DNA of 64,000 bases, taken from assembly GCF_947077765.1 (NCBI RefSeq), contig NZ_CAMTTF010000005.1:57501-121500 (forward strand), read 5' to 3'. This stretch comes from Salinibacter grassmerensis. GTDB lineage: Bacteria > Bacteroidota > Rhodothermia > Rhodothermales > Salinibacteraceae. Positions 1 through 64,000 of this stretch are shown here, piece after piece; position 1 is the first letter of the stretch, and each line of letters starts with the position of its first letter. The position numbers and the translations under genes are program-made. A model generated the notes under the pieces. The model saw nothing but the letters and a program-made list of their open reading frames with translations, searched no databases and was not told where the DNA came from.

Positions 1-144
1 TCTCGGCGTTTCGTCCAACGCCAGGGCCGTGCCCCAGACACAAAGGTGCGTGCCGGCACCGAAATCCGTCTCTTTACGACCGACGACTCCACTGCAGTGC
101 CCGAGCCGGACTCTATTGCGCAGGACACCACGGCCCGCAACTAG
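1..144 (+). CDS. C-terminal fragment of an unidentified protein (5' end outside window)
   Basis: Frame 1 is open from the first base to a TAG stop and gives the last 47 residues of a protein that begins upstream. The tail ends in an acidic, low-complexity stretch. The segment VRAGTEIRLFT resembles a beta-strand of an exported or envelope protein, but no family can be named from so little. The next gene is convergent and its stop lies about 20 bases away, which supports this as a true gene end. Confidence 0.5.
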   Translation, partial: SRRFVQRQGRAPDTKVRAGTEIRLFTTDDSTAVPEPDSIAQDTTARN

Positions 145-165
145 CACCGGAGGGAAAGTGACTCT

Positions 166-678
166 TCAATCTTCCACGTACACCGCAAACTCTCCATCGG
201 CCTCTACGACGACTTCTTCTTTGTGCTTCGTCTGGAGGCGGCGACCGGTAAAGTCCGGCTGGATGGGGTACTCCCGGTGCCCGCGGTCAACCAAGACGAC
301 GAGCTGAATGCTACGCGGGCGCCCGCATTGAAGAATAGCGTCGAGTGCGGCCCGCGCCGTACGGCCCGTAAACACGACGTCGTCGACGAGAATCACGTCC
401 CGGCCCGTCACGTCCACGTCATGGGGCGCCGCCGCGGGGGGATCCAAGTCGGGCCGGTCGTCTCGAAAGGGCGTCACGTCGAGATCGTAGGGCTCCAGGG
501 CGTTTCCTTCCACCTCCCCAATTTCGTCCGCCACCACCCGGGCCGGCGGGACGCCACTCCGTCGTATCCCAAACAGCTCAAGCGACTCGGCCCCGCGGTT
601 GCGTTCGATAATCTCGTAGGCAAGGCGCCGGAGCGTGCGGCGGACTCGCTCCGGAGACATGATGCGCGTTCGACCCAT
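166..678 (-). CDS. pyrR: PyrR: pyrimidine operon regulator / uracil phosphoribosyltransferase
   Basis: PyrR-family protein of 170 residues, the usual size (about 180). The type I phosphoribosyltransferase PRPP loop is clear at residues 95-110 (VILVDDVVFTGRTARA). The N-terminal part carries the SPERVRRTLRRLAYEI helix and the GIRRSGVPPA segment typical of PyrR. In the family it binds pyr mRNA leaders in response to UMP and also makes UMP from uracil and PRPP. The open frame extends further upstream but that part is unlike PyrR; ATG at 678 or 660 both fit, and I chose 678. No pyr biosynthetic gene lies in the window, so an RNA-binding regulatory role here is inferred only from the family. Confidence 0.9.
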   Translation of the reverse strand: MGRTRIMSPERVRRTLRRLAYEIIERNRGAESLELFGIRRSGVPPARVVADEIGEVEGNALEPYDLDVTPFRDDRPDLDPPAAAPHDVDVTGRDVILVDDVVFTGRTARAALDAILQCGRPRSIQLVVLVDRGHREYPIQPDFTGRRLQTKHKEEVVVEADGEFAVYVED

Positions 679-838
679 GTGTTGGCTCGACGTGGTCGAT
701 TTGACAATGAAGGAGAAGGCGAAACACAACGGTTGTCCGTCTTGACTCGAAGGTACGACATGACGGGCCGAATGTCGAAGGCGAGGGATCAAACCGCGAA
801 GGCCCCTTCTACCCACCCCACGAGCCCCCCCACGTCCT

Positions 839-1480
839 CTATTCCCTTGCGGATGCTTCCGGCATGGCCGCATCGAGCGCCTCGACCAACGCCTCGACGG
901 ATTGCGCCCCCATCACGGCATGTTCTTGGCCGAAGACGTAGCACGGCACGCCCGTGATGCCTTTTTGCTGTGCCCGGTGCTGTGCCTCGCGAACGGCATC
1001 GGCGCATTCGCTTCCCTCAATCAGCGACCGTGCCGCCTCAGCGTCATGGCCCGCGGCCGCGGCACAGTCTACGAGCACGCTGGGGACCGAGACGTTTCGG
1101 CCGTCCGAGAAGTATGCCCGAAACAGCGCAGTGGCCATCTCTCTTCCGGAGCTCTGATCCTGGGCCCAGAGAATGAGCCGGTGCGCATCGCTCGTATTCG
1201 GTGCCACGTCGATTGCCTCAAAATCGAACCTGAGCCCATCCGCTTCGCCCATTTCTCGAACTCGGTCAAACATCTGCTGCACGCGGCCCCAGTCGCCGAA
1301 CTTTTCTTCGACCACGGAACGAAAGTCGCGCCCCTCGGGCGGCAGGCCCGGCTGGAGTTGGAAGGGACGCCAGCGGAGGGTCGCGTCGAGTTCGGGGCGC
1401 CGCTCGAGCGCCTGTTCCAATCGGGCGCGCCCCACGTAGCACCAGGGGCACGCGATGTCGGCGTAAACGTCAATGGTCAT
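839..1480 (-). CDS. DsbA-family oxidoreductase, FrnE-like
   Basis: A 213-residue cytoplasmic thioredoxin-fold protein. The CPWC redox motif is at residues 11-14, immediately after the first beta strand (DVYADIACPWCYVG). The all-helical insertion and the late segment GITGVPCYVFGQEHAVMGAQ, containing the cis-proline TGVP, are characteristic of the FrnE/HCCA isomerase branch of DsbA. There is no signal peptide, so it should act in the cytoplasm, where FrnE homologues are linked to disulfide handling and oxidative stress. It lies on the same strand as pyrR and a kelch gene, 27 bases downstream of the latter. Confidence 0.88.
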   Translation of the reverse strand: MTIDVYADIACPWCYVGRARLEQALERRPELDATLRWRPFQLQPGLPPEGRDFRSVVEEKFGDWGRVQQMFDRVREMGEADGLRFDFEAIDVAPNTSDAHRLILWAQDQSSGREMATALFRAYFSDGRNVSVPSVLVDCAAAAGHDAEAARSLIEGSECADAVREAQHRAQQKGITGVPCYVFGQEHAVMGAQSVEALVEALDAAMPEASARE

Positions 1481-1507
1481 GGCAGCTGGGAAGTGAGGAG
1501 AGACGTA

Positions 1508-2536
1508 TCAGTTGGCGGTGGGAGACAGGCGTTCAACGGCGGACGAGGTGGCGGCTCCAATGCCGGCGGCAGTGTTGCCTCCGATGGCGTATATGTGGCC
1601 CTCGAGGGCAGCCCCCGCAAGGCCGTGCCGCGGCGTCGGCATCGGGACATGTTGTGTCCAGGCGTCCGCGTCCGGGTCGTACGCCCATGTATGTTCGTAC
1701 ACGCCCCCACCCTCCGAGAAGTACTCCCCGCCGAAGACATAGAGCATGCCATCGAGCGCAGCCCCTGCCAGTCCCCCAGACGGCTGGGGCAGTGGACGCA
1801 ATTCGGCCCACGTGTCCGTCGCCGGATCGTACCGCTCCACCGCCCCCAGGTTGGTGACCCCGCCGTCCGTCCGGCGTCCGGCCACGACATACATATGCCC
1901 GTCAATGACCGCCCCCGTGGCACTGCTCCGGCGCGTGGGGACCGGGCGCGCGTCGCTCCAGGCGTCAGCGCCGGGGTCGTACACCAGGTGGGCACGCGAT
2001 GCCCCCTCCGACGCTCCGTCGTTAGGGTGAAGACTGCCCGTCATGAGGTGAACCCGCCCCTCCACCGCGAGCGCAACCGTCTCGCCAAGTGGCCTGGGCA
2101 TCGTCCCGATGCGGGCCCACTGGTCCCCATCAAACGAGTACATATCGCGCCGGAACTGGAATCCGTCGCGCAGGGTCTTCCCCACAAACCCCCCGAACCC
2201 ATACACCGTGCCGTTTGTCTCCGCGAGCACGATGTGATGGCGAGGAGACGGAAGGGCTGGCCCACGTGTCCACGTCTCCGTTGACGGATCGAAGAAGGCT
2301 GTTTCCTTCAGCGTCGTGAACCGGCGATTGCTATCGGCCCCGGAGCGAAGTCCGCCCGCGACTACAATCTGGCCGTTCCACGTCGTGCAGTAGACCTCCT
2401 GGGTTGCTCGGGGCAGAGGAGCGCCGGCCTCCCATTCGGCACGGCCGACCGCCGACAGTGCGCGTTCGGGGTACAGGGCGACAGTAGCGGCCCCCGCCGT
2501 ACCAAGGGCAAGGAATCGGCGCCGGGAGAGGATCAT
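1508..2536 (-). CDS. Kelch-repeat beta-propeller protein with Tat signal
   Basis: A 342-residue exported protein. The start at 2536 gives MILSRRRFLALG, a twin-arginine signal (SRRRFL at residues 4-9) with a hydrophobic stretch and a likely cleavage site near ALSAVG. The mature part is built from about six kelch units, each with a hydrophobic strand plus GG or G-rich turn (IVVAGGLRSG, VYGFGGFVG, MYVVAGRRTD, LYVFGGEYF, IYAIGGNTA) followed by a D/E-x-W strand, consistent with a six-bladed propeller. Export already folded through Tat would suit this. The ligand is unknown. It is divergent from hemH, with about 300 bases between them. Confidence 0.85.
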   Translation of the reverse strand: MILSRRRFLALGTAGAATVALYPERALSAVGRAEWEAGAPLPRATQEVYCTTWNGQIVVAGGLRSGADSNRRFTTLKETAFFDPSTETWTRGPALPSPRHHIVLAETNGTVYGFGGFVGKTLRDGFQFRRDMYSFDGDQWARIGTMPRPLGETVALAVEGRVHLMTGSLHPNDGASEGASRAHLVYDPGADAWSDARPVPTRRSSATGAVIDGHMYVVAGRRTDGGVTNLGAVERYDPATDTWAELRPLPQPSGGLAGAALDGMLYVFGGEYFSEGGGVYEHTWAYDPDADAWTQHVPMPTPRHGLAGAALEGHIYAIGGNTAAGIGAATSSAVERLSPTAN

Positions 2537-2632
2537 GGAGAGCACACTCCGGATGGACGCAAGCACACGCGGGTCTCAGCAGGCGTATCCGGTGGCGCAT
2601 CAGATGTTTTTGCTCCTTTCCCGTACACCCGC

Positions 2633-2652
2633 GGCAATAGACTCTTATTGCC
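2633..2652. promoter_or_regulatory. 20-bp inverted repeat in the kelch/hemH divergent region
   Basis: GGCAATA-GACTCT-TATTGCC, a perfect 7-base inverted repeat with a 6-base spacer, sits between two divergently transcribed genes. It has the size of a dimeric-regulator operator or a small hairpin. No run of T follows on either strand, so it is not an obvious terminator. The regulator is unknown. Confidence 0.4.
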
Positions 2653-2757
2653 CCGCCCCCCCAATTGCGTCGGGGCCAGATCGACGGAGAATCCGGGACC
2701 GAACCCGCCCCTTCTTCGTTGCTACGATCTCGAAACGCATTTGCAACGATCGGGGTA

Positions 2758-2778
2758 CCGGTCGAGTCTTTCGACCGG
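2758..2778 (+). other. Perfect hairpin in the hemH leader
   Basis: CCGGTCGA-GTCTT-TCGACCGG forms an uninterrupted 8-bp stem with a 5-base loop. It ends about 58 bases before the hemH start codon, so it probably lies in the hemH 5' untranslated region or overlaps its promoter. It could be an operator or an RNA hairpin; the sequence does not decide. Confidence 0.4.
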
Positions 2779-2836
2779 CACTTTCGTTCTTCATTTGCTA
2801 CTGTGACAGCCCTTTTCCAAGCGACCGTTGTACCCA

Positions 2837-4120
2837 ATGACGCCCTACGAGTTTATACAGCGCTACGACCGTGAGGAGTACAACAGTGATCCCCGGCTGG
2901 TGGAGGGGGAGTTTTTCCCATCGGCCAAGCTCGGCGTGGAGTCGGGCGATACAGTAGGGGTCGTGCTCCTCAACCTGGGCGGCCCCGACGGCGAGGAGTC
3001 CGTGGAGCCGTTCCTCTACAATTTGTTCATGGACCCGGCGATCATCGACTTCTCGGAGGTCGTTTATTTTCAGGCGCGGGGCCGCGTGCGGCAGGCATTC
3101 TCCAAGGTCATCTCGTACTTCCGGTCCAAGTCGGTCGCGGAGGATTACAAGGAGATTAGCGACGACGGAGGCTCGCCCATCAATCCGCTCACCCGCGACC
3201 AGGCCGACAACCTGGAACAGACCCTCAACGAGCAGTACGCCGCGGAGACGGGCGCCACGTTTAAAACGTACATGGCGATGCGCTACTGGGAGCCGTTCAG
3301 CGAAGACGCGGCGGCGCAGATGCAGGAGGACGACGTCGACAAGGTCGTGCTGCTCCCCCTCTATCCCCAGTACTCCAAGACGACGACCGGGGCCTCGCTC
3401 GTATACTGGCATGAGCTGGAGAAGGCGGGCGAAATTCCGGCCTGGCCCACAACCTCGGTCTTCGAGTACGCCACGTACCCGAAGTACATCGAGGCACTGA
3501 GCGACCGAATCGACGAGGGCCTGGAGCGCTTCCCCGACGATGTGCGCGACGACGTGCACCTTCTCTTCAGCGCGCACGGCACGCCCCTCTCGGAAATGAA
3601 AGACCGGGAGGACCCGTACTGCTGTCTCGTCCACTCGACGGTCAAGCACCTGATGGAGCACCGCGGGTTCGACCACGACTTCAGCACGGCCTTCCAGAGC
3701 AAGGTCGGGCCCTCGGAGTGGTTGACGCCCGCGACGGACGACACGGTGGAGGAACTGGCCGAGGAGGACGAGAACGTGCTTGTCATCCCGGTGGCGTTCG
3801 TGACCGACCACATCGAGACGAGCTACGAGCTGGCCATCGAGATTCCGGAGGATCTCGAGGAAGAGGGCGCCCCGATCCCGGAGCACTACGAGGTCATGCC
3901 GGGCCTCAACAGCCACCCCAAGTTCATCGAGACGCTGGCGGACATGACGGCCGCTCAGCTTCAGTTGCCGAACGCGGAGACCCCGACGCCGGCCTCCGAG
4001 CGCCCCTGCTGCCAGGTTCAGAACCGCGACATCCGGTGCCACCAGTGTCAGCACGTGGCCGAGGCCACCGACTGGAGTGCCTCGGGAGAGGAGCAGGCGC
4101 GCGAATTGGAAACGGCGTAG
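2837..4120 (+). CDS. hemH: Ferrochelatase with extended Cys-rich C-terminus
   Basis: Ferrochelatase (427 residues) inserts Fe2+ into protoporphyrin IX as the last step of protoheme synthesis. Family landmarks are VGVVLLNLGGPDG near residue 36, the metal-site His at H247 (FSAHGTPLSE) and the conserved Glu at E327 (DHIETSYEL). Bacterial enzymes are usually 310-350 residues, so this one is long. An N-terminal extension of about 30 residues precedes the core, and a tail carries four cysteines C391, C392, C401 and C404 (CC-x8-CxxC). Some ferrochelatases bind a [2Fe-2S] cluster through C-terminal cysteines; whether this tail does so is inference. ATG at 2837 is preferred over an in-frame TTG nine bases upstream. 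The gene serves the same heme economy as the uptake locus at 37-45 kb. Confidence 0.93.
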   Translation: MTPYEFIQRYDREEYNSDPRLVEGEFFPSAKLGVESGDTVGVVLLNLGGPDGEESVEPFLYNLFMDPAIIDFSEVVYFQARGRVRQAFSKVISYFRSKSVAEDYKEISDDGGSPINPLTRDQADNLEQTLNEQYAAETGATFKTYMAMRYWEPFSEDAAAQMQEDDVDKVVLLPLYPQYSKTTTGASLVYWHELEKAGEIPAWPTTSVFEYATYPKYIEALSDRIDEGLERFPDDVRDDVHLLFSAHGTPLSEMKDREDPYCCLVHSTVKHLMEHRGFDHDFSTAFQSKVGPSEWLTPATDDTVEELAEEDENVLVIPVAFVTDHIETSYELAIEIPEDLEEEGAPIPEHYEVMPGLNSHPKFIETLADMTAAQLQLPNAETPTPASERPCCQVQNRDIRCHQCQHVAEATDWSASGEEQARELETA

Positions 4121-4178
4121 GCTTCTGGGGGATCGTGGGCGGGCACAAGGGCTGCGGTGTCCCGGAGGGATGTGTCGG

Positions 4179-5255
4179 CTACTTGCTCGACTGACCCCCC
4201 AGGGACGGAAGAGCCTCGTGGGACGGCCATTCGGCCGGAGACGTGAGGCGCAGCGAGGCCGTCACGGCGCAGTGGTCGGACGGGGGACGGGGCGCGCCGC
4301 ACCATCGCTTCGTGCCCACCACCTCGAAGAATTGAGGGGGATAGAAGATGTGGTCGATCTTTCGGGCAGGAGTGTCGGCCGGATAAGTGGCGCTCGCCGT
4401 GTCGGCCGAGGCGGTATTGACGGCCGAACGCAGGTCTGTGCCGTCCAGCACGTACTGCATCGTCGCATCCTTCGCTCCTGCCTGTCCAGTCTCCCCGTCG
4501 GACGAGAGGGAACTGTTGAAGTCGCCGAGCAGAAGCGCCGGGATGCCATTGCTGGCGAGGCGACGGTAGAGGTCGTTGACGATGCGGGCCTGTTTCTCGC
4601 GCGTTCCAACGTCAAAGGCTTCCAGGTGCACGTTGATGACCGCAAGCGGGTGGCCACCCACATCGACCACTCCGACCTGCGCCAGGCGGTCAAGATAGAA
4701 CGCGTCCCGGAAGAACGGCTGCGACGGACGCGGAAGTGTCGTCCGGGCGTGCCGCCGCACGGGACGGTGGCTGAGGACGGCCTGTCCGGACAGGGTGCGC
4801 CCAAAATGCACGGCGGGCCGGCCGTACGGAAACGGCAGGTACCGCTCGTCCCAGTTCACGGCTTGTGCCGCGCCCGCGTACCCGAGACGCGCGGCGAGGG
4901 TGTCGAGCTGGTGGACGTGTGCGGCCCGAGCCCCTCCGAAGTCGATCTCTTGGAGGCCAACGATGTCGGGGGCCGCCTCTTGGAGGAAGCCAACGGCCTG
5001 GTCCATATTCGCGTAGAACAGGCTGTCGGGGCGCACCACCGGCTCGTTGTTTCTCATGCCCGAGAGGTAGCCGATGTTATAGGTCGTCACCGTGAGCGTG
5101 TCCGGCTGTGTCGTGTCGGGCTCCGCCGTGTAGGTTCGAACCTGCGCGAGTTCGTCCCCGGACAGCGCCCCGGAACTCGCCCAGACGAAAAACCCGGCGA
5201 CGCCGAGGAGGACCCCGCCGACAACGAGTCCAACAATTTGAGCTGCTCGTTTCAT
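4179..5255 (-). CDS. Membrane-anchored endonuclease/exonuclease/phosphatase-family protein
   Basis: A 358-residue EEP-superfamily (DNase I-like) protein. The start at 5255 gives an N-terminal transmembrane anchor (residues 6-26), so the catalytic domain should face the periplasm. Motifs of the fold in order: TTYNIGYLSG around N60, GLQEIDFGG with the metal-binding E103, LLGDFNSS around residue 245 and SDHCAV near residue 327. Members cleave phosphodiesters in nucleic acids, phosphoinositides or sphingomyelin; the substrate cannot be read from sequence. It is convergent with hemH (58 bases apart) and divergent from the next gene. Confidence 0.85.
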   Translation of the reverse strand: MKRAAQIVGLVVGGVLLGVAGFFVWASSGALSGDELAQVRTYTAEPDTTQPDTLTVTTYNIGYLSGMRNNEPVVRPDSLFYANMDQAVGFLQEAAPDIVGLQEIDFGGARAAHVHQLDTLAARLGYAGAAQAVNWDERYLPFPYGRPAVHFGRTLSGQAVLSHRPVRRHARTTLPRPSQPFFRDAFYLDRLAQVGVVDVGGHPLAVINVHLEAFDVGTREKQARIVNDLYRRLASNGIPALLLGDFNSSLSSDGETGQAGAKDATMQYVLDGTDLRSAVNTASADTASATYPADTPARKIDHIFYPPQFFEVVGTKRWCGAPRPPSDHCAVTASLRLTSPAEWPSHEALPSLGGQSSK

Positions 5256-5350
5256 CACTCTGACGTTGGCCAATGCGTATCGGATGGAATCGGGCCGGAT
5301 CTGGACCTGCCGCTGACCTGCTTTTCCGCCCTCCACTCACCGGATGGGAC

Positions 5351-5896
5351 GTGCTGAAGCGAACGCTCGTGACGCTGGGCCTCCTGCTTTTTGCCGTTGA
5401 GGGGCGGTCCGCACGAGCACAGTCTCCCCGGGCGGCACTGGAGTCGCTCACAGGCCACTGGAGAGGACCGTTTGTGGTGTATGCCCGCGACGGGGAACAG
5501 GTCGACTCCCTCTCGGCAGAACACCGATACCGATGGGAGGACGACGTGCAAGTGGGCGCCCAGGTGGATCGGTATCCGGACGGGCGTGTCGTCCGGAAGA
5601 CAGCGCGCAATTACGTGACCGACGACGGGACGCTGATCTGTGAGGTCGACCCGCCCGACGGCGCGACCATCACGTATCGCGGCCAGGTGTCCGACGGGGC
5701 CATCGTCTGGCACCGGAAGACCGACACCGGGGTCGTCGAGAGTTTTCGGGAGCGCGTGGTCGATACGCCCACAGGCCCGGAGTACCGGATCGATGGCTTT
5801 GGTGTCTACCCGGACGAGGACGGGACGCGGAGCTATCTTCATTTTGTCGGACGGTATCGGGCCGTTCACCAGGATGTCTCGACGGACCGGGAGTAG
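5351..5896 (+). CDS. Secreted protein of unknown function, lipocalin-like (DUF1579-type)
   Basis: Unidentified 181-residue protein. I chose the GTG at 5351, which is closely preceded by a purine-rich GATGGGA and opens a good signal peptide (LKRTLVTLGLLLFAVEG, cleavage after ARAQ). The mature part begins SLTGHWRGPFVVY and alternates strands with W, Y and R-rich edges, as in single-domain beta-barrels of the DUF1579/lipocalin kind. No catalytic motif is visible. The last 31 bases overlap the 3' end of the convergent OmpA-like gene. Confidence 0.6.
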   Translation: MLKRTLVTLGLLLFAVEGRSARAQSPRAALESLTGHWRGPFVVYARDGEQVDSLSAEHRYRWEDDVQVGAQVDRYPDGRVVRKTARNYVTDDGTLICEVDPPDGATITYRGQVSDGAIVWHRKTDTGVVESFRERVVDTPTGPEYRIDGFGVYPDEDGTRSYLHFVGRYRAVHQDVSTDRE

Positions 5897-6549
5897 TCTT
5901 GGGGGGGCGGGAGGACGGCAATGCGGACCCGCCGATTGCGGCGGCGCCCACGGGCCGTCGCGTTGGACGCGACCGGGTCCGTGGCTCCGTAGGCGAGGGC
6001 GGCAAACTGAGACGGGGCGAGGGCGCTGTGGGCAATGAGGTAGCGAACGACCGCCGTGGCCCGCGCCGCCGAGAGCTCCCAGTTCGATGCGAACCGTTCC
6101 TGTAGGTCTTCGCTCAAGGGCGTGTCGTCGGCATGCCCCTCGACCCGGACCGACCGCGTGGCGTAGGCCATTTCCAGGTGGCCAGTCATGGCCCGGAGCC
6201 GCTTTTTCCCCGCCGCCGTGAGGGTGGCCGTGCTGGACTCGAACAATGAGTCGGCCGGAAGCACGCGCACCGTGCGCCCTCCCTGCCGGCGTATCTGTGC
6301 CTCGTAGGTCCGGCGGTTCAGTCGGTCCTTTAGGACACGCAGGTCGCGGTAGTACTGCCCCGTCGCCACGTCGTCGCGGAACCTCAGTGAGTCCTCCACG
6401 CGACGAAGGCGGCTACGCAACGTGGCATTCTCGGCCCGGAGAGAGTCCAGGCGCGACGCGGGAGATGCCCCGGGAAGCTGTGTCGTGGCGCACCCGCCCA
6501 GCCCGGGGAGGACAGCAGCAAGACCAACGAAGAGAAGAAGAGAGCGCAT
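5866..6549 (-). CDS. OmpA-family lipoprotein
   Basis: A 227-residue protein starting at ATG 6549 with a lipoprotein signal (lipobox LGGC). A coiled-coil-like stretch follows (SRLDSLRAENATLRSRLRRVEDSL), then an OmpA/Pal C-terminal domain with VRVEGHADDTPLSED, the N-x2-LSAARATAVVRYL segment and the RRRNRRVRIAV end. In the family this domain binds peptidoglycan non-covalently, so the protein probably tethers an envelope layer to the cell wall. The 3' end overlaps the convergent gene at 5351-5896 by 31 bases. Confidence 0.9.
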   Translation of the reverse strand: MRSLLLFVGLAAVLPGLGGCATTQLPGASPASRLDSLRAENATLRSRLRRVEDSLRFRDDVATGQYYRDLRVLKDRLNRRTYEAQIRRQGGRTVRVLPADSLFESSTATLTAAGKKRLRAMTGHLEMAYATRSVRVEGHADDTPLSEDLQERFASNWELSAARATAVVRYLIAHSALAPSQFAALAYGATDPVASNATARGRRRNRRVRIAVLPPPQDYSRSVETSW

Positions 6550-6586
6550 CGGGGGGAGCGGCGGCGAGGCAGACCCGGACGTGACG

Positions 6587-7492
6587 CTACGAAGCGGAGG
6601 TAGTAGGCTTTTTCCCGGCGGCCGATGGGCTCCAGGCCAAGAGCGCGAGCACGGCCCCAAACCCGACCAGGGCGAGAAGCACGACCGCCCCGATCGGCTC
6701 ACCGGCCTCGGGGGCCCGCAGGACACGTTCGGCCCCACCGTAGGGCCAGAGGGCCCGGAGCGCCCCGGCAATCAGGCCCACGAGCGCCGCCATCGTCGCG
6801 TCGTGGCGGTGCGTAAGAAGCAGGTCGAGCAGTTTCGCAAACGCGCCGATCCCTACGGCCGCCCCGGCACAGAACGTGAGCACGTACCCCCAATCGAGCG
6901 CATTGACCGCCTCGAGCGTGGGGGCGTAGATGCCCAGCGCCTCCAGCAAGAACGCCCCGCTCACGCCGGGAAGAATCATGGCACAGATTGCAACCATGGC
7001 CGAACAGAAGACCCGAATTAGGCTTGGGTCCGACACGGCAAGGGCAGGGAGGCTGGTCAAGAAAAACGCCCCGGCGGCACAGGCGAGGCCGATGCCCACC
7101 CGGACGCTCGTGACCCGCTCGATGCGACGGGCGGGGATCAGGAGCGACGCGGCCACGAGCCCAAAGAAGAGTCCCCGCATGGGCGCCGGGTACGCCTCCA
7201 TCAGAGGGGGAATCACCCTCGCCCCCCCAAGAATGGCAACCACGATGCCGCCCAGGAGAGGCCCGATGAGACGCCACGGCACCGCCGTCCAGTGTTGCCA
7301 AGCAGCCGTACGGTCGAGGCGTAGTGCCGCTCCCCCAAACGACACCACCGAACTGAGCCCCCCTACCAACCGCTCGTAGATGCCGACGATGAGGGCCATC
7401 GTGCCACCGCTGACGCCCGGGATCACGTCGGCACCGCCCATCAGCACGCCGTACAACACGTAGCGGACGAAGGTGAACGGGGCGGTGGGCAT
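6587..7492 (-). CDS. DUF368 family membrane protein (undecaprenyl-phosphate transporter type, PopT)
   Basis: A polytopic membrane protein of 301 residues from ATG 7492. The DUF368 signature is at the N-terminus (YGVLMGGADVIPGVSGGTMA), and a second related motif occurs mid-protein (MILPGVSGAFLLEALG), reflecting the internal inverted repeat of the fold. DUF368 proteins have been shown in other bacteria to return the C55 lipid carrier to the inner leaflet for cell-wall and polysaccharide synthesis. It lies 75 bases downstream of a TPR gene on the same strand and is probably co-transcribed with it. Confidence 0.9.
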   Translation of the reverse strand: MPTAPFTFVRYVLYGVLMGGADVIPGVSGGTMALIVGIYERLVGGLSSVVSFGGAALRLDRTAAWQHWTAVPWRLIGPLLGGIVVAILGGARVIPPLMEAYPAPMRGLFFGLVAASLLIPARRIERVTSVRVGIGLACAAGAFFLTSLPALAVSDPSLIRVFCSAMVAICAMILPGVSGAFLLEALGIYAPTLEAVNALDWGYVLTFCAGAAVGIGAFAKLLDLLLTHRHDATMAALVGLIAGALRALWPYGGAERVLRAPEAGEPIGAVVLLALVGFGAVLALLAWSPSAAGKKPTTSAS

Positions 7493-7567
7493 GCAGGGGA
7501 CGGGTGGATTCGGCAAGAAGCCGCAGGCGCGGACGCGGCGCTCGTTGCAACAATCCGGACAGGAGGG

Positions 7568-8977
7568 CTACGAATCGAGGTCAAGAAGCCGCCGGACGCG
7601 ATCGTTGTCGTAAAGGGTGGGGTAGGCCTTCTGAAACTCCTCCTTCTTTGCGGGGTCGAGCTGAAAGGCCGTCTTAAGTGCCCGGATGCTTTCGTCCGCC
7701 CGCCCGAGCGCCAGAAGGGCCTTCGCCTGGCGGAAGTATGTATTGGCACTTTTCGGGTCGAGCTCCAGGGCCTGCCGGTACGCCTCCAACGCCTCCTCGG
7801 GCTGCTCCTTCTCCAAAAGCGTCTCGGCGTAGCCCGTCCAGGCATGCTCGTTCGATTCATCGAGCCGCACGGCGTGCTGGTAGGACTCCAGTGCTTCGTC
7901 GAGCTTCCCCAGCTTGTACGCACAGTCGGCCCGCGCCGTCCAGAACTTCGGCACGTTCGCGTCCAGGTTCACGGCGTAGCGGAAGCATTCGAGCGCCTCT
8001 TCCGGACGCTCGTCCGTGTCGAAGCAACAACCGAGACCGTACCACGCCTCCGGATAGTTCGATTTGAGGTCGAGCGTCTTCTCGTAGTAGGTGCGCGCTG
8101 CGCGGAGGTCGCCCTGCTCCTCGTATGCAAGCGCGAGGTTGTAGTAGGTCGCCGCGTCCGGGCCTTCGAGCTCCAGCACGCGCTCGTAGCTCTCGATGGC
8201 CGCCTCCAGGTCCCCCTGGTTCGCTTCCGCGTTGCCGCGATTGTAGTAGGCTGAGGCAAACTCATCGTGGATTGCAAGGGCCATGTCGTAGCTTTCTACC
8301 GCCTCCCCGAAGCGACCCAGCCGGTTGAGCACAATGCCCCGGTTGTACCAGGCATCCTTCGAGTACGGGTCGATGTCGAGGTGATTGTCGTACGCCTCCA
8401 CGCTCTTCTCGTCTTCGCCGAGCCGGTCGTAGCAGTAGCCCAGCTCGTACCACACCTCCGGGTGCTCCGGATAGACGTCTGCACACCGTTCGAACGCTTC
8501 CACCGCCGCCTCCAGTTGCTCGTCCCGCTCCAGCGTGACCCCAAGGTTGAAGAGGGCCTCCCCGTGCAGCGGGTTAATTGAGAGCGCCTCGTCGTAGGCC
8601 TCCAAGGCCTCGTCCACCCGCCCCAGACTGTCGAGCGTAATTCCGAGATTAATGAGCGTCTCGGTGTCGGTCGGGTTCACGTCGAGGGCCTGTTCGTAGG
8701 CCTCCAGGGCCTCTTCCGGGCGGCCCAAGTTGTTCAGGAGAATGCCGCGCCGCATCCAGGCATCGGAGGTATAGGGGTGAAGCTCGATGAGGCGGTCGAT
8801 GACCTCGAGGGCCCTCTCCATCTCTCCCTCCTCGAAGTAAAACGAAGCAATCTCTTCGAGGTCGCCGGAGTCGAAGTACGCGGACGGGTCATTTTCGTAC
8901 GCGGCCACGAGATCTTCGAGGGGGTCCTCATGCGAGGAGTCCTCGGAGTCATCGAAGCCAAAGTCGAACGTGTTCAT
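7568..8977 (-). CDS. Tetratricopeptide-repeat protein
   Basis: 469 residues made almost wholly of about 12 TPR units of 34 residues (repeated pattern LG..DEALEAY..AL...P....A). The first 35 residues are very acidic (DFGFDDSEDSSHEDP). There is no signal peptide or membrane segment, so it should be a cytoplasmic scaffold. The last unit ends with a variant helix before LLDLDS. The following gene encodes a DUF368 transporter, and TPR genes are often neighbours of DUF368 in Bacteroidota (recalled). Partners are unknown. Confidence 0.88.
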   Translation of the reverse strand: MNTFDFGFDDSEDSSHEDPLEDLVAAYENDPSAYFDSGDLEEIASFYFEEGEMERALEVIDRLIELHPYTSDAWMRRGILLNNLGRPEEALEAYEQALDVNPTDTETLINLGITLDSLGRVDEALEAYDEALSINPLHGEALFNLGVTLERDEQLEAAVEAFERCADVYPEHPEVWYELGYCYDRLGEDEKSVEAYDNHLDIDPYSKDAWYNRGIVLNRLGRFGEAVESYDMALAIHDEFASAYYNRGNAEANQGDLEAAIESYERVLELEGPDAATYYNLALAYEEQGDLRAARTYYEKTLDLKSNYPEAWYGLGCCFDTDERPEEALECFRYAVNLDANVPKFWTARADCAYKLGKLDEALESYQHAVRLDESNEHAWTGYAETLLEKEQPEEALEAYRQALELDPKSANTYFRQAKALLALGRADESIRALKTAFQLDPAKKEEFQKAYPTLYDNDRVRRLLDLDS

Positions 8978-9175
8978 ACCACACCAGTACGTGAGTAGGA
9001 AGTGTACACGGTCGTCACCGAATCGTCGTGCCGACGGCCACGGCCGACATCCGCTCCTAAAGTATAATGCCTCCGCGGAGGAACTTGCAAAGACGACGCC
9101 TGCGTGCTACGGCCGGTCGTCGTGGGACGGATGCCCGTTCGGACACGAAATCAATTCTCATGTCTTGGGGTCACG

Positions 9176-9838
9176 ATGCTGCTTCTTACCTTCGAAGGCA
9201 TTGACGGAAGCGGGAAGAGCACGCAGGCCCGTCGGCTCGACGAATACCTCCAGGAGCACGGGCACGAGACCCTTCTCGTCCGCGAGCCCGGGGGTACCGA
9301 GTTGTCTGAGCAGGTTCGCTCTGTTCTATTAGAGCCTGACTTAAACGTCCATCCGATGGCAGAGTTGCTTCTGTTCTCGGCCGCCCGGACGCAACTGGTT
9401 ACTGAGCGCATCCGTCCGGCGTTGGAGGCGGGCCGGATTGTCATCTGCGACCGCTTCTACGACTCGACCACGGCCTATCAGGGGGCCGGCCGGAACGTCG
9501 CCGACCCGGAGTGGCTCCAGTCTTTTCACCACCGCGTGACGGACGGCCTCGTTCCCGACCGCACCTACCTCGTGGAAACCGACCCCGAGACCGCCCGTGC
9601 TCGGCGCACCGAAGATGACGCGGCCGGCGACCGCATGGAGGCCGAGGACACGGCGTTTTATCACCGCGTTGCGGCGGCCTACGATGCGCTCGCCGACGAG
9701 CACTCCGCCCGCATTCGTCGGCTCGATGGACACCGGTCCATCGACGCCCTGCACGCCGAAATTCGGCGTGACGTGGGCACGTTGCTGGACGGCACCCCCG
9801 GAACCCCCCATACCGCCACCGGTTCATCTGAAACGTGA
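9176..9838 (+). CDS. tmk: Thymidylate kinase
   Basis: dTMP kinase (220 residues), making dTDP for DNA synthesis. The Walker A loop FEGIDGSGKST is at residues 6-16, REPGGTELSE follows near residue 36, and ICDRFYDSTTAYQG is the DR(F/Y) motif with the substrate-binding tyrosine. The open frame extends 24 codons upstream, but ATG 9176 starts directly before the first beta strand as in the family. It is co-directional with the fur-like gene 89 bases downstream. Confidence 0.95.
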   Translation: MLLLTFEGIDGSGKSTQARRLDEYLQEHGHETLLVREPGGTELSEQVRSVLLEPDLNVHPMAELLLFSAARTQLVTERIRPALEAGRIVICDRFYDSTTAYQGAGRNVADPEWLQSFHHRVTDGLVPDRTYLVETDPETARARRTEDDAAGDRMEAEDTAFYHRVAAAYDALADEHSARIRRLDGHRSIDALHAEIRRDVGTLLDGTPGTPHTATGSSET

Positions 9839-9927
9839 GCAGGCCCGCTGCGTCGGGGACGCACCTGCTCTCTCAGCCCCACGATCTGACGTCCCCTTCT
9901 GCTGTCGAACACAGGCCCACCAGTGGC

Positions 9928-10470
9928 ATGTCGACCCTTCCCCAACAGAAGATCGACGAGGTCCGCTCCATCTTCCAGGCCTTCCTCAAAAAGCGCAACA
10001 AGCGACAGACGCCCGAGCGCTTCGCCGTTCTGGAAGAGATCTACCAGACGGAAGACCACATCGACGCCGACGAGCTGTACGTCCGGCTGAAGCAGGACGG
10101 GACCGAGGTGAGCCGCGCCACGGTCTACAACACCCTAGAGCTACTGCTGGAGTGCGACCTCGTGGTGCGTCACCAGTTCGGGAAGAACCAGGCCAAGTAC
10201 GAACGGGCCTACAGCTATTGGCAGCACGACCACCTCATCTGCATGGACTGCAACGAGCTGTTCGAGTTCTGCGACCCGCGGCTCCAGAGCATTCAGGAGA
10301 TGGTGGCCGACATCTACGAGTTTGAGATCAAGCACCACTCGCTGAACATGTACGGCCACTGCATCCGCGAGAACTGCCCGAACCGAGCCGACGACTCGGA
10401 CCGGGAAGAGGCGGACTCCGCCGACAAGACGACCGCAAAGAAGGCCGCGACGAACGAGGCAGAGTCGTAG
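9928..10470 (+). CDS. Fur-family metalloregulator
   Basis: A 180-residue Fur/PerR/Zur-type repressor. The winged helix is at residues 15-80 (KRQTPERFAVLEEIYQ, EVSRATVYNTLELL). The hinge HDHLICMDCNELFEF carries one CxxC, and CIRENC near residue 150 supplies the second Cys pair of the structural zinc site. The C-terminal 30 residues are a charged, low-complexity tail. Which metal or oxidant it senses cannot be told. It could govern the heme or iron genes in this window, but the palindrome before the heme receptor is not a classical Fur box. ATG 9928 was chosen because the upstream in-frame part is not Fur-like. Confidence 0.88.
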   Translation: MSTLPQQKIDEVRSIFQAFLKKRNKRQTPERFAVLEEIYQTEDHIDADELYVRLKQDGTEVSRATVYNTLELLLECDLVVRHQFGKNQAKYERAYSYWQHDHLICMDCNELFEFCDPRLQSIQEMVADIYEFEIKHHSLNMYGHCIRENCPNRADDSDREEADSADKTTAKKAATNEAES

Positions 10471-10518
10471 AACACTCGTCACCGCTCCGAGCGAAACGTA
10501 CCTCACCTGTTCAGGAAC

Positions 10519-10556
10519 CATCTGTGGGCCCGCAGATGCCTACACCGCAGGCCCAC
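10519..10556. terminator. Overlapping inverted repeats after the fur-like gene
   Basis: CATCTGTGGG-CCCGCAGATG is a 20-base near-perfect palindrome (one mismatch). Its inner GTGGGCC can instead pair with GGCCCAC at 10550-10556. The site lies in the 229-base gap between two convergent genes, so a bidirectional terminator is likely, although the following tract is only moderately U-rich. Confidence 0.4.
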
Positions 10557-10699
10557 CTCTTCTCCGTCGTCACGGTGCTTTTTCGTTCGGTCGGCCCCCG
10601 GCAGCCGACCTGATTCTCTTCCGGCACGTCGGCGCCACTCTCTGATGGAGGTCGGTACGGAGCGCGTCCTCGGAAGCTGTTTCGTCCACTTCCACCCGC

Positions 10700-11296
10700 T
10701 CAGCAAGAATCTGTCTGTTCCGAGCGGGAAAACGTCACCTCGTCGTCCGAGTCTACCGGCTCATCCTGCAGATTTACCGTCGCGAGGACGTACGGGGACG
10801 TGAGCACCTGCGAGACCGCACATGTGTCGTCCGGCATGGTCTCGGTGAACTCGACGCGCATCGTGCCCTCATCTTCGTTGGCCATCACCCGGTCAATGTC
10901 AACCGAATGCCCGCCGGTTGACCGTTCGCCCAGCACGATGCCCACGACCGCCTGCGTCTCAAAATCGACCTGAGGCGGATCCGGGGGCGTGTCCCCACCC
11001 GCGCTGTTCGAGCCTCCGTGCAGCTTCGCCCAGAAGGCAGCGAGGTCCTCTTCACTCCGGAGGACAACCCGCGTGCCCTCGACGATGTTGCTGTATCCCC
11101 CCTGGTCGATTTTCTCGGTATCCACGGTCCCGGTCGCGATCGTTTGCGTTTTCACTTTGGTGTCGAAGCCCGCCTCGTCGGTCGTATCGGGACCTACACT
11201 GTTGCATCCCCCCATCAGTAGGAAGAGCGTCCCCAAAACGAGAGGGGCTTTCAGGAAGGTCCACCGTCCAGTTCGAAGAGAACCATCGTGGTGCAT
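10700..11296 (-). CDS. Lipoprotein with PrcB-type C-terminal domain
   Basis: 198 residues. A signal peptide ends in lipobox LMGGC with C31 as the lipidated residue. Residues from about 110 hold a PrcB_C-like domain: VVGIVLGERSTGGHSVDIDRV matches the GxRxTGGY/H core of that domain, first known from the PrcB subunit of the Treponema PrcB/PrtP protease complex. The domain is thought to bind or stabilise partner proteins in the envelope. No protease gene is adjacent. Cys residues near the C-terminus could form a disulfide. Confidence 0.75.
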   Translation of the reverse strand: MHHDGSLRTGRWTFLKAPLVLGTLFLLMGGCNSVGPDTTDEAGFDTKVKTQTIATGTVDTEKIDQGGYSNIVEGTRVVLRSEEDLAAFWAKLHGGSNSAGGDTPPDPPQVDFETQAVVGIVLGERSTGGHSVDIDRVMANEDEGTMRVEFTETMPDDTCAVSQVLTSPYVLATVNLQDEPVDSDDEVTFSRSEQTDSC

Positions 11297-11464
11297 GGCG
11301 GGAAGATCGTCAATTTAGGGAACGGGCTCGATTGTCTCTGTGCCTCCGTGTATTCTTACACGTCCCCTCCTCTCAACACACAGGTGGGGGATCTGCCAGC
11401 TTTTTTTGCCTCTGGCTCCGGCACGCATCCTACACTCGGCCCACCCTCGCGGACCTACACGCTT

Positions 11465-12508
11465 ATGAATGGGATTTCTGTTCAGAGCCTCGTCGTCTCC
11501 CTCACGATCGTCGCGGCGGGATGCCTGGGGGCGTACCTACTGTATCATGCCATCCGGTGGCTGAGCCGACGAGCCGACCGCGGACGGTACCAGATCGACG
11601 GCATACTGCTCCGGATTTTCGGCCCTCCGATCAGCGTTCTGGTCGCCCTCGGCTCGGTGAACTACGCCCTGTATCGCCTTCCTCAGGTGCGCGAGCAGTT
11701 CAGCCAATGGGACGGTGCCCAGCGCGCCCTGTTCGTGCTCACGGGCACCTGGATCCTGGCCAGCCTGGTCAAAAACCTGGTCCGCGAATATGGACTGCCC
11801 CTTGCCCGCCGGACCGACACGGACGTCGACGAGCGTGTGGTGCGGCTGTTGGACCTGACGGCGATCTACGTGATCTGGATCGCGGGCCTTCTGATTGCGC
11901 TGCGCGAACTGGGCATTGAGGTAACTGCCTTTCTCGCCTCCCTGGGCATTGCCGGACTGGCCGTGGCCCTGGCCGCCAAGACGATCCTTTCAAATGTGCT
12001 CGCGGGCGTTACCCTTACGGCCGATCGGAATTTTCGGGTGGGGGACCGGATCGAGGTGGGTGATTACATCGGGGACGTGCTGGAGATCAACCTCCACAAG
12101 ACCGTTATCCGCACCCGCAACAACGAGATCGTGATGATCCCCAACGACGTGCTGGGCAAAGAGATCATCGTCAACCACATGCTCCCCGAGCACAAAACCC
12201 GAATCGAATTGACGATTGGAGTGGCCTATGGAACGGACCTGGACCGGGCCACATCGCTTCTCCACGACATTCTTAGGGGGACCAACCGTGTTCTTCACAC
12301 TCCAGCCCCGGAGGTCAATGTGGCGTCGCTCGGGGACAGCGCCATCGTCCTGCAGGTGCTTCTCTGGATCGACGCCCCCCGTGGAAAGCGGGCCGTCCGG
12401 GACGACGTGTATCGGCAGGCCCTATCCCGGTTTGCCGAGGCGGGCATCGACATTCCGCTTCCCCAGCGCGTGGTCCGGATCACCGAGGGGGCAGGGGATG
12501 CCCTCTGA
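11465..12508 (+). CDS. Small-conductance mechanosensitive channel, MscS family
   Basis: 347 residues from ATG 11465. Three or more membrane helices lie in the first 170 residues, followed by the pore helix rich in Gly/Ala (ASLGIAGLAVALAAKTILSN) and the beta domain (FRVGDRIEVGDYIGDVLEI, RTRNNEIVMIPND). Family role: opens on membrane tension to release solutes at hypo-osmotic shock, a plausible need for an extreme halophile. It is convergent with the uxs gene, 25 bases away. Confidence 0.93.
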   Translation: MNGISVQSLVVSLTIVAAGCLGAYLLYHAIRWLSRRADRGRYQIDGILLRIFGPPISVLVALGSVNYALYRLPQVREQFSQWDGAQRALFVLTGTWILASLVKNLVREYGLPLARRTDTDVDERVVRLLDLTAIYVIWIAGLLIALRELGIEVTAFLASLGIAGLAVALAAKTILSNVLAGVTLTADRNFRVGDRIEVGDYIGDVLEINLHKTVIRTRNNEIVMIPNDVLGKEIIVNHMLPEHKTRIELTIGVAYGTDLDRATSLLHDILRGTNRVLHTPAPEVNVASLGDSAIVLQVLLWIDAPRGKRAVRDDVYRQALSRFAEAGIDIPLPQRVVRITEGAGDAL

Positions 12509-12533
12509 GCCGCACAGGCGCACGCGTCGTCGC

Positions 12534-13499
12534 TCAGTCGCCGGCGGGGGCCGTCGGAAGCTCCACCTCCGCCCGGAAGTACTCCAACGTGCGGCGGAGG
12601 CCCTCCCGCCGGTCCACCTCCGGCGTCCACCCGAGCTTCTCCTTGGCCCGCGAGATGTCCGGCTGGCGCACCTGAGGGTCGTCGGACGGAAGGGGCTCGT
12701 AGGTAATCTCGCTCTCCGACCCGGTCACCTCGATGATCTCTTCGGCAAACTCCTTGATCGTAATCTCGTCGGGGTTTCCGATGTTGACCGGATCGGTCGC
12801 GTCGCTCATCAGGAGCCGGTAGAGGCCCTCCACGAGGTCGTCGACGTAGCAGAACGCGCGCGTCTGGCTGCCATCGCCGTAGACGGTGAGGGGGTCGCCC
12901 CGCAGCGCCTGCGACATGAAATTGGGCAGGGCCCGGCCGTCGTCCGCGCGCATGCGCGGCCCATACGTATTGAAGATCCGCGCAATGCGAGTCTCGACCC
13001 CGTGGTACTGATGATAGGCCATCGTGAGCGCCTCCCCAAACCGCTTGGCCTCGTCGTAGACCCCCCGCTTGCCCACCGGATTCACGTTGCCCCAGTAGTC
13101 CTCCGACTGGGGGTGGACCTGCGGATCGCCGTACACCTCGCTCGTGGACGCGATCAACAAGCGGGCATCCTTCGCCTTGGCGAGGCCAAGCGCCTTGTGG
13201 GTGCCGAGGGCGCCCACCTTCAACGTCTGAATTGGATACTCCAGGTAGTCATCCGGCGCGGCGGGGCTCGCAAAGTGGAGAACGTAGTCAAGCTCGCCGT
13301 TGACGTGGAGGTAGTCGGTCACGTCGTACTCGACGAACCGGAAGCGGTCCTGTCCAAGCTCGAACAGGTGCTCAATGTTTTCGGTATCGCCCGTAATGAG
13401 GTTGTCCATGCAGATCACCGAGTGGCCCTCCTCGATGAAACGGTCGCACAGATGAGAACCGAGAAAGCCGGCGCCGCCAGTGATAAGGGTGCGGGGCAT
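12534..13499 (-). CDS. uxs: UDP-glucuronate decarboxylase (UDP-xylose synthase)
   Basis: A 321-residue extended short-chain dehydrogenase. The Rossmann loop GGAGFLG is at residues 8-14, [13 protein letters not shown] is typical of the UXS branch, and YDEAK provides the catalytic Tyr/Lys. Further on are [11 protein letters not shown] and a YVDDLVEG motif. It converts UDP-glucuronate to UDP-xylose. The next gene upstream, on the same strand 49 bases away, makes UDP-glucuronate, so the two catalyse consecutive steps toward a surface polysaccharide. Confidence 0.93.
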
Positions 13500-13548
13500 G
13501 AGCGTTGGCGTAAAAGCGTGGGAAAGGAAACGTTAGGGCGCAGCGTAC

Positions 13549-14937
13549 TTACGGCTGCCCATTTTCGACGATGGCTTCCTCAATGGCTGCCTGATTGGTC
13601 TCCGGCGCGTAGCTCGGCCGCCCGATGCTGTGGTACTTGAAGCCCATCTCGGCCATTCGGGCGGGATCGTACAGGTTACGTCCATCGAGGACGAGCGGGG
13701 TCTCCAGGTGCTCCCGCACCGCGCCCAGATCCGGCCGGCGAAACTCGTGCCACTCCGTACAAATCAGAAGCGACTCCGCCCCGTCGACCGCCTCATACAT
13801 GCCATCGGCGTACGTGATCTGGTCGCCGAACGTCTCTTTTGTCGTCTCGATGGCCTCGGGGTCGTACCCCACCACGTCGGCCCCCTTCTTCAGGAGGTAA
13901 TTGATGATGACGTGCGAGGGTGCCTCTCGGGTGTCGTCGGTTCCGGGCTTGAACGACAGGCCCCAGACGGCAATCCGCCGCCCGTCCAAATCGCCATCGA
14001 AGTAGTCCTCCACCTGCTTGGCCAGCCGTCGACGCTGCTGGTCGTTTACGTCGAGGACGGCGTCCAGGATTTGGAAGTCATACCCCTTCTCCCGCCCCTT
14101 CCGGGCGAGGGCCTGTACATCCTTCGGGAAGCAACTGCCCCCGAAGCCAATGCCAGCGTACAGGAAGTGCGGCCCAATGCGGTGGTCCTTGCTAATGCCG
14201 AGGCGCACCTTGTCCACATTGGCCCCGACCCGCTCGCAGACGTTTGCGATCTCGTTCATGAACGAGATGCGCGTGGCCAGAAGCGAGTTGGCTGCGTACT
14301 TGATCATCTCCGCCGAACGACGGTCGACGACGAGGACGGGATTCCCCTGCCGCACGAACGGCTCGTAGAGCCGCTGCATCTTCTCGGCCGCCTGGTCGCT
14401 TTCCGTACCAATCACGACGCGGTCCGGCTTCAGGAAGTCTTCCACCGCGGATCCCTCCCGCAAGAACTCGGGATTGGAGACGACGTCCACCTCCTCCCCG
14501 ATTTCGAGGCCACGGTCCGCGAATACATCCTCCACCCGATCGCCGGTGCCCACCGGTACGGTGCTCTTGTTGACGACAATTCGGTGCCCCGGGTCGTCCG
14601 CCTCCACCAACAGATCGGCCACGTCGCCCGCCGCGTCCAACACATACGAGAGATCGGCCGAGCCGTCCTTGCCCGGCGGCGTCGGGAGGGCAAAAAACAC
14701 GATCTTCGCGTCGGTGAGCCCCTCCGACAAATCCGTCGTGAAGTGGAGCCGGTCCTCCGCTCGCGCCCGCTCGAAGTACCGATCCAGGTCGGGCTCGTAG
14801 ATCGGAATCTCGCCGTCGGACAGCTGAGCAACCTTTTCTTCGTCGACGTCAACGCACGTGACGTCGTGACCCATTTCTCCGAAACAGGTGCCCGAGACAA
14901 GTCCGACGTACCCGGTACCAATAACTGTGATGTCCAT
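13549..14937 (-). CDS. ugd: UDP-glucose 6-dehydrogenase
   Basis: 462 residues from ATG 14937. The N-terminal NAD site is GTGYVGLVSG (residues 7-16), the catalytic cysteine is C269 in GFGGSCFPKD, and the C-terminal UDP-binding domain contains VWGLSFKPGTDDTREAPS. The enzyme oxidises UDP-glucose to UDP-glucuronate with two NAD+. The open frame continues about 70 codons upstream, but that part is basic and Cys/Arg-rich, unlike the family. It is the first gene of the ugd-uxs unit, with a 700-base gene-free region upstream. Confidence 0.95.
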   Translation of the reverse strand: MDITVIGTGYVGLVSGTCFGEMGHDVTCVDVDEEKVAQLSDGEIPIYEPDLDRYFERARAEDRLHFTTDLSEGLTDAKIVFFALPTPPGKDGSADLSYVLDAAGDVADLLVEADDPGHRIVVNKSTVPVGTGDRVEDVFADRGLEIGEEVDVVSNPEFLREGSAVEDFLKPDRVVIGTESDQAAEKMQRLYEPFVRQGNPVLVVDRRSAEMIKYAANSLLATRISFMNEIANVCERVGANVDKVRLGISKDHRIGPHFLYAGIGFGGSCFPKDVQALARKGREKGYDFQILDAVLDVNDQQRRRLAKQVEDYFDGDLDGRRIAVWGLSFKPGTDDTREAPSHVIINYLLKKGADVVGYDPEAIETTKETFGDQITYADGMYEAVDGAESLLICTEWHEFRRPDLGAVREHLETPLVLDGRNLYDPARMAEMGFKYHSIGRPSYAPETNQAAIEEAIVENGQP

Positions 14938-15362
14938 ACCAGACTGGTGTAATTCGTGTCGATCTTTGGAGATGTGTAGACGCTGCCCCGACGGAACGGA
15001 AGACTGCAGGGGGTACTTGCGACGATTACAACGTGAGAACCGTCGCGCACAAACGCAACGAGTTCCTGCCCGGTTCATTCTCGGGACAGCGTCTTCGGAG
15101 AACCTACGCATTTCCCGCACAAAAACCGGTCCGCACCGGGGACGAGACAAACGCCGTTCGGGTCAACACGGCATCAAAGATTTCTTCGGCGGACGGCGCG
15201 TAACCTGCGACGTGGCCTCCACTTTCCAGACAGAGGTTAAAGGCCGCGACCGCCCGGGCCGTCCTGATACGAGACACGCCCCGAGACTCTTGGGCTGAGA
15301 TACGGAAAATAACGGAAGTACACCGACGAGAAAAGAGGGACATCGTCTCAGCCCCGACCACG

Positions 15363-15532
15363 GTTATCCACAACGTATCCACAGCTCCCTCCGGGAGACG
15401 ACAATAACAGATATATAAAGATGGCCCAAGTCTCCCGCCGAGGCCCTCATCCCTGGCGAATAAACTCTGTTATTGTTTCAGCTGTAGACCTCTCGCCTGC
15501 AGAGAGGGAAGTTATCCACAATCGGTACACAG
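15363..15532. other. Paired DnaA-box modules flanking AT-rich DNA (candidate replication origin or DnaA-binding locus)
   Basis: Perfect DnaA boxes TTATCCACA lie at 15364-15372 and 15512-15520, both on the + strand. Each belongs to a 22-base module (15363-15384 and 15511-15532, 17 of 22 identical). In each, a second weaker box starts 11 bases after the first: GTATCCACA in the first module and CGGTACACA in the second. Between them the DNA is AT-rich for this genome (AATAACAGATATATAAAG, GAATAAACTCTGTTATTG). The whole 14938-15587 stretch contains no supportable gene. Identity as oriC is inference; neither dnaA nor dnaN is in view. Confidence 0.55.
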
Positions 15533-15587
15533 TTCGTTCATCCGAATAGTCGGTGCCCCCTCAGTCCCGAAAAGGGGCGAGATACAT

Positions 15588-15621
15588 AAAAAAGCCGACC
15601 GGCCCGAGACGACCGGTCGGC
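15588..15621 (-). terminator. Intrinsic terminator after the redoxin gene
   Basis: On the minus strand GCCGACCGG-N10-CCGGTCGGC forms a perfect 9-bp GC-rich stem followed directly by a TTTTTT tract (15593 down to 15588). It lies 26 bases past the redoxin stop codon and should end the two-gene redox transcript. Confidence 0.9.
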
Positions 15622-15646
15622 AGAAGTGAAGTCCCGGCATACCCGC

Positions 15647-16291
15647 TTACTTCGAGGCGTACTTGATGGTACACCCGTACGGCTCCGCGCGCTTCGGGCT
15701 CACGTCTTCCCCGTTCATCGTGGCGTCGAGGGCCATCTGGACGTAGTTCGTGGCCCCTTCGATGTCGGCCTCGTCCGTAGTCGGCTTGTCGTCGATGCCT
15801 CCACGGTAGAGCAACTCTCCCTCCGGACTAATGACATACATGTGCGGCGTGACCGTCGCGCCATACGTCTTTCCGACCTCCCCGTCCGGATCCATCAAAA
15901 TGGCGGTCATGTTGCCATCGTGCTTTTTCTTCTGCTCGACCATCTCTTCGGGGGGGTAGTAGCCCTGCTTACCGGGCGCCGAGGAGACAATCGAGAGCCA
16001 CACGACGCCTTCATCGGTGTAGGTTTCCTGGAGCCGCTGCATGTTACCGCTGCCGTAGTGCTTTCCGACGAACGGGCATCCGAAGTTGAGCCATTCGAGC
16101 ACGACGTGCTGGCCTTCGAAGTCAGCCAGGCTGTGTTCGTCGCCGTCTGCGGCCATTAGGGTAAAGTTGGGGGCAGGCTCTCCGACTTCAGCCTGATCAG
16201 TCTGCCCCAGACTCATCGTGGGAAGCGCAACGGCCGTTAGCAATCCGAGAACGAGGGTCGTACAGGTAACTCGGAGTAGGCGTGCAGTCAT
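15647..16291 (-). CDS. Exported redoxin-family (AhpC/TSA-like) protein
   Basis: 214 residues with a signal peptide (MTARLLRVTCTTLVLGLLTA, cleavage near SLGQ) and a redoxin domain (VGEPAPNFTLMAADGDEHS, then WLNFGCPFVGKHYG). The redox site has only one cysteine, C72, followed by Pro, where thioredoxins have CxxC. The only other mature cysteine is C207 in the C-terminal YGCTIKY segment, so any disulfide would join these two. It should act in the periplasm. It lies 86 bases downstream of an ScsB/DsbD-like electron carrier, its probable reductant. Confidence 0.85.
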   Translation of the reverse strand: MTARLLRVTCTTLVLGLLTAVALPTMSLGQTDQAEVGEPAPNFTLMAADGDEHSLADFEGQHVVLEWLNFGCPFVGKHYGSGNMQRLQETYTDEGVVWLSIVSSAPGKQGYYPPEEMVEQKKKHDGNMTAILMDPDGEVGKTYGATVTPHMYVISPEGELLYRGGIDDKPTTDEADIEGATNYVQMALDATMNGEDVSPKRAEPYGCTIKYASK

Positions 16292-16377
16292 GAGTACACG
16301 GGTGGTTGTGTTAGGGAAACGGAATGAACCAAAGTGGGAACGACGGTGCAGGTTGCGACCGTGGTGCTACACTTCAA

Positions 16378-18609
16378 TCAGTGGGACTCGTGTGTGGCGA
16401 CCGTCGACGAGAGGCCGTCCAGGGCATCGAGAACCGCACCTTCCGTGAGCACCTCCGGCAGCAGTTCGGGCTCGGAGCCGTCGCCCGCGTACAGCACGTA
16501 GACCGGGACGCCGCTCCGGCCGTGCGATTCGAGGGCGCGGGTGATTTGCGGGTCGCGGTTCGTCCAGTCGGCCCGCACGAGCGCCACGTTTTTCTCATCG
16601 AACGCGCTCTGTATCGATTCGGCCGTCAATACGCGGCGCTTGTTGACCTGGCAGGTCAGGCACCAGGCAGCGGTGAAGTCCACGAAGACGGGACGGCCCT
16701 CCGCCCGGAACGACTCGATGGTTTCTGGGGAGTAGGAGCGCCACGTCGTGGCCGTCCCTGACACGTCCTCGGAGGGAGGCGTGGCCTTCTCGGCGGGCGC
16801 CGCCCCGGCCCCGATGACCGCGATGGCGATGCCGCCCACCAGCGCGGCCCCCGCAAGCCCCCGCGTGACCAGCATGGTCGTCCGCGAGAGCTGCGGCACC
16901 GACCAGCGGTGCACGATCCAGGCCGCCACGCCCAGCAAGAGGAGCCCGGCGAGCAAAAAGGCTACCCCGCCGTTGCTCGTCTGCTGCCCGAAGACCCACA
17001 CGAGCCAGATGGCAGTCGCAAACATGGGAAAGGCGAAGGCCTGTTTCAGCGTCTCCATCCAGGCGCCCGGGTCGGGCAGGCGATCGAGGAGGGCCGGGGT
17101 CATGGAAAGAACGACGTACGGCGTAGCCATGCCGACGCCGAGAGCCGTAAAGATCAGTAGCGCCCCCACCGTCGAAAGCGTGAGTGCTACGCCGAGGGCC
17201 GCCCCCATGAACGGTGCCGTGCAGGGCGTCGCAACGACCGTGGCGAGCACACCGGTCAGGAAGGCGCCCAGGTTGCCCCCTCCGGACGCCGCCGTCTCCA
17301 TCCGACCGCCCCAACTCATGAGGGTCGTGCCCACCTCGAAAACCCCGAGCAGGTTCAACCCGATGCCGAAGAACAGCATCGTCATGAGGGCAATAAAGAT
17401 GGGCGACTGGAGCTGAAAGCCCCACCCAATCTGGCTGCCCATCGCCCGCAGGGCCAGAAGTCCCCCGGCCAGAACCCACATCGATCCCAGCACCCCCGCC
17501 CCAAAGAGCAGCCCATGGCGCCGCATGGCGCCCGCCTCGCCCCCTGCCTCTTCGGCGAATCCAAGAATCTTGACCGACAGGACCGGAAACACGCAGGGCA
17601 TCAGGTTGAGCAGCACCCCGCCGACGAGGGCAAACGCAAGGGCCCATGGAAGCGAGAGCCCCCCACCAGTAGACGAGGCACCGGCCCCCATCGCATCGGC
17701 CGCTGAAAGCGTCGAGTCAACCGGCACGTCTACCTGCATGGCGCGCACCTCGCTGCTTGGGGCCCAGCTCGTGCCCTCAGGCGCCACCAGCACGCCCCGC
17801 AGCCGGTCGGCCGGCGCCTGGGCGTAGTCCGACTGCTGCAGTGAGATCGTGTAGGTGTCTCCGTCCTGTGTCACGGGCTGGGGCGCCCCCGGATCAACGA
17901 CGGACTTCTCCGACGGAAAGAAGTATGCCCCTTCCAAGTCGGGCCGCGCCCCGTCCGGCGCCCCCAGAATCAGGGTGTAGCGGTCTCCACTGCGCCCCGC
18001 CCCCACCGACCAGTCACTCACGCGCTTCGGATGCTTCGCTCGCGCCGCTTCGAAGGTGGAGGCCCGCCCGGATTTCTCGGGGGCCTCGTCGGCCACGGGC
18101 AGCGTCACCTCCACATCCGAGTGCGCGGGCAGGCAAATTTCCTCACAGATCAGCCACTCGGCGCGTCCGCCGAGAGCGACCGTCGCGCCCGGCGTCAGCG
18201 TGTCCGGCGGAGTAACGGTGGTCAGCAGCAGGACCTCGTCGGAGTACCCGTAGCTGATGAGGGACCCGAACTCAATTCGGTGCGGGTAGGGCCACTGGAA
18301 CCCGCTCGTCTCGTAGCCTTCCAGCAGCGCCCAGTCGATGGATGTCGGCTCCCCGGACGCTCCCGGGTTCTTCCAGTAGCTGTGCCACCCCTCCTCCATC
18401 TCCAACCGCAGGCCCACCGTCAACGGCTCCCCCGGCACGATCACGTCCTGCCCGCTAACGAGCGTTGCCTCGCTGTGTGGACTTGGGTCATCAGGGGCCT
18501 GCGACTGAGCCTGTAGCGTCGTGGCAGTCCCGCCCCCCCACAGAACCACGAGAAGCCACGCGCCAAGGATCAGGCATCGTCGTCCACTAGACCGCTGGCA
18601 GAGCGTCAT
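16378..18609 (-). CDS. ScsB/DsbD-like thiol:disulfide interchange membrane protein
   Basis: 743 residues in three parts. A signal peptide is followed by an exported DsbD-alpha-like (DsbC-type) domain of about 270 residues (EMEEGWHSYWKNPGASGEP). Next comes a DsbD/CcdA-type membrane block with LMPCVFPVLSVKILG and ATPCTAPFMGAALG carrying the two membrane cysteines. The C-terminal thioredoxin domain has CxxC at C650 and C653 (WCLTC). Proteins of this layout pass electrons from cytoplasmic thioredoxin to periplasmic partners. The redoxin gene downstream is the likely partner. A run of exported hydrophobic segments and a GC-rich codon use match the neighbours. Confidence 0.92.
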   Translation of the reverse strand: MTLCQRSSGRRCLILGAWLLVVLWGGGTATTLQAQSQAPDDPSPHSEATLVSGQDVIVPGEPLTVGLRLEMEEGWHSYWKNPGASGEPTSIDWALLEGYETSGFQWPYPHRIEFGSLISYGYSDEVLLLTTVTPPDTLTPGATVALGGRAEWLICEEICLPAHSDVEVTLPVADEAPEKSGRASTFEAARAKHPKRVSDWSVGAGRSGDRYTLILGAPDGARPDLEGAYFFPSEKSVVDPGAPQPVTQDGDTYTISLQQSDYAQAPADRLRGVLVAPEGTSWAPSSEVRAMQVDVPVDSTLSAADAMGAGASSTGGGLSLPWALAFALVGGVLLNLMPCVFPVLSVKILGFAEEAGGEAGAMRRHGLLFGAGVLGSMWVLAGGLLALRAMGSQIGWGFQLQSPIFIALMTMLFFGIGLNLLGVFEVGTTLMSWGGRMETAASGGGNLGAFLTGVLATVVATPCTAPFMGAALGVALTLSTVGALLIFTALGVGMATPYVVLSMTPALLDRLPDPGAWMETLKQAFAFPMFATAIWLVWVFGQQTSNGGVAFLLAGLLLLGVAAWIVHRWSVPQLSRTTMLVTRGLAGAALVGGIAIAVIGAGAAPAEKATPPSEDVSGTATTWRSYSPETIESFRAEGRPVFVDFTAAWCLTCQVNKRRVLTAESIQSAFDEKNVALVRADWTNRDPQITRALESHGRSGVPVYVLYAGDGSEPELLPEVLTEGAVLDALDGLSSTVATHESH

Positions 18610-19311
18610 GGGAGGCTGAGGAGGCCGCGTGAGTGGGTAGTGAGCTAAATATGTTTACCCAAACTTCCCCAGATGGTTCATCCCTCCCCACCCGTCCATC
18701 AGGCAGTCACGCCGGACTGCGCCCGTGCCTCTCACTGTCCAGCACGGCACTCTCGCCGGGAGATAGTTTCCCAGCGAGACGGTAGATTTTCCTCACCTCG
18801 CCACGGATTGCCCTGAATGGGGATCGGGCACGGGGACGATCAGCGTCCGGCGATAGATGCCCGTCGGGGCGGTATCGGGGCATCATCGACGAGTGCCCCC
18901 CGCAGCCCCGCCTTTTTCTCGCAGAATAGCACACATCGTGCTTCTCCAGCCCTCTCTCGTCCCAAAAGGGGTGTATCTCTTGAGCCTTCATCGCCCCTTC
19001 TCACCACCTGGAACGGTTCTAGCAACCTCTTCTCACCAACCAACCCACGGATCTTTCTCGGGGCACCGACCTCTTGTTGCGAAGCCGGAGGCTGTCACCG
19101 ATCACTGGTCGCAATCAGGCAGGAGTCGAGGCCGGAGGTCATCGGTCTCCCCCCAGGACCACAGCCATCCGTGCATTTAAGCCTTCCCTGTCAGCCGTCG
19201 ATACCTGCAACTGAAGAACTGTCTGACAGATACATCCCGGATGGCTCGTTCCACCAACTGGCTTTCCGAAGCATTCCAAAACGCCATCTTTTGCCCAGTG
19301 GATTGACCAGA
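18610..19311. other. Gene-poor intergenic stretch
   Basis: About 700 bases in which short frames on both strands lack family features and have skewed composition. A GGGGCA-N11-TGCCCC hairpin at 18877-18899 is the only structure I noticed; it has no adjacent T-run. The promoter of the ScsB/DsbD-like gene presumably lies near 18650, where an AT-rich patch (TAAATATGTTTA) occurs. Confidence 0.4.
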
Positions 19312-19548
19312 ATGTTTCTCAACGGCTCCTTCCTTCCGTTCGGATCTGTCACCGACTCTGACCCCGAAGAGTCGCCCGACGAGGACCTTCCACCCAACCT
19401 GCGCCGGGCCGGCCGACATGCCTACCGCCGTGGATGGGAAGAATACCGCGAAGCCGATTGTCCCTTCGGCCCGACGGACCAGGCGATGCTCATCTGGTTC
19501 TCGTTCAGCAACGAGACGGAAATGTCTCCCACCGTAGGTCGGAACTGA
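19312..19548 (+). CDS. Small protein resembling ribosome modulation factor (RMF/CrpP-like)
   Basis: A 78-residue protein. The C-terminal half reads RRAGRHAYRRGWEEYREADC, then PFGPTDQAMLIW, which follows the order of the RMF-family pattern: an Ala/Arg/Gly helix, a CP(Y/F) turn and a Trp about nine residues later. E. coli RMF is 55 residues and dimerises stationary-phase ribosomes. Here the spacing between the RG and CP is shorter (7 versus 11). The first 30 residues are acidic (DSDPEESPDEDLP). There is no strong Shine-Dalgarno at ATG 19312 and the frame is open further upstream, so the start is uncertain. The functional link is inference. Confidence 0.45.
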   Translation: MFLNGSFLPFGSVTDSDPEESPDEDLPPNLRRAGRHAYRRGWEEYREADCPFGPTDQAMLIWFSFSNETEMSPTVGRN

Positions 19549-19686
19549 AAAGCAGACATCCTCACGAATCATCCACGAGGCTCGACAGACTCGCCCCCAC
19601 ACAGGGACTCCCCACAGAACGAAGCAACGTGGGATCCCTGATCGGTGCTGCGGCCCGTGGTCTTTTCTCCGCACCCCCCAGGCGTC

Positions 19687-19998
19687 ATGAACAAATCTGC
19701 CTCGACCGTAAACATCACGTTTGAGAGTCCGACTCGAACCTCGCGCCCGAGTGCGTCTTCGTTCCACCATCGCAACCTTGAAGGCGTGCCGGAATCCACG
19801 GCCCGACAGATGGCCCAGGACTTTACGACCTACCAGCACGAGCCATCTACGATCAGCGAGAAGAAGCTGTATAAGTACCAGTCGGTGGACCAGAGTGGAA
19901 CGCTCGAGGACGAATGCCTCGTCGCGCTCGACTTCGGGGAAATCGTCACCCTGGAGGTCACCCATCCCTCGAACGTAACCGTGCGAGAAGGAGCCTGA
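19687..19998 (+). CDS. Hypothetical small protein
   Basis: A 103-residue protein of unknown function from ATG 19687. It has no signal peptide, membrane segment or cysteine. A Ser/Thr/Arg-rich first 30 residues is followed by a more ordered part (KLYKYQSVDQSGTLEDECLV, FGEIVTLEVTHPSNVTV) that alternates as beta strands. Coding is supported by the composition of the second half and the acidic character shared with other proteins here. No family is recognised. Confidence 0.5.
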   Translation: MNKSASTVNITFESPTRTSRPSASSFHHRNLEGVPESTARQMAQDFTTYQHEPSTISEKKLYKYQSVDQSGTLEDECLVALDFGEIVTLEVTHPSNVTVREGA

Positions 19999-20339
19999 AT
20001 CTCAGTGTATGCCTCGCTCCCTCGCCCTCCGTGTATCGGAGATCTCGGGTCTCTCGTCGTTTCTTAGAGGCCACTCAAAAGCGCCGTCGAGGGGACTCTC
20101 TCGCAGTTCGTGGCCCTGGAGGCATCTCCGTCATGGCGGGATGGCTCCTCACTGGCAGGGTTCTTGTCTTCGCATTGGGGTAGAACGGCCGAGGTTCGTC
20201 AGGAGCATCGTGTAGGTCGTTCTCTCTTCCGGTCGTCTCAGCCGGGTGCACCGTCCTCCGGCGGCGCCCCCGGGAAGCGAGGGACTTAAACGGCCTGGAG
20301 AGCGTCTCCTGCTTCTCTCAGTCGGGCTCCACCCGTGCT
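19999..20339. other. Intergenic region before the large surface protein
   Basis: About 340 bases without a supportable gene; short frames present are Arg/Ser-rich and unlike real proteins. It presumably holds the promoter of the downstream cadherin-like gene. I see no hairpin or recognisable box. Confidence 0.4.
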
Positions 20340-23300
20340 ATGATGGGCACTCATCTTCTGACTTGTGGCCGACGAGCGATCCGTGCGATCCTCGTCCTCG
20401 TCCTGCTTGGCGGGCTTGGCCTTCCCCTCGGCGTCTCTCACGCGCAGGACGCAGCCCCCCAAATCCCCCTCACGGTACGCAACGGGGAGGGGGAGACCTT
20501 CGCCTTGACCCTCGGCCTCGCCCCGGAGGCCACGAACGGCATCGACCCGGCACTTGGGGAACAGGAACAGCCTCCTGTGCCTCCGTCCGGCGTCTTTGAC
20601 GTCCGCCTCGTCGACGACAATGTTTCCGCGTCCGGCTTCGGAGAGGGACTTCTGAAGGACGTTCGGCCGGGCGACGCGCAGTTCGAGGGGACCAAGCAGC
20701 ACGAGATTCGCTTCCAGGCGGAGAGTGGGACCGACCTCACCATTGCCTGGGACCTGCCCGAGGGCGTCACCGGCACAATTCAGAATGTCCCGGACGGGGG
20801 CGTGTACGACAAGGCCATGAACGGGCGCGACTCCCTCGTGGTGGGCGCGAGTGCGCCCGACGCGATCGTCACCTTGAAGTATGCCCCGAACCAAGCCCCG
20901 ACCCTCGACACGAGTACCGGAATAACGATCCTTGAAGGCGGGGCCACGCTCCTCACAACCAGCGAGCTCAGTGCCTCCGACCCGGACGACCCGCCCTCGG
21001 CCCTCACCTACAGGGTGACCGACGGGCCGACGCAGGGGGAACTCGTGGTCGACGGCAGTCCCGCCTCATCCTTCACGCAGGCGGACCTGGGCGCAGGACG
21101 GGTTGAGTACGACCACACCGCCCCCAACGCCGATGACGACAGCCTTTCGCTTTTCGTCGAAGATGCGGGCGGAAAGCGCACTCCGGAAGCGACATTCTCG
21201 ATCGCGGTGAATTCCGAGAACGACGCTCCGACCATCTCACTCGATCCGTCCGACGCCTCGATCGCGGAAAACAACAGTCCCCCGACCGAGGTCGCCACCG
21301 TTTCGGTCGCCGACGATGGCCTCGGCGGGAACGAGCTCTCTCTCGGCGGGTCCGACGCAGGCTCATTTTCCCTCACCGACGCGAATGCGCTCGTGCTCAC
21401 CGAATCGGCCGACGCCGAGGCCACGAGCAGCTACTCCGTCACCGTCGCGGTAAATGACCCGGACATCACCCCCAGTCCCAACGATAGCAGGGAGTTCTCC
21501 CTCCGGGTCAACGACGTAAACGAGCCGCCCGTCCTTGAGACAAACTCCGGCCTTGCCCTGTCGCCGGGCGGATCCGCGACGCTGACAACCGGCGAGCTCA
21601 GCGCCTCCGATCCGGACGAGACGCCCTCGACACTCACGTACGTGGTCACCAAGGCCCCGACGCAGGGGGAGCTCCTGGTGGGCGGTAGCCCCACTGCCTC
21701 CTTCACCCAGACGGATCTGAGAGAGGGATCCGTCCGGTACAACCACACCGCCTCCAGCCCCGACAATGACCAGTTTTCGTTCGCCGTAGGGGACGAAGCC
21801 GGAGCACGTGACACCGCGGCAACATTTCGGGTCGCCGTCGACCCGTCCACCCACCGGACCACAATTCGAGGAACGGACGGGACGGGGAACGACACGGGCT
21901 GGCGCCTGCTCGCCCCGCCCTCGAACGTGACCCGACGCGCCTTCGAAGATGACCTCGCGTTCGATGTCAACTCGGGGGCCCTGCTGTACACCTGGGACGG
22001 CACGGGGTGGTCGCCGGCCACGGACTCCTCTGCGGCACTGCCACGTGGGAAGGGCTTCATCCTGTACTTTTTCGACGACGAGGTCGACCCGATTCTCGCC
22101 GACGGACTGACCCTCAAGATTCCCGACCTCAACGAAGACCAAACTACGGACGTAACGATCGACGGGCTCGATGCCGGCCGCTCCCTTCACCTGCTCGGGA
22201 ATCCGTACGACGTCGCCTTCGACCTCGACAACCTGGCCGGAGGCGCCCTCTCCGAGCGCGGCTTCCAAAACACGGTACAGGTCTGGGACCCTTCGGGCAA
22301 GGGGCAGTGGACCCTGATCACGCAGGGAGGCCCCAACGACACCATCCCAGCGTGGCAGGGCTTTTTCGTCGAGCGTGCCCGGGGCGGCCGCGGCCAGACC
22401 CGTCTCACCTTCGGTGCGGACGGACGCCAGTCCGACTCGGGCGACCTCATCGGGAGCAAGCCCGCGCTGCTCTCGGACACCCAGAGCGAACGGGCCCGGC
22501 TGGACCTATCCCTCGTCGTGGAAGGCGCGACGGACACGCTTGCCCGGAACGACGCCACCTTTCTTTTCCGTGGGGACGCCGACCCGGGCTGGGACGCGTA
22601 CGAAGCCACCCAGCTCCCGCCCCCGACCGAGAACACGTACGCCACGCTGAGTAGCCCCCTCCAACGAGACGGCGCACTGGTCCGCCGGACCCTTGCCAGT
22701 GAGCCCCCACCGGGGCAGAACGACACCCTCTCCTACCCGCTCTCGGCACGGTCGGTCGGCACGACGGGCACGGCCACCGTGCGGTGGCCCGAGTCGGAGC
22801 GCGCCCTCGTCCCCCGCACGTGGACCGTGGAGCTGGTCGACCGCCAGACCGGTGCCGTCACAGACCTGCGCGAGGCGCCCTACACCTTCGAGCTCGCCAA
22901 GGACGCCGGCTCCATCGACGCCCCCGGGAACGCTCGATTTGCGCTCCGCCTCACGCCCAAAGCAGGCTCCGCGGAGGTCACCGATTTTTCGGCCGAGCCC
23001 ACCGACTCGGGCATCCGCCTGTCCTGGAAAACAACCTCCGAGATCAACAACACAGGCTTCCGCGTCCAGCGCAGGCCCACTGGGGCGCAGTGGGAGCAAA
23101 TCGCGTTCGTCGAGAGCAACCTCTCCAAGAGCACCACGACTGGGCCTCAATCCTACCAGGTCACCGACGAGGACCCGCCGTACGCAATCGATTCGCTGAG
23201 CTATCGCCTCCAGCACGTAGACACGACCGGCACCGCCCACACCGCCAACGAGACGGACCTCCAGTTCAGCGCCCCCGAGCAGATCACCCTTCGCCCCCCC

Positions 23301-23540
23301 TTCCCTAACCCATCCCGACAGCACGCCACACTTCAGTTCGGTCTCTCCAACGCCACAGCGGTGCAGATTACGGTCTACGACCTTCTGGGCCGTTCAGTGA
23401 AGGCGCCCGTACGCGGCCGGTTTGAGGCAGGGCGCCACAGGGAGCGACTCTCGACAGCAGGCCTCGCCCCGGGCATGTACTTCGTGCGGATGCGGGCAGG
23501 TGGCACCACCCGGACCCGAAAACTCACGGTCGTCCGGTAG
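20340..23540 (+). CDS. Large secreted surface protein with cadherin-like repeats and C-terminal sorting domain
   Basis: 1066 residues. The signal peptide (AILVLVLLGGLGLPLGVSHA) is followed by a strand-rich region. Two long repeats of the cadherin_3/CSPG type follow (LTTSELSASDPDDPPSALTY and LTTGELSASDPDETPSTLTY, each ending in YDHTA or YNHTA), separated by a cadherin-like unit with IAENNSPPTEVATVSV. After about residue 510 comes a region of DGTGNDTGWRLLAPPSN and long strands, then a C-terminal domain with PFPNPSRQHATLQF, YDLLGR and a terminal RKLTVVR. That end is the form of type IX secretion cargo signals and their Rhodothermota counterparts. It is probably a surface adhesin or matrix protein. 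Confidence 0.85.
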   Translation: MMGTHLLTCGRRAIRAILVLVLLGGLGLPLGVSHAQDAAPQIPLTVRNGEGETFALTLGLAPEATNGIDPALGEQEQPPVPPSGVFDVRLVDDNVSASGFGEGLLKDVRPGDAQFEGTKQHEIRFQAESGTDLTIAWDLPEGVTGTIQNVPDGGVYDKAMNGRDSLVVGASAPDAIVTLKYAPNQAPTLDTSTGITILEGGATLLTTSELSASDPDDPPSALTYRVTDGPTQGELVVDGSPASSFTQADLGAGRVEYDHTAPNADDDSLSLFVEDAGGKRTPEATFSIAVNSENDAPTISLDPSDASIAENNSPPTEVATVSVADDGLGGNELSLGGSDAGSFSLTDANALVLTESADAEATSSYSVTVAVNDPDITPSPNDSREFSLRVNDVNEPPVLETNSGLALSPGGSATLTTGELSASDPDETPSTLTYVVTKAPTQGELLVGGSPTASFTQTDLREGSVRYNHTASSPDNDQFSFAVGDEAGARDTAATFRVAVDPSTHRTTIRGTDGTGNDTGWRLLAPPSNVTRRAFEDDLAFDVNSGALLYTWDGTGWSPATDSSAALPRGKGFILYFFDDEVDPILADGLTLKIPDLNEDQTTDVTIDGLDAGRSLHLLGNPYDVAFDLDNLAGGALSERGFQNTVQVWDPSGKGQWTLITQGGPNDTIPAWQGFFVERARGGRGQTRLTFGADGRQSDSGDLIGSKPALLSDTQSERARLDLSLVVEGATDTLARNDATFLFRGDADPGWDAYEATQLPPPTENTYATLSSPLQRDGALVRRTLASEPPPGQNDTLSYPLSARSVGTTGTATVRWPESERALVPRTWTVELVDRQTGAVTDLREAPYTFELAKDAGSIDAPGNARFALRLTPKAGSAEVTDFSAEPTDSGIRLSWKTTSEINNTGFRVQRRPTGAQWEQIAFVESNLSKSTTTGPQSYQVTDEDPPYAIDSLSYRLQHVDTTGTAHTANETDLQFSAPEQITLRPPFPNPSRQHATLQFGLSNATAVQITVYDLLGRSVKAPVRGRFEAGRHRERLSTAGLAPGMYFVRMRAGGTTRTRKLTVVR

Positions 23541-23728
23541 TCCACTGATTTCTCCGGACACCGGCTGACGGCATCACACGAATCGACTTGCTCCATGGGA
23601 TTACCAAAAAGACTCGGGATAATCTAGATATTTACCCCGGTCGCTCCGGATTTGGGACGAGAGCGTCATCGAGCATGACAAGATTGGTTCCTGCGCATTC
23701 AGCCTCGCCCACAAGGCCCTGCACTGCG
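23541..23728. other. Intergenic region downstream of the surface protein
   Basis: Together with the tiny gene that follows, this makes a 400-base gap before the next well-supported gene. A short AT-rich patch (GGATAATCTAGATATTTACC, about 23616-23635) may be a promoter for the small frame at 23729. No hairpin is obvious. Confidence 0.3.
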
Positions 23729-23827
23729 ATGGGACTGATCAGCACGCTGTTTCTAGCTGCCTCGCTGGCGACCTTCTCGATCTACCTCCGGCGCCTCTCG
23801 GACGAGGCCCCGGCGAAGACCTCGTAG
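23729..23827 (+). CDS. Possible 32-residue membrane microprotein
   Basis: ATG 23729 opens a 32-residue frame whose first half is a clean membrane helix (GLISTLFLAASLATFSIYLR). A charged tail (RLSDEAPAKTS) follows, giving an N-out/C-in positive-inside topology. Short size makes this weak evidence, but the amphipathic arrangement is not what random GC-rich DNA usually gives. The frame is also open upstream, where it is not protein-like. Confidence 0.35.
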   Translation: MGLISTLFLAASLATFSIYLRRLSDEAPAKTS

Positions 23828-23941
23828 GCCCTCTGCGGACACAAACGTCACGCGGGCGCGGCATCCTCGGGGCGAGGTTGCCCCACCTCGTGGACGGGCC
23901 TAGTGCAGAGCCCCCGGCGGCAAGCCCCCCGTGGCAGAGCG

Positions 23942-24712
23942 TCATTCTGCGATGGCATCAGCCCGTCGGGCCATGAATCCAATGCGGTCTTCGTACCCGT
24001 ACGTCGACATGAGCACCGGATAAAAGGCCTCCTCCGCCCGCCGCACGGTCCCGTTCTTCGTCGCAAAGACCTCCCCGGTCTCCACACGCCGAAAGTTCTC
24101 GGCGACGAACTCAAAGCCCCGCCCCGACGCGTCCCCAACCACCTCGTACACCGTTGGGGTGGAGCGGACGTAGGGGCGGTCGATGAGTCCTTCGGCGGCC
24201 AGGAAGTGCAGGAGAATGCGATGCGCACTGGACGCCGCGCCCTCGTCGTCGTAGTATCCACACTCGATGGCCACGCCCGTCACGGGCTCCGTCACCCCCC
24301 CGCCGACGTGGCTCATGTCGACGAGGCGATCGAGCCCAGTCGACCGGGCAAGCCGCCAGGAGGCCTTGTCTTCACCCGTCACGATCGCGTACGGGCAGCC
24401 TCGTGACTCGGTGGAGTGGAAGTCGATCACGGTGGTGTCCTCCAGTTCACGTCGGAGGCGCGCCGCGAGACGCACCTCATGCTGCTCGCTCGACGCATCG
24501 CCCGGCATGGCCCGGTTCAGATCTGTATCGCAGAACCGGTAGCCAAGCTTGAACGCCCGCTCGTTGGCAAGCACGAACTTGACCGGGGCTTGCAGCGTCA
24601 CGTCGCCTGCCTTGAGGCGATTGAACGCGTGCCAGCCACAGGTCTCGTCGCCGTGCACACAGGCCAGAATGGTGTATTCCGGACGACCGTCGCCGAGGGT
24701 TTCAACGTGCAT
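23942..24712 (-). CDS. Succinylglutamate desuccinylase/aspartoacylase-family zinc hydrolase
   Basis: 256 residues of the M14-like AstE/ASPA family. Zinc ligands are visible as H20 and E23 in ACVHGDETCG and the later His in VIDFHSTES, and DTDLNRAMPG carries the substrate-carboxylate arginine. Family members remove acyl groups from amino acids. Substrate here is unknown; similar halophile proteins are annotated only at family level. A small monooxygenase-like gene lies 30 bases upstream on the same strand. Confidence 0.85.
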   Translation of the reverse strand: MHVETLGDGRPEYTILACVHGDETCGWHAFNRLKAGDVTLQAPVKFVLANERAFKLGYRFCDTDLNRAMPGDASSEQHEVRLAARLRRELEDTTVIDFHSTESRGCPYAIVTGEDKASWRLARSTGLDRLVDMSHVGGGVTEPVTGVAIECGYYDDEGAASSAHRILLHFLAAEGLIDRPYVRSTPTVYEVVGDASGRGFEFVAENFRRVETGEVFATKNGTVRRAEEAFYPVLMSTYGYEDRIGFMARRADAIAE

Positions 24713-24742
24713 TGCAATTTGGGCGGGTGAATGTAGGGCTGA

Positions 24743-25060
24743 TTATTCGCGGCTGTCGACGACCACGTCGTAGTGGGCTACCTCATCCTCAAACCGGCGA
24801 AGCAGGGCACGAGCGGCGGGCGGCACGTGGGCGTCCTGCGGATCTTTTTCCCCAAAACGCCGAACCGCGTCCATCGAGGCGAAGCGCAGAACCGTCATAA
24901 ACGCCACGTCGTCCCCGTCCGGCCGTCGATACACCTCCGCCCCGCGAAAGCCCTCGCCGCTCTGGGCCGCAATATCGGGCAGAATCTCGGTTCGGAGCAG
25001 CCGCTCGTACCGGTCCGCGTCGTCCGGGGCCGTCCACCCTCGCCATACGCGAGCGATCAT
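24743..25060 (-). CDS. Antibiotic-biosynthesis-monooxygenase-like (ABM fold) small protein
   Basis: 105 residues from ATG 25060. The pattern MIARVWRGWT, then a helix (DADRYERLLRTEILPDI), GFRGAEVYRR and VAFMTVLRFASMDAVRRF fits the dimeric alpha/beta ferredoxin-like barrel of the ABM superfamily. No metal or cofactor ligands are evident, as is usual in the family, so catalysis is not assured. It is followed on the same strand by the AspA/AstE-like gene and preceded by a MATE exporter, so the three may be co-transcribed. Confidence 0.7.
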   Translation of the reverse strand: MIARVWRGWTAPDDADRYERLLRTEILPDIAAQSGEGFRGAEVYRRPDGDDVAFMTVLRFASMDAVRRFGEKDPQDAHVPPAARALLRRFEDEVAHYDVVVDSRE

Positions 25061-25162
25061 TGGAACGTGGGTGTGTGAGGAGCAGAAATGACGCTGAATG
25101 CCAGTCGGCCGTTCGTCGCAGGCCGGAAGTCCCCGCCCGTACAACGGCGACACGCTGAGGCG

Positions 25163-26674
25163 TTAGCCCGACCGCGTCTCCTCCTCTACCGGCACCTCTA
25201 CCGCCGACGCCGGGGGCGCCGCTCCGTTGGAACCAGTCGGCACGGCCTCTTCTCTGACGGCCTTCCCCACCTGGCGGTGGAAGCGTGCAAGCAGGAGGAC
25301 GGACGCCGCGGCGAGTCCCGTCACCAGTCCCCACCAGAGGGCCTCGGGGCCGCCCCCACCGCGCACCCCCCACAGGTAGCCCGTCACGAGCCCGATCCCC
25401 CAGTACGTCCCGACCGCAATGCCCATAGGCACTCGCGTGTCTTTGAGGCCCTGCAGGGCCCCGTGGGCCGCCACCTGCAGGCCATCGAACAACTGAAAGA
25501 CCGCCGCCACCCCCAGCAGTTGGACCGCCAGTGCAATCACCTCGGTGTTGCCGGGATCAGAGAGGTCCAGGTAAAGCCCCACGATGGGTCGCGGCAGGGT
25601 CCAGAAGAGCGTGGCCGTGCCCACCATGAAGAGGGTGGCGAGCCCCATCGCCATTCCGCCGGCGCGGCGCGCCCCCGCCTCGTCCTGTGCCCCGGCCGCC
25701 TGCCCCACCCGCACCGTGCCCGCCATCCCGATGCCGAGCGGCACCATGAACGCGAACGCCGCACACTGCAGGGCCACCTGGTGGGCCGCGAGTGCCGTCG
25801 TCCCCAACGTGCCCATCATTACCGTCGTGACCATGAACAGGCTCGACTCCACGCCCCGGGACGCTCCCATCGGCGCCCCCACCCATACAAGCTCACGGAG
25901 GTAGGCCGCGTCCGGCTCCCGGAGCCGTGTAAACACCTCGTAGGACGAGAACGGCTCCGTACGATGCACGAACAGGGCCAGCAGGCCGAAGAGCACCGAG
26001 AAGACGATGGTGCTCGCCCATCCCGTCCCTGCCACCCCCAGCGCCGGCAGCCCCCAGTACCCGAACATGAGCACTTCGTTGGCCGCGATGTTCACCCCCA
26101 CGCCGATGAACGCAATGATCGTCACGGGCAGGGGACGCGACAGGCCCTCCACGAAGCTCCGTAGCGCAGCAAACCCAAGAAACGGCAGAATGCCCCACCG
26201 GATGGCGTTGAGGTACGCCGTGGCCCCATCGATCGCCGTCGGCTCCTGCCCCGTCCACCGCAGTACCGGCTCAATGGTGCTCAGGATTAGGAGAATGACG
26301 GCGCCCAGTCCCCCGGCCAGCCAGAGTCCCTGCCGCACGCTCCGCCCCGCAGCCACCGGGGCCTCCGCGCCCACCGCCTGCGACACCAGGGGCCCCACGG
26401 CCCGGACCATCCCCATGCCCATGATCGCGAAAAAGAAAAAGACCGTGTGCCCGAGTGCCACACCCGCCAATGCCTCCGGCCCCAGGCGCCCCACCATCAC
26501 CGTATCCACGAAGCTCATGGAGATGTGCGCCAGCTGGGCCGCCACGACGGGTCCCGCTAGACGAAGGGTGGCGCGAAATTCGTGGTAGAGGGCAGAGGAG
26601 AACACAAAGGCGACGGGTGGGGAAAGCACTTGAGCGCCTTCCCCTAACGTGAAGACGGGGCCTCCGTTCGTCAC
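25163..26674 (-). CDS. MATE-family efflux transporter
   Basis: Up to 503 residues with 12 predicted membrane helices. The N-terminal MATE pattern is clear (LAGPVVAAQLAHISMSFVDT, VMVGRLGPEALAGVALG) and recurs in the second half (ELVWVGAPMGASRGVESSLF, TTALAAHQVALQCAAFAFMV), the mark of the two-lobed fold. The family exports cationic drugs or metabolites using Na+ or H+; Na+ would be natural in a halophile. The longest frame starts at GTG 26674, but GTG codons at residues 16 and 24 are closer to the usual family start. A strongly structured leader lies directly upstream. Confidence 0.92.
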   Translation of the reverse strand: MTNGGPVFTLGEGAQVLSPPVAFVFSSALYHEFRATLRLAGPVVAAQLAHISMSFVDTVMVGRLGPEALAGVALGHTVFFFFAIMGMGMVRAVGPLVSQAVGAEAPVAAGRSVRQGLWLAGGLGAVILLILSTIEPVLRWTGQEPTAIDGATAYLNAIRWGILPFLGFAALRSFVEGLSRPLPVTIIAFIGVGVNIAANEVLMFGYWGLPALGVAGTGWASTIVFSVLFGLLALFVHRTEPFSSYEVFTRLREPDAAYLRELVWVGAPMGASRGVESSLFMVTTVMMGTLGTTALAAHQVALQCAAFAFMVPLGIGMAGTVRVGQAAGAQDEAGARRAGGMAMGLATLFMVGTATLFWTLPRPIVGLYLDLSDPGNTEVIALAVQLLGVAAVFQLFDGLQVAAHGALQGLKDTRVPMGIAVGTYWGIGLVTGYLWGVRGGGGPEALWWGLVTGLAAASVLLLARFHRQVGKAVREEAVPTGSNGAAPPASAVEVPVEEETRSG

Positions 26675-26692
26675 GGCGACGAAGAGGGGCCC

Positions 26693-26784
26693 CGTTTTGG
26701 GAAAACTTCCCCTCCGAGATCGCCCCTCTCAGGAGTTTTCGGGGGACACGGGAACGCGCCCGGACGTCTCAACCAGACGTTCCC
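26693..26784 (-). ncRNA. Structured leader of the MATE gene (candidate cis-regulatory RNA)
   Basis: On the minus strand, 5' to 3', the leader has two structured parts. First, GGGAACGTCT (26784-26775) can pair with AGACG plus TTCCC around a 10-base bulge. Second, GAAAACT (26740-26734) can pair with AGTTTTC (26707-26701), enclosing a GAGA/TCTC stem. The same GTTTT can instead pair with AAAAC seven bases on (26705-26693), so two structures exclude each other shortly before the start codon. I recognise no known riboswitch class; function is inference from structure and position. Confidence 0.4.
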
Positions 26785-27068
26785 TGAGACACCCCTGAAA
26801 CAGACGCGCCACAGTCCCACCGCTCCACCGTCATCGTTCCGCGTGTTTTCGCTTGCCCCCTCCGTCCTGCGTCGCCGAAGAACCGGGAAACTGTATTGAT
26901 CCCGTGAATCGATGCAAGGCGGAGCGGCCCGGAATACGCTTTGTCTTTTGTACAGGGCAGACGCACTCAACTCGATTACGGCCCCAAGCTCCCTGGACGG
27001 AGAAATCTCGTCGTGCAGAACGAGCTCAGGCCCTACCGCACTGCTCTCATCAAACAGTACTGCAGACC
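26785..27068. other. Divergent intergenic region between MATE and the DUF4382 lipoprotein
   Basis: No gene is supported. It should hold the promoters of the two divergent genes. Short frames in it lack family features. Confidence 0.4.
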
Positions 27069-27908
27069 ATGACGCAATCCGCACCCCTACTGTCCCGACT
27101 GGGTCCGCTGGCCCTCGTCCTCGCGATAGCCCTCTCCTTCACCGCCTGCGATTCCGCCGGTCCATCCACCAGTGGGGATGGCGAGATACAGGTGGGCTTT
27201 TCGACATCCTCTTCGATCTCCACGTCGTCGACCAACGCGTTCGCCAAGGCCGAGTCCGACTCCCTGGTGCTTTCCGGAGCAAACGGCGACACTCTGAATA
27301 TCCACGACATCCGCCTGATCGTCGACAAGGTGAAGCTGGAGCAGGACGGGGAGGACCAGGACGGCGACGATGACGGAAACGACAGCACGGAGGTGGAAAT
27401 CGAGCGCGAAGTTGAGGTCGAGCGCCCCAGCTTTCTGAATCTTCCGCTACAGGGATCTGAAATCTCGCCCGTGGCGGCCGGGGACGTGCCCGAAGGAAGC
27501 TACAACGAATTTGAGTTTGAGGTCGACGACCTCGACGACGAGGAGGGGAATGCCCAAGCCCTGCTGTCGGACATCCGCAACGGAGACGAATTCCCGAACT
27601 GGCCCGAGGACGCGAGCATGGTCGTCGTCGGCACCTTTATGCCCGCCGACGGCTCGCCGACCGCCTTTACGGCGTACTTCGCAGCCGAAATTGAGGTCGA
27701 GCGGGAGTTGCAAACACCCCTCGAGGTGACCGGCGAAGGATTCTCGCGCGAACTCGTCGTGCGGCTCGATCCGGGCCCGTGGTTCACACGCACGGACGGC
27801 ACCCTCGTGGACCTCTCGCAATCCGACTACGACACGGGTGAGAAGCCGGTGGAGTTCGAGGCCGAGTACGAATTCGAAGACGGCATCTCCGAGATTGAGT
27901 TCGAGTAG
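27069..27908 (+). CDS. DUF4382-type acidic lipoprotein
   Basis: 279 residues from ATG 27069. The signal peptide ends in lipobox FTAC (LSFTACDSAG). The body matches the DUF4382 pattern: an early strand GEIQVGFSTSS, then DTLNIHDIRLIVDKVKL and a later SYNEFEFEVDDL, ending in an E/F-rich tail. It is extremely acidic, including a D/E-rich insert around residue 100, in keeping with a high-salt exterior. Function of the domain is unknown; members are surface or periplasmic lipoproteins. A strong terminator follows. Confidence 0.8.
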   Translation: MTQSAPLLSRLGPLALVLAIALSFTACDSAGPSTSGDGEIQVGFSTSSSISTSSTNAFAKAESDSLVLSGANGDTLNIHDIRLIVDKVKLEQDGEDQDGDDDGNDSTEVEIEREVEVERPSFLNLPLQGSEISPVAAGDVPEGSYNEFEFEVDDLDDEEGNAQALLSDIRNGDEFPNWPEDASMVVVGTFMPADGSPTAFTAYFAAEIEVERELQTPLEVTGEGFSRELVVRLDPGPWFTRTDGTLVDLSQSDYDTGEKPVEFEAEYEFEDGISEIEFE

Positions 27909-27941
27909 CCTCGGGGCCCCACCAGAAGACCGAGCAAAGCA

Positions 27942-27985
27942 GCCTGGCCGGACGGGATGTCCCCTCCGGCCAGGCTTTGCTTTTG
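27942..27985 (+). terminator. Intrinsic terminator of the DUF4382 gene
   Basis: AGCCTGGCCGGA-N12-TCCGGCCAGGCT forms a perfect 12-bp stem (27942-27953 with 27966-27977), followed by TTGCTTTT. It begins 33 bases after the stop codon. Confidence 0.9.
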
Positions 27986-28181
27986 CCTCTTCTCCAGATG
28001 CACCCGCCCGGACCTGCGCAAGTGCTCGTTTTTGTTCAACGATCCCCCCCCCAATCCAGGCGCGGTGCGGAGGCGGTCTGTGGGAGAACCGCAGTGACCG
28101 CGCCCGCCACGCGCTTCACGCAGACATGCTCAGACCAGGCGTGACGGCGGTGGGCCGGCGGAATGAGCGGAGAAGACAATG

Positions 28182-30989
28182 CTAACGACGGGCAGAGGCC
28201 GCGGCCTCCTCCTGCCGCTCCACCTGCTTGAGGTACGGCACACCGTCCTGAATCCACTCCGGGCCCGCGTCGCCTTTCAGGTAATGGTCAAACCATTCCA
28301 TGACCCGATTCCGGTAGTCGACCGTGTTTTCCTCCTTCCGGCTAATGCCGTGATTCTCGCCGTCGTAGACGAGAAAGGCGAGCTCCTTGTCGGCCCGGCG
28401 GGCTGCGTTGTAGAACTCGACACCCTGGTTGAACTCCACCGCCCCATCGTCAGTGCCGAAGGCCATGAGGAATGGCGTGTTGAGCGATTCGATGTGGTGG
28501 AGAGGCGAGTTTGCCACGTAGGCGTCCATGTCCTCCCAGGGCGGCACGCCCATCCGCCCCTGACTGATTTCGAAAATGCGGGCGTCGGTGCCACCGCTCC
28601 GCCAGTAGACGGAGTTGTACATCGACACCATGTTGGTGAGGGGCGCGCCCGCCACCACCGCCGCGAAGAGATCGGTCTGTGTGGCGGTGAAGGTGGTCTG
28701 GTATCCGCCCCAGGAGTGCCCCACTAGCCCCATCCGAGAGGTATCCACGGCGGCCGTTTCGGCGGCGGCCTTTACGCCCGGCACGATGGCGTCGACCGCC
28801 GAGTTGCCCGGGTCGCGAGGGCGGTACGTAATGTCGGGCTGGAAGACGACGTAGCCCTCCTGTGTGAGCGCGGTGGTGTTGTACGGGTGCTCGCGGGTGG
28901 GCACCACGTAGCTGCGGGCCTGCGGCGAGCGCGTCTCGTAGATGTAGGTGACCATCGGGTAGCTTTTCTCCGGATCGTAGTCCGCCGGGTAAAACAGCGC
29001 GCCCTGTAGCTTCTCCCCGTCCGCATTGCGGAAGGAGACGAGATCGGAGCGGCCCCAGGCGTAGTCGTCTTGGAACGGGTTCGTGTTCGTCACCTGCCGG
29101 GCGTCGGCAAGCTGCGGGCCGGCCCGCATGTAGTCGGGCGAGTCCTCGAAGTCTTCCACGCGGTAGGCGTAGACGCCGGCGGAGTCGGCTTTCGTGAGGC
29201 CGTCGACCATTTTCGGCCGCCACACGAGGCGCTCCGGGTCCCCCGTAAGCGCCGACGCCCGGGCGTAGCCGTGCTCCTCTGTCCACTCGTCGTAGAGGTT
29301 CCAGTAGATCGGCTTCGTGCGCGGAATCACGTCGGGCTCGCCCGGTGCCTCGTCCCTCAAGTCCACGTAGCGGTGCCGCACCGAGTCGGCCCGGCCCCTG
29401 GTACGGCGCTCGGTGCTGGAGCCGTCCGGCGCGACCTGCCACACGTCGTACTCGCCATAGATGAGCACCGACCGGTCGCCCGCCGTCCACCCGGCGACGC
29501 CGAAGGGCGGCTTCTGCTCCACGGTGTGGTCGTCGTCCACGTCCACGACGGGGACGGGCACATCCTCGGTAATCGTGGCGGTAGTCTCCTGCTGGAGGTC
29601 GTAGGCATGGTACTGGTCGTTCTTGAGCCAAAGCAGGTAGCGGCCGTTGGGGCTCGGGCCCTCGAAGAACTGAACCTTCTCGGCCACCTGCTCGCGCTCC
29701 CCCGTCGCCACGTCGATCGCATAGAGGTCGTGGTAAACCGGTCCGAACATGCGCTCGTCGCGATAGGGCGTCTGGTCGAGGCCCACGGCCCGATCGCCGC
29801 CGTGGAGGACCTGCACGTCCTCGGTCACTTCGGTGCCGAGGCGCGTCCAGCGGGCCTCCCCGCTCTCACCAAGGTGCCACGCGGTGAGGTGGTTGTCCTG
29901 ACGGTCCTGCTCGGCCTGCACCTCCTGCCGCGGGATAATGTCGACGTCGCTGGTGTGCCACACTTTCACGCTGGCGGGGCCATACTCCTCCAGGGAGTCG
30001 GCGGCCGCAGAGTCGGCCTGGGCCGAGTCCGGCACGATGGCTGCCCGCTTCTGGACACCGAAAAAGAGGCGGTCGCTCTCGGCGGCCCACTTCGGCGTGC
30101 GGTAGTCCACGATGCGGAGCGAGTCGGGAAAGGCCGTGGCGGTCGCCGGGTCGAACTGTCGACGTTCAAATGCCCCGTCGCTCAGGCCGGTCCAGGCAAG
30201 CACCACGTGAGTCTTGTGCTCCCAATTGTCGGCGTCTCGCGCCCGTAGGGCAGCCAGGTCGTCCCCGCCGGCCCGCCATGAGAGGCCGGTGTACTCGGCG
30301 GGCGTGGAGGCGAGCGTTTGGAGCTGCCCAGTGGCCGCGTCGTAGAGGCGCACGCCGTTGCCGGTCTGGGTCATGCCGTCGATGGTGAGGGCCAGGTGCT
30401 GGGCCTCGTGCTGCCACGCCATGTCGGCCACGTTGCCAAAGCTGGTGTAGGTTTCGGCCTCCAGGTCACGGACCAGCAGGTCGGCCCCGCGCAGGTCGTC
30501 GGGGGCCTCCTGGGGCGGATAGCGGCGCATGGCGAGGTAGCGCCCGCCGTCACTGAAGGCAAAGTCCGACACCGCGGGCACGACGGTCGTGTCGCCGGTC
30601 GCCAGGTTCAGCAGGCCCAGCTTGCGGCGGACGGGCTTCTCCTGCTTCCGCAACATCTTGCGCTTCTCCTCCGACATTCCCATCGAGTACGCGAGCCACT
30701 GCCCGTCGGCCGAGAAGGTCGGGCTGCGCCCGTAGGCGACGGTGCGGCTGGTGTCGCGCTGCGTGTGGTGGATGCGCAGCTCGTGGTGGCCGTTCACGCG
30801 GCGGATGGGGGTGGCCATCCAGGTGCCCTCGGGCGAGAGGGTGGCGCCGCCCAGCCGTTCCCACTGCCCATACTCGACCTCATCGAGTGTAGCGTCGGCC
30901 GGCTGGGCCGCGGCCGGCCCGGCGACGGCCGTAAAGAGAAGAGCGAGAAGGGCGGCGAGAGGCAAACGCAGCACTCGGAAACGAGACAT
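28182..30989 (-). CDS. Exported S9-family serine peptidase
   Basis: 935 residues from ATG 30989, with a signal peptide (LRLPLAALLALLFTAVAGPA, cleavage near AAAQ). The first two thirds are a beta-propeller-like region with repeated strands; the last 250 residues are a prolyl-oligopeptidase alpha/beta hydrolase. The nucleophile is in GHSWGGYQT near residue 755, the Asp in FGTDDGAVEF and the His in GENHGISRK. Family members cleave oligopeptides. It should be periplasmic and serve peptide nutrition or turnover. The frame is open upstream of 30989, but that part is not conserved-looking. Confidence 0.92.
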   Translation of the reverse strand: MSRFRVLRLPLAALLALLFTAVAGPAAAQPADATLDEVEYGQWERLGGATLSPEGTWMATPIRRVNGHHELRIHHTQRDTSRTVAYGRSPTFSADGQWLAYSMGMSEEKRKMLRKQEKPVRRKLGLLNLATGDTTVVPAVSDFAFSDGGRYLAMRRYPPQEAPDDLRGADLLVRDLEAETYTSFGNVADMAWQHEAQHLALTIDGMTQTGNGVRLYDAATGQLQTLASTPAEYTGLSWRAGGDDLAALRARDADNWEHKTHVVLAWTGLSDGAFERRQFDPATATAFPDSLRIVDYRTPKWAAESDRLFFGVQKRAAIVPDSAQADSAAADSLEEYGPASVKVWHTSDVDIIPRQEVQAEQDRQDNHLTAWHLGESGEARWTRLGTEVTEDVQVLHGGDRAVGLDQTPYRDERMFGPVYHDLYAIDVATGEREQVAEKVQFFEGPSPNGRYLLWLKNDQYHAYDLQQETTATITEDVPVPVVDVDDDHTVEQKPPFGVAGWTAGDRSVLIYGEYDVWQVAPDGSSTERRTRGRADSVRHRYVDLRDEAPGEPDVIPRTKPIYWNLYDEWTEEHGYARASALTGDPERLVWRPKMVDGLTKADSAGVYAYRVEDFEDSPDYMRAGPQLADARQVTNTNPFQDDYAWGRSDLVSFRNADGEKLQGALFYPADYDPEKSYPMVTYIYETRSPQARSYVVPTREHPYNTTALTQEGYVVFQPDITYRPRDPGNSAVDAIVPGVKAAAETAAVDTSRMGLVGHSWGGYQTTFTATQTDLFAAVVAGAPLTNMVSMYNSVYWRSGGTDARIFEISQGRMGVPPWEDMDAYVANSPLHHIESLNTPFLMAFGTDDGAVEFNQGVEFYNAARRADKELAFLVYDGENHGISRKEENTVDYRNRVMEWFDHYLKGDAGPEWIQDGVPYLKQVERQEEAAASARR

Positions 30990-31239
30990 GATCGGGCAAC
31001 GGGTCGATGGGAGAACGCGAACAATCGTCGATTGAAGCGAGGAGGCTGGCAAGACTGTTTCGGGCCCGGAGGATAAAAGCACGGGCGTGCGGCACTCGCT
31101 GTTACAGAGAGGCGTGGAGCATGTCGCTGCGGACGCGGAAGCGACGACCGTTGCGGTGAAGGGTGCGAAGGGTGCAGAAAGCCAACAGAACATGCGTGAG
31201 CACCGTGACTGACGAACATGGCACTGATATGCTGTCTGT

Positions 31240-32361
31240 TCAGTCGGATCGCAGCCCACGGAGAAGGGCCCTGCCTGCTTCGAGCACCCGTCGGGACGAG
31301 AGGGCGGCGCCGACGAGCACGACCACGCCGTGGCCGGTCTCGCAGTCGAGCGCCACGAAGCTCCGGAAGCCCCCGGTGCCGCCGTTGTGCCACAGCACCT
31401 CGTGTCCCTTGCGGGTCGATTGGTGCCAGGCGAGGCCGATGCGGGTGTCCTCGCGGTCGGTGGCGGCCCGAATCGTAGCAGCCCGCCGCATCGCCCGTTG
31501 CAACGCCGTAGTCGTCCCTGAATCTGCCGCGAGGGCCCGGCGGTGGGCGCGGAGGAATGCAAGCATATCGGTTGCCGTAGACCGGATCGCGCCTGCCCCG
31601 GCCAGTGCGTCGAAGTGCCAGGGGGAGGCAGGCGTCCCGTCGCGGGTGTGGCCCTGGGCGAAGCGCGAGCGCTGGGCGTCCGTCAAGCGGACGCACGTGT
31701 CGGAGAGGCCGAGTGGGTCGGCGATGTGCCGGCGGACGAGGGGGGCGTAAGTCGTATCGGCGCGACGGGCGAGGACGTGCCCGAGCAGTCCCATTCCGAG
31801 GTTCGAATACTGGTATTGTGCTCCTGGCGCCCGCGAAAGGGCATGACCGTCGAGGAACGCGTAGAGCGCGCTGTCGCCGTACGCGGCGTACGGGTCCCGG
31901 GGCGAGTCCATGACCGTCCTGAGGTTGGACGGGAGGCGGGGCAGCCCGGACCGGTGCGTGGCGAGGTGCCCGAGCGTCACGTTCACGGACTCGGCCGTGC
32001 CAACGGTCACCGAATCCGGCAGAAGCGTCGTCACCGGCGTCGACATCGTTACCGCACCCCGCTCGATGGCGCCGGCCAGAAGCACCCCCGTGAACGTCTT
32101 GGTAATGGAGCCAATTTCGAAGAGGGTCTGGGCCGCCGGGCGGCGCCCAGTCGAGTCGACGGCCCCGAAACCGTGGACGGCGGTCGTGTCCTCGCGCAGT
32201 AACCCGACGACGGCGCCTCCCGGGTGATCCTCGACGAGAACCTGCCCCACCGAGTCGACGGCCGGCACCGGCTGCCCGCGTGCCGCCTCCGGGCTCTCTC
32301 CCCCGACGAGCAGGCCCAGCACAATCGCGCTCAGAAGTGTACGTGCGCAGTACATACTCAT
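31240..32361 (-). CDS. Serine beta-lactamase-like hydrolase (class C/esterase type)
   Basis: 373 residues with a signal peptide. The S-x-x-K motif is SITK with S85 and K88, YSN occurs in AQYQYSNLGMG near residue 186, and the third motif is HNGGTGG near residue 340 instead of KTG. This is the set seen in the AmpC/esterase EstB/D-alanyl peptidase-like branch, which acts on peptides, esters or beta-lactams. Its start overlaps the stop of the upstream membrane-protein gene by four bases, so the two are translationally coupled. Confidence 0.88.
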   Translation of the reverse strand: MSMYCARTLLSAIVLGLLVGGESPEAARGQPVPAVDSVGQVLVEDHPGGAVVGLLREDTTAVHGFGAVDSTGRRPAAQTLFEIGSITKTFTGVLLAGAIERGAVTMSTPVTTLLPDSVTVGTAESVNVTLGHLATHRSGLPRLPSNLRTVMDSPRDPYAAYGDSALYAFLDGHALSRAPGAQYQYSNLGMGLLGHVLARRADTTYAPLVRRHIADPLGLSDTCVRLTDAQRSRFAQGHTRDGTPASPWHFDALAGAGAIRSTATDMLAFLRAHRRALAADSGTTTALQRAMRRAATIRAATDREDTRIGLAWHQSTRKGHEVLWHNGGTGGFRSFVALDCETGHGVVVLVGAALSSRRVLEAGRALLRGLRSD

Positions 32362-32795
32362 CGGGCAGTCGCTTCTTCCAATGCCTGCTTCAAGGCGTCG
32401 GGCTCATCGGTCCCGATGCGGATCTGTCCGTTCCCGCGAACCGTCATCTCCACGGCCTGGAGTCCGGACACGTTGTAGAGCCAGCCGTGGTGCGTGTAGC
32501 GGATGCCCCAGCCGTGGAGCGCCGAATTGCGGACGACCTCCACGCCGACAATGTCATCGAGGGCGAACCGGCGCGTCCAAAAGCCCGGCCCGAAATAGAA
32601 CATCAGCTCTCGGTCGGTGACCGTCACCGTCAGGCTGGAAAAAAGGACGGCAAGGAGCCCGAACGCGCCGAGCATCGTGTAGCCGAACACCCCGAGTGCC
32701 CCATCTTCGACCATGAAGGCGTAGTAGATGAGGACCAGGGCTGCCAGCATGACGCCCCCCGTCACGTATCCAATCTGCGTGTGTCGGTATCGCAT
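32358..32795 (-). CDS. Small membrane protein with bacterial PH-like domain
   Basis: 145 residues from ATG 32795. Two membrane helices (IGYVTGGVMLAALVLIYYAF and VFGYTMLGAFGLLAVLFSSL) are followed by a short strand-rich domain (TVTDRELMFYFGPGF, FALDDIVGVEVVRN, GWLYNVSG, VEMTVRGNGQIRIGTDEPD). This is the layout of bPH-domain membrane proteins. Function is unknown. The stop overlaps the start of the beta-lactamase-like gene; a DUF4019 gene lies 38 bases upstream on the same strand. Confidence 0.75.
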   Translation of the reverse strand: MRYRHTQIGYVTGGVMLAALVLIYYAFMVEDGALGVFGYTMLGAFGLLAVLFSSLTVTVTDRELMFYFGPGFWTRRFALDDIVGVEVVRNSALHGWGIRYTHHGWLYNVSGLQAVEMTVRGNGQIRIGTDEPDALKQALEEATAR

Positions 32796-32833
32796 CGCGT
32801 CGGCGAAATCAGTTTCAGATCGGGCTTCAGGGG

Positions 32834-33271
32834 CTACTGTTGCCCCCGCGGCTTCACGAAGTATCCGGCCACCCGCCACGTCCCGTCGTCCTTTTTCAGG
32901 GGTACCGTCTCGACAGTTTCCTTGTCTCCGTACGACGTCTCGTACTGCGCCATGACGTACTCTCCCTCTGGCGCATTGGGCATGCTCGTCGTGTAACGGG
33001 CCGCCACGAGCGAACGGGAGCGCAAACTATCCAGTGTCGTATGCGCCTGCCGGATCTGAGCAGCCCACTGCTCCGCGGTCATTTGTGACTTGATCAGCGC
33101 CGCGCTCTCCTCCCAGGTCGCTTTGTATTTGTCGGCGTCGAGGAGCGCAAGCCACTCCTGCGCCGCCTCCTTGGCCGCCTCCACGGCCTGCTCGTTCGAC
33201 TGGGCAGAAACCGGACGCGGGACGACAAGGACGAGGGCAAGAAGTCCGCCAATGAGAAGCGATGATCGCAT
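32834..33271 (-). CDS. DUF4019 periplasmic protein
   Basis: 145 residues from ATG 33271 with a signal peptide (LLIGGLLALVLVVPRPVSAQ). The mature part follows the DUF4019 pattern: a helix (AVEAAKEAAQEWLALLDADK), then YKATWEESAALIKSQMTAEQ, and a final strand pair VETVPLKKDDGTWRVAGYFV. The family has no known activity; the fold resembles NTF2-like domains. It belongs to a string of minus-strand genes running from 34.7 kb down to 28.2 kb. Confidence 0.8.
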   Translation of the reverse strand: MRSSLLIGGLLALVLVVPRPVSAQSNEQAVEAAKEAAQEWLALLDADKYKATWEESAALIKSQMTAEQWAAQIRQAHTTLDSLRSRSLVAARYTTSMPNAPEGEYVMAQYETSYGDKETVETVPLKKDDGTWRVAGYFVKPRGQQ

Positions 33272-33343
33272 GGGATTGAGTTGTTGAGAGGAAAGGGTAT
33301 GCGAGTTGTGTTGACACACGAAACGAGAGCTCTCTGCCTGCAC

Positions 33344-34714
33344 CTATCGTGTTCGCTCCAAAATCCACCCCGAGACCATTTGCAAGGCCGTTGGTGCCAT
33401 CGTCGTCTCGATCTGGGCGTACTCGGTCGGGAGGCCCGTCTCGGCGGGCTGGAAGAGGTGATTGAGGCCGTCCAGTACGCGCACCGTCACATCGCCGCTC
33501 GGGCTCTCTCGAAGAGCCGTACGCATCGGATCCGCATTCTGACCGGGCGGCACCTGGAGGTCTGTGCTCCCGTAGAGCGCCAGAACGGGCACGTCCACTT
33601 GCCGAAGCGCGGGCGCCGGGTCGTACCGGACGAAGAATCGGCCCCAGGGACTTGTGATCTGCTCGATCTGCGACTCGGCCTGTGCGTCGGGGAGACCTCG
33701 CGCTTCGAGCATCGTCCGCACCTGCTCGGCCATCTCGGCCGAGTCGGACGCCGTACGAATTGCCTCCATCATCTGTCGCTGCATGGTTCGAACGGAATCG
33801 ACAACCGCCGACGGGGCTCCCTGGGCAGACGCGATCTTTGCCCCCTGCTCCACCAGGATCTCGTGTCCCGGCACGCTCGGCCCGGCCATCAGCACGAGGA
33901 AACCGACCGCCTCGAACCGGGTGTGGACCATCGGGGCCACCAGGCCGCCCTCACTCATTCCGACCAGGCCTGTTGCCTCCGCGTCAACGTTCGGGCGGTT
34001 CTTTAGGAACCGGACGGCAGCCGCTGCGTCGCCAGCGAAGTCCTCGGAGGTGGCGCCGTCGAAGCGGCCCCCGGACGCGCTTACGCCCCGCTCGTCGTAG
34101 CGGAGGACCGCGATGCCCTGGCGCGTCAGGTGGTCGGCGAGAACGTGGAAGAGCTTGTGGTTGAACACCTCCGAATTGCGGTCTTGCGGCCCGGAGCCGG
34201 AGACGAGCACCACTGCCGGGTGCGGCCCCTCCCCCTCGGGGCGCGTGAGGGTCCCCGCCAGCGTGAGGCCTGCCGACTCGTTCTGGACGGTCACACTGTC
34301 CGCGACGTACGGGTACGGCGGCTCCGGGTGCTGGGGACGGGGCGGCGGGGTCCTCTCCGCCTCGTCGGCGGACGTGAGCATCAATGGAAACGACTGCCCG
34401 CCCTGTGTCCACGTCCCCTCAATCTTGGCGCCGCCCTCAACCAGCGCGCCTTCGTAGGTGGCAGCGATGCGGTCCACTGAGAGCGCCACGCTGTCGCCCG
34501 CCACGGTCACGTCGGACACCGGGATGCCGGTCGCCCCCTGATCGGGGCTGTCCATCGTGGCGGTGAGACCGTCCGCCCCCTGCTCGACATGGAAGACCAC
34601 CCGAATCTCCATGCCCTGAACCTTCAGAGCCCCAGACCATGCCCCCACGACGGCTTCCTGTGCGGCGACCGTGGCATCCCCAAGAAACGCGAGACCAACC
34701 CCGAGAAGAAGCAA
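33344..34714 (-). CDS. Exported alpha/beta hydrolase
   Basis: About 456 residues. An N-terminal part of about 120 residues is strand-rich (WSGALKVQGMEIRVVFHVE), followed by an alpha/beta hydrolase with HPAVVLVSGSGPQDRN, a nucleophile in VGMSEGGLVAPM, the Asp in VPVLALYGSTDLQVPP and the His in DGLNHLFQPA. Such proteins are usually esterases or peptidases of the YuxL type. The longest frame starts at TTG 34714, and a hydrophobic run continues in frame upstream (IFSWRRILLLLGVGLA) without an ATG or GTG, so the true start may be slightly further out. Confidence 0.85.
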   Translation of the reverse strand: MLLLGVGLAFLGDATVAAQEAVVGAWSGALKVQGMEIRVVFHVEQGADGLTATMDSPDQGATGIPVSDVTVAGDSVALSVDRIAATYEGALVEGGAKIEGTWTQGGQSFPLMLTSADEAERTPPPRPQHPEPPYPYVADSVTVQNESAGLTLAGTLTRPEGEGPHPAVVLVSGSGPQDRNSEVFNHKLFHVLADHLTRQGIAVLRYDERGVSASGGRFDGATSEDFAGDAAAAVRFLKNRPNVDAEATGLVGMSEGGLVAPMVHTRFEAVGFLVLMAGPSVPGHEILVEQGAKIASAQGAPSAVVDSVRTMQRQMMEAIRTASDSAEMAEQVRTMLEARGLPDAQAESQIEQITSPWGRFFVRYDPAPALRQVDVPVLALYGSTDLQVPPGQNADPMRTALRESPSGDVTVRVLDGLNHLFQPAETGLPTEYAQIETTMAPTALQMVSGWILERTR

Positions 34715-35128
34715 AATGCGCCGCCAGGAAAATATGAGACGAATATAGGTTACTGGAAGGCGACTTAAAGAAAAGATACCAACATAAACCCTAACCTAAA
34801 TACGACAACACACCCGCCAAAAGCCAAAATTGGGCAGGCGCCTGCAAGTGCATAGGATGGGACGGCCTCCTGACCACGCTCCAAGATGCTACTGCTTTTT
34901 CGTGACAGGGTGGCCTTCGCTCTCTGTTGCCTCTTCGCGGAAGACCAGAGCCGGGACGACATGAGACCGGATGCGAATTGTGACGAGATGATGCGAAGAG
35001 AACCCAACAGGGATAGATTTTGCCCCAGGCGTCTCGTCGACAGGCTCGGCGCTTCCCCACACCCGTTCTTATTTTTTGTGTCTTTTATTGCTTGATGCAC
35101 ATTCTGGAACGGTCGCTCACCCGATAGG
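34715..35128. other. Divergent intergenic region
   Basis: About 410 bases between the alpha/beta hydrolase and the histidine kinase. Small frames exist on both strands but have no family features. AT-rich patches near 34730-34800 and 35070-35095 are likely promoter regions. Confidence 0.4.
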
Positions 35129-36367
35129 ATGCCCCGTTCGCCACCGACAGCGCCCGTTCACCAACCGAGGAGCGAAACGGCTCTCGATGCGGTTTCCATT
35201 TTGCACTTTAATGGGGTTCTTGGACACGCGTCTACCCAAACGTCCCCCTCCCCCCCCGTGCCCGAGTCCGCGTCGTCCCCCTCCGGTACACCGCCGCTAC
35301 GTCCCGCGGCCCTCGGGGGCCTGCAAGGAGCCGTATGGATCGTTTACGGCATCGCCTACTACCTCACGCTCCGTCCTCACCAGCCCTTTGCGGATCTTCT
35401 GTGGAAGCAAACCCTCATCGCGGCGGGAAGCGGGCTGCTTCTGAGCACAGGCCTCGGCGCGCTCTACTGGACCGTCGGCCTGCGCCAGCGGCGGCCCGCC
35501 TGGCAGGGCCTCATCCTCCTCGTCGGGGGGCTGTCCGTCGGGCTGCTCTGGTATCAGGGGAAGGCGTGGGGCGTCGACTGGGCGAATCCGTTCATCGCGC
35601 CCGTCAGCGGCATCGCCTCCCTCCGGCCCGGCGAGGGCTCTATCCTGTCCGGCCCTGCCACCTTTCCCATCGTCATGCTCGCCTGGAGCGGCCTCTACCT
35701 CGGCCTCGCGCAGTGGTACGCGCAGCAGCGGCAGGAACGGCGCCTACTGCGGGCCGACGCCGAGGCGCAGCGCGCCCAGCTGCAAATGCTCCGCTACCAG
35801 CTCAATCCCCACTTCTTCTTCAACGCCCTCAACACCATTGGCGCCCTGGCCGACGAGGACCCCGCCCGTGTGAAGACCGCCGTGCGCGAGCTGTCGGGCT
35901 TCCTCCGCTACACGCTGCTCGACGACGAGGCCCTCAACACCCCCCTCCGCGACGAGGTGACGGCCGCCGAGCACTACCTGTCCGTCGAGAAGATCCGTTT
36001 TGAGGACGACCTGCAGACGGAGGTGGACGTGACGGACGAGGCGGCGCAGCAGGCGGTGCCCTCGTTCCTGGTGCTGCCCCTTGTGGAGAACGCCGTCAAG
36101 CACGGCCCCTACACGAGCCCCACGCCGCTGCGCATCCGGGTGACCGGCACGGTTGCGGAGGAGGGCCTCGTAGTGGAGGTGGCTAACACGGGGCACTGGC
36201 GCGATTCACCCCCCGGCCCAGACGGCACCGACACGGGCCTGGACAACGTCCGCACCCGTCTCCAGACCCAGTACCCCGAGCAGCACGACTTCACCCTGAC
36301 CGAGGAGGACGGCTGGGTGCGGGCCCGCATCGAGATCGACACGGACGCTCTTGCCCCCCATGCCTGA
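35129..36367 (+). CDS. LytS-type sensor histidine kinase
   Basis: 412 residues. Several membrane helices lie between about residues 70 and 195. The His_kinase segment follows (QMLRYQLNPHFFFNALNTIG) with the phospho-accepting histidine H228. The ATP domain contains VLPLVENAVKHGP (N box) and GTDTGLDNVRTRL (G box), the short form typical of LytS/YehU kinases. The first 43 residues are Pro/Ser-rich and probably not native; a GTG at 35258 is an alternative start. Its stop overlaps the start of the response regulator by eight bases. Confidence 0.88.
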   Translation: MPRSPPTAPVHQPRSETALDAVSILHFNGVLGHASTQTSPSPPVPESASSPSGTPPLRPAALGGLQGAVWIVYGIAYYLTLRPHQPFADLLWKQTLIAAGSGLLLSTGLGALYWTVGLRQRRPAWQGLILLVGGLSVGLLWYQGKAWGVDWANPFIAPVSGIASLRPGEGSILSGPATFPIVMLAWSGLYLGLAQWYAQQRQERRLLRADAEAQRAQLQMLRYQLNPHFFFNALNTIGALADEDPARVKTAVRELSGFLRYTLLDDEALNTPLRDEVTAAEHYLSVEKIRFEDDLQTEVDVTDEAAQQAVPSFLVLPLVENAVKHGPYTSPTPLRIRVTGTVAEEGLVVEVANTGHWRDSPPGPDGTDTGLDNVRTRLQTQYPEQHDFTLTEEDGWVRARIEIDTDALAPHA

Positions 36368-37097
36368 TCCCCTCCAGGTTCTTATCGTCGACGACGAGCG
36401 GCTGGCACGTCGGTCCGTCCGCAGTGCCCTCGGCGACATGGAGGGCGTCGCGGTGGCGGGCGAGGCCGGAAGCGTAGAGGCGGCCGCCGAGCAGATCCGC
36501 ACGGAGGACCCCGACGTGGTGCTTCTCGACGTGCAGATGCGGGGCGAGACGGGCTTCGACCTGCTCGATCGGATTGATGCCGCCGTGCAGGTGGTCTTCG
36601 TCACGGCCTACGACGAGCACGCCGTCCGTGCCTTCGAGGTGAACGCGGTCGACTACCTCCTCAAGCCCGTCGACCCGGACCGTCTCACCGAAGCCCTGCA
36701 GCGCGCCCGTCAGGTAGAAACGGCCCTCCCCGAAGACGAAGAGGCCGACCCGGACGCCTTCCAGTACGACGACCTCTTCTTCTACGAGGAAGGCCGCCGC
36801 CCCCGCTTCATTCGCATTCGCGAAATTGTTTTCATTGAGGCAGCCGGGAACTACACCGAGCTCCACCTTACGGACGGCACCACGGCCCTCACGTCCACGA
36901 CGCTCTCGGTATGGACCAGGCGCCTGCCCGACGCCCACTTCGCCCGCATCCACCGCTCCACGATTATCAACGTTGAACGCGTGACCACCGTCGAGCGCGG
37001 GGCCGACCGGACCTACGCCGTGCATGTGGAGGGCGAAGCCGATCCGCTCTCCATGAGCCGGCGACGGGCCCGAACGCTCCGAGACCGTCTCGACTAG
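36360..37097 (+). CDS. LytTR-family response regulator
   Basis: 245 residues from ATG 36360. The receiver has the acidic pair DD (11-12) and the phospho-acceptor D57 in VVLLDVQMRG, then FVTAYDEHAV and LLKPVDPDRL. The C-terminal LytTR DNA-binding domain has FIRIREIVFIEAAGNYTELH and FARIHRSTIINVERV. It should be phosphorylated by the preceding kinase. The heme receptor begins within about 130 bases, so this pair may sense or control heme or surface conditions; that link is inferred from position only. Confidence 0.92.
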   Translation: MPDPLQVLIVDDERLARRSVRSALGDMEGVAVAGEAGSVEAAAEQIRTEDPDVVLLDVQMRGETGFDLLDRIDAAVQVVFVTAYDEHAVRAFEVNAVDYLLKPVDPDRLTEALQRARQVETALPEDEEADPDAFQYDDLFFYEEGRRPRFIRIREIVFIEAAGNYTELHLTDGTTALTSTTLSVWTRRLPDAHFARIHRSTIINVERVTTVERGADRTYAVHVEGEADPLSMSRRRARTLRDRLD

Positions 37098-37188
37098 CGC
37101 CGCACGTCCACGTGATCTTCACACCCGTGGGCCGGACGTGACCTTGCAAGTGCGCCTCGCAACCGGTAGCGTTGAATTGCGTTGCTTG

Positions 37189-37205
37189 TTTAGAACTAGT
37201 CTAAA
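37189..37205. promoter_or_regulatory. DtxR/IdeR-like palindromic operator before the heme locus
   Basis: TTTAGA-ACTAG-TCTAAA is a perfect inverted repeat of two hexamers with a 5-base spacer. It lies just upstream of the heme-receptor reading frame. The half-site form resembles operators of DtxR/IdeR/MntR iron regulators rather than the Fur box. It would place the heme locus under iron control. No DtxR-type gene is in the window. Confidence 0.55.
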
Positions 37206-39337
37206 TAAGATCTATCGACAGAGTCACGGCCTCACTCCGCCTCCCACTGGTCGCTCTCTTTGTCCTGCTGCCCCTCCTCGTGCCCCCCGCACAGGCCCAG
37301 TCGGGCCCGGTTCGCTCAGTCGCCGACACGACGGCCCCCGCCGATTCGCTCTGGCAACTCGACATGGACCAGGTGGTGGTCACCGCCACCCGCGCCGAGC
37401 GATCGGCCGACGACGTGGGCATGCCGATCTCGGTCATTGACCGGTCGGAGATCGACGCCCAGGGCGCCGCCCGGGCCACGGACCTACTGGCCGATCAGCC
37501 CGGCATCACCCTCACCGACGATCACGGGGCGGGCCTGCAGATGCGCGGGCTCGGCGCCGAGTACACGTTGATTCTCGTTGACGGAGAGCCGCTCGTCGGG
37601 CGCACGGCGGGCACGCTCGACCTGCGCCGGCTCACGACCGCCAACGTGGAGCGCGTCGAGATCGTGCGCGGCCCCACCTCGTCGCTGTACGGCAGCGAGG
37701 CCCTGGCAGGGGTCATCAACTTCATCACCGCCCCTCCGGCCGACGAACTGGGGGGCGAGGTGCGCACCCGGTACGGCACGCACGGCACCGTCGACCTGAG
37801 TGCCCGGCTGGATGGGACGAGCGGGCCGTGGCAGGGATCGGTGTTCATCGATCGGTACCGGACGGGCGGCTACGACCTGTCCCCCGTGGGTCTCGCTCCC
37901 ACCCGCCCCGGATACGTCGACTACACCGTGCAGGCTCAGGGGCAGTACGCGGCGTCCTCGGGCACAACCCTCTCGCTCCGCGGACGGCTCGCCACGCAGA
38001 CCCAAGACTACTCGGTGGGGGTCGGCCAGGACGCGATTCCCCACACCCAACGCAACGAGCAACTGGACTGGAACGCGGCCGCCGAACTGGAGCAGCAGTT
38101 GAGCACCGAGTGGGCCCTCACGGGCACCCTCTACGGAACGGGCTACCACACCGACCAGTCGCTCCGCCACGCCGACAACGGCACGACCCGCAGCGCCTCA
38201 ACGCTCGACCAGTACCACGGGGAGACGGAGGTCGTCCTGCGCGGGGCGCTCGGCGACAATCACCTCTTTACAGCGGGGGGCGGCGTCCTCTTCGATCGCA
38301 TGGACGCCGACCGGAAGACGGGACGGCGGGCCGGCGGCTTTGGCTTCGCACAGGACGAGTGGAGCGTGACCGAGGCACTCGACGTGACAGGCAGCCTGCG
38401 GTTCGATGCCAACAGCGACTACGCCTCCCGCCTGAGCCCCAAGCTGGCCGTCCGCTACGCCCCACTTGACCGCCTCTCATTCCGCGCATCGGTCGGCAGC
38501 GGCTACAAGGCCCCGGCGTTCCGGCAGCTCTACCTCGACTTCACCAACCCCCAGGCCGGATACAGCGTCTTCGGCGTCACGGAGGTCCAGGACGGCCTCC
38601 AACGCCTCCGGGACCAGAACCAGATCGACGAGCAATTCCGGACTGCCGCCGCCCTCGGCGACCCACTCTCCCCCGAGACCTCTTGGGCCTTCAACGCCAG
38701 CCTCACGGCCTCCCCGTGGGAGGGCGCCACCCTCCGCGTCGATGCCTATCACAACGAGGTGTCCAACCTGATCGACACAGCCCCGGTGGCCCGCAAGACC
38801 AATGGGCAGAGTGTGTTCTCCTACGTCAACCGCAACGAGATTTACACTCGGGGCGTGGAGGCCCGCCTCACCCTTCGTCCGACCTCTGCCCTCCGCGTAC
38901 AGCTCGGCTACGACTACCAGGAGGCGAAAGACCGGCAGGTGCTCGACGAGCTCGAGGCCGGCGATACCTACCGGCGAGAAGACGGGCGGGACGTGCAGGT
39001 CACGCCTGACGATTACGCCGGCCTGCCCGGGCGACCGGCCCACGCCGGCACCGTGCAGCTCCGGCACATGGACCTGCCGCTCGGGCTCATGGCCAGCGTG
39101 CGCGGGACGCTCCGGGGCCGCGCCGGCTACGCCGACCGCAACGGCAACGGCATCGTCGACATCGACCGCGAATACGTGGAGGCCCGCACGCGCTGGGACG
39201 TCACGGTGTCCAAGACGCTGCTGAACGCCTATACCCTGCGACTGGGCGGCGAGAACCTCCTCGATTACACGAATCCGCGCCGCGTCCCGTCGATCTCGGG
39301 GCGCACCTGGTTTGCCGAGCTCCAAGCCCAATTCTGA
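37205..39337 (+). CDS. TonB-dependent outer-membrane receptor for heme (HmuR-like)
   Basis: About 685-710 residues. The plug domain includes the TonB-box-like start DMDQVVVTATRAERS, then RGLGAEYTLILVDGEPLVGR and ERVEIVRGPTSSLYGSEALAGV. The remaining 500 residues form a 22-strand barrel ending in the aromatic LQAQF. Heme transport is inferred from the downstream HmuY, HmuT, HmuU, HmuV and HmuS homologues. The clear signal peptide (LPLVALFVLLPLLVPPAQAQ) lies in frame upstream of the first usable GTG (37280), yet no ATG/GTG/TTG occurs between it and the stop at 37202. The first base given here is the frame limit. Confidence 0.88.
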   Translation: MRSIDRVTASLRLPLVALFVLLPLLVPPAQAQSGPVRSVADTTAPADSLWQLDMDQVVVTATRAERSADDVGMPISVIDRSEIDAQGAARATDLLADQPGITLTDDHGAGLQMRGLGAEYTLILVDGEPLVGRTAGTLDLRRLTTANVERVEIVRGPTSSLYGSEALAGVINFITAPPADELGGEVRTRYGTHGTVDLSARLDGTSGPWQGSVFIDRYRTGGYDLSPVGLAPTRPGYVDYTVQAQGQYAASSGTTLSLRGRLATQTQDYSVGVGQDAIPHTQRNEQLDWNAAAELEQQLSTEWALTGTLYGTGYHTDQSLRHADNGTTRSASTLDQYHGETEVVLRGALGDNHLFTAGGGVLFDRMDADRKTGRRAGGFGFAQDEWSVTEALDVTGSLRFDANSDYASRLSPKLAVRYAPLDRLSFRASVGSGYKAPAFRQLYLDFTNPQAGYSVFGVTEVQDGLQRLRDQNQIDEQFRTAAALGDPLSPETSWAFNASLTASPWEGATLRVDAYHNEVSNLIDTAPVARKTNGQSVFSYVNRNEIYTRGVEARLTLRPTSALRVQLGYDYQEAKDRQVLDELEAGDTYRREDGRDVQVTPDDYAGLPGRPAHAGTVQLRHMDLPLGLMASVRGTLRGRAGYADRNGNGIVDIDREYVEARTRWDVTVSKTLLNAYTLRLGGENLLDYTNPRRVPSISGRTWFAELQAQF

Positions 39338-39365
39338 ACGCGCTCACGCACTTCGAACCCGCACG

Positions 39366-40043
39366 ATGAACACGAGCACACTCGTTTCCAACCGAATTTC
39401 GACCCGCACCATGCGACGCATCTCCCCCCTTCTTTCGATTCTGCTTCTCGGTGGCACCCTCGTCCTTACCGGCTGCGACAGCACCGGCGTGTCCGGCGAG
39501 AACGGCGAGAACGACGCCCCGCTCACCATGACCCGCGTGGAGAACCTGCCCGCAGATCCCGACACGACCAGCGGTGGAGGACGCCTGAAGGGGTATAATC
39601 AGTTCGCCTTCTTCGATCTGCGCGATAGCACCGTCGTCCTTCACTCCGACGAGATGAACCGCGCCGACTCGGCCTCCACCGCGTGGGACATCGCGTTCCG
39701 GAGCACCGACGTCATCGTAAACGGCGGTGCGAACGGACCGGGCGACGGCGCGGCGTACGTGGCCGAGAGCGCCTTTCAGGAGGTCTCCAAGGTGACTCCC
39801 GACAGCCTCACCCGTCACGCCGTGGGGGACTGGTACAACTACAACGAAAACGGCAACCACATCGTCCGTCCAACGCCAGGCCGCACCATCGTCGTGCGCA
39901 CCGCCGACGGCGAGTCGTACGCCAAGATCCGCATCCAGAGCTACTACGAGGGCGCGCCCGACAATCCGGCCGAGAGCGGCGCCGAGTCGCGCCACTACAC
40001 CTTCGAGTACGTGCTCCAGGACGGCGGCACGCGCTTCGAGTAG
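39366..40043 (+). CDS. HmuY-family heme-binding lipoprotein
   Basis: 225 residues from ATG 39366, alternative start ATG 39411. The lipobox is LVLTGC (LGGTLVLTGCDSTG). The body matches HmuY of Bacteroidota: YNQFAFFDLRDSTVV, TAWDIAFRSTDVIVNGG and a late SYAKIRIQSYYEG followed by HYTFEYVLQ. HmuY captures heme at the cell surface and passes it to a TonB receptor, here the gene 28 bases upstream. Confidence 0.88.
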   Translation: MNTSTLVSNRISTRTMRRISPLLSILLLGGTLVLTGCDSTGVSGENGENDAPLTMTRVENLPADPDTTSGGGRLKGYNQFAFFDLRDSTVVLHSDEMNRADSASTAWDIAFRSTDVIVNGGANGPGDGAAYVAESAFQEVSKVTPDSLTRHAVGDWYNYNENGNHIVRPTPGRTIVVRTADGESYAKIRIQSYYEGAPDNPAESGAESRHYTFEYVLQDGGTRFE

Positions 40044-40090
40044 CGCCTACGTGTGCCCTCCACCCATTCACTCTACACCCCCCCGGCCTC

Positions 40091-41023
40091 ATGACCTCAC
40101 CCTGTTCCCCCACGCATCGACTCCTTTCGTCCACCGCGAAGAGGCTGTGCCTGCTCCTCGCGGTGGGGGGACTGCTGGGAATCACCGCTGCCCACGGGCA
40201 ATCCCCCACCGATACCAGCCGCATCGTCACACTCGGCGGCTCCGTCACCGAGATCGTGTACGCGCTGGGCGCCGGCGATCGGGTGGTGGGCGTCGACGCG
40301 TCGAGCGTCTACCCGGACGCGGCCACCGAGAAGCCCAGCGTGGGCTACTTCCGGCAGGTGCCGGCGGAGGGCGTCCTCTCGCTCGACCCATCGCTGATTT
40401 TGGCGCTGGACGGGACCGGCCCGCCCGCCGTCCTCGACCAGTTTCGGAGCGCGGGCGTCCACACCGTGCTGGTGTCTGACACGTCGAGCGTCGCGGGGAC
40501 GAAGCAGAAGATTCGACGGATCGCCGGACTGATCGGGCGCGAGGCGAGGGCCGACTCGCTGATCCGGGACATGGAGGCGGACCTGAAGAGGGCCCGCGCG
40601 CTCCGTCGGCGCGCCGAGTCGACGCCGGAGGTGCTCTTTATCTACGCCCGGGGCAGCGGATCGATGAGCGTGGCGGGGGAGGGCAGCTCGGCGGAGGCGA
40701 TGATCAAACTGGCGGGGGGCGAAAATGCAGTCACCGGCTTCGAGGGGTTCAAGCCGATGTCCGCCGAGGCGGTGGTGGGCGCCGAGCCGGACGTGATTCT
40801 CATGCTCACACGGGGCCTGGAGAGCATCGGCGGCGTGGAGGGACTAATGGAGCAGCCGGGCATCCCGCTCACGCCCGCGGGGGAGAGAGACCGTGTGGTG
40901 GCGATGGACGACCTGCTCCTGCTCGGGTTCGGTCCCCGGCTCGGAACGGCGGTGACGAGGCTTACGGAGAAACTGCACCCCGCCCTCGAGTCGACCGTCT
41001 CGTCGTCTACGTCCCAGCAATAG
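40091..41023 (+). CDS. hmuT: Periplasmic heme-binding protein (HmuT/ChuT-like)
   Basis: 310 residues with a signal peptide (LLLAVGGLLGITAAHGQ). The cluster A1-type substrate-binding fold shows RIVTLGGSVTEIVYALGAGD and, diagnostic for heme binders, SVGYFRQVPAEGVLSLDPSL with a Tyr for heme iron. The late motif is GPRLGTAVTRLTEKLHP. It delivers heme to the inner-membrane ABC transporter whose permease starts six bases downstream. ATG 40091 gives the correct signal peptide. Confidence 0.9.
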   Translation: MTSPCSPTHRLLSSTAKRLCLLLAVGGLLGITAAHGQSPTDTSRIVTLGGSVTEIVYALGAGDRVVGVDASSVYPDAATEKPSVGYFRQVPAEGVLSLDPSLILALDGTGPPAVLDQFRSAGVHTVLVSDTSSVAGTKQKIRRIAGLIGREARADSLIRDMEADLKRARALRRRAESTPEVLFIYARGSGSMSVAGEGSSAEAMIKLAGGENAVTGFEGFKPMSAEAVVGAEPDVILMLTRGLESIGGVEGLMEQPGIPLTPAGERDRVVAMDDLLLLGFGPRLGTAVTRLTEKLHPALESTVSSSTSQQ

Positions 41024-41029
41024 CGCGGC

Positions 41030-42181
41030 ATGGATTCCTCCACGGTCACGGCAGATTCCGGGACGGACACGCACAACGACGCGCAGGGGCCTCCCCGCCC
41101 GTCCGACGCCACGTCGTCAAGACAGGCGCGGCAGCGGGGACGTGAGTGGCGGGTCTTGACGGGCCTCGTTGCACTGCTCCTCGGAGCCATCGCGGCGGGC
41201 CTGGCGGTCGGGGCCGTGGCCATCTCGCCCGGACAGGTCCTGGCCATCCTCGGCGACAAGGTCGGCCTCTCGCTGCCGTGGTCCTACGAAAACCGACAGG
41301 CCCTCGTGCTCACGGCCATCCGGTTGCCGCGGGTGCTGCTGGGGGTGGGTGTGGGGGGCGGGCTCGCCGTGAGCGGGGCGGTGATGCAGGGCCTCTTCCG
41401 CAACCCGCTGGCGGACCCAAGCCTCATCGGGGTATCGAGTGGAGCCGCGCTGGCGGCGGTGGTGACGATCGTGCTGGGAAGCACACTGTTCGGCGCGTGG
41501 GCCGACGCGCTGGGGGCCGTGCTGCTGCCGGCGGCCGCGTTCGGGGGCGGGGTGGGGGCAACGGTAATTGTCTACCGCCTCGGCACGCGAAACGAGCAGA
41601 CCTCCGTGGCGACCATGCTCCTAGCGGGCATTGCCATCAACGCGCTGGCCGGGGCCGGAACCGGCCTCATGACATTCATCGCGGACGACGACCAGCTCCG
41701 TGACCTCACGTTCTGGACACTGGGCAGCCTCAGCGGGGCCACCTGGACGCAGCTTGCGGTGGTGGGGCCGTGCCTCCTCGGCGGCATGATAGCAGCGCCC
41801 TTCCTGGCGCGTCCGCTCAACGCTCTGCTGTTGGGGGAGGGGGAGGCCTACCACCTGGGAATCAACATCGAGCGGACGAAGAAGCTCGTCGTCACGTTGG
41901 CGGCCCTCGTGGTGGGCGCCGCCGTCGCCGTGAGCGGCGTCATCGGCTTCATCGGGCTGGTCGTGCCACACCTGCTGCGCCTGGCCGTGAAGCCGGACCA
42001 CCGAATCCTCATCCCCGGCTCGGCGCTTCTGGGGGGCGCGCTGCTCATCGGGGCCGATGTGCTGGCCCGCACCATCGTGGCCCCCGCCGAACTGCCGATC
42101 GGCATCGTGACGGCCCTCGTAGGGGCGCCCTTCTTCCTGTGGCTCCTCCTGCGCGACCGGGGGGCTGGGTACTCGTTCTGA
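41030..42181 (+). CDS. hmuU: Heme/iron-complex ABC transporter permease (FecCD family, HmuU-like)
   Basis: 383 residues with about ten membrane helices. Conserved FecCD segments are visible: AIRLPRVLLGVGVGGGLAVS, GAVMQGLFRNPLADPSLIGV and GVIGFIGLVVPHLLRLAVKP. The N-terminal 40 residues are polar and Ser/Thr/Arg-rich. It follows hmuT by six bases, while its ATPase partner is separated by about 590 bases of decayed sequence. Confidence 0.92.
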   Translation: MDSSTVTADSGTDTHNDAQGPPRPSDATSSRQARQRGREWRVLTGLVALLLGAIAAGLAVGAVAISPGQVLAILGDKVGLSLPWSYENRQALVLTAIRLPRVLLGVGVGGGLAVSGAVMQGLFRNPLADPSLIGVSSGAALAAVVTIVLGSTLFGAWADALGAVLLPAAAFGGGVGATVIVYRLGTRNEQTSVATMLLAGIAINALAGAGTGLMTFIADDDQLRDLTFWTLGSLSGATWTQLAVVGPCLLGGMIAAPFLARPLNALLLGEGEAYHLGINIERTKKLVVTLAALVVGAAVAVSGVIGFIGLVVPHLLRLAVKPDHRILIPGSALLGGALLIGADVLARTIVAPAELPIGIVTALVGAPFFLWLLLRDRGAGYSF

Positions 42182-42246
42182 CCACCGCCACACACTCCGC
42201 AACGCTGTTTCGCTGTTCTCGCAACACACCCGCCCCGCTCACCCTC

Positions 42247-42672
42247 ATGAGCGTCTTCCCGACCGATGCCATGTGCGCCCAGCCCGCGCCGTCCGCCAGT
42301 CTGCCTGCGCTCTACAGCCTGCGGATCGACGTGGACTACCTCTCGGCCGATCTGGTCCGGGGGCATGAGACGGGGACAGAGGGTGAGCACCTCGCCGCAC
42401 AGTACCTCGTGCAGCGCGTCCGGGAGCGGGGACTCGCGCCAGGGCTCGACCGCGCGTGGACACAGCCATTCGACGTTACGCACAGTCCGAATCCACACGC
42501 ACCGTCGGGACACGGGAGGCCGCGCACCGGCCGCAATGTCCTGGCGCATCTCGACCGTGGGGCCGAGCGCTCCTCGTTCTGCCCAGAGGACATGGCACAC
42601 CTATTCACTGGTAGCCACGACGACCATCATACGCGCGGCGACCAGCCTCTCGAGGCCGGGGTCCAGTTCTGA
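42247..42672 (+). pseudogene. Truncated M28-family aminopeptidase remnant inside the heme locus
   Basis: The frame from ATG 42247 encodes a recognisable N-terminal piece of an M28 zinc peptidase: DYLSADLVRGHETGTEGEHL, AAQYLVQRVRERGLAPG, QPFDVTHSPNPHAPSG and TGRNVLAHLDRGAER. This is followed by sequence unlike the family, and the metal-ligand segment (usually HxDH after LDRGA) is absent. It looks like an eroded gene end. It sits in the 593-base gap between hmuU and hmuV, where the intact operon would normally continue. Confidence 0.65.
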
Positions 42673-42774
42673 CTCCCAAACCCACCCGACAGACCTCTCG
42701 GCCCCCATCGCCAATTGCACGAATCTCCTGAACGCGCGTCGTCGAGATGACCGACGCGCCAATGCGGTTCTACC

Positions 42775-43596
42775 ATGATTACCCTCCGCGACATTACGGT
42801 GCAAATCGGGGACGCGACGCTCATCGAGCGCGTGTCCACCGCCGTGCGGCCCGGCCAGGTGACGGCGGTCGTGGGCCCGAACGGGGCGGGCAAGACGACG
42901 CTCCTGCGCGTGGCTAGCGGCGAGCTCGCCCCCTCCGCGGGGACCGTTCGTCTCGATGATCGTCCGCTCTCCGCACTCCCCGAGCAGGAGCAGGCGCGGC
43001 AGCGGGCCGTATTGCCTCAGGCCTCCCGGCTTCACTTCTCCTTTTCGGTACTGGAGGTTGTGCTCATGGGCCGCACGCCGCACGTGCAGGGCCGAGAGGG
43101 CCCGGAGGACTGGGCCATCGCCGAGGACGCCCTCGATGCCGTGGGGATGGCCGGCTTCGCGGACCGCGATTTTCCGACACTATCCGGCGGTGAGCAGCAG
43201 CGGGTCCACCTCGCTCGGGCACTGGCGCAGATTTGGACCTCCCCGGACGACGGACACCGATACCTGCTGCTCGACGAGCCCACCGCCAGCCTTGACCTTG
43301 CCCACCAGCAGAATGTACTGCGCACGGCCCGCACCTTCGCGGACCAGGGCACCGGCGTGCTCGCCATCCTGCACGACCTCAACCTCGCGGCACAGTTCGC
43401 CGACCACGTCGTCGTGATGGGGAACGGGAGCGTCCACGCCCAGGGCGCCCCGGCGTCGGTGCTCACGCCCCCGTGCATCGATGAGGTGTTCGGATGGCCC
43501 GTGTGCGTCCTCGCGCACCCCACGGAGTCGTGCCCCCTCATCGTCCCCGACGGCGCCGAGGCCGAGGCGATGGTCTCCGATCCCAACTCACTCTAA
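42775..43596 (+). CDS. hmuV: Heme ABC transporter ATP-binding protein HmuV
   Basis: 273 residues. Walker A is [10 protein letters not shown] (33-42), the Q-loop lies near [10 protein letters not shown], the signature is [15 protein letters not shown], and Walker B is [12 protein letters not shown] with [11 protein letters not shown] as the H-loop. The family layout matches HmuV/BtuD-type ATPases. It powers the HmuT/HmuU transporter. The gene is followed after 21 bases by hmuS. Confidence 0.92.
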
Positions 43597-43617
43597 CGCT
43601 TCCAACCCATTGCTGCC

Positions 43618-44721
43618 ATGCCGACCTCCCCCTCCTCTGCCCCCGACCTCAAACAGCGCTGGAACGCGTTTCGGGATCGCCACCCCGATGTCCGCATCCG
43701 CACCGCCGCCGACCGAATGGGCGTGAGCGAGGCGGAGCTCGTGGCCACCGGCTGTGGCGAGCACGTCACGCGCCTCCGCGACGGCTGGCGCGCCCTCCTG
43801 AGCCGCCTTCACACACTCGGCCCGGTGACGGCGCTCACCCGCAACGACGCCGCCGTCCACGAAACGACGGGGGTCTACCGCGACATCGAGTTTACCGGCA
43901 CTCACAACCTGGGCCTCGTGCTGGAGGACAACATCGACCTGCGCCTATTTATGGACCACTGGCATCTCGGCTTCGCCGTGGAGACGCCCCGGGACGGGGA
44001 GCGAGGCGACGTGCGCCGGAGCCTCCAATTTTTTGATCGCGACGGCACTGCGGTCCACAGGGTGTTCCTGACGCGTGAGAGCGACCGCGACGCCTACGAC
44101 GCGCTCGTGGACGCGCACCGCCACGACGACCAGTCCCCGGAGCAGTCCATTGCGCGGGGAGAGGATAATACATCAGCGACATCCCAGTCGGAGGGAGGCA
44201 GTGGCCCCCAGACTGCGCCCGATTCAGACATCGACGTAGAGGAGTTTCTGCACGATTGGAGCGAACTGGAGGACACACACGATTTCTTCCCGCTCCTCAG
44301 CGAGTACGACGTTTCGCGGGGCCAGGCCCTGCGGCTGGGGGAGGGGCGCTTTACCCGCCGCGTGCCGGACACGGCCCTGCGCCACACGCTCCAGGCTGCC
44401 GCCGAGCAGGAGACGCCCATCATGGTGTTCGTGGGGAGCCCGGGCTGCCTCCAGATCCACACCGGCCCCGTCCAGACGCTCAAGGCCACGCCGCCGTGGT
44501 ACAACGTGCTCGACCCGGACTTCCAGCTCCGTCTCAACGAGGAGAGAATCGACCAGGCCTGGGTGGTACAGAAGCCCACGACCGACGGCCGGGTCACCTC
44601 CCTGGAACTGATGGACGCGAACGGCGGCATCATTGCCCGCCTCTTCGGCGAGCGCAAGGACGGCCAGTCGGAGCGGGCCGACTGGCGCTCCATCCTCGAG
44701 GGCCAGCCGTCCGCGCCGTAG
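43618..44721 (+). CDS. hmuS: Hemin-degrading/heme-trafficking factor HmuS
   Basis: 367 residues with the internal duplication of the HmuS/HemS/ChuS family. The first half begins LKQRWNAFRDRHPDVRIRTA and AAVHETTGVYRDIEF; the second half has PIMVFVGSPGCLQIHTGPVQ and ELMDANGGIIARLFGERKDG. A polar, acidic linker of about 40 residues joins the halves. In other bacteria it accepts heme after import and degrades or traffics it. Cytoplasmic; no signal peptide. Confidence 0.92.
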   Translation: MPTSPSSAPDLKQRWNAFRDRHPDVRIRTAADRMGVSEAELVATGCGEHVTRLRDGWRALLSRLHTLGPVTALTRNDAAVHETTGVYRDIEFTGTHNLGLVLEDNIDLRLFMDHWHLGFAVETPRDGERGDVRRSLQFFDRDGTAVHRVFLTRESDRDAYDALVDAHRHDDQSPEQSIARGEDNTSATSQSEGGSGPQTAPDSDIDVEEFLHDWSELEDTHDFFPLLSEYDVSRGQALRLGEGRFTRRVPDTALRHTLQAAAEQETPIMVFVGSPGCLQIHTGPVQTLKATPPWYNVLDPDFQLRLNEERIDQAWVVQKPTTDGRVTSLELMDANGGIIARLFGERKDGQSERADWRSILEGQPSAP

Positions 44722-44792
44722 TCCCGACCCTACGCCTTCTTATACCTTCTGCCTCGCGCTCTCCACAACCACTTTCTCCACGTCCCATACCC

Positions 44793-45215
44793 ATGCACAA
44801 TCTCCACGGCCCCGACCGACTGTTCGAGACCCGATACGGCGACGTCCTGAAGTGCGCATGCTGCGATCGCATCCAAATTACGTTCCGCGAGCACACGCTG
44901 CTGGTGGACGAGGACGAACTGGAAGTGCTGACCGACACGATCAAGCACGCCTGGGAAACCGTGCGCGACGCAGAAGGGCAGGATCGGTGGGAGCTCCAGG
45001 CCGGAACCGACGCCGGTCCCGTGTCCATCACGCTCGCCGAGCCGTCGCTCCGCACGCTCCACATCCTTCTTCAGGGCGCGTGGTCGATGTACTCGCTTCA
45101 GGAGCGGATGCGGGCCGTGGTGGGCGACGCGGACGACCGAGAGGCCCGCGACGTGCTGCACGACCACGTACCGCCCGCCTCGTCGCAGTGGGGCGGCCTT
45201 GGTGAGTCCTCGTAA
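44793..45215 (+). CDS. Small Cys-pair protein at the end of the heme locus (DUF6686-like)
   Basis: 140 residues from ATG 44793. Near the N-terminus is YGDVLKCACCDRIQITFREH, a CxCC cluster next to short strands, followed by a helix-rich domain with ITLAEPSLRTLHILLQ. The pattern recalls small proteins annotated DUF6686 in Bacteroidota heme loci; that match is from memory and tentative. It has no signal peptide. Position 71 bases after hmuS suggests a cytoplasmic role in heme or iron handling. Confidence 0.6.
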   Translation: MHNLHGPDRLFETRYGDVLKCACCDRIQITFREHTLLVDEDELEVLTDTIKHAWETVRDAEGQDRWELQAGTDAGPVSITLAEPSLRTLHILLQGAWSMYSLQERMRAVVGDADDREARDVLHDHVPPASSQWGGLGESS

Positions 45216-45242
45216 GTCCGTTCGGCGTCCCATATCCCCTCT

Positions 45243-45336
45243 ATGGCCGACAACGCCTTGCCCCAACGATTCGACGTGGGGCGCCCCTCTCTTCCTCGGC
45301 GCCACACTCGGCATACTCTTCCTCACCGAGCTGTAG
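45243..45336 (+). pseudogene. Frameshifted 30-residue membrane microprotein
   Basis: ATG 45243 starts MADNALP, then the frame is lost at a CCCC run (45261-45264). Dropping one C gives an uninterrupted NDSTWGAPLFLGATLGILFL ending TEL and a TAG stop at 45334-45336, a clean membrane helix. Either a one-base insertion has inactivated the gene or the base is an error. It lies between the heme locus and a TonB receptor gene on the other strand. Confidence 0.45.
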
Positions 45337-45372
45337 GGCTTGACTTCGGCGGGTAGGCCGCCACGCGCTCTG

Positions 45373-47295
45373 TTACAGCGCCACCTCCGCCCCGACCAGG
45401 AGCGTACGGCCCGGCATCGGCGCGTCGAAGATCTCGCTGTACTGCCGGTCGAAGGCATTGCGGAGCTCGACGGACAGCGTGGTGCGGGCGCCGGAGAGGC
45501 GCGTGTTGTAGGCCAGGCGCCCGTGCACCAGCCCGTAGCGGTCGGTCGCCAGGGACGCATCGCGCAGTCGATTCTTCCACAGTCCCTGCAAGCCCAGCGT
45601 CACGGCCCCGGCCCGCACCGACGCACTGCCCTGCAGTTGGTGACGAGCCTCATTGAGGCCGTACTTGTAGGCGGAAGGCGGCTTCTGCCCGTCGAGGCTG
45701 GCGTCGAGGAGCGTGTAGGCCGCGTCGAGACTTACGCCCACGGCACCGAGGGCCCGGTCAAACGACAACTCGGTTTCGAGCCCTGTGGTGGTGGTACGGT
45801 CCAGATTTTGGGCCTCAAACACCGTTTCCGTCTCATTCCGGAGATAGTCGATGGCGTTGTCGGTCCTGCGGTGAAAGCCCGTCGCGGAAAGCGACAGATT
45901 CGCGGGCAGGCGCACGTCCACGCCTGCCTCCCCCGACCAGGCGGTCTCGGCCGTGAGGTCGGCGTTGCCCTGGTTGCTGGGCGAATCGATGAAGCGCTCC
46001 AGGAAGTTCGGGGCCCGCACCACGCGCCCCCCACCCGCACGGAGCGTCGTCGGCCCGAGGTTATAGGCCACGTACAACTGGGGGGTCGGCTCCGTCCCGT
46101 ACGTGGGGTCGTAGTCGACGCGCGTGCTCTGGTTGATCGTGAGACGGGAGGTGGCACGCCAGCGCAGGCTCACAAAGGTCCCGACGGACTGGTCGCCGTG
46201 CACCCCGTCCCGGTTGCTGTCGACCCTGCGGAGGCCGGCGGAGGCGCCGCCGGTCACCCGGACGCTGCTCCACGTGCGCGACCCCTGTCCCTGCACCCGA
46301 AGGCGGCGACTGATGTGGGTATTGGCGCCCACATTGGGATTGTATGTATACCGGTCGCGGTGCTGCTTGCCGAAGAGTTGGATCTGCCAGGGCGTGTTGC
46401 CCTCCCCGGCACTTGCCAGACGGCTCTGCACCCAGAACGTCGAGGTTGCCTCTCGGGCTCGGTCCGTGGAAAAGTCCGAGTAGAAGTGGTATCCCCCAAA
46501 TTCGCGGTCGTCCACCCCGGCTCGGGTGTAGAGCGTTGCGCCCTCAAGGTCCCGTGACACAGCGGCCGTAGCCGTCCGTCGCTCGAAATCCGTCTGTACC
46601 GTGCTCGAGAGATTGCTTCCCTCTGGCGGCTGGTCCGCCGACACACTTCGGCCGTCGCTTCCCTGTACCGAGGCCGCGGCGCTCACGGCCGTCTGGTCCC
46701 CTGCGGTGCGGGCCGCCGCCCCCATGTCGTAGAAATTGTTCTTTCCGTACCGGCTGTCAATCCGGGCCGTGGTTCCGTCCGCCTGCACATCCGTCCCGCG
46801 GAGGGCCGTCTTCGTGATGAGATGGACCACCCCGCCCAGGGCATCGGGGCCGTAGAGGGCCGTCGCCGGGCCGTGAAGCACCTCTACACGGGCAATTTCT
46901 GAGAGGGGCACCGGCAGGTCCATCAAAAAGTGGCCCGTGTACGGATCGTTGATGCGCGCTCCGTCCAGCAGCAGAAGGACGCCGTTGAACGTGGAGCCCC
47001 GCATCGTGAGGTCGCTCTGCACGCCAAAGCCGCCCCGACTCTTCACGTCCAGCCCCGCCGCGACGTTGAGCAGCTGGTCCACGCTGTTGACGGACAGGGA
47101 CTGGATGTCTTGCTGCGTGTACACGCTCACGCGGCGCCCCGTCTCCTGCGCCGCCGAGGCCATGCGGGAGGCCGTCACCACGACGCTGTCGGCCATCTGC
47201 ACCCGGAACGCCACGTCGGACGTGTCTTGGGCCCGGGCGGGCGTGACCACCAATAGAACAAGCAAGCACGGAAGAAGCAGTCGAGAAGGACGCAT
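45373..47295 (-). CDS. TonB-dependent outer-membrane receptor (BtuB-like size)
   Basis: 640 residues from ATG 47295, with a signal peptide (LLLPCLLVLLVVTPARAQ). Plug landmarks are DSVVVTASRMASAAQETGRR, LTMRGSTFNGVLLLLDGARI and EVLHGPATALYGPDALGGVV; the barrel ends at a terminal VALeu-type strand (LLVGAEVAL). Size and the short TonB box resemble BtuB-type receptors, but no cobalamin riboswitch is visible upstream, so the substrate is unknown. It is divergent from a rhodanese gene. Confidence 0.9.
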   Translation of the reverse strand: MRPSRLLLPCLLVLLVVTPARAQDTSDVAFRVQMADSVVVTASRMASAAQETGRRVSVYTQQDIQSLSVNSVDQLLNVAAGLDVKSRGGFGVQSDLTMRGSTFNGVLLLLDGARINDPYTGHFLMDLPVPLSEIARVEVLHGPATALYGPDALGGVVHLITKTALRGTDVQADGTTARIDSRYGKNNFYDMGAAARTAGDQTAVSAAASVQGSDGRSVSADQPPEGSNLSSTVQTDFERRTATAAVSRDLEGATLYTRAGVDDREFGGYHFYSDFSTDRAREATSTFWVQSRLASAGEGNTPWQIQLFGKQHRDRYTYNPNVGANTHISRRLRVQGQGSRTWSSVRVTGGASAGLRRVDSNRDGVHGDQSVGTFVSLRWRATSRLTINQSTRVDYDPTYGTEPTPQLYVAYNLGPTTLRAGGGRVVRAPNFLERFIDSPSNQGNADLTAETAWSGEAGVDVRLPANLSLSATGFHRRTDNAIDYLRNETETVFEAQNLDRTTTTGLETELSFDRALGAVGVSLDAAYTLLDASLDGQKPPSAYKYGLNEARHQLQGSASVRAGAVTLGLQGLWKNRLRDASLATDRYGLVHGRLAYNTRLSGARTTLSVELRNAFDRQYSEIFDAPMPGRTLLVGAEVAL

Positions 47296-47505
47296 GTCAG
47301 GGACGGAGATGAATGCAACGATGAACCGGCGGCGATCAACGACTGCACTGAGGGGCAGATCCGCCTCCCTTCCAGAGACTTTTTGAAGACGTGTAACGCC
47401 TCGCCTCCCTGCGGCGACGGAGGATCCTGCGCCGGACGCCGCCGATTTCGGAGTGTTACCCATAGACACGTCCTCCTCGCTGCTCTATCCCGTTCCTCCG
47501 TCGAC

Positions 47506-47847
47506 TTGCCCGAGTCACTGAAAACTGTTTCCGCTGATGACCTCGAGGACACGCTCGAAAGCGAGCACCCGCCGGTTCTCATCACCACCCTGCCGCGGGA
47601 GGCCCACGTGGCGAAGCACATTCCAGGCTCCGTCAACGTTCCGGTTGACGACATCGAACAGGTGGAGACGCTCGTGCCCGACAGGGACGCGCCCGTCGTG
47701 GTGTACTGCGCCAATGCGGAGTGTGACGTCTCCCCCAAGGCCGCCCGGGCCCTTGAAGAGAAGGGCTACAAAAACGTGATCGACTTTGAGGACGGCCACG
47801 CTGGATGGCGGCGGGCGGGCTATCCGCTGGTCGGCGAGAAGAGCTAG
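47506..47847 (+). CDS. Single-domain rhodanese-like protein
   Basis: 113 residues from a TTG at 47506 (the best start; no ATG fits). The rhodanese fold shows VSADDLEDTLESEHPPVLIT, HIPGSVNVPVDDI and the active-site loop VVVYCANAECDVSPKAAR, then GYKNVIDFEDGHAGWRRAGY. The catalytic cysteine is the one in VYCANAE. Such proteins carry sulfur from persulfides. There is no signal peptide. The gene is divergent from the TonB receptor. Confidence 0.82.
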   Translation: MPESLKTVSADDLEDTLESEHPPVLITTLPREAHVAKHIPGSVNVPVDDIEQVETLVPDRDAPVVVYCANAECDVSPKAARALEEKGYKNVIDFEDGHAGWRRAGYPLVGEKS

Positions 47848-48091
47848 CCGCACATGCGGCGATATCAAAACCACTACGGGCGGGGCGACCGCCCACCAAC
47901 GCGCCCCATTCGCCGTTCAAGCCAGCCCGGTCGCCGGAACGGGGAGTTGCGGACCGCTTTTTCCAACGTGATTCTACGAGCACGCGACGCCGCTATCGCC
48001 CTGCGTGGGCAATTCGTTCCCCACCGCCGCACCACGTGCCTGAGTGATCTGTTGGGGAGGGTCGCACACTCCGTCCAGATCTCTTATCCGT

Positions 48092-50398
48092 ATGCGTCAC
48101 GTTCGCGCCGTCGCTCTCCTCGGCCTCTGTGCCGTCGTCTTGAGCCTCTCGGGGCCCCCCGCGCTTGGGCAGGAGCGTGCCAGTCTCAACGGATACGTGC
48201 GCGACGCGGAGACAGGGGAGACTCTGCTTCAGGCCAACGTCGTTGTGGAGGGCACCAGCCGGGGCGTCGCCACCAACAACGACGGGTACTACACGCTCCG
48301 GGCCCTCCCGCCCGGCCCGCAGACGATCGTGGTTTCCTACCTCGGCTATCAGACCCACACGGAGACGGTCACCTTGGGGGCCGGCGAGACAAAGCGCCTC
48401 GACGTAGAGCTCGCGCCCGCCGATCTGCAGACGGAGGAGGTCGTCGTGACCGGCGAACAGGACGACGCCAGTGAGCAGCGCATGGGGCTCGACAAGCTCC
48501 CCATCGCGACGATCACCGAACTCCCCTCCGTCCTGACGCCGGACCTCTTCCGCTCTCTCGCGCTGCTGCCGGGCGTCACCACGGCCTCGGACTACTCCAG
48601 CAACCTGTACATCCGGGGCGGCGGGCCGGCCCAGACCCTCATCCAGCTCGACCGCACGACCGTCTACAACCCGACCCACTTCTTCGGGTTCTTTTCCACC
48701 TTCAACCCCGACGCCATCAAGGACGTGCAGCTTTACAAGGGCACCTATCCGGCCGAGTACGGGGGGCGACTGGGGAGCGTCGTCGACATTTACAACAAGG
48801 ACGGAAATCGGCGCGAGACCACCGGGGGGCTTAGCCTGAGCACGCTGGCGACCCGGGGCTATATCGAAGGGCCCTACGGCGGACGCGACGACGACCCGGC
48901 GGGCTCCTACATGGTGGCCGTGCGCCGCTCCACGCTCGAACCGTTGCTCGCGGCGCTGGACGACGTGGACGGGCTCCCCGACACCTTCTACTTCTACGAC
49001 GTGAACGCGAAGGCCACCTACGACGCAGGGCCCAATGACGACCTCTCGCTGGCCGTGTACGGCGGGCAGGACCAGCTCCTTCTTCGGCCCGGCGACGGGC
49101 AGGAGTTCGACGTGGGCTACGGCAACCGAACCCTCAGCGCCGACTGGACCCACCTCTTCTCTGATCAGCTGTTCTCGACGCTCACGGTCGCGGGCTCCCG
49201 CTACGAGAGCACGCCGGTGTTTGAGCTCGGCGGGACCCGCTTCACCCAGACGAACGAAGTCAGCGACGCGTCACTGAAGGCGGGCGTGGAATACGTCCCG
49301 GGCGACCAGCACACCGTGGAGGCCGGGCTGCACGCCAGTCGCCTCACGTTCCAGTTGCGGAGCACGTTCGACGGGAACGAAACCTTCAACCAGCGCCTGC
49401 AGGGCGAGCAGGCGGCCCTCTACTTGAAGGACACCTACACCCCGGCCTCGGACTGGACGATCCGGGGCGGACTGAGGGCGACCTACTTTTCGGAGGGGAC
49501 CTACCTGCGGCTCGCCCCGCGGCTCTCGGTCAAGCACGACCTCACATCGTCGGTGCAGCTGCAGGCCGCCTACGGCCGCTACCACCAGTTTCTTACGCTG
49601 GAGACGAGTCAGCTCTTCACGGCCTTCGACTCCTGGCTCATGACCGACGAGGGCCTGCTCCCCTCCTACGGAGACCAGTTTGCCCTGGGCGTCAACGCCC
49701 AGTTGGGGGACGCGTGGCGCCTCGAGGTCGAGGGCTACGCCCGCACCATGCGGGACCTGTTCGAGCTGGACCCCTTTCTGCCCGACGCGGCGGGCGTGCC
49801 GTACGCCGATCGCTTTCAGGTAGGCGACGGGCGCGCCTACGGCACAGAGGTGCTCATCCGGCGTCCAGAGGGCCGCCTAAACGGGTTTCTGAGCTACACC
49901 CTCAGCCGCACCGAGCGGCGCTTCCCAAACGTCAACCCGTCCGAAGCGGGCACACCGCAGTACTACCCGCCCAACTTCGACCGCACGCACGAGCTCACGC
50001 TCGCCCTCAATTACCACTTCACCGACCAGTGGCGGGCGTCCGGCACCTTCAACTACGCCACCGGCCAGGCCTACACGCAGCCCAAGCAACGCTACGAGCT
50101 GGTGAACAGTCCCTTCTCGTTCAGCCCGGGCGTGGGAGGAGCCCAGAACGTGCTCGTGAGTCCCTTCAACAACGCACGCCTGCCCCCTTACCACCGGCTT
50201 GACGTGGGCGTGGCCCGGACCGGGCAATTTTTCGGGATTGCCGAGTACGAACTGCAGTTGCAGGCCATCAACGCCTATGGGCGGCGCAACGTCTGGTTTT
50301 ACCAGTTCGAGAACGAGTCGGACGGCACGCTCGACCGATCCGTGACGCCCCAAATTCCCATTCCGGTGCCGAATGTCTCGTTCTCCCTCACGTTCTGA
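48092..50398 (+). CDS. TonB-dependent receptor with carboxypeptidase-regulatory N-terminal domain
   Basis: 768 residues from ATG 48092. Signal peptide, then a CarboxypepD_reg-like domain (SLNGYVRDAETGETLLQANV, NNDGYYTLRALPPGPQTIVV), then a plug with NLYIRGGGPAQTLIQLDRTT and TYPAEYGGRLGSVVDIYNKD, and a barrel ending in NVSFSLTF. This layout is characteristic of Bacteroidota receptors for complex substrates. A DUF4249 lipoprotein follows after about 50 bases, the usual pairing in this line. Confidence 0.92.
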   Translation: MRHVRAVALLGLCAVVLSLSGPPALGQERASLNGYVRDAETGETLLQANVVVEGTSRGVATNNDGYYTLRALPPGPQTIVVSYLGYQTHTETVTLGAGETKRLDVELAPADLQTEEVVVTGEQDDASEQRMGLDKLPIATITELPSVLTPDLFRSLALLPGVTTASDYSSNLYIRGGGPAQTLIQLDRTTVYNPTHFFGFFSTFNPDAIKDVQLYKGTYPAEYGGRLGSVVDIYNKDGNRRETTGGLSLSTLATRGYIEGPYGGRDDDPAGSYMVAVRRSTLEPLLAALDDVDGLPDTFYFYDVNAKATYDAGPNDDLSLAVYGGQDQLLLRPGDGQEFDVGYGNRTLSADWTHLFSDQLFSTLTVAGSRYESTPVFELGGTRFTQTNEVSDASLKAGVEYVPGDQHTVEAGLHASRLTFQLRSTFDGNETFNQRLQGEQAALYLKDTYTPASDWTIRGGLRATYFSEGTYLRLAPRLSVKHDLTSSVQLQAAYGRYHQFLTLETSQLFTAFDSWLMTDEGLLPSYGDQFALGVNAQLGDAWRLEVEGYARTMRDLFELDPFLPDAAGVPYADRFQVGDGRAYGTEVLIRRPEGRLNGFLSYTLSRTERRFPNVNPSEAGTPQYYPPNFDRTHELTLALNYHFTDQWRASGTFNYATGQAYTQPKQRYELVNSPFSFSPGVGGAQNVLVSPFNNARLPPYHRLDVGVARTGQFFGIAEYELQLQAINAYGRRNVWFYQFENESDGTLDRSVTPQIPIPVPNVSFSLTF

Positions 50399-50452
50399 CC
50401 CGGCGCGGCGTGTCTCGCCCCCTGCGTGCCCCCCAACTACTTCTCTGCATCC

Positions 50453-51418
50453 ATGCGCCGTCTGGTTCTTCTTCTCTTGCCCCTGCTCTTCACGGCTGGG
50501 CTCGTCGGCTGCGACACCACCACCGCCCCCACCCCCGAGACACAGGTCGTCGTGGAGGCCTATCTACAGGGCGGCGCGTCCATGCCCCCGGTCCGCCTCA
50601 CCCGCAGTGTCGGCACGAACGAAGCCTACGTGGCCTCCGAGACGGCTGTGAGGGGGGCAACCGTGGAGGTGCGCCGCCTGAGCGACGGGGGGACGCCCAC
50701 CGAAACAGTCGGCTTCAGCGAGCGAGAGCCGGGCATATACCGGCCCGACGCCGCGTCGCGAGTGCGCCCCCGCACGACCTACGAGCTGTCCGTGACCACG
50801 GACGAGGCGACCCTGACCGCCACCACCACCGTACCGGACACGATCTCGATCGTGGATGCCAAGAATACGACGGCAGTGCACGGGGACACCACCCGGCAGC
50901 CCGCCTTCACGATCACCCCGCCGGAAAGTGACCGCGAGCAGCAGGCTGTGCTCGTGATCACCTCCACTTCTCTGGCCGACTTCGGGCGGCCGGAGTCTCA
51001 GTTGCGCCGGGGACTGACGCCGTTCTACGCAGACCTCTACGACTCAGACGAGGACAGCATCCGCACCTACCGCACCACCTCTTCGGGGGTGCGGAACGAG
51101 GCGAACTTCACCCGCGACGCGAACGGGCGGATTACCACGGCCCTCCCATGGATCTCTGTGGCCTTCTACGGCCCGAACGAGATCGGCGTCCACGTCATTG
51201 ACGACAACCTGTTCAACCTCATCCGCTCCCAGCAGGCCCAGTCGCCGGGCGGGCCGGGCGGCGGGCTCGGCCCCGGGGAGATTCCGAATGTCATTGAGGA
51301 CGTGGAGGGCGGCACCGGCGTCTTTGCCAGCTACGTGAAGGCCACCCGGGACGTCACGATCCAGTGTCCGCCTTCGCTTACCCCGGACGAATGCCCGGCC
51401 TTCGCGGCGTTTCCGTAG
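50453..51418 (+). CDS. DUF4249 lipoprotein
   Basis: 321 residues from ATG 50453; lipobox LVGC (FTAGLVGCDTTT). The body begins with the DUF4249 strand pattern ETQVVVEAYLQGG and later has VRPRTTYELSVTTDEATLTA TTTVP-type strands, ending near two cysteines (QCPPSLTPDEC). The family has no established activity but occurs directly downstream of TonB receptors, so it may be a surface partner of the receptor before it. The overlapping start at 50426 is not chosen because the signal is worse. Confidence 0.85.
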   Translation: MRRLVLLLLPLLFTAGLVGCDTTTAPTPETQVVVEAYLQGGASMPPVRLTRSVGTNEAYVASETAVRGATVEVRRLSDGGTPTETVGFSEREPGIYRPDAASRVRPRTTYELSVTTDEATLTATTTVPDTISIVDAKNTTAVHGDTTRQPAFTITPPESDREQQAVLVITSTSLADFGRPESQLRRGLTPFYADLYDSDEDSIRTYRTTSSGVRNEANFTRDANGRITTALPWISVAFYGPNEIGVHVIDDNLFNLIRSQQAQSPGGPGGGLGPGEIPNVIEDVEGGTGVFASYVKATRDVTIQCPPSLTPDECPAFAAFP

Positions 51419-51426
51419 CCGATCGT

Positions 51427-51455
51427 CCCCAACGACGGCCTCGGGGCCGTTGGGG
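51427..51455. terminator. Hairpin between convergent genes
   Basis: CCCCAACG-N13-CGTTGGGG forms an 8-bp stem, with a further GGCC/GGCC pairing inside, in the 37-base gap between two convergent genes. No clear T-run is adjacent, so bidirectional termination is probable but not certain. Confidence 0.45.
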
Positions 51456-52277
51456 CTATGCCTCGGACGGACGCCCCGACCCCACCTGCGCCTGTCGCCG
51501 CTCTCCAATGTACCCTCCCACGAGGGACGCGACGAGGCCAATGACGAGAACGAGGGCCATGCGCCCGTAAGAGAGAATGTTGGCGCCGCCAAGTGCGACG
51601 ACGAAGACGTCGATCAGGAGGACGAGCGTGATGAGGCCCGCGACGGCCGCCTCGTACGATGTGTCCCCCGGCGAGCGGAACGCGCAGACGTATCCGGTGG
51701 CCTCCAGCCCCAAAAAGACGACAAGCAGCATCACCCAGGCGTAGGGCGCGTCAATGGCAGCCGCCGGATTTCCGAAGAGGCCGAAGACCCAAATCACGAA
51801 GTTCACCAGGAATAGGCTCACGGCGAATCCGAGGATGGTTCCGGCCATGACCCAGTCCCAGGACAGCGCCGCGGACTCCGATTCGGCGTAGGTCCGCTGC
51901 AGCGTCTCTCCGGCCCATGCTCCCCCGAACGTGAGGACGAGCCCGTTGAGGAAAGCGACGACCATCGTGTACGTGAAGGCCCCGTCACTCACGAGGGAAT
52001 CGAACGCCTGCAGGCCGAGCGCCGAAATGATAAAGTAGGCCGCGACGGCCACCAGTACCGCCGCCAGGGCCGGCTCCAGCACCGTCTCGCCCTCACTCAG
52101 GGCCCCATAGGTCGCCCCCGCGAGGATAAAGCCGGAGATCATGGCGAGCAAGGGGAAAGTGGGGGCCCCAAACGCATTTCCGGTCATCCAGGTAAAGAGC
52201 ACGACGAAGACCACGCCAGTGAGGAAGGACCCCACGATGGCCCGGGGATCAAAGCGAAAGGCAGAACGAGTAGACAT
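51456..52277 (-). CDS. Polytopic membrane protein of unknown family
   Basis: 273 residues from ATG 52277 with about seven membrane helices (for example VGSFLTGVVFVVLFTWMTGN, VAGLITLVLLIDVFVVALGG). Short cytoplasmic loops carry the few charges. A motif ERRQAQ near the end and a C-terminal Ser/Glu tail follow the last helix. No family is recognised. It stands alone, convergent with the DUF4249 gene. Confidence 0.7.
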   Translation of the reverse strand: MSTRSAFRFDPRAIVGSFLTGVVFVVLFTWMTGNAFGAPTFPLLAMISGFILAGATYGALSEGETVLEPALAAVLVAVAAYFIISALGLQAFDSLVSDGAFTYTMVVAFLNGLVLTFGGAWAGETLQRTYAESESAALSWDWVMAGTILGFAVSLFLVNFVIWVFGLFGNPAAAIDAPYAWVMLLVVFLGLEATGYVCAFRSPGDTSYEAAVAGLITLVLLIDVFVVALGGANILSYGRMALVLVIGLVASLVGGYIGERRQAQVGSGRPSEA

Positions 52278-52757
52278 TACGTATCGGGATTCAACTCGTG
52301 AGGAGTCGGGTAAGAGAGCATGCGGAGGCGGGAGCAATCACTGGGCCCAACCGGCGCTCCGTCACCCCCCAATATAAGAATACGAAGCTCAGAAGAAAGC
52401 CGGCCGAGCGCCTGCAGATCAGCCGGTTCAACGGGTGCCGCTCTCTTCGCCTATCCGCCCTGAGACCCCCAATTCACTTGGTTAAATCCGCATGACCCCA
52501 TCGGAACCCCTTGTTTCGGAGCAGGTGGGACGATACACTACACAGTTCCGAGGAAAAAGTGATGCCTGAAGAGCAAAGGCACTGTTCTGGGTACGTCGAC
52601 ATGCGTTTCCTGGAGGGCGGGGGGAGCCGCCCCCGTCACGGTCTTTTCCCCACGCACGGTCTCGTCTCCACGAGCGTCGGCCCTGCCCGTAGCCCCCCGC
52701 AGGGCATCGTCACGCTCGCGCCTCCCTGCACTGACTACCGACCAGCCTGCCTGCTTC
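52278..52757. other. Leader and intergenic region before fabF
   Basis: 480 bases without a supportable gene. GGGCGG-N6-CCGCCC at 52615-52632 is a short hairpin followed at a distance by TCTTTT (52642 on), perhaps a weak terminator or leader structure. The AT-rich patch near 52365-52400 could hold the promoter of the membrane-protein gene on the other strand. Confidence 0.35.
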
Positions 52758-54023
52758 ATGGATTCTACCGCTCCCTCTCACCGCGTCGTCGTTACCGGCC
52801 TCGGGGCCCTCACGCCCCTCGGCCACTCCGTCGATGAGTTCTGGGACGGCCTGCGGGCCGGCAAGAGCGGGGCGGGCCCCATTACCAAGTTCGACGCGTC
52901 GGACGTCCGCACCAAAATCGCGTGCGAAATTGCGGGCTTCGACCCCACCGATTATATGAGCGCGAAGCTGGCCGAGCGCCAGGACCCGTTCAGTCAGTAC
53001 GCCCTGGCCGTTGCCCAGCAGGCCTTCGACGACGCGGACCTCGACACCGATGCCCTCGACCCGGAGACACGAGACGACATTGGGGTCATCTTCGGCACGG
53101 GCGTGGGCGGCAGCAACCTATTCGTCGACTCGGTGCTCGACCTCGACGAGAACGGGGCGCGGCACATCTCTCCCTTCTTCGTGCCCATGATGATCAGCAA
53201 CATGGCCGCCGGCCTGGTCGCCATGGAGCATACGCTGCGCGGCCCCAACCACTGCGTCGTGAGCGCGTGCGCCACCGGCAACGACGCCATTACCGACGGG
53301 CTCCTGCTTCTGCGCCAGGGTCACGCCCGCGCCATGCTCGTGGGCGGCACGGAGGCTTCGATCAATGAGCTCTGCGTGGGGGGCTTCGCCTCGATGCGGG
53401 CCCTGTCGACCCGAAACGACGAGCCCACGAAGGCGAGCCGCCCGTTCGACGCGGACCGGGACGGATTCGTGCCCGCCGAGGGCGCCGGCGCCCTCATGCT
53501 CGAGACGCTGGAGCACGCCCGCGAACGCGATGCTCCCATTTACGCCGAGGTGGCGGGCGTGGGCAAATCGAACGACGCCCACCACTACGCCGCCCCCGAC
53601 CCGGACGGACGAGGGGCCGCCCTGGCCATGGACAAGGCGCTCGACGACGCCGGCCTGGCCCCGACCGACGTGCAGCACATCAACATGCACGCCACCTCCA
53701 CCCCCGTCGGCGACGTAATCGAATCGGACGCCGTGAAGCAGGTATTTGGCGATCACGCCCACAACCTCAACCTGTCCGCCACCAAGAGCATGACCGGCCA
53801 CATGCTCGGCGCCGCCGGCACGGCCGAGGCCATTGCGTCAATCCTCGCGATCCGCGACGGGCAGGTGCCCCCGACAATCAACCACGAGACGCCGGGCGAG
53901 GACTGCGACCTCAACTACACCCCCAACGAGGCCGTGGAACGCGACGTCTCGGCGGCCCTCACCAACGCCTTCGGCTTCGGCGGCCACAACACCACCATTG
54001 CACTCACGGCGTTTGAGGACTGA
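52758..54023 (+). CDS. fabF: Beta-ketoacyl-ACP synthase II
   Basis: 421 residues of the KAS II family, which condenses malonyl-ACP with acyl-ACP in fatty-acid elongation. The nucleophile is C171 in VVSACATGND, followed by H311 in INMHATSTPVGD and H410 in NAFGFGGHN; the Lys of ATKSMTGHMLGAAG completes the site. No acpP gene is next to it. It leads a five-gene co-directional set with short gaps, so it may be expressed with the genes that follow. Confidence 0.95.
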   Translation: MDSTAPSHRVVVTGLGALTPLGHSVDEFWDGLRAGKSGAGPITKFDASDVRTKIACEIAGFDPTDYMSAKLAERQDPFSQYALAVAQQAFDDADLDTDALDPETRDDIGVIFGTGVGGSNLFVDSVLDLDENGARHISPFFVPMMISNMAAGLVAMEHTLRGPNHCVVSACATGNDAITDGLLLLRQGHARAMLVGGTEASINELCVGGFASMRALSTRNDEPTKASRPFDADRDGFVPAEGAGALMLETLEHARERDAPIYAEVAGVGKSNDAHHYAAPDPDGRGAALAMDKALDDAGLAPTDVQHINMHATSTPVGDVIESDAVKQVFGDHAHNLNLSATKSMTGHMLGAAGTAEAIASILAIRDGQVPPTINHETPGEDCDLNYTPNEAVERDVSAALTNAFGFGGHNTTIALTAFED

Positions 54024-54092
54024 CCGTCGGCCGCCCCCGTCGTCCTTGCCGTGACGAGCTTGCCTTCTGTGCCCAGCGGGCGCGATCCATCA

Positions 54093-54503
54093 ATGTCCTC
54101 CCTACCCGATTCCCTCGGCGGCGTCGCCGACCTGCTCGACATCACGGTCGAGACGGCCACTGCTGAGCGCGTCGTTGCGACCATGCCGGTGACGCCCGAT
54201 CATCATCAGCCCTTCGGGCTGCTGCACGGAGGGGTGAGCGTGGTCCTGGCCGAGACGGCGGCCAGCCTCGGGGGCTTCCTGGCAACGCCGGATGGACAGG
54301 GAGCCGCGGGCCTCGAGGTGAACGCCAATCACATGCGCCCCGTGCGGGATGGGACGCTGACGGCCACGGCCACCCCGCTCCACACCGGGCCCACCACACA
54401 GGTGTGGGCGGTCAAGATTCGAGATGCAGACGATCAACTCGTGTGTGCGAGCCGTTGCACCCTGGCCATCGTTGACCAGACGGATGCCCCCTCGGTGGCG
54501 TGA
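54093..54503 (+). CDS. PaaI-type hotdog thioesterase
   Basis: 136 residues from ATG 54093 (an in-frame ATG at 54051 gives 14 more). The hotdog fold is indicated by VVATMPVTPDHHQPFGLLHG GVSVVLAETAAS-type sequence, in which GLLHGG is the catalytic loop with the acidic residue in LAETAAS. Related enzymes hydrolyse phenylacetyl-CoA or dihydroxynaphthoyl-CoA. Between fabF and a dioxygenase-like gene, it could release acyl or aromatic acids; the substrate is unknown. Confidence 0.85.
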   Translation: MSSLPDSLGGVADLLDITVETATAERVVATMPVTPDHHQPFGLLHGGVSVVLAETAASLGGFLATPDGQGAAGLEVNANHMRPVRDGTLTATATPLHTGPTTQVWAVKIRDADDQLVCASRCTLAIVDQTDAPSVA

Positions 54504-54539
54504 GGGACCGAACTCACTTTGCCTCGACGCCTCTTCCCG

Positions 54540-55490
54540 ATGCCCGACGCTTCCCTCTCCGGCGTTCACCACATCACGGCCCTATCCGGCGACGCGCAGG
54601 ACAACCTCGACTTCTACGCGGGCGTGCTCGGCCTGCGCCGGGTCAAGACAACCGTCAACTTCGACGACCCGACCACACACCACCTCTACTACGGCGACGC
54701 CTCGGGGCGCCCCGGGACCACGCTGACCTTCTTTCCCTGGCCGCAGGCCACAAGTGGACGGGGCGGGGCGGGCATGGTGCGCACCGTGGCGTTTGCCGTA
54801 CCCGAAGACACCCTGGCCGACTGGCGCGACCACCTCGGCGCGCACGGCATTGAGCCGGAGATGAAGACCCGCCTCGACGAACGCCGCCTCCACTTTTCGG
54901 ACCCGAGTGGGCTATCACTGGCATTGGTGGGCACCGACGCCGCCGAGGACGCCACGCCCTGGACCGACGGCCCCGTGCCCGCGGGCCTCGCGATTCGGGG
55001 CCTCCACGCACCCGCCCTGCCCGTCTTTCGCGACGACCGGACCCCGGAGCTCTTCACAGACGTATTCGGCTGGACCCGGGCGGGCACGGACGGCGACGTC
55101 GTGCGCCTCGAGGGGCCCGGGACGGGCGTCGGCACCGCGGTGGACCTGCTCGTGCGCGACCGCCACCCGTCCGGCCGCATGGGCCGGGGCACGGTGCACC
55201 ACATCGCCTTTCGGGCACCGGATGAGGAGGCCCAGCGGGCGTGGCAGTCTCGCCTGCGGGAGCACGGCCTCCAGGTGACCGACGTGAAGGACCGCCACTA
55301 CTTCCGCTCCGTCTACTTCCGCGACCCGGACCGGACATCGGGCCTCCTTTTTGAGATCGCCACGGACGGGCCCGGATTCCTCGTCGACGAGAGCGAGGCG
55401 GAGCTCGGCCAGTCCCTCGTGCTGCCGGAGCACCTTGAGCCCCGCCGTGCCGACCTGGAGAGCGCCCTCCCGACGCTCACCGCCCCTTGA
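54540..55490 (+). CDS. VOC-family ring-cleaving dioxygenase-like protein (MhqO/YodE-like)
   Basis: 316 residues from ATG 54540 with two vicinal-oxygen-chelate domains: GVHHITALSGDAQDNLDFYA at the N-terminus and TVHHIAFRAPDEEAQRAW in the second half, then RSVYFRDPDRTSGLLFEIAT. The His residues in HHITA and HHIAF and the Glu in LFEIA are the usual Fe/Mn ligands. Homologues in Bacillus act in thiol-reactive quinone detoxification. The following gene encodes an MhqD-like esterase, the pairing seen for yodE-yodD. Confidence 0.88.
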   Translation: MPDASLSGVHHITALSGDAQDNLDFYAGVLGLRRVKTTVNFDDPTTHHLYYGDASGRPGTTLTFFPWPQATSGRGGAGMVRTVAFAVPEDTLADWRDHLGAHGIEPEMKTRLDERRLHFSDPSGLSLALVGTDAAEDATPWTDGPVPAGLAIRGLHAPALPVFRDDRTPELFTDVFGWTRAGTDGDVVRLEGPGTGVGTAVDLLVRDRHPSGRMGRGTVHHIAFRAPDEEAQRAWQSRLREHGLQVTDVKDRHYFRSVYFRDPDRTSGLLFEIATDGPGFLVDESEAELGQSLVLPEHLEPRRADLESALPTLTAP

Positions 55491-55532
55491 CCCGCCCGGA
55501 TTCCTCGTCCCCATTTGCCTTCCATCTCTTCC

Positions 55533-56189
55533 ATGAGCACCGACGTCATCCACCAGGACCAGCCCGTGCACACCGGCGGGGCCGCGCTCGATGACGCCCA
55601 GGCGGGGCTCGTGCTCCTGCACGGGCGCGGCGCCTCCGCCCAGGGCATGCTGCAGCTCGCCGACGACCTTGACGTGCCGGACGTCGCCCACCTTGCCCCT
55701 CAGGCCCGGATGCGCTCGTGGTACCCCCAGTCGTTCATGGCCCCCCGCGACCAGAACGAGCCGGAACTCGCGTCGGCCCTGGAGACCATCGGCGACGTGC
55801 TTGGGCAGCTACAGGACGTGGGAATCGGTCCCGAGCGCACCGTCCTGCTCGGGTTCTCGCAGGGCGCCTGTCTCGCCACCACGTACGTCGCCCAAACCCC
55901 GCAGCGGTACGGCGGCGTCGTGGGGCTCAGTGGCGGCCTCATCGGCCCCGAAGGCGCCTCGTTCGACTACGCGGGCTCCCTCGATACGACCCCCGTCTTT
56001 CTGGGCTGCAGCGACCAGGATCCCTATATCCCTCGGGAGCGCGTGGTGGTGACCGCCGATGTGCTGCGGGCCCTCAACGCGGACGTCACCACCCGCATCT
56101 ACGAGGGGCTGGGCCACACCACCAACGACGACGAGCAGCAGCACGTCCGGTCCCTTCTCCGCCGCTGTATCGACTCAAGCACGGCGTAG
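55533..56189 (+). CDS. Carboxylesterase/phospholipase family (MhqD-like)
   Basis: 218-residue alpha/beta hydrolase from ATG 55533. GLVLLHGRGASAQGML is the oxyanion strand, the nucleophile is in LLGFSQGACLATTY, the Asp in FLGCSDQDPYIP and the His in YEGLGHTTNDDE. This is the small phospholipase/carboxylesterase branch containing MhqD. It lies 42 bases after the ring-cleaving-dioxygenase-like gene and 14 bases before the amylase gene, so it is probably in the same transcript. Confidence 0.9.
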   Translation: MSTDVIHQDQPVHTGGAALDDAQAGLVLLHGRGASAQGMLQLADDLDVPDVAHLAPQARMRSWYPQSFMAPRDQNEPELASALETIGDVLGQLQDVGIGPERTVLLGFSQGACLATTYVAQTPQRYGGVVGLSGGLIGPEGASFDYAGSLDTTPVFLGCSDQDPYIPRERVVVTADVLRALNADVTTRIYEGLGHTTNDDEQQHVRSLLRRCIDSSTA

Positions 56190-56203
56190 TCTCTCGATAG
56201 CGC

Positions 56204-57646
56204 ATGACGACTCCCGACTGGGCCAAGCACGCCGTCTTCTATCAGATCTTCCCCGACCGCTTCGCCCGGAGCGGTGAGGTGGAGGCGCAGGACGCGGTAC
56301 GGCTGAAGCCGTGGGGCACGCCGCCCGAGGAGCAGGGGGTCCAGGGCGGGGACCTGTACGGGGTCATCGACCGGCTCGACTACCTCGACGCCCTGGGCGT
56401 AACGGCCCTCTACCTCACTCCCATCTTCGCCTCGGCGGCCAACCACCGCTACCACACCTACGACTACTACGAGGTGGATCCCCTGCTGGGCGGCACCGAG
56501 GCCCTGCGTGCACTGCTCGACGCGGCCCACACCCGAGGCATGCGGGTCGTCCTGGACGGCGTCTTCAACCACGCGAGTCGCGGCTTCTGGCCCTTTCACC
56601 ATGTCCTCGAGAACGGGCCCGACTCGCCCTACGTGGACTGGTTCAAGATCAAGGACTGGCCCCTCCGCCCCTACGCCTCCGATCAGCCTCACAACTACGC
56701 TGCCTGGTACGGCATTCCCGCCCTGCCCGAGTTCAACACCGACCATCCACCGGTGCAGAACTTTCTCCTCGACGTGGCCCGCCATTGGATCGAGTTCGGG
56801 ATCGATGGGTGGCGCCTCGACGTGCCCCGCGAGATTGAGACGGACGGCTTCTGGGAAGCCTTCCGCACGGTCACAAAGGACGCCGATCCAGAGGCCTACC
56901 TCGTGGGCGAAATCTGGGACGAGGCCCCGTCCTGGCTCCAGGGCAACCGGTTCGACGGCCTCATGAACTACCCGCTGCTCGACGTCACCCTCAGCTTTTT
57001 CGGGGCCGGATCGCTGCGCGACTACTCGAAGGCCCATCTCACGTTCGACCCAATCGACGCCCCGGCCCTCGCCGACGAACTGGACCGGCTTCTGGCGCTC
57101 TACAGGTGGGAGGCCACCTGTGCCCAACTCAACCTGCTCGACAGCCACGACATGGCCCGGGCGCAGTGGATTCTGAACAACAACACCGCCGCGTTCCGCC
57201 AGGCCGTCCTCTTTCTCATGACGATGCCGGGCACACCCTGCATCTACTACGGCGACGAAATCGGGCTCTCGGCGGCTGGGGATCCGCACTGCCGCGAGGC
57301 GTTTCCGCGCGACGAAGCAGATTGGGACACGGACCTGCTCTCGTTCTACCGGTCGGCCACTGCCCTGCGCCACCGCCACGAGGTGCTGCGCACGGGTCGC
57401 GTCGAGGTCCTACATGCCAGCGGGCGGACGCTCGTGCTTCGACGAACGCTGGGCGACGCAACGGCCCTCATCGCCTTCAACGCCGGCCCGGATGCGGCGC
57501 AGGTCGTCCTTGAGACTGCCGCCCTGCCCACAGGGCCCCTTTCGGCCGCCTGGCCGCCGTCCGCCGATGCACCGCTCTCGGCGTCCTCATCCCCCCTGGC
57601 CCTCTCTCTCCCGCCCCGCGGAACGCGCGTATGGACGACGGACTGA
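56204..57646 (+). CDS. Glycoside hydrolase family 13 alpha-glucanase (cyclomaltodextrinase/neopullulanase type)
   Basis: 480 residues. GH13 signatures in order: VVLDGVFNHAS (region I), GWRLDVPRE with nucleophile D206 (region II), LVGEIWDEAP with acid/base E236 (region III), LLDSHDMA with D316 (region IV). YQIFPDRFARSG at the start is typical of neopullulanase-like enzymes. There is no signal peptide, so it acts on intracellular maltodextrins. The C-terminal beta domain ends in LSLPPRGTRVW. Confidence 0.92.
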   Translation: MTTPDWAKHAVFYQIFPDRFARSGEVEAQDAVRLKPWGTPPEEQGVQGGDLYGVIDRLDYLDALGVTALYLTPIFASAANHRYHTYDYYEVDPLLGGTEALRALLDAAHTRGMRVVLDGVFNHASRGFWPFHHVLENGPDSPYVDWFKIKDWPLRPYASDQPHNYAAWYGIPALPEFNTDHPPVQNFLLDVARHWIEFGIDGWRLDVPREIETDGFWEAFRTVTKDADPEAYLVGEIWDEAPSWLQGNRFDGLMNYPLLDVTLSFFGAGSLRDYSKAHLTFDPIDAPALADELDRLLALYRWEATCAQLNLLDSHDMARAQWILNNNTAAFRQAVLFLMTMPGTPCIYYGDEIGLSAAGDPHCREAFPRDEADWDTDLLSFYRSATALRHRHEVLRTGRVEVLHASGRTLVLRRTLGDATALIAFNAGPDAAQVVLETAALPTGPLSAAWPPSADAPLSASSSPLALSLPPRGTRVWTTD

Positions 57647-57657
57647 CCCCGCCGTCG

Positions 57658-58110
57658 CTACTGCCGCGGAGGGGACTGGTCCTGGGACACGTCCGTCCCG
57701 GGCTGTTCGCTGTCGGGCAACGTCCCGTCGGGAAGTAGGTGAGCGACGGCCTGAACCAGATTGGCCCGCGTGAAGGGATGCCGGAGGGCCGCGTCGGACC
57801 ATTCGGGGGATGGACGCGTCACCCACAGCTTCAGCGTCGCGGGCGCCTCGGACCCCTGCAGTTCTGCCCGAAGCGCCTCCCGTGCCGCGCTGCCGGGTAG
57901 CCCCCCGGCAACAAGGGCCCGCGGGGAGCGGCGACGGAGGTGCATCGTCCCCTCCGCCGCGGTCGATGCCGTGACGACCCGACATCGCTCCCGCAGGCTC
58001 GTCTGCAGGAACAGGCGGCGATTGGCGCTCCGGTCCACGACGAGCACCAAGGGCCGAGTCCGCAGTCCGGACGGCGGCTCTACGAGTGGGGGAAGAAGTC
58101 CTGCGTTCAT
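57658..58110 (-). CDS. Degenerate response-regulator receiver protein
   Basis: 150 residues. The receiver fold is recognisable (PLVLVVDRSANRRLFLQTSL, then VVTASTAAEG), but the acidic pair is reduced to one Asp and the phospho-acceptor position reads ALVAGGLPG with no Asp. The later Ser/Thr-x-Pro-x-Pro segment keeps VTRPSP in place of the usual KP. This is therefore a pseudo-receiver that probably signals by protein contact. A Ser/Pro/Gln-rich tail ends the protein. No output domain is present. Confidence 0.6.
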   Translation of the reverse strand: MNAGLLPPLVEPPSGLRTRPLVLVVDRSANRRLFLQTSLRERCRVVTASTAAEGTMHLRRRSPRALVAGGLPGSAAREALRAELQGSEAPATLKLWVTRPSPEWSDAALRHPFTRANLVQAVAHLLPDGTLPDSEQPGTDVSQDQSPPRQ

Positions 58111-58211
58111 TGTGCCAGGCCTGGCGTGTCATGATCAATCCGTGGCTCACGGCCGACCTTTCGGGACCGCGTTGTGCGTCGAAACGCAACAGTCGTGCGG
58201 AGACGACTTTC

Positions 58212-59819
58212 TCACCCGCCTGGCGGGGGTGGGGGCGCCAGCGCCTCGACCGTAATCGTGACCGTGGCCTCCCCAGAGGTCCACCCGTCCCGGTCGGTGA
58301 CCCTGTAGGTGTACTCGTCCGTCCCGGTAAAGCCCGGCTCGGGCGTGTAGGTCACCTCGCCGGTCGACTCGTCGACGCGCACCGTTCCGTGGGCCGGCGT
58401 GCGCCGAACCTGCACCGTCGAGGCGTCGAGCGCGCCGTCCGCGTCCGTATCGTTTTCCAGAACCGTCGTGGTCGTCGCCTCTCGCTCGGTCGTCTCGTCG
58501 CGGTCGGCGGCCGCCGCGGGCAGCTGGTGCCCCCCGCGTCCGCAGCCCTGCACCGTGCCCATCGTCAGCGCCACTACCCCCCCGTTGGCACCGGCGGCGT
58601 AGACGTGACAGCCGACGCCCACGACCGAACGGATCGGGGCCCCTACCCCTGCCAGTCCCACGAGGTCGATGGTCCCGACCAGGCGGAGCCCGGTGCCGAC
58701 GTCGCCCGCGTCGAGCCCCCGATCGTCCACCCGATACACATCGAGGCGGCCGTCCGGGCGGGCGGCGTATACGAACCCGGACGGCTCGTTCGGCACCGCC
58801 GGGTCGCTCTCGTGCAGAGAGACACTGGTGTAGGCTGGGCCCGACCGGCGGAACAGCGCATCGCCGCTCTCCGCATCGAGGACGGCCAACCCATGGGATC
58901 CGAGTGCCAGAAACAGGCGCTCCCCGTTTAGGGCCGATCCGCTCCCCGCCCGCAGTTGTTCTACGCGCCCGTTGCCGAGACCGGAGACCTCCGTGAAGGC
59001 CCCGTCGCCCTCAATCTGTTCCGCGTACAGCCCTCCGTCCCGACCGGTCGCGAATACCGCGCTCGATGTAGCGGCCACCGATTTCAGCGCTGCGCCGGAG
59101 ACCGCCCGGCGCGTCTCGGTGCTCAGGGCAGCATCGAAGCGAAACAGGGTCCCCTCATCCGACACGGCGTACACATCATGCTCGCGGTCCCTCTCCGGCG
59201 CCGTGGCAACGCCGCTTCCGACGGACCCGGCCAGTCCCGCCACGGTCGCCCGCGGGGCCTCTACCTCATCGAGCTTCAGCAGCGCGGCCGGGGTGCCCCG
59301 AAGGTCGCCGTTGTACGCGGAGGGACGCAGTCCCCCAGTCACGTACATGGCCGTTTCCTCGTCGTCGTACGCCACGTCCTCCACGTCGAGCATATCGCTG
59401 CCGAGACTGCTCGGGGCGAGGAGCGTCGTCGGGGCGCTCGCATCGAGGCGGTCGATGCCCCCTCCGAAGGCCGCCCCCGGCGTCTTGTATCCAATGTACA
59501 TCGTGCCGCCCGCGTGGGTGAGAGCGCCGACCCGCATCGTGTCACGGGGCGGGGCCACCCGGGTCACACTCGCGAGCGCAACGCGCCCCGGCCCGTTCGT
59601 CGAGGAGGGCTCGGGGGACGCGGCACGGGTCAGCGAGGCGGTCTTGCGGAGGCCGGTCATCCGCGCTCCCAGGTCGCTGGTTTTTTGGAAAAGCGACGAG
59701 GCGTCCTCCTCGTCCGCGTCCGGCCCGACGGGGGCCGTCGCGTCGCAGCCGCTGAGCACGAGGCCCAGAATAAGTGCAGAGAAGAGCAGACACGCCGTGT
59801 TCGACACACGAGCAGGCAT
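58212..59819 (-). CDS. Large Ig-like-domain lipoprotein with propeller-like body
   Basis: 535 residues from ATG 59819; lipobox LVLSGC. The body has repeated short strands of the form MYIGYKTPGA, VYAVSDEGTLFRFD, VFATGRDGGLYA and VYAAGANGGVVAL, like a beta-propeller. The last 110 residues form a cadherin/Ig-like unit (VLENDTDADGALD, GTVRVDESTGEVTYTPEPGF, DEYTYRVTDRDGWTSGEA) ending in a proline-rich tail. The protein should be surface-exposed. Function unknown. Confidence 0.8.
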   Translation of the reverse strand: MPARVSNTACLLFSALILGLVLSGCDATAPVGPDADEEDASSLFQKTSDLGARMTGLRKTASLTRAASPEPSSTNGPGRVALASVTRVAPPRDTMRVGALTHAGGTMYIGYKTPGAAFGGGIDRLDASAPTTLLAPSSLGSDMLDVEDVAYDDEETAMYVTGGLRPSAYNGDLRGTPAALLKLDEVEAPRATVAGLAGSVGSGVATAPERDREHDVYAVSDEGTLFRFDAALSTETRRAVSGAALKSVAATSSAVFATGRDGGLYAEQIEGDGAFTEVSGLGNGRVEQLRAGSGSALNGERLFLALGSHGLAVLDAESGDALFRRSGPAYTSVSLHESDPAVPNEPSGFVYAARPDGRLDVYRVDDRGLDAGDVGTGLRLVGTIDLVGLAGVGAPIRSVVGVGCHVYAAGANGGVVALTMGTVQGCGRGGHQLPAAAADRDETTEREATTTTVLENDTDADGALDASTVQVRRTPAHGTVRVDESTGEVTYTPEPGFTGTDEYTYRVTDRDGWTSGEATVTITVEALAPPPPPGG

Positions 59820-60066
59820 AGCGCGGAACGGCACGTTTGGACAGGGGGGGACGAGATCGTCGCGCCTCTCCGGCCCCGTTCGCATCGCCACGGGCCCCTT
59901 CAAAGACGCCTCTACAGAATGGGAAATCCGAAACAACTGTGCTGGTAGATATTGCGCAAATCCATGCATAGATCTGGCGCCGTCGTGTCTCCCGTTTGTA
60001 CAGATCACGCATGGGTTTGACGATTTCACGCATCGCCTCGGCGGCGGCCCCGCCGTCTCGAGACGC

Positions 60067-62544
60067 CTACAACACGTCCTGGGTGTCCACGTCGACCGCT
60101 ACGTGGTAGCCATTGGGCGGCGTGCCGTGGGCGTCGCGCGTCCGGCGCAGGGCTGTTTGGAGGGGCGCCGGGCTGCCGCCTCGCACCTTCAGGAGGGTGC
60201 GATAGCGGTGCTGCTTCTTTACGCGCTGAATGAAGGCCGGCTCGGGGCCCATCACCCCGGCCGGTCCCGCGTGCTGCCGCAGCTGCTCGGTCCAGTTCTC
60301 CGCGAGGCGCTCCACCCGATCCGCGTCCGGCCCCCGAAACTCGACGGTCGCCACGTGCCCGAAGGGCGGGTAGCCCAGCTCGCGGCGCTCGGCCAGGGCC
60401 TCCTCCGCGAAGCCCTCGTAGTCGTGCTCCTGCGCGTAGCGGAGGGCCATGTGGTCCGGGTTGCGGGTCTGGAGAATCACCTCGCCGGCCAGCTCACGGG
60501 TCCGACCCGCCCGCCCGGCCACCTGGGTGAGGAGCTGAAACGTGCGCTCCTCCGCCCGGAAGTCGGGAAAGAGGAGCCCCACGTCCGCGTCGACCACCCC
60601 CACCAGCGTCACCCGGCTGAAGTCGAGCCCCTTTGCGATCATCTGTGTGCCCAGGAGGATGTCGGCCCCGTTCTCGAACCGGCGGAGGAGGTCGTGATGG
60701 CCGTGCTTCTCGCGAGTGGTGTCGCGGTCCATGCGGAGGATCGTCGCGTCGGGGACGACGTCGTCGAGCTCCGCCTCCACGCGCTGGGTGCCCGTGCCGA
60801 TCTGGCGGATGTCGCGGCCGCCGCACTCCGGGCACTGGTGCGGGACGCGGGCGGCGTAGCCGCAGTAGTGGCACCGGAGCTGCTCCCCCCCACCGTTTCG
60901 GTGCAGCGTAAGGCTCACCGAACAGCTCTGGCACTCGGGGGCCCAGCCGCAGTCCTCGCACTCCAGAACCGGCGCGTAGCCCCGGCGGTTTTGGAGGAGG
61001 ATCGTCTGCTCGCCCCGATCCACGCGCGTGCGGATGGCCTCCCGGAGCGGATCGGCCAGGGCGCCGTCCAGCTGATGCTTCTTGCGCTGCAGGGCGAGGT
61101 CAAGGACGCGGACGTCGGGGAGCGCGGCGGTCTTCCCCGACGCATCGGGCACCCGCTCGGGCAGCTCGAGCCGCTCGTACTTGCCCCAGCGCGCGTTCAT
61201 GGTGCTCTCCAGGCTGGGCGTGGCCGAGCCGAGGATGCACACCGCGTCGGTGCGGTGGGCGCGCATCACCGCCACGTCGCGGGCGTGGTAGCGCGGGGCC
61301 GGGTCGAACTGCTTGTAGGAGGTCTCGTGCTCCTCGTCCACCACGATGAGGCCCAGGTTCTCCAGCGGCGCGAGGACCGCCGAGCGCGGGCCAATGGCGA
61401 TGGCGGCCTCCCCCGTGCGCAGACGACGCCACGCGTCGTAGCGCTCGCCCATGTTCATCTGGGAGTGGAGGACGGCAATCTCGTCGCCGAAGTGCGCCCG
61501 GAAGCGCTGGACGGTCTGCGGCGTGAGGGCGATCTCGGGTACGAGGATAATGCCGGTACGCCCCCGCTCCCGGACGGCCTTGAGTGCGCGGATGTAGACC
61601 TCGGTCTTGCCGCTCCCCGTGATGCCGTGGAGCAGGAAGGTGCCGTAGCGGTCCGCGCCTACGGCACTGGTGACGGCGTCGAGAGCATCCTGCTGGGCCG
61701 GCAGCAGGTCGTGGTTGGGCGGCGGGTCGGGCGCGGGCAGGTCGTCGAGGGGCGAGCGCATCACCTCCTTCTCCACCAGTTCCACCATGCCCTTCTCCAC
61801 GAGGCTGCGGACGGTCGAGTACGACGCGTCGGCCCGTTCCATCACGTCGGTCCGGCGCGGCTCGGGGGTGCCCTCGGCCCGGAAGCCCGCCAGCGCCCGG
61901 ATCACGGCGCGCTGCTTCTTGCCGCGCAGCTGCTCGACGAGGTCGTCCGGGGCGTCCTTGTGCTGGAAGGCGGGGGCGAAGCGGAGGTGCGTTTCGGTCT
62001 TGGGCGCCACTCGCTCGTCGGACAGGGCCGTCTCCACCTCCACGACGCCGTCCGCGGCCATGCGGCGGACAAGGGCGAGCGGCACGGCGGGACCCACCCG
62101 CTTGCGGACCGCCGCGAGGGTCGTCTCGCCGCGCTCCGCCAGGTCGTCGAGGACGGCCCGTCCTCCCTCGTGGTCCATCCAGGCGTCCGGCGCGGCGTCG
62201 GTGCGGGCTAGGCGGTGCTCCGTCTCGACGGTGGTGCCGGCCGGGAGGACGGCCTTCAGCGCCTCCCCCCAGGGACAGACGTAATAGTCGGCGATCCACT
62301 TCGTCAGCTCCAACAGTTCGTTCGTGCAGACCGGCACGTCGTCGAGCACGTCCAGGACCGCCTTCACCTCAAAGCTGAGCGTCTCGGCCGCCGGCCCCTC
62401 GCCCGCGATCACGCCGGTCAGGCGCCGGTTGCGAAACGGCACCAGCACCCGTGCCCCCGTCTGGACCGTCCCGGCTAGGGCCTCCGGCACGCGGTACGTG
62501 TAGGCCTGATCGAGCGGAAGGGGCAGGACGACATTGACGGTCAC
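60067..62544 (-). CDS. priA: Primosomal protein N' (PriA helicase)
   Basis: 825 residues from GTG 62544 (the frame is open further upstream with non-homologous sequence). It restarts stalled replication forks. The N-terminal DNA-binding region starts VTVNVVLPLPLDQAYTYRVP. Walker A is GITGSGKTEVYIR near residue 310, the helicase box DEEH lies in VVDEEHETSYKQF, and the zinc-binding module has LECEDCGWAPECQSCSVSL and CHYCGYAARVPHQCPECGG, eight cysteines in four pairs. The final helicase motifs include TQMIAKGLDFSRV and GRAGRTREL. It is upstream of no other primosome gene here. Confidence 0.94.
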   Translation of the reverse strand: MTVNVVLPLPLDQAYTYRVPEALAGTVQTGARVLVPFRNRRLTGVIAGEGPAAETLSFEVKAVLDVLDDVPVCTNELLELTKWIADYYVCPWGEALKAVLPAGTTVETEHRLARTDAAPDAWMDHEGGRAVLDDLAERGETTLAAVRKRVGPAVPLALVRRMAADGVVEVETALSDERVAPKTETHLRFAPAFQHKDAPDDLVEQLRGKKQRAVIRALAGFRAEGTPEPRRTDVMERADASYSTVRSLVEKGMVELVEKEVMRSPLDDLPAPDPPPNHDLLPAQQDALDAVTSAVGADRYGTFLLHGITGSGKTEVYIRALKAVRERGRTGIILVPEIALTPQTVQRFRAHFGDEIAVLHSQMNMGERYDAWRRLRTGEAAIAIGPRSAVLAPLENLGLIVVDEEHETSYKQFDPAPRYHARDVAVMRAHRTDAVCILGSATPSLESTMNARWGKYERLELPERVPDASGKTAALPDVRVLDLALQRKKHQLDGALADPLREAIRTRVDRGEQTILLQNRRGYAPVLECEDCGWAPECQSCSVSLTLHRNGGGEQLRCHYCGYAARVPHQCPECGGRDIRQIGTGTQRVEAELDDVVPDATILRMDRDTTREKHGHHDLLRRFENGADILLGTQMIAKGLDFSRVTLVGVVDADVGLLFPDFRAEERTFQLLTQVAGRAGRTRELAGEVILQTRNPDHMALRYAQEHDYEGFAEEALAERRELGYPPFGHVATVEFRGPDADRVERLAENWTEQLRQHAGPAGVMGPEPAFIQRVKKQHRYRTLLKVRGGSPAPLQTALRRTRDAHGTPPNGYHVAVDVDTQDVL

Positions 62545-62654
62545 CGGAGCAGACAGGACGGTTTTGAAAGTGAATCCGCTCCCCGCTGTACGGACCGCTG
62601 GTGTGCGGGTGCCGGACCGCCCCCAATCGCCCCGCTGCACCTCAGGCCTGATCG

Positions 62655-63182
62655 CTACGTGTTGGACGTCGTCTGGACCCAGTCCGCCGCGACCTCGATC
62701 TTGACGGCCTGCCGCACGGCCTGCACCTGCACCAGCAGGTAGGTCTGCCCCCGGTGCTGCAATACCTCCCCCGTCAGGCCCTGCAGGCGCTCGGGCCCCC
62801 CCGTAATCGTGACGGTCTCCCCCACCGAGGGGCGGAGATCCGCCGTCGAGAGCCGCTCGGGCACCGCCTGGGCCTTCTGGAGCCGCTCGACTGTCTCCTC
62901 GCGGAGGCGAGCCGGCTCGCCATCAAAGTGCACGCAGCGCACGATGCCGTTCGTGCGGAGCACGCGCAGGCGGTCTCGCTCGTCGACCCGGGCAAAGAGG
63001 TAATTGCGGAAGAGCGGCTCGGTGACCTCTTTCGTGCGGTCGGACCACTGCCGCACCTCCGTCTTCTTCGGCACCATCACGTCGATGCGCCGCTCGTCCA
63101 GGCGGGTTTCGCACTTCTTTTCGGCCCGGGCCCGGGTGTAGAAAACACGCCAGACGCGGTTGTCGTCGGGGGATGTGGTCAT
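62655..63182 (-). CDS. UpxY-type NusG paralogue (transcription antiterminator)
   Basis: 175 residues. The NGN domain is seen in WRVFYTRARAEKKCETRL and LFRNYLFARVDERDRLRVLR; the C-terminal KOW-like part has GETVTITGGPERLQGLTGEV. Specialised NusG paralogues in Bacteroidota act on long polysaccharide operons to prevent early termination. No such operon is in view at this end, although ugd-uxs at 12.5-15 kb makes polysaccharide precursors. It lies 110 bases upstream of priA on the same strand. Confidence 0.88.
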   Translation of the reverse strand: MTTSPDDNRVWRVFYTRARAEKKCETRLDERRIDVMVPKKTEVRQWSDRTKEVTEPLFRNYLFARVDERDRLRVLRTNGIVRCVHFDGEPARLREETVERLQKAQAVPERLSTADLRPSVGETVTITGGPERLQGLTGEVLQHRGQTYLLVQVQAVRQAVKIEVAADWVQTTSNT

Positions 63183-63399
63183 GACGCGGGCGATCGCTGG
63201 AGGGAACGTTGAGTGACCGACGGGGATGCGTAGGCGGCGCCACGGCCCTCATGCGGGGACGAGTGAAAAGGGTTCCTTCGTCTTGTCTTTTTCTCCGTCG
63301 ATTGCAACGCGGGGACATCATCTCTGTCTCGACCACCGAGCCACTACAATTCTCTTTGGGGGCAAACGCAACCGTCAGACAGACCTGGGCGTCGCTCCG

Positions 63400-64000
63400 C
63401 TACACGTCCGCGTCCATCCGCGCCTTCGTGGTGTGGGTCGCGGGGGCGTTGATCGGGTCCTCGGGCCAGTAGTGCTTTGGGTAGCGCCCCCGCATGTCTT
63501 TCCGCACGTCGTGGTAGGTGCCTCGCCAGAAGCCTTCGAGGTCCTGCGTGATTTGGACCGGGCGCTGGGCTGGTGACAAGAGGTGAAGCGTCAAGGGCAC
63601 ACGCCCGCTGGCGATGCGCGGCGTCTCGGTGAGCCCGAACAGTTCTTGGACACGCACGGCGAGGACGGGCGCCTCGGGGGTAGAGTAGTCGATGGACCGG
63701 TCGTACCCGCTGGGCACCGTAACGTGGGTGGGGGCCCACGCCGTCAGGCGGTCGCGCTGGTCGTAGGAGAGCTGGTCACGCAGAATCTGAGGGAGGTTGA
63801 GCTGCTGGAGGTCGTCGGCCCGCCTCATGCCGTACAGGTGGGGCAGGAGCCAGTCCCCCAGCGTATCGAGCAGCGGCGCGTCGCGCACGTCGGGCCAGTC
63901 GTCTCCCAGATGGTGATGCAGAAACTGAATGCGGTGCTGGAGCTGACGGGCGTGGTCGGTCCACGGCAGCAGGTCCAGACCTGCCTCCCGAATGCCATCC
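63400..64000 (-). CDS. hrpB: ATP-dependent helicase HrpB, C-terminal part (5' end outside window)
   Basis: The 3' end of a gene running in from beyond 64000; about 200 codons are visible and the frame stays open to the window edge. The C-terminal HrpB domain is clear: DWPDVRDAPLLDTLGDWLLP, VTVPSGYDRSIDYS, LAVRVQELFGLTETPRIASG, VPLTLHLLSPAQRPVQITQD and MRGRYPKHYWPEDP. The helicase motifs themselves lie outside. The role of HrpB in bacteria is an RNA helicase of uncertain target. Confidence 0.93.
   Translation of the reverse strand, partial: DGIREAGLDLLPWTDHARQLQHRIQFLHHHLGDDWPDVRDAPLLDTLGDWLLPHLYGMRRADDLQQLNLPQILRDQLSYDQRDRLTAWAPTHVTVPSGYDRSIDYSTPEAPVLAVRVQELFGLTETPRIASGRVPLTLHLLSPAQRPVQITQDLEGFWRGTYHDVRKDMRGRYPKHYWPEDPINAPATHTTKARMDADV

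Follow-up and report, generated by a model that had tools for sequence, protein, structure and literature searches.

The site characterized here is a composite non-coding element in which DnaA boxes form one part of a larger, rigid arrangement that includes a second motif, AATAACRGA. With moderate confidence, it is best read as a self-contained, autonomous DnaA-control locus, similar in logic to datA and DARS and served by a putative partner protein, X. The element occupies a 170-base non-coding stretch upstream of a UDP-glucose dehydrogenase gene in the window, the 64,000-nucleotide stretch of Salinibacter grassmerensis DNA that was analyzed (C5:57501-121500 of assembly G000, 19 contigs, 3.78 Mb). 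The basis for this reading is the parts of the element, their near-constant spacing and their spread within the family and two genomes of other families, together with the duplicate near oriC that the closest genomes carry and the persistence of the element amid differing neighbor genes.

The non-coding gap that holds the element runs from 14938 to 15646, between the start (14937) of the UDP-glucose/GDP-mannose dehydrogenase-family gene and the end (15647) of a redoxin-family gene. Both genes lie on the minus strand, and an earlier note on this DNA had stated that they face the same way; the interval that it described as gene-free, 14938 to 15587, is so, although the true gap is slightly longer. 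The two perfect TTATCCACA boxes that it reported are located at 15364-15372 and 15512-15520, both on the plus strand. Each was said to be followed by a second box-like element, which holds for GTATCCACA at 15375-15383 (one mismatch), whereas CGGTACACA at 15523-15531 is weaker; strong boxes thus number just two in the window copy, with a single near-match besides. The 22-bp modules are indeed identical at 17 of 22 positions when read by eye, and 76% identical over 25 nt in the comparison. Within the 3.78-Mb assembly, TTATCCACA occurs 14 times against once for the reversed word, with two occurrences at the window site and six in one cluster elsewhere (C1:20504-21138), the oriC candidate of this genome. 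Given this excess and clustering, the DnaA boxes of the site are genuine and above chance. The DNA had also been called AT-rich, which is true only in relative terms (50% GC against 66% in the window), since its most AT-rich 40 bp reaches just 60% AT, compared with 70% in the oriC candidate. A search of the gap against Rfam returned a single match, below threshold. Between the redoxin/DsbD genes and the element, the minus strand has a GC hairpin with a run of T's after it (15594-15621), the probable terminator of those genes.

Table 1. Parts of the element (window coordinates) and polar order of the longer partner word around the terminus of six genomes.
Feature	Sequence	Position	Strand	Remarks
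Motif A	AATAACGGA	15308..15316	+	56 bp upstream of box 1; G000:C5:72808-72816; aligned in G003, G010 and G006
DnaA module 1 (double DnaA box)	TTATCCACA + GTATCCACA	15364..15383	+	boxes 2 bp apart
Motif B	AATAACAGA	15403..15411	+	39 bp from box 1 start
Motif C	AATAACAGA	15466..15474	-	63 bp from B, convergent with B
DnaA module 2	TTATCCACA + CGGTACACA (weak box)	15512..15531	+	boxes 2 bp apart; 148 bp from module 1
Terminus word, G003	TGCAATAACRGA	C1 1602960-2131840	5 minus then 4 plus	
Terminus word, G026	TGCAATAACRGA	C1 1089796-2454566	5 minus then 4 plus	
Terminus word, G036	TGCAATAACRGA	C1	3 minus then 5 plus	
Terminus word, G016	TGCAATAACRGA	C1	4 minus then 3 plus	
Terminus word, G014	TGCAATAACRGA	C1	4 minus then 4 plus	
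Terminus word, G063	TGCAATAACRGA	C1 2517963-2736610	5 minus then 2 plus	outside the class

The gap also contains three AATAACRGA motifs that were absent from the earlier note: a convergent pair (B and C) between the two double DnaA boxes and a third copy (A) upstream (Table 1). Alignment with three relatives recovers the same parts, the conserved blocks other than DnaA boxes being the upstream AATAACRGA and the inverted pair ACAATAACAGA...TCTGTTATTGT between the boxes. The 148 bp between modules correspond to about 14 helical turns and the 63 bp between B and C to 6 turns. The double boxes are conserved to the same degree as the X-motif pair, and the 2-bp gap within each module matches the preference of Escherichia coli DnaA for double boxes with a 2-3 bp gap, as described in passages of PMC11317965.

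BLAST with the 301-bp site gave matches in 6 of 41 genomes, the window's own included; those bearing the site were in three other genomes (69-75% identity), while the matches in L005 and L006 were short and without DnaA boxes. Finding further copies required motif and model searches. A pattern of box, motif and inverted motif matched 16 stretches in the species-genome collection, 14 of them titled Salinibacter, Salinivenus or Bacteroidetes bins. Matches in a Lysinibacillus bin (L042) and a rumen Bacteroidales bin (L050) both failed the layout scan and were dropped as chance; L044 and L048 failed the first layout scan, and their contigs were recovered later as G008a and G002. A sequence model of the element, built from 20 copies, was run against 43 relatives and matches 28 of them at E<=0.1 and 23 at E<1e-6, and 18 of its places at E<1e-7 lie outside the sequences used for building. 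By rank, the 23 comprise 13 of 13 genomes of the genus, 8 of the 14 others in the family and 2 of the 16 others in the order.

A layout scan for the motif pair flanked by DnaA boxes, with one or two box mismatches allowed, is passed by 34 of 41 tabulated loci; G014a, the G021 locus in L140, G015b, G035, G033, G040 and G022b fail. Among these 34, the distance from box 1 to B is at most 2 bp off the median in 32, that from B to C likewise in 33, and that from box 1 to box 2 is 147-151 bp in 31 (exceptions G015a, 211; G002, 141; G014b, 154), a spread that is understated, as many or most loci were picked by searches bounding the spacing. An independent search for convergent pairs, with gaps of 53-58 allowed, found 35 places in 22 of 43 genomes, with gaps of 55-57 only; the reversed word gave 5. 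The model also matches 33 of the 35, and the other two arise within copy 2 of G003 and G010, where a motif overlaps a box. Internal spacing is therefore near-constant despite divergent sequence. A repeat or mobile element was considered and rejected, because the copies have motifs and spacing in common and not spacer sequence. Modules and spacing are thus conserved in other genomes, far beyond the boxes themselves, which is the opposite of the outcome that the earlier note had set against its own reading.

A second copy of the layout was found by motif search, on the other strand, in G000, G003, G010 and G006. It repeats the arrangement of a double box, the motif 39 bp on, the inverted motif 63 bp further and a box at +148; in G000 and G006 its first box has one mismatch. 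Each of the four genomes has this copy 17-18 kb from its oriC candidate. Copy 1, the counterpart of the window site, is about 217 kb from oriC in G003, 194 kb in G010 and 193 kb in G006, and the two copies share one side of oriC in each of the four closest genomes. For G000, where separate contigs carry copy 1 and the oriC candidate, the distance would be about 201 kb if C5 joins C1 as in relatives. G015 has a copy about 224 kb from its ten-box cluster. In G009, the three-box cluster (its oriC candidate) is separated from three copies by about 21, 157 and 509 kb, and the one beside the dsRBD-like gene described below is the 509-kb copy, so the position of the element is not fixed. A copy of G016, at C1:574328, is inside the region of polar terminus sites. 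Origin-side copies are those of G000 (copy 2), G003, G010, G006 and G015, and not the 509-kb copy of G009 or the G016 copy: nearness to the origin is true of the closest genomes and not of every copy.

By analogy with datA and with the preference for double boxes, DnaA would bind both double-box modules, and X at the convergent B/C pair would bend or loop the spacer, bringing the modules together into a single complex. This complex would alter the amount of active DnaA reaching oriC, possibly by titration, by the ATP hydrolysis known from datA or by the reactivation known from DARS. Like datA, copies near oriC would be duplicated shortly after initiation, and beside ribonucleotide-reductase genes the element may additionally tune dNTP supply. 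Of the two functions proposed earlier for the boxes, the titration or regulatory one is supported by the conserved modules and spacing, with the addition of a rigid second motif. Counting against a DnaA-control locus are the 509-kb copy of G009, the terminus-region copy of G016, the 7 of 41 loci that fail the layout scan and the presence of only two strong boxes in the window copy.

Known systems offer partial parallels. In passages of PMC4585315 and PMC10950094, datA of E. coli is likewise non-coding, and is an origin-side locus with DnaA boxes flanking the site of an architectural protein (IHF), at a conserved distance from oriC; its requirement for the boxes, the IHF site and their spacing is described in PMC4585315. 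In the element, boxes surround a motif pair at fixed spacing, where the putative X would take the place of IHF, and some of the copies are origin-side. Unlike datA, the present element has a convergent AATAACRGA pair as its partner motif and double boxes 148 bp apart, and occurs in two or three copies in some genomes, not all of them origin-near. DARS1 and DARS2 of E. coli are also non-coding and hold several DnaA boxes whose spacing is conserved, according to parts of PMC4585315, but their box arrangement differs. The DnaA-box clusters of Bacillus subtilis and Streptomyces coelicolor are named as datA analogues in passages of PMC10950094; by their description, the element differs from such clusters of boxes in its fixed layout of sites for two proteins. 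In the passages covered, detailed accounts of DnaA-modulating loci concern E. coli, and the clusters of Bacillus and Streptomyces are named as analogues; a conserved rigid-blueprint locus here would show distant bacteria using the same logic with other parts. Among the titles and abstracts found in an open-access library, none describes such an element or a terminus motif in this group, which does not imply that none has been published.

The partner motif is also found at the replication terminus. In G003 (a chromosome of 3,551,823 bp and a small replicon of 35,505 bp), AATAACRGA occurs 22 times against 3 for the reversed word: five occurrences are in the two elements, two are on the small replicon and 15 lie elsewhere, 11 of these at 1.60-2.13 Mb, around the skew switch. 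A longer word, TGCAATAACRGA, has a polar order around the terminus, minus strand then plus (Table 1). Under random orientation, the order in the six genomes has a probability of about 2e-9 if they are independent, a figure that shared ancestry weakens. Among the matches listed, all order contigs with both strands (12 by hand count) have minus then plus, G010 being read as a circle. The word occurs in 30 of 31 relatives, with 2-18 copies in family genomes and 0-12 in other families; outside the class, 95 of 111 genomes have 0-3 copies (hand count), and G154, with six, has no polar order. As judged from word positions, the polar TGCAATAACRGA sites have the geometry of a fork trap.

Tus/Ter and RTP/Ter traps are likewise polar on both sides of the terminus. 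The Tus family (PF05472) was over the cut-off in none of nine genomes searched, with a positive E. coli control and a sole weak match in G036 (E 0.135). A tus gene adjoins a Ter site; here, no gene for X common to 45 loci beside the terminus motif was found beyond one orthologous set, and the terminus regions, with much gene order in common, gave no clear candidate for X. Passages of a review, PMC10331603, name fork traps with Tus in Enterobacteriales, Pseudoalteromonas and Aeromonadales, and with RTP in Bacillus. Tyrosine-recombinase genes are located between the innermost terminus sites in G003 and G014 (Pfam) and, by similarity only, in G012, G001 and G016; genes with PF00589 are found at L185 8778-11311 and L188 17822-19003, two side by side in G003. 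The small replicon (G003:C2, 35,505 bp) carries a divergent TTGCAATAACAGA pair at 1040-1048 (minus) and 1145-1153 (plus), just after an ORF that by eye resembles a plasmid initiator, which may be compared with plasmids bearing terminators near the origin. G018:C253 has three tandem TGCAATAACRGA words, 17 bp apart, at 3793-3838.

At the element, motif C in its reoriented form reads CAATAACRG in 31 of 31 distinct copies, a core identical to that of the terminus sites. The shorter motif B, ATAACRG, usually has an A after it and often aaT. The TGC that precedes the core at terminus sites is present before neither motif (0 of 31 C, 0 of 31 B), and the pair is convergent rather than polar as at the Ter sites of fork traps. 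The common core and the missing TGC would be accounted for by a single protein that has two classes of site or by a pair of related proteins. Tentatively, a single putative and undescribed DNA-binding protein of this order may serve both ends of the replication cycle, as a Tus-unrelated fork trap at polar TTGCAATAACRGA sites and in DnaA setting at the element. Here, X would pair on CAATAACRG-type sites between double DnaA boxes, at one to three loci per genome, and termination would thereby be coupled to the next initiation. The partner motif is also a handle on a possible new terminator protein, as a defined binding DNA usable as bait.

In other genera, the element is located upstream of nrdJ (class II ribonucleotide reductase, RNR), with a gene for a conserved dsRBD-like protein of about 120-145 aa on its other side. 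Among the 34 elements, 9 are faced by the nrdJ start, 18 adjoin the dsRBD-like gene and 6 have both, while 13 have neither within the fetched stretches, some of which are short; the window copy adjoins neither gene. A class I RNR large subunit follows the element at G009b and G002 (Pfam) and is probably next to it at G008b and G007b (26% identity, weak match). Such frequent RNR neighbors favor a transcription role over a DnaA-control locus: a DnaA-responsive transcription element, ancestrally for ribonucleotide reductase and the dsRBD-like gene, would later have been copied or left elsewhere, as upstream of the UDP-glucose dehydrogenase gene in the window. E. coli offers a precedent, as DnaA regulates nrdAB (passages of PMC8203912) and the nrdA double DnaA box similarly adjoins a ribonucleotide-reductase gene (passages of PMC11317965 and PMC8203912). 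Unlike that box, the element has a convergent second motif, a variable distance to genes and non-RNR loci, the window included. Measured from motif B to the alignment start, the distance is 224-808 bp for nrdJ and 315-1300 bp for the dsRBD-like gene, a variation of hundreds of base pairs against a near-constant internal spacing, which counts for a self-contained locus. Moreover, the nrdJ domain was not found in any of five genus genomes searched, all of which have the element, whereas it is found in G015 and G016; the element therefore probably arose at an RNR locus and was kept without it. A transcription element of this kind is possible but rather doubtful.

The dsRBD-like neighbor is recognized by its SAYPxPxxFxVxRPxY start (L129 2317-2757, minus strand, and 20 other loci). 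It has no Pfam match; its predicted model (pLDDT 86) weakly resembles dsRNA-binding domains, with no match to the PDB at E<=0.001 (best 4.8e-3). As a candidate for X it is not supported, given this weak likeness and its absence beside the window copy. The nrdJ gene of G015 (L142 3724-7914, minus strand) contains an intein with a LAGLIDADG domain.

Two further readings also involve X. A chromosome-organizing or anchoring site, with DnaA as an accessory, would account for X motifs at the element and around the terminus alike, but it is improbable, the double DnaA boxes being no less conserved than the X pair. Also improbable is a DnaA-gated fork barrier near the origin, where X, presumed to be the terminus protein, would halt forks conditionally at the convergent pair. 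This would fit the core that B and C have in common with polar terminus sites and the distance of copy 1 from oriC in three genomes (193-217 kb), for which a passage of PMC7483579 offers a precedent in the stringent stops of B. subtilis, about 200 kb either side of oriC. Against it, a convergent pair blocks forks from both sides, so no standing polar barrier is possible; the TGC of terminus sites is missing, and both copies are on one side of oriC in the four closest genomes.

That the site is itself a replication origin, one of the possibilities raised in the earlier note, is very improbable: perfect DnaA boxes and a GC content below the surroundings favor it, but the six exact boxes of the cluster between ribBA-like and comEC-like genes (judged from ORFs) are a better candidate, and the site has neither a strongly AT-rich stretch nor a skew switch. 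GC skew is negative on either side (-0.025 left, -0.055 right), with no switch in the window, and the G003 counterpart of the site has no skew sign change. The 6 kb around the six-box cluster of G000 are also negative throughout, with no switch. In G003, sampled in 20 stretches of 20 kb (0.4 of 3.55 Mb), ten samples are positive (0.18-1.82 Mb) and nine negative (1.98-3.44 Mb); taken as a whole, the 1-20 kb sample is negative too. The cumulative-skew minimum of G003, computed over a pair of adjacent stretches that run from 3.541 Mb to 20 kb, falls at about 17.4 kb. It lies 4 kb past the genome's own box cluster (12.7-13.1 kb); the G003 copy of the window site is about 217 kb away.
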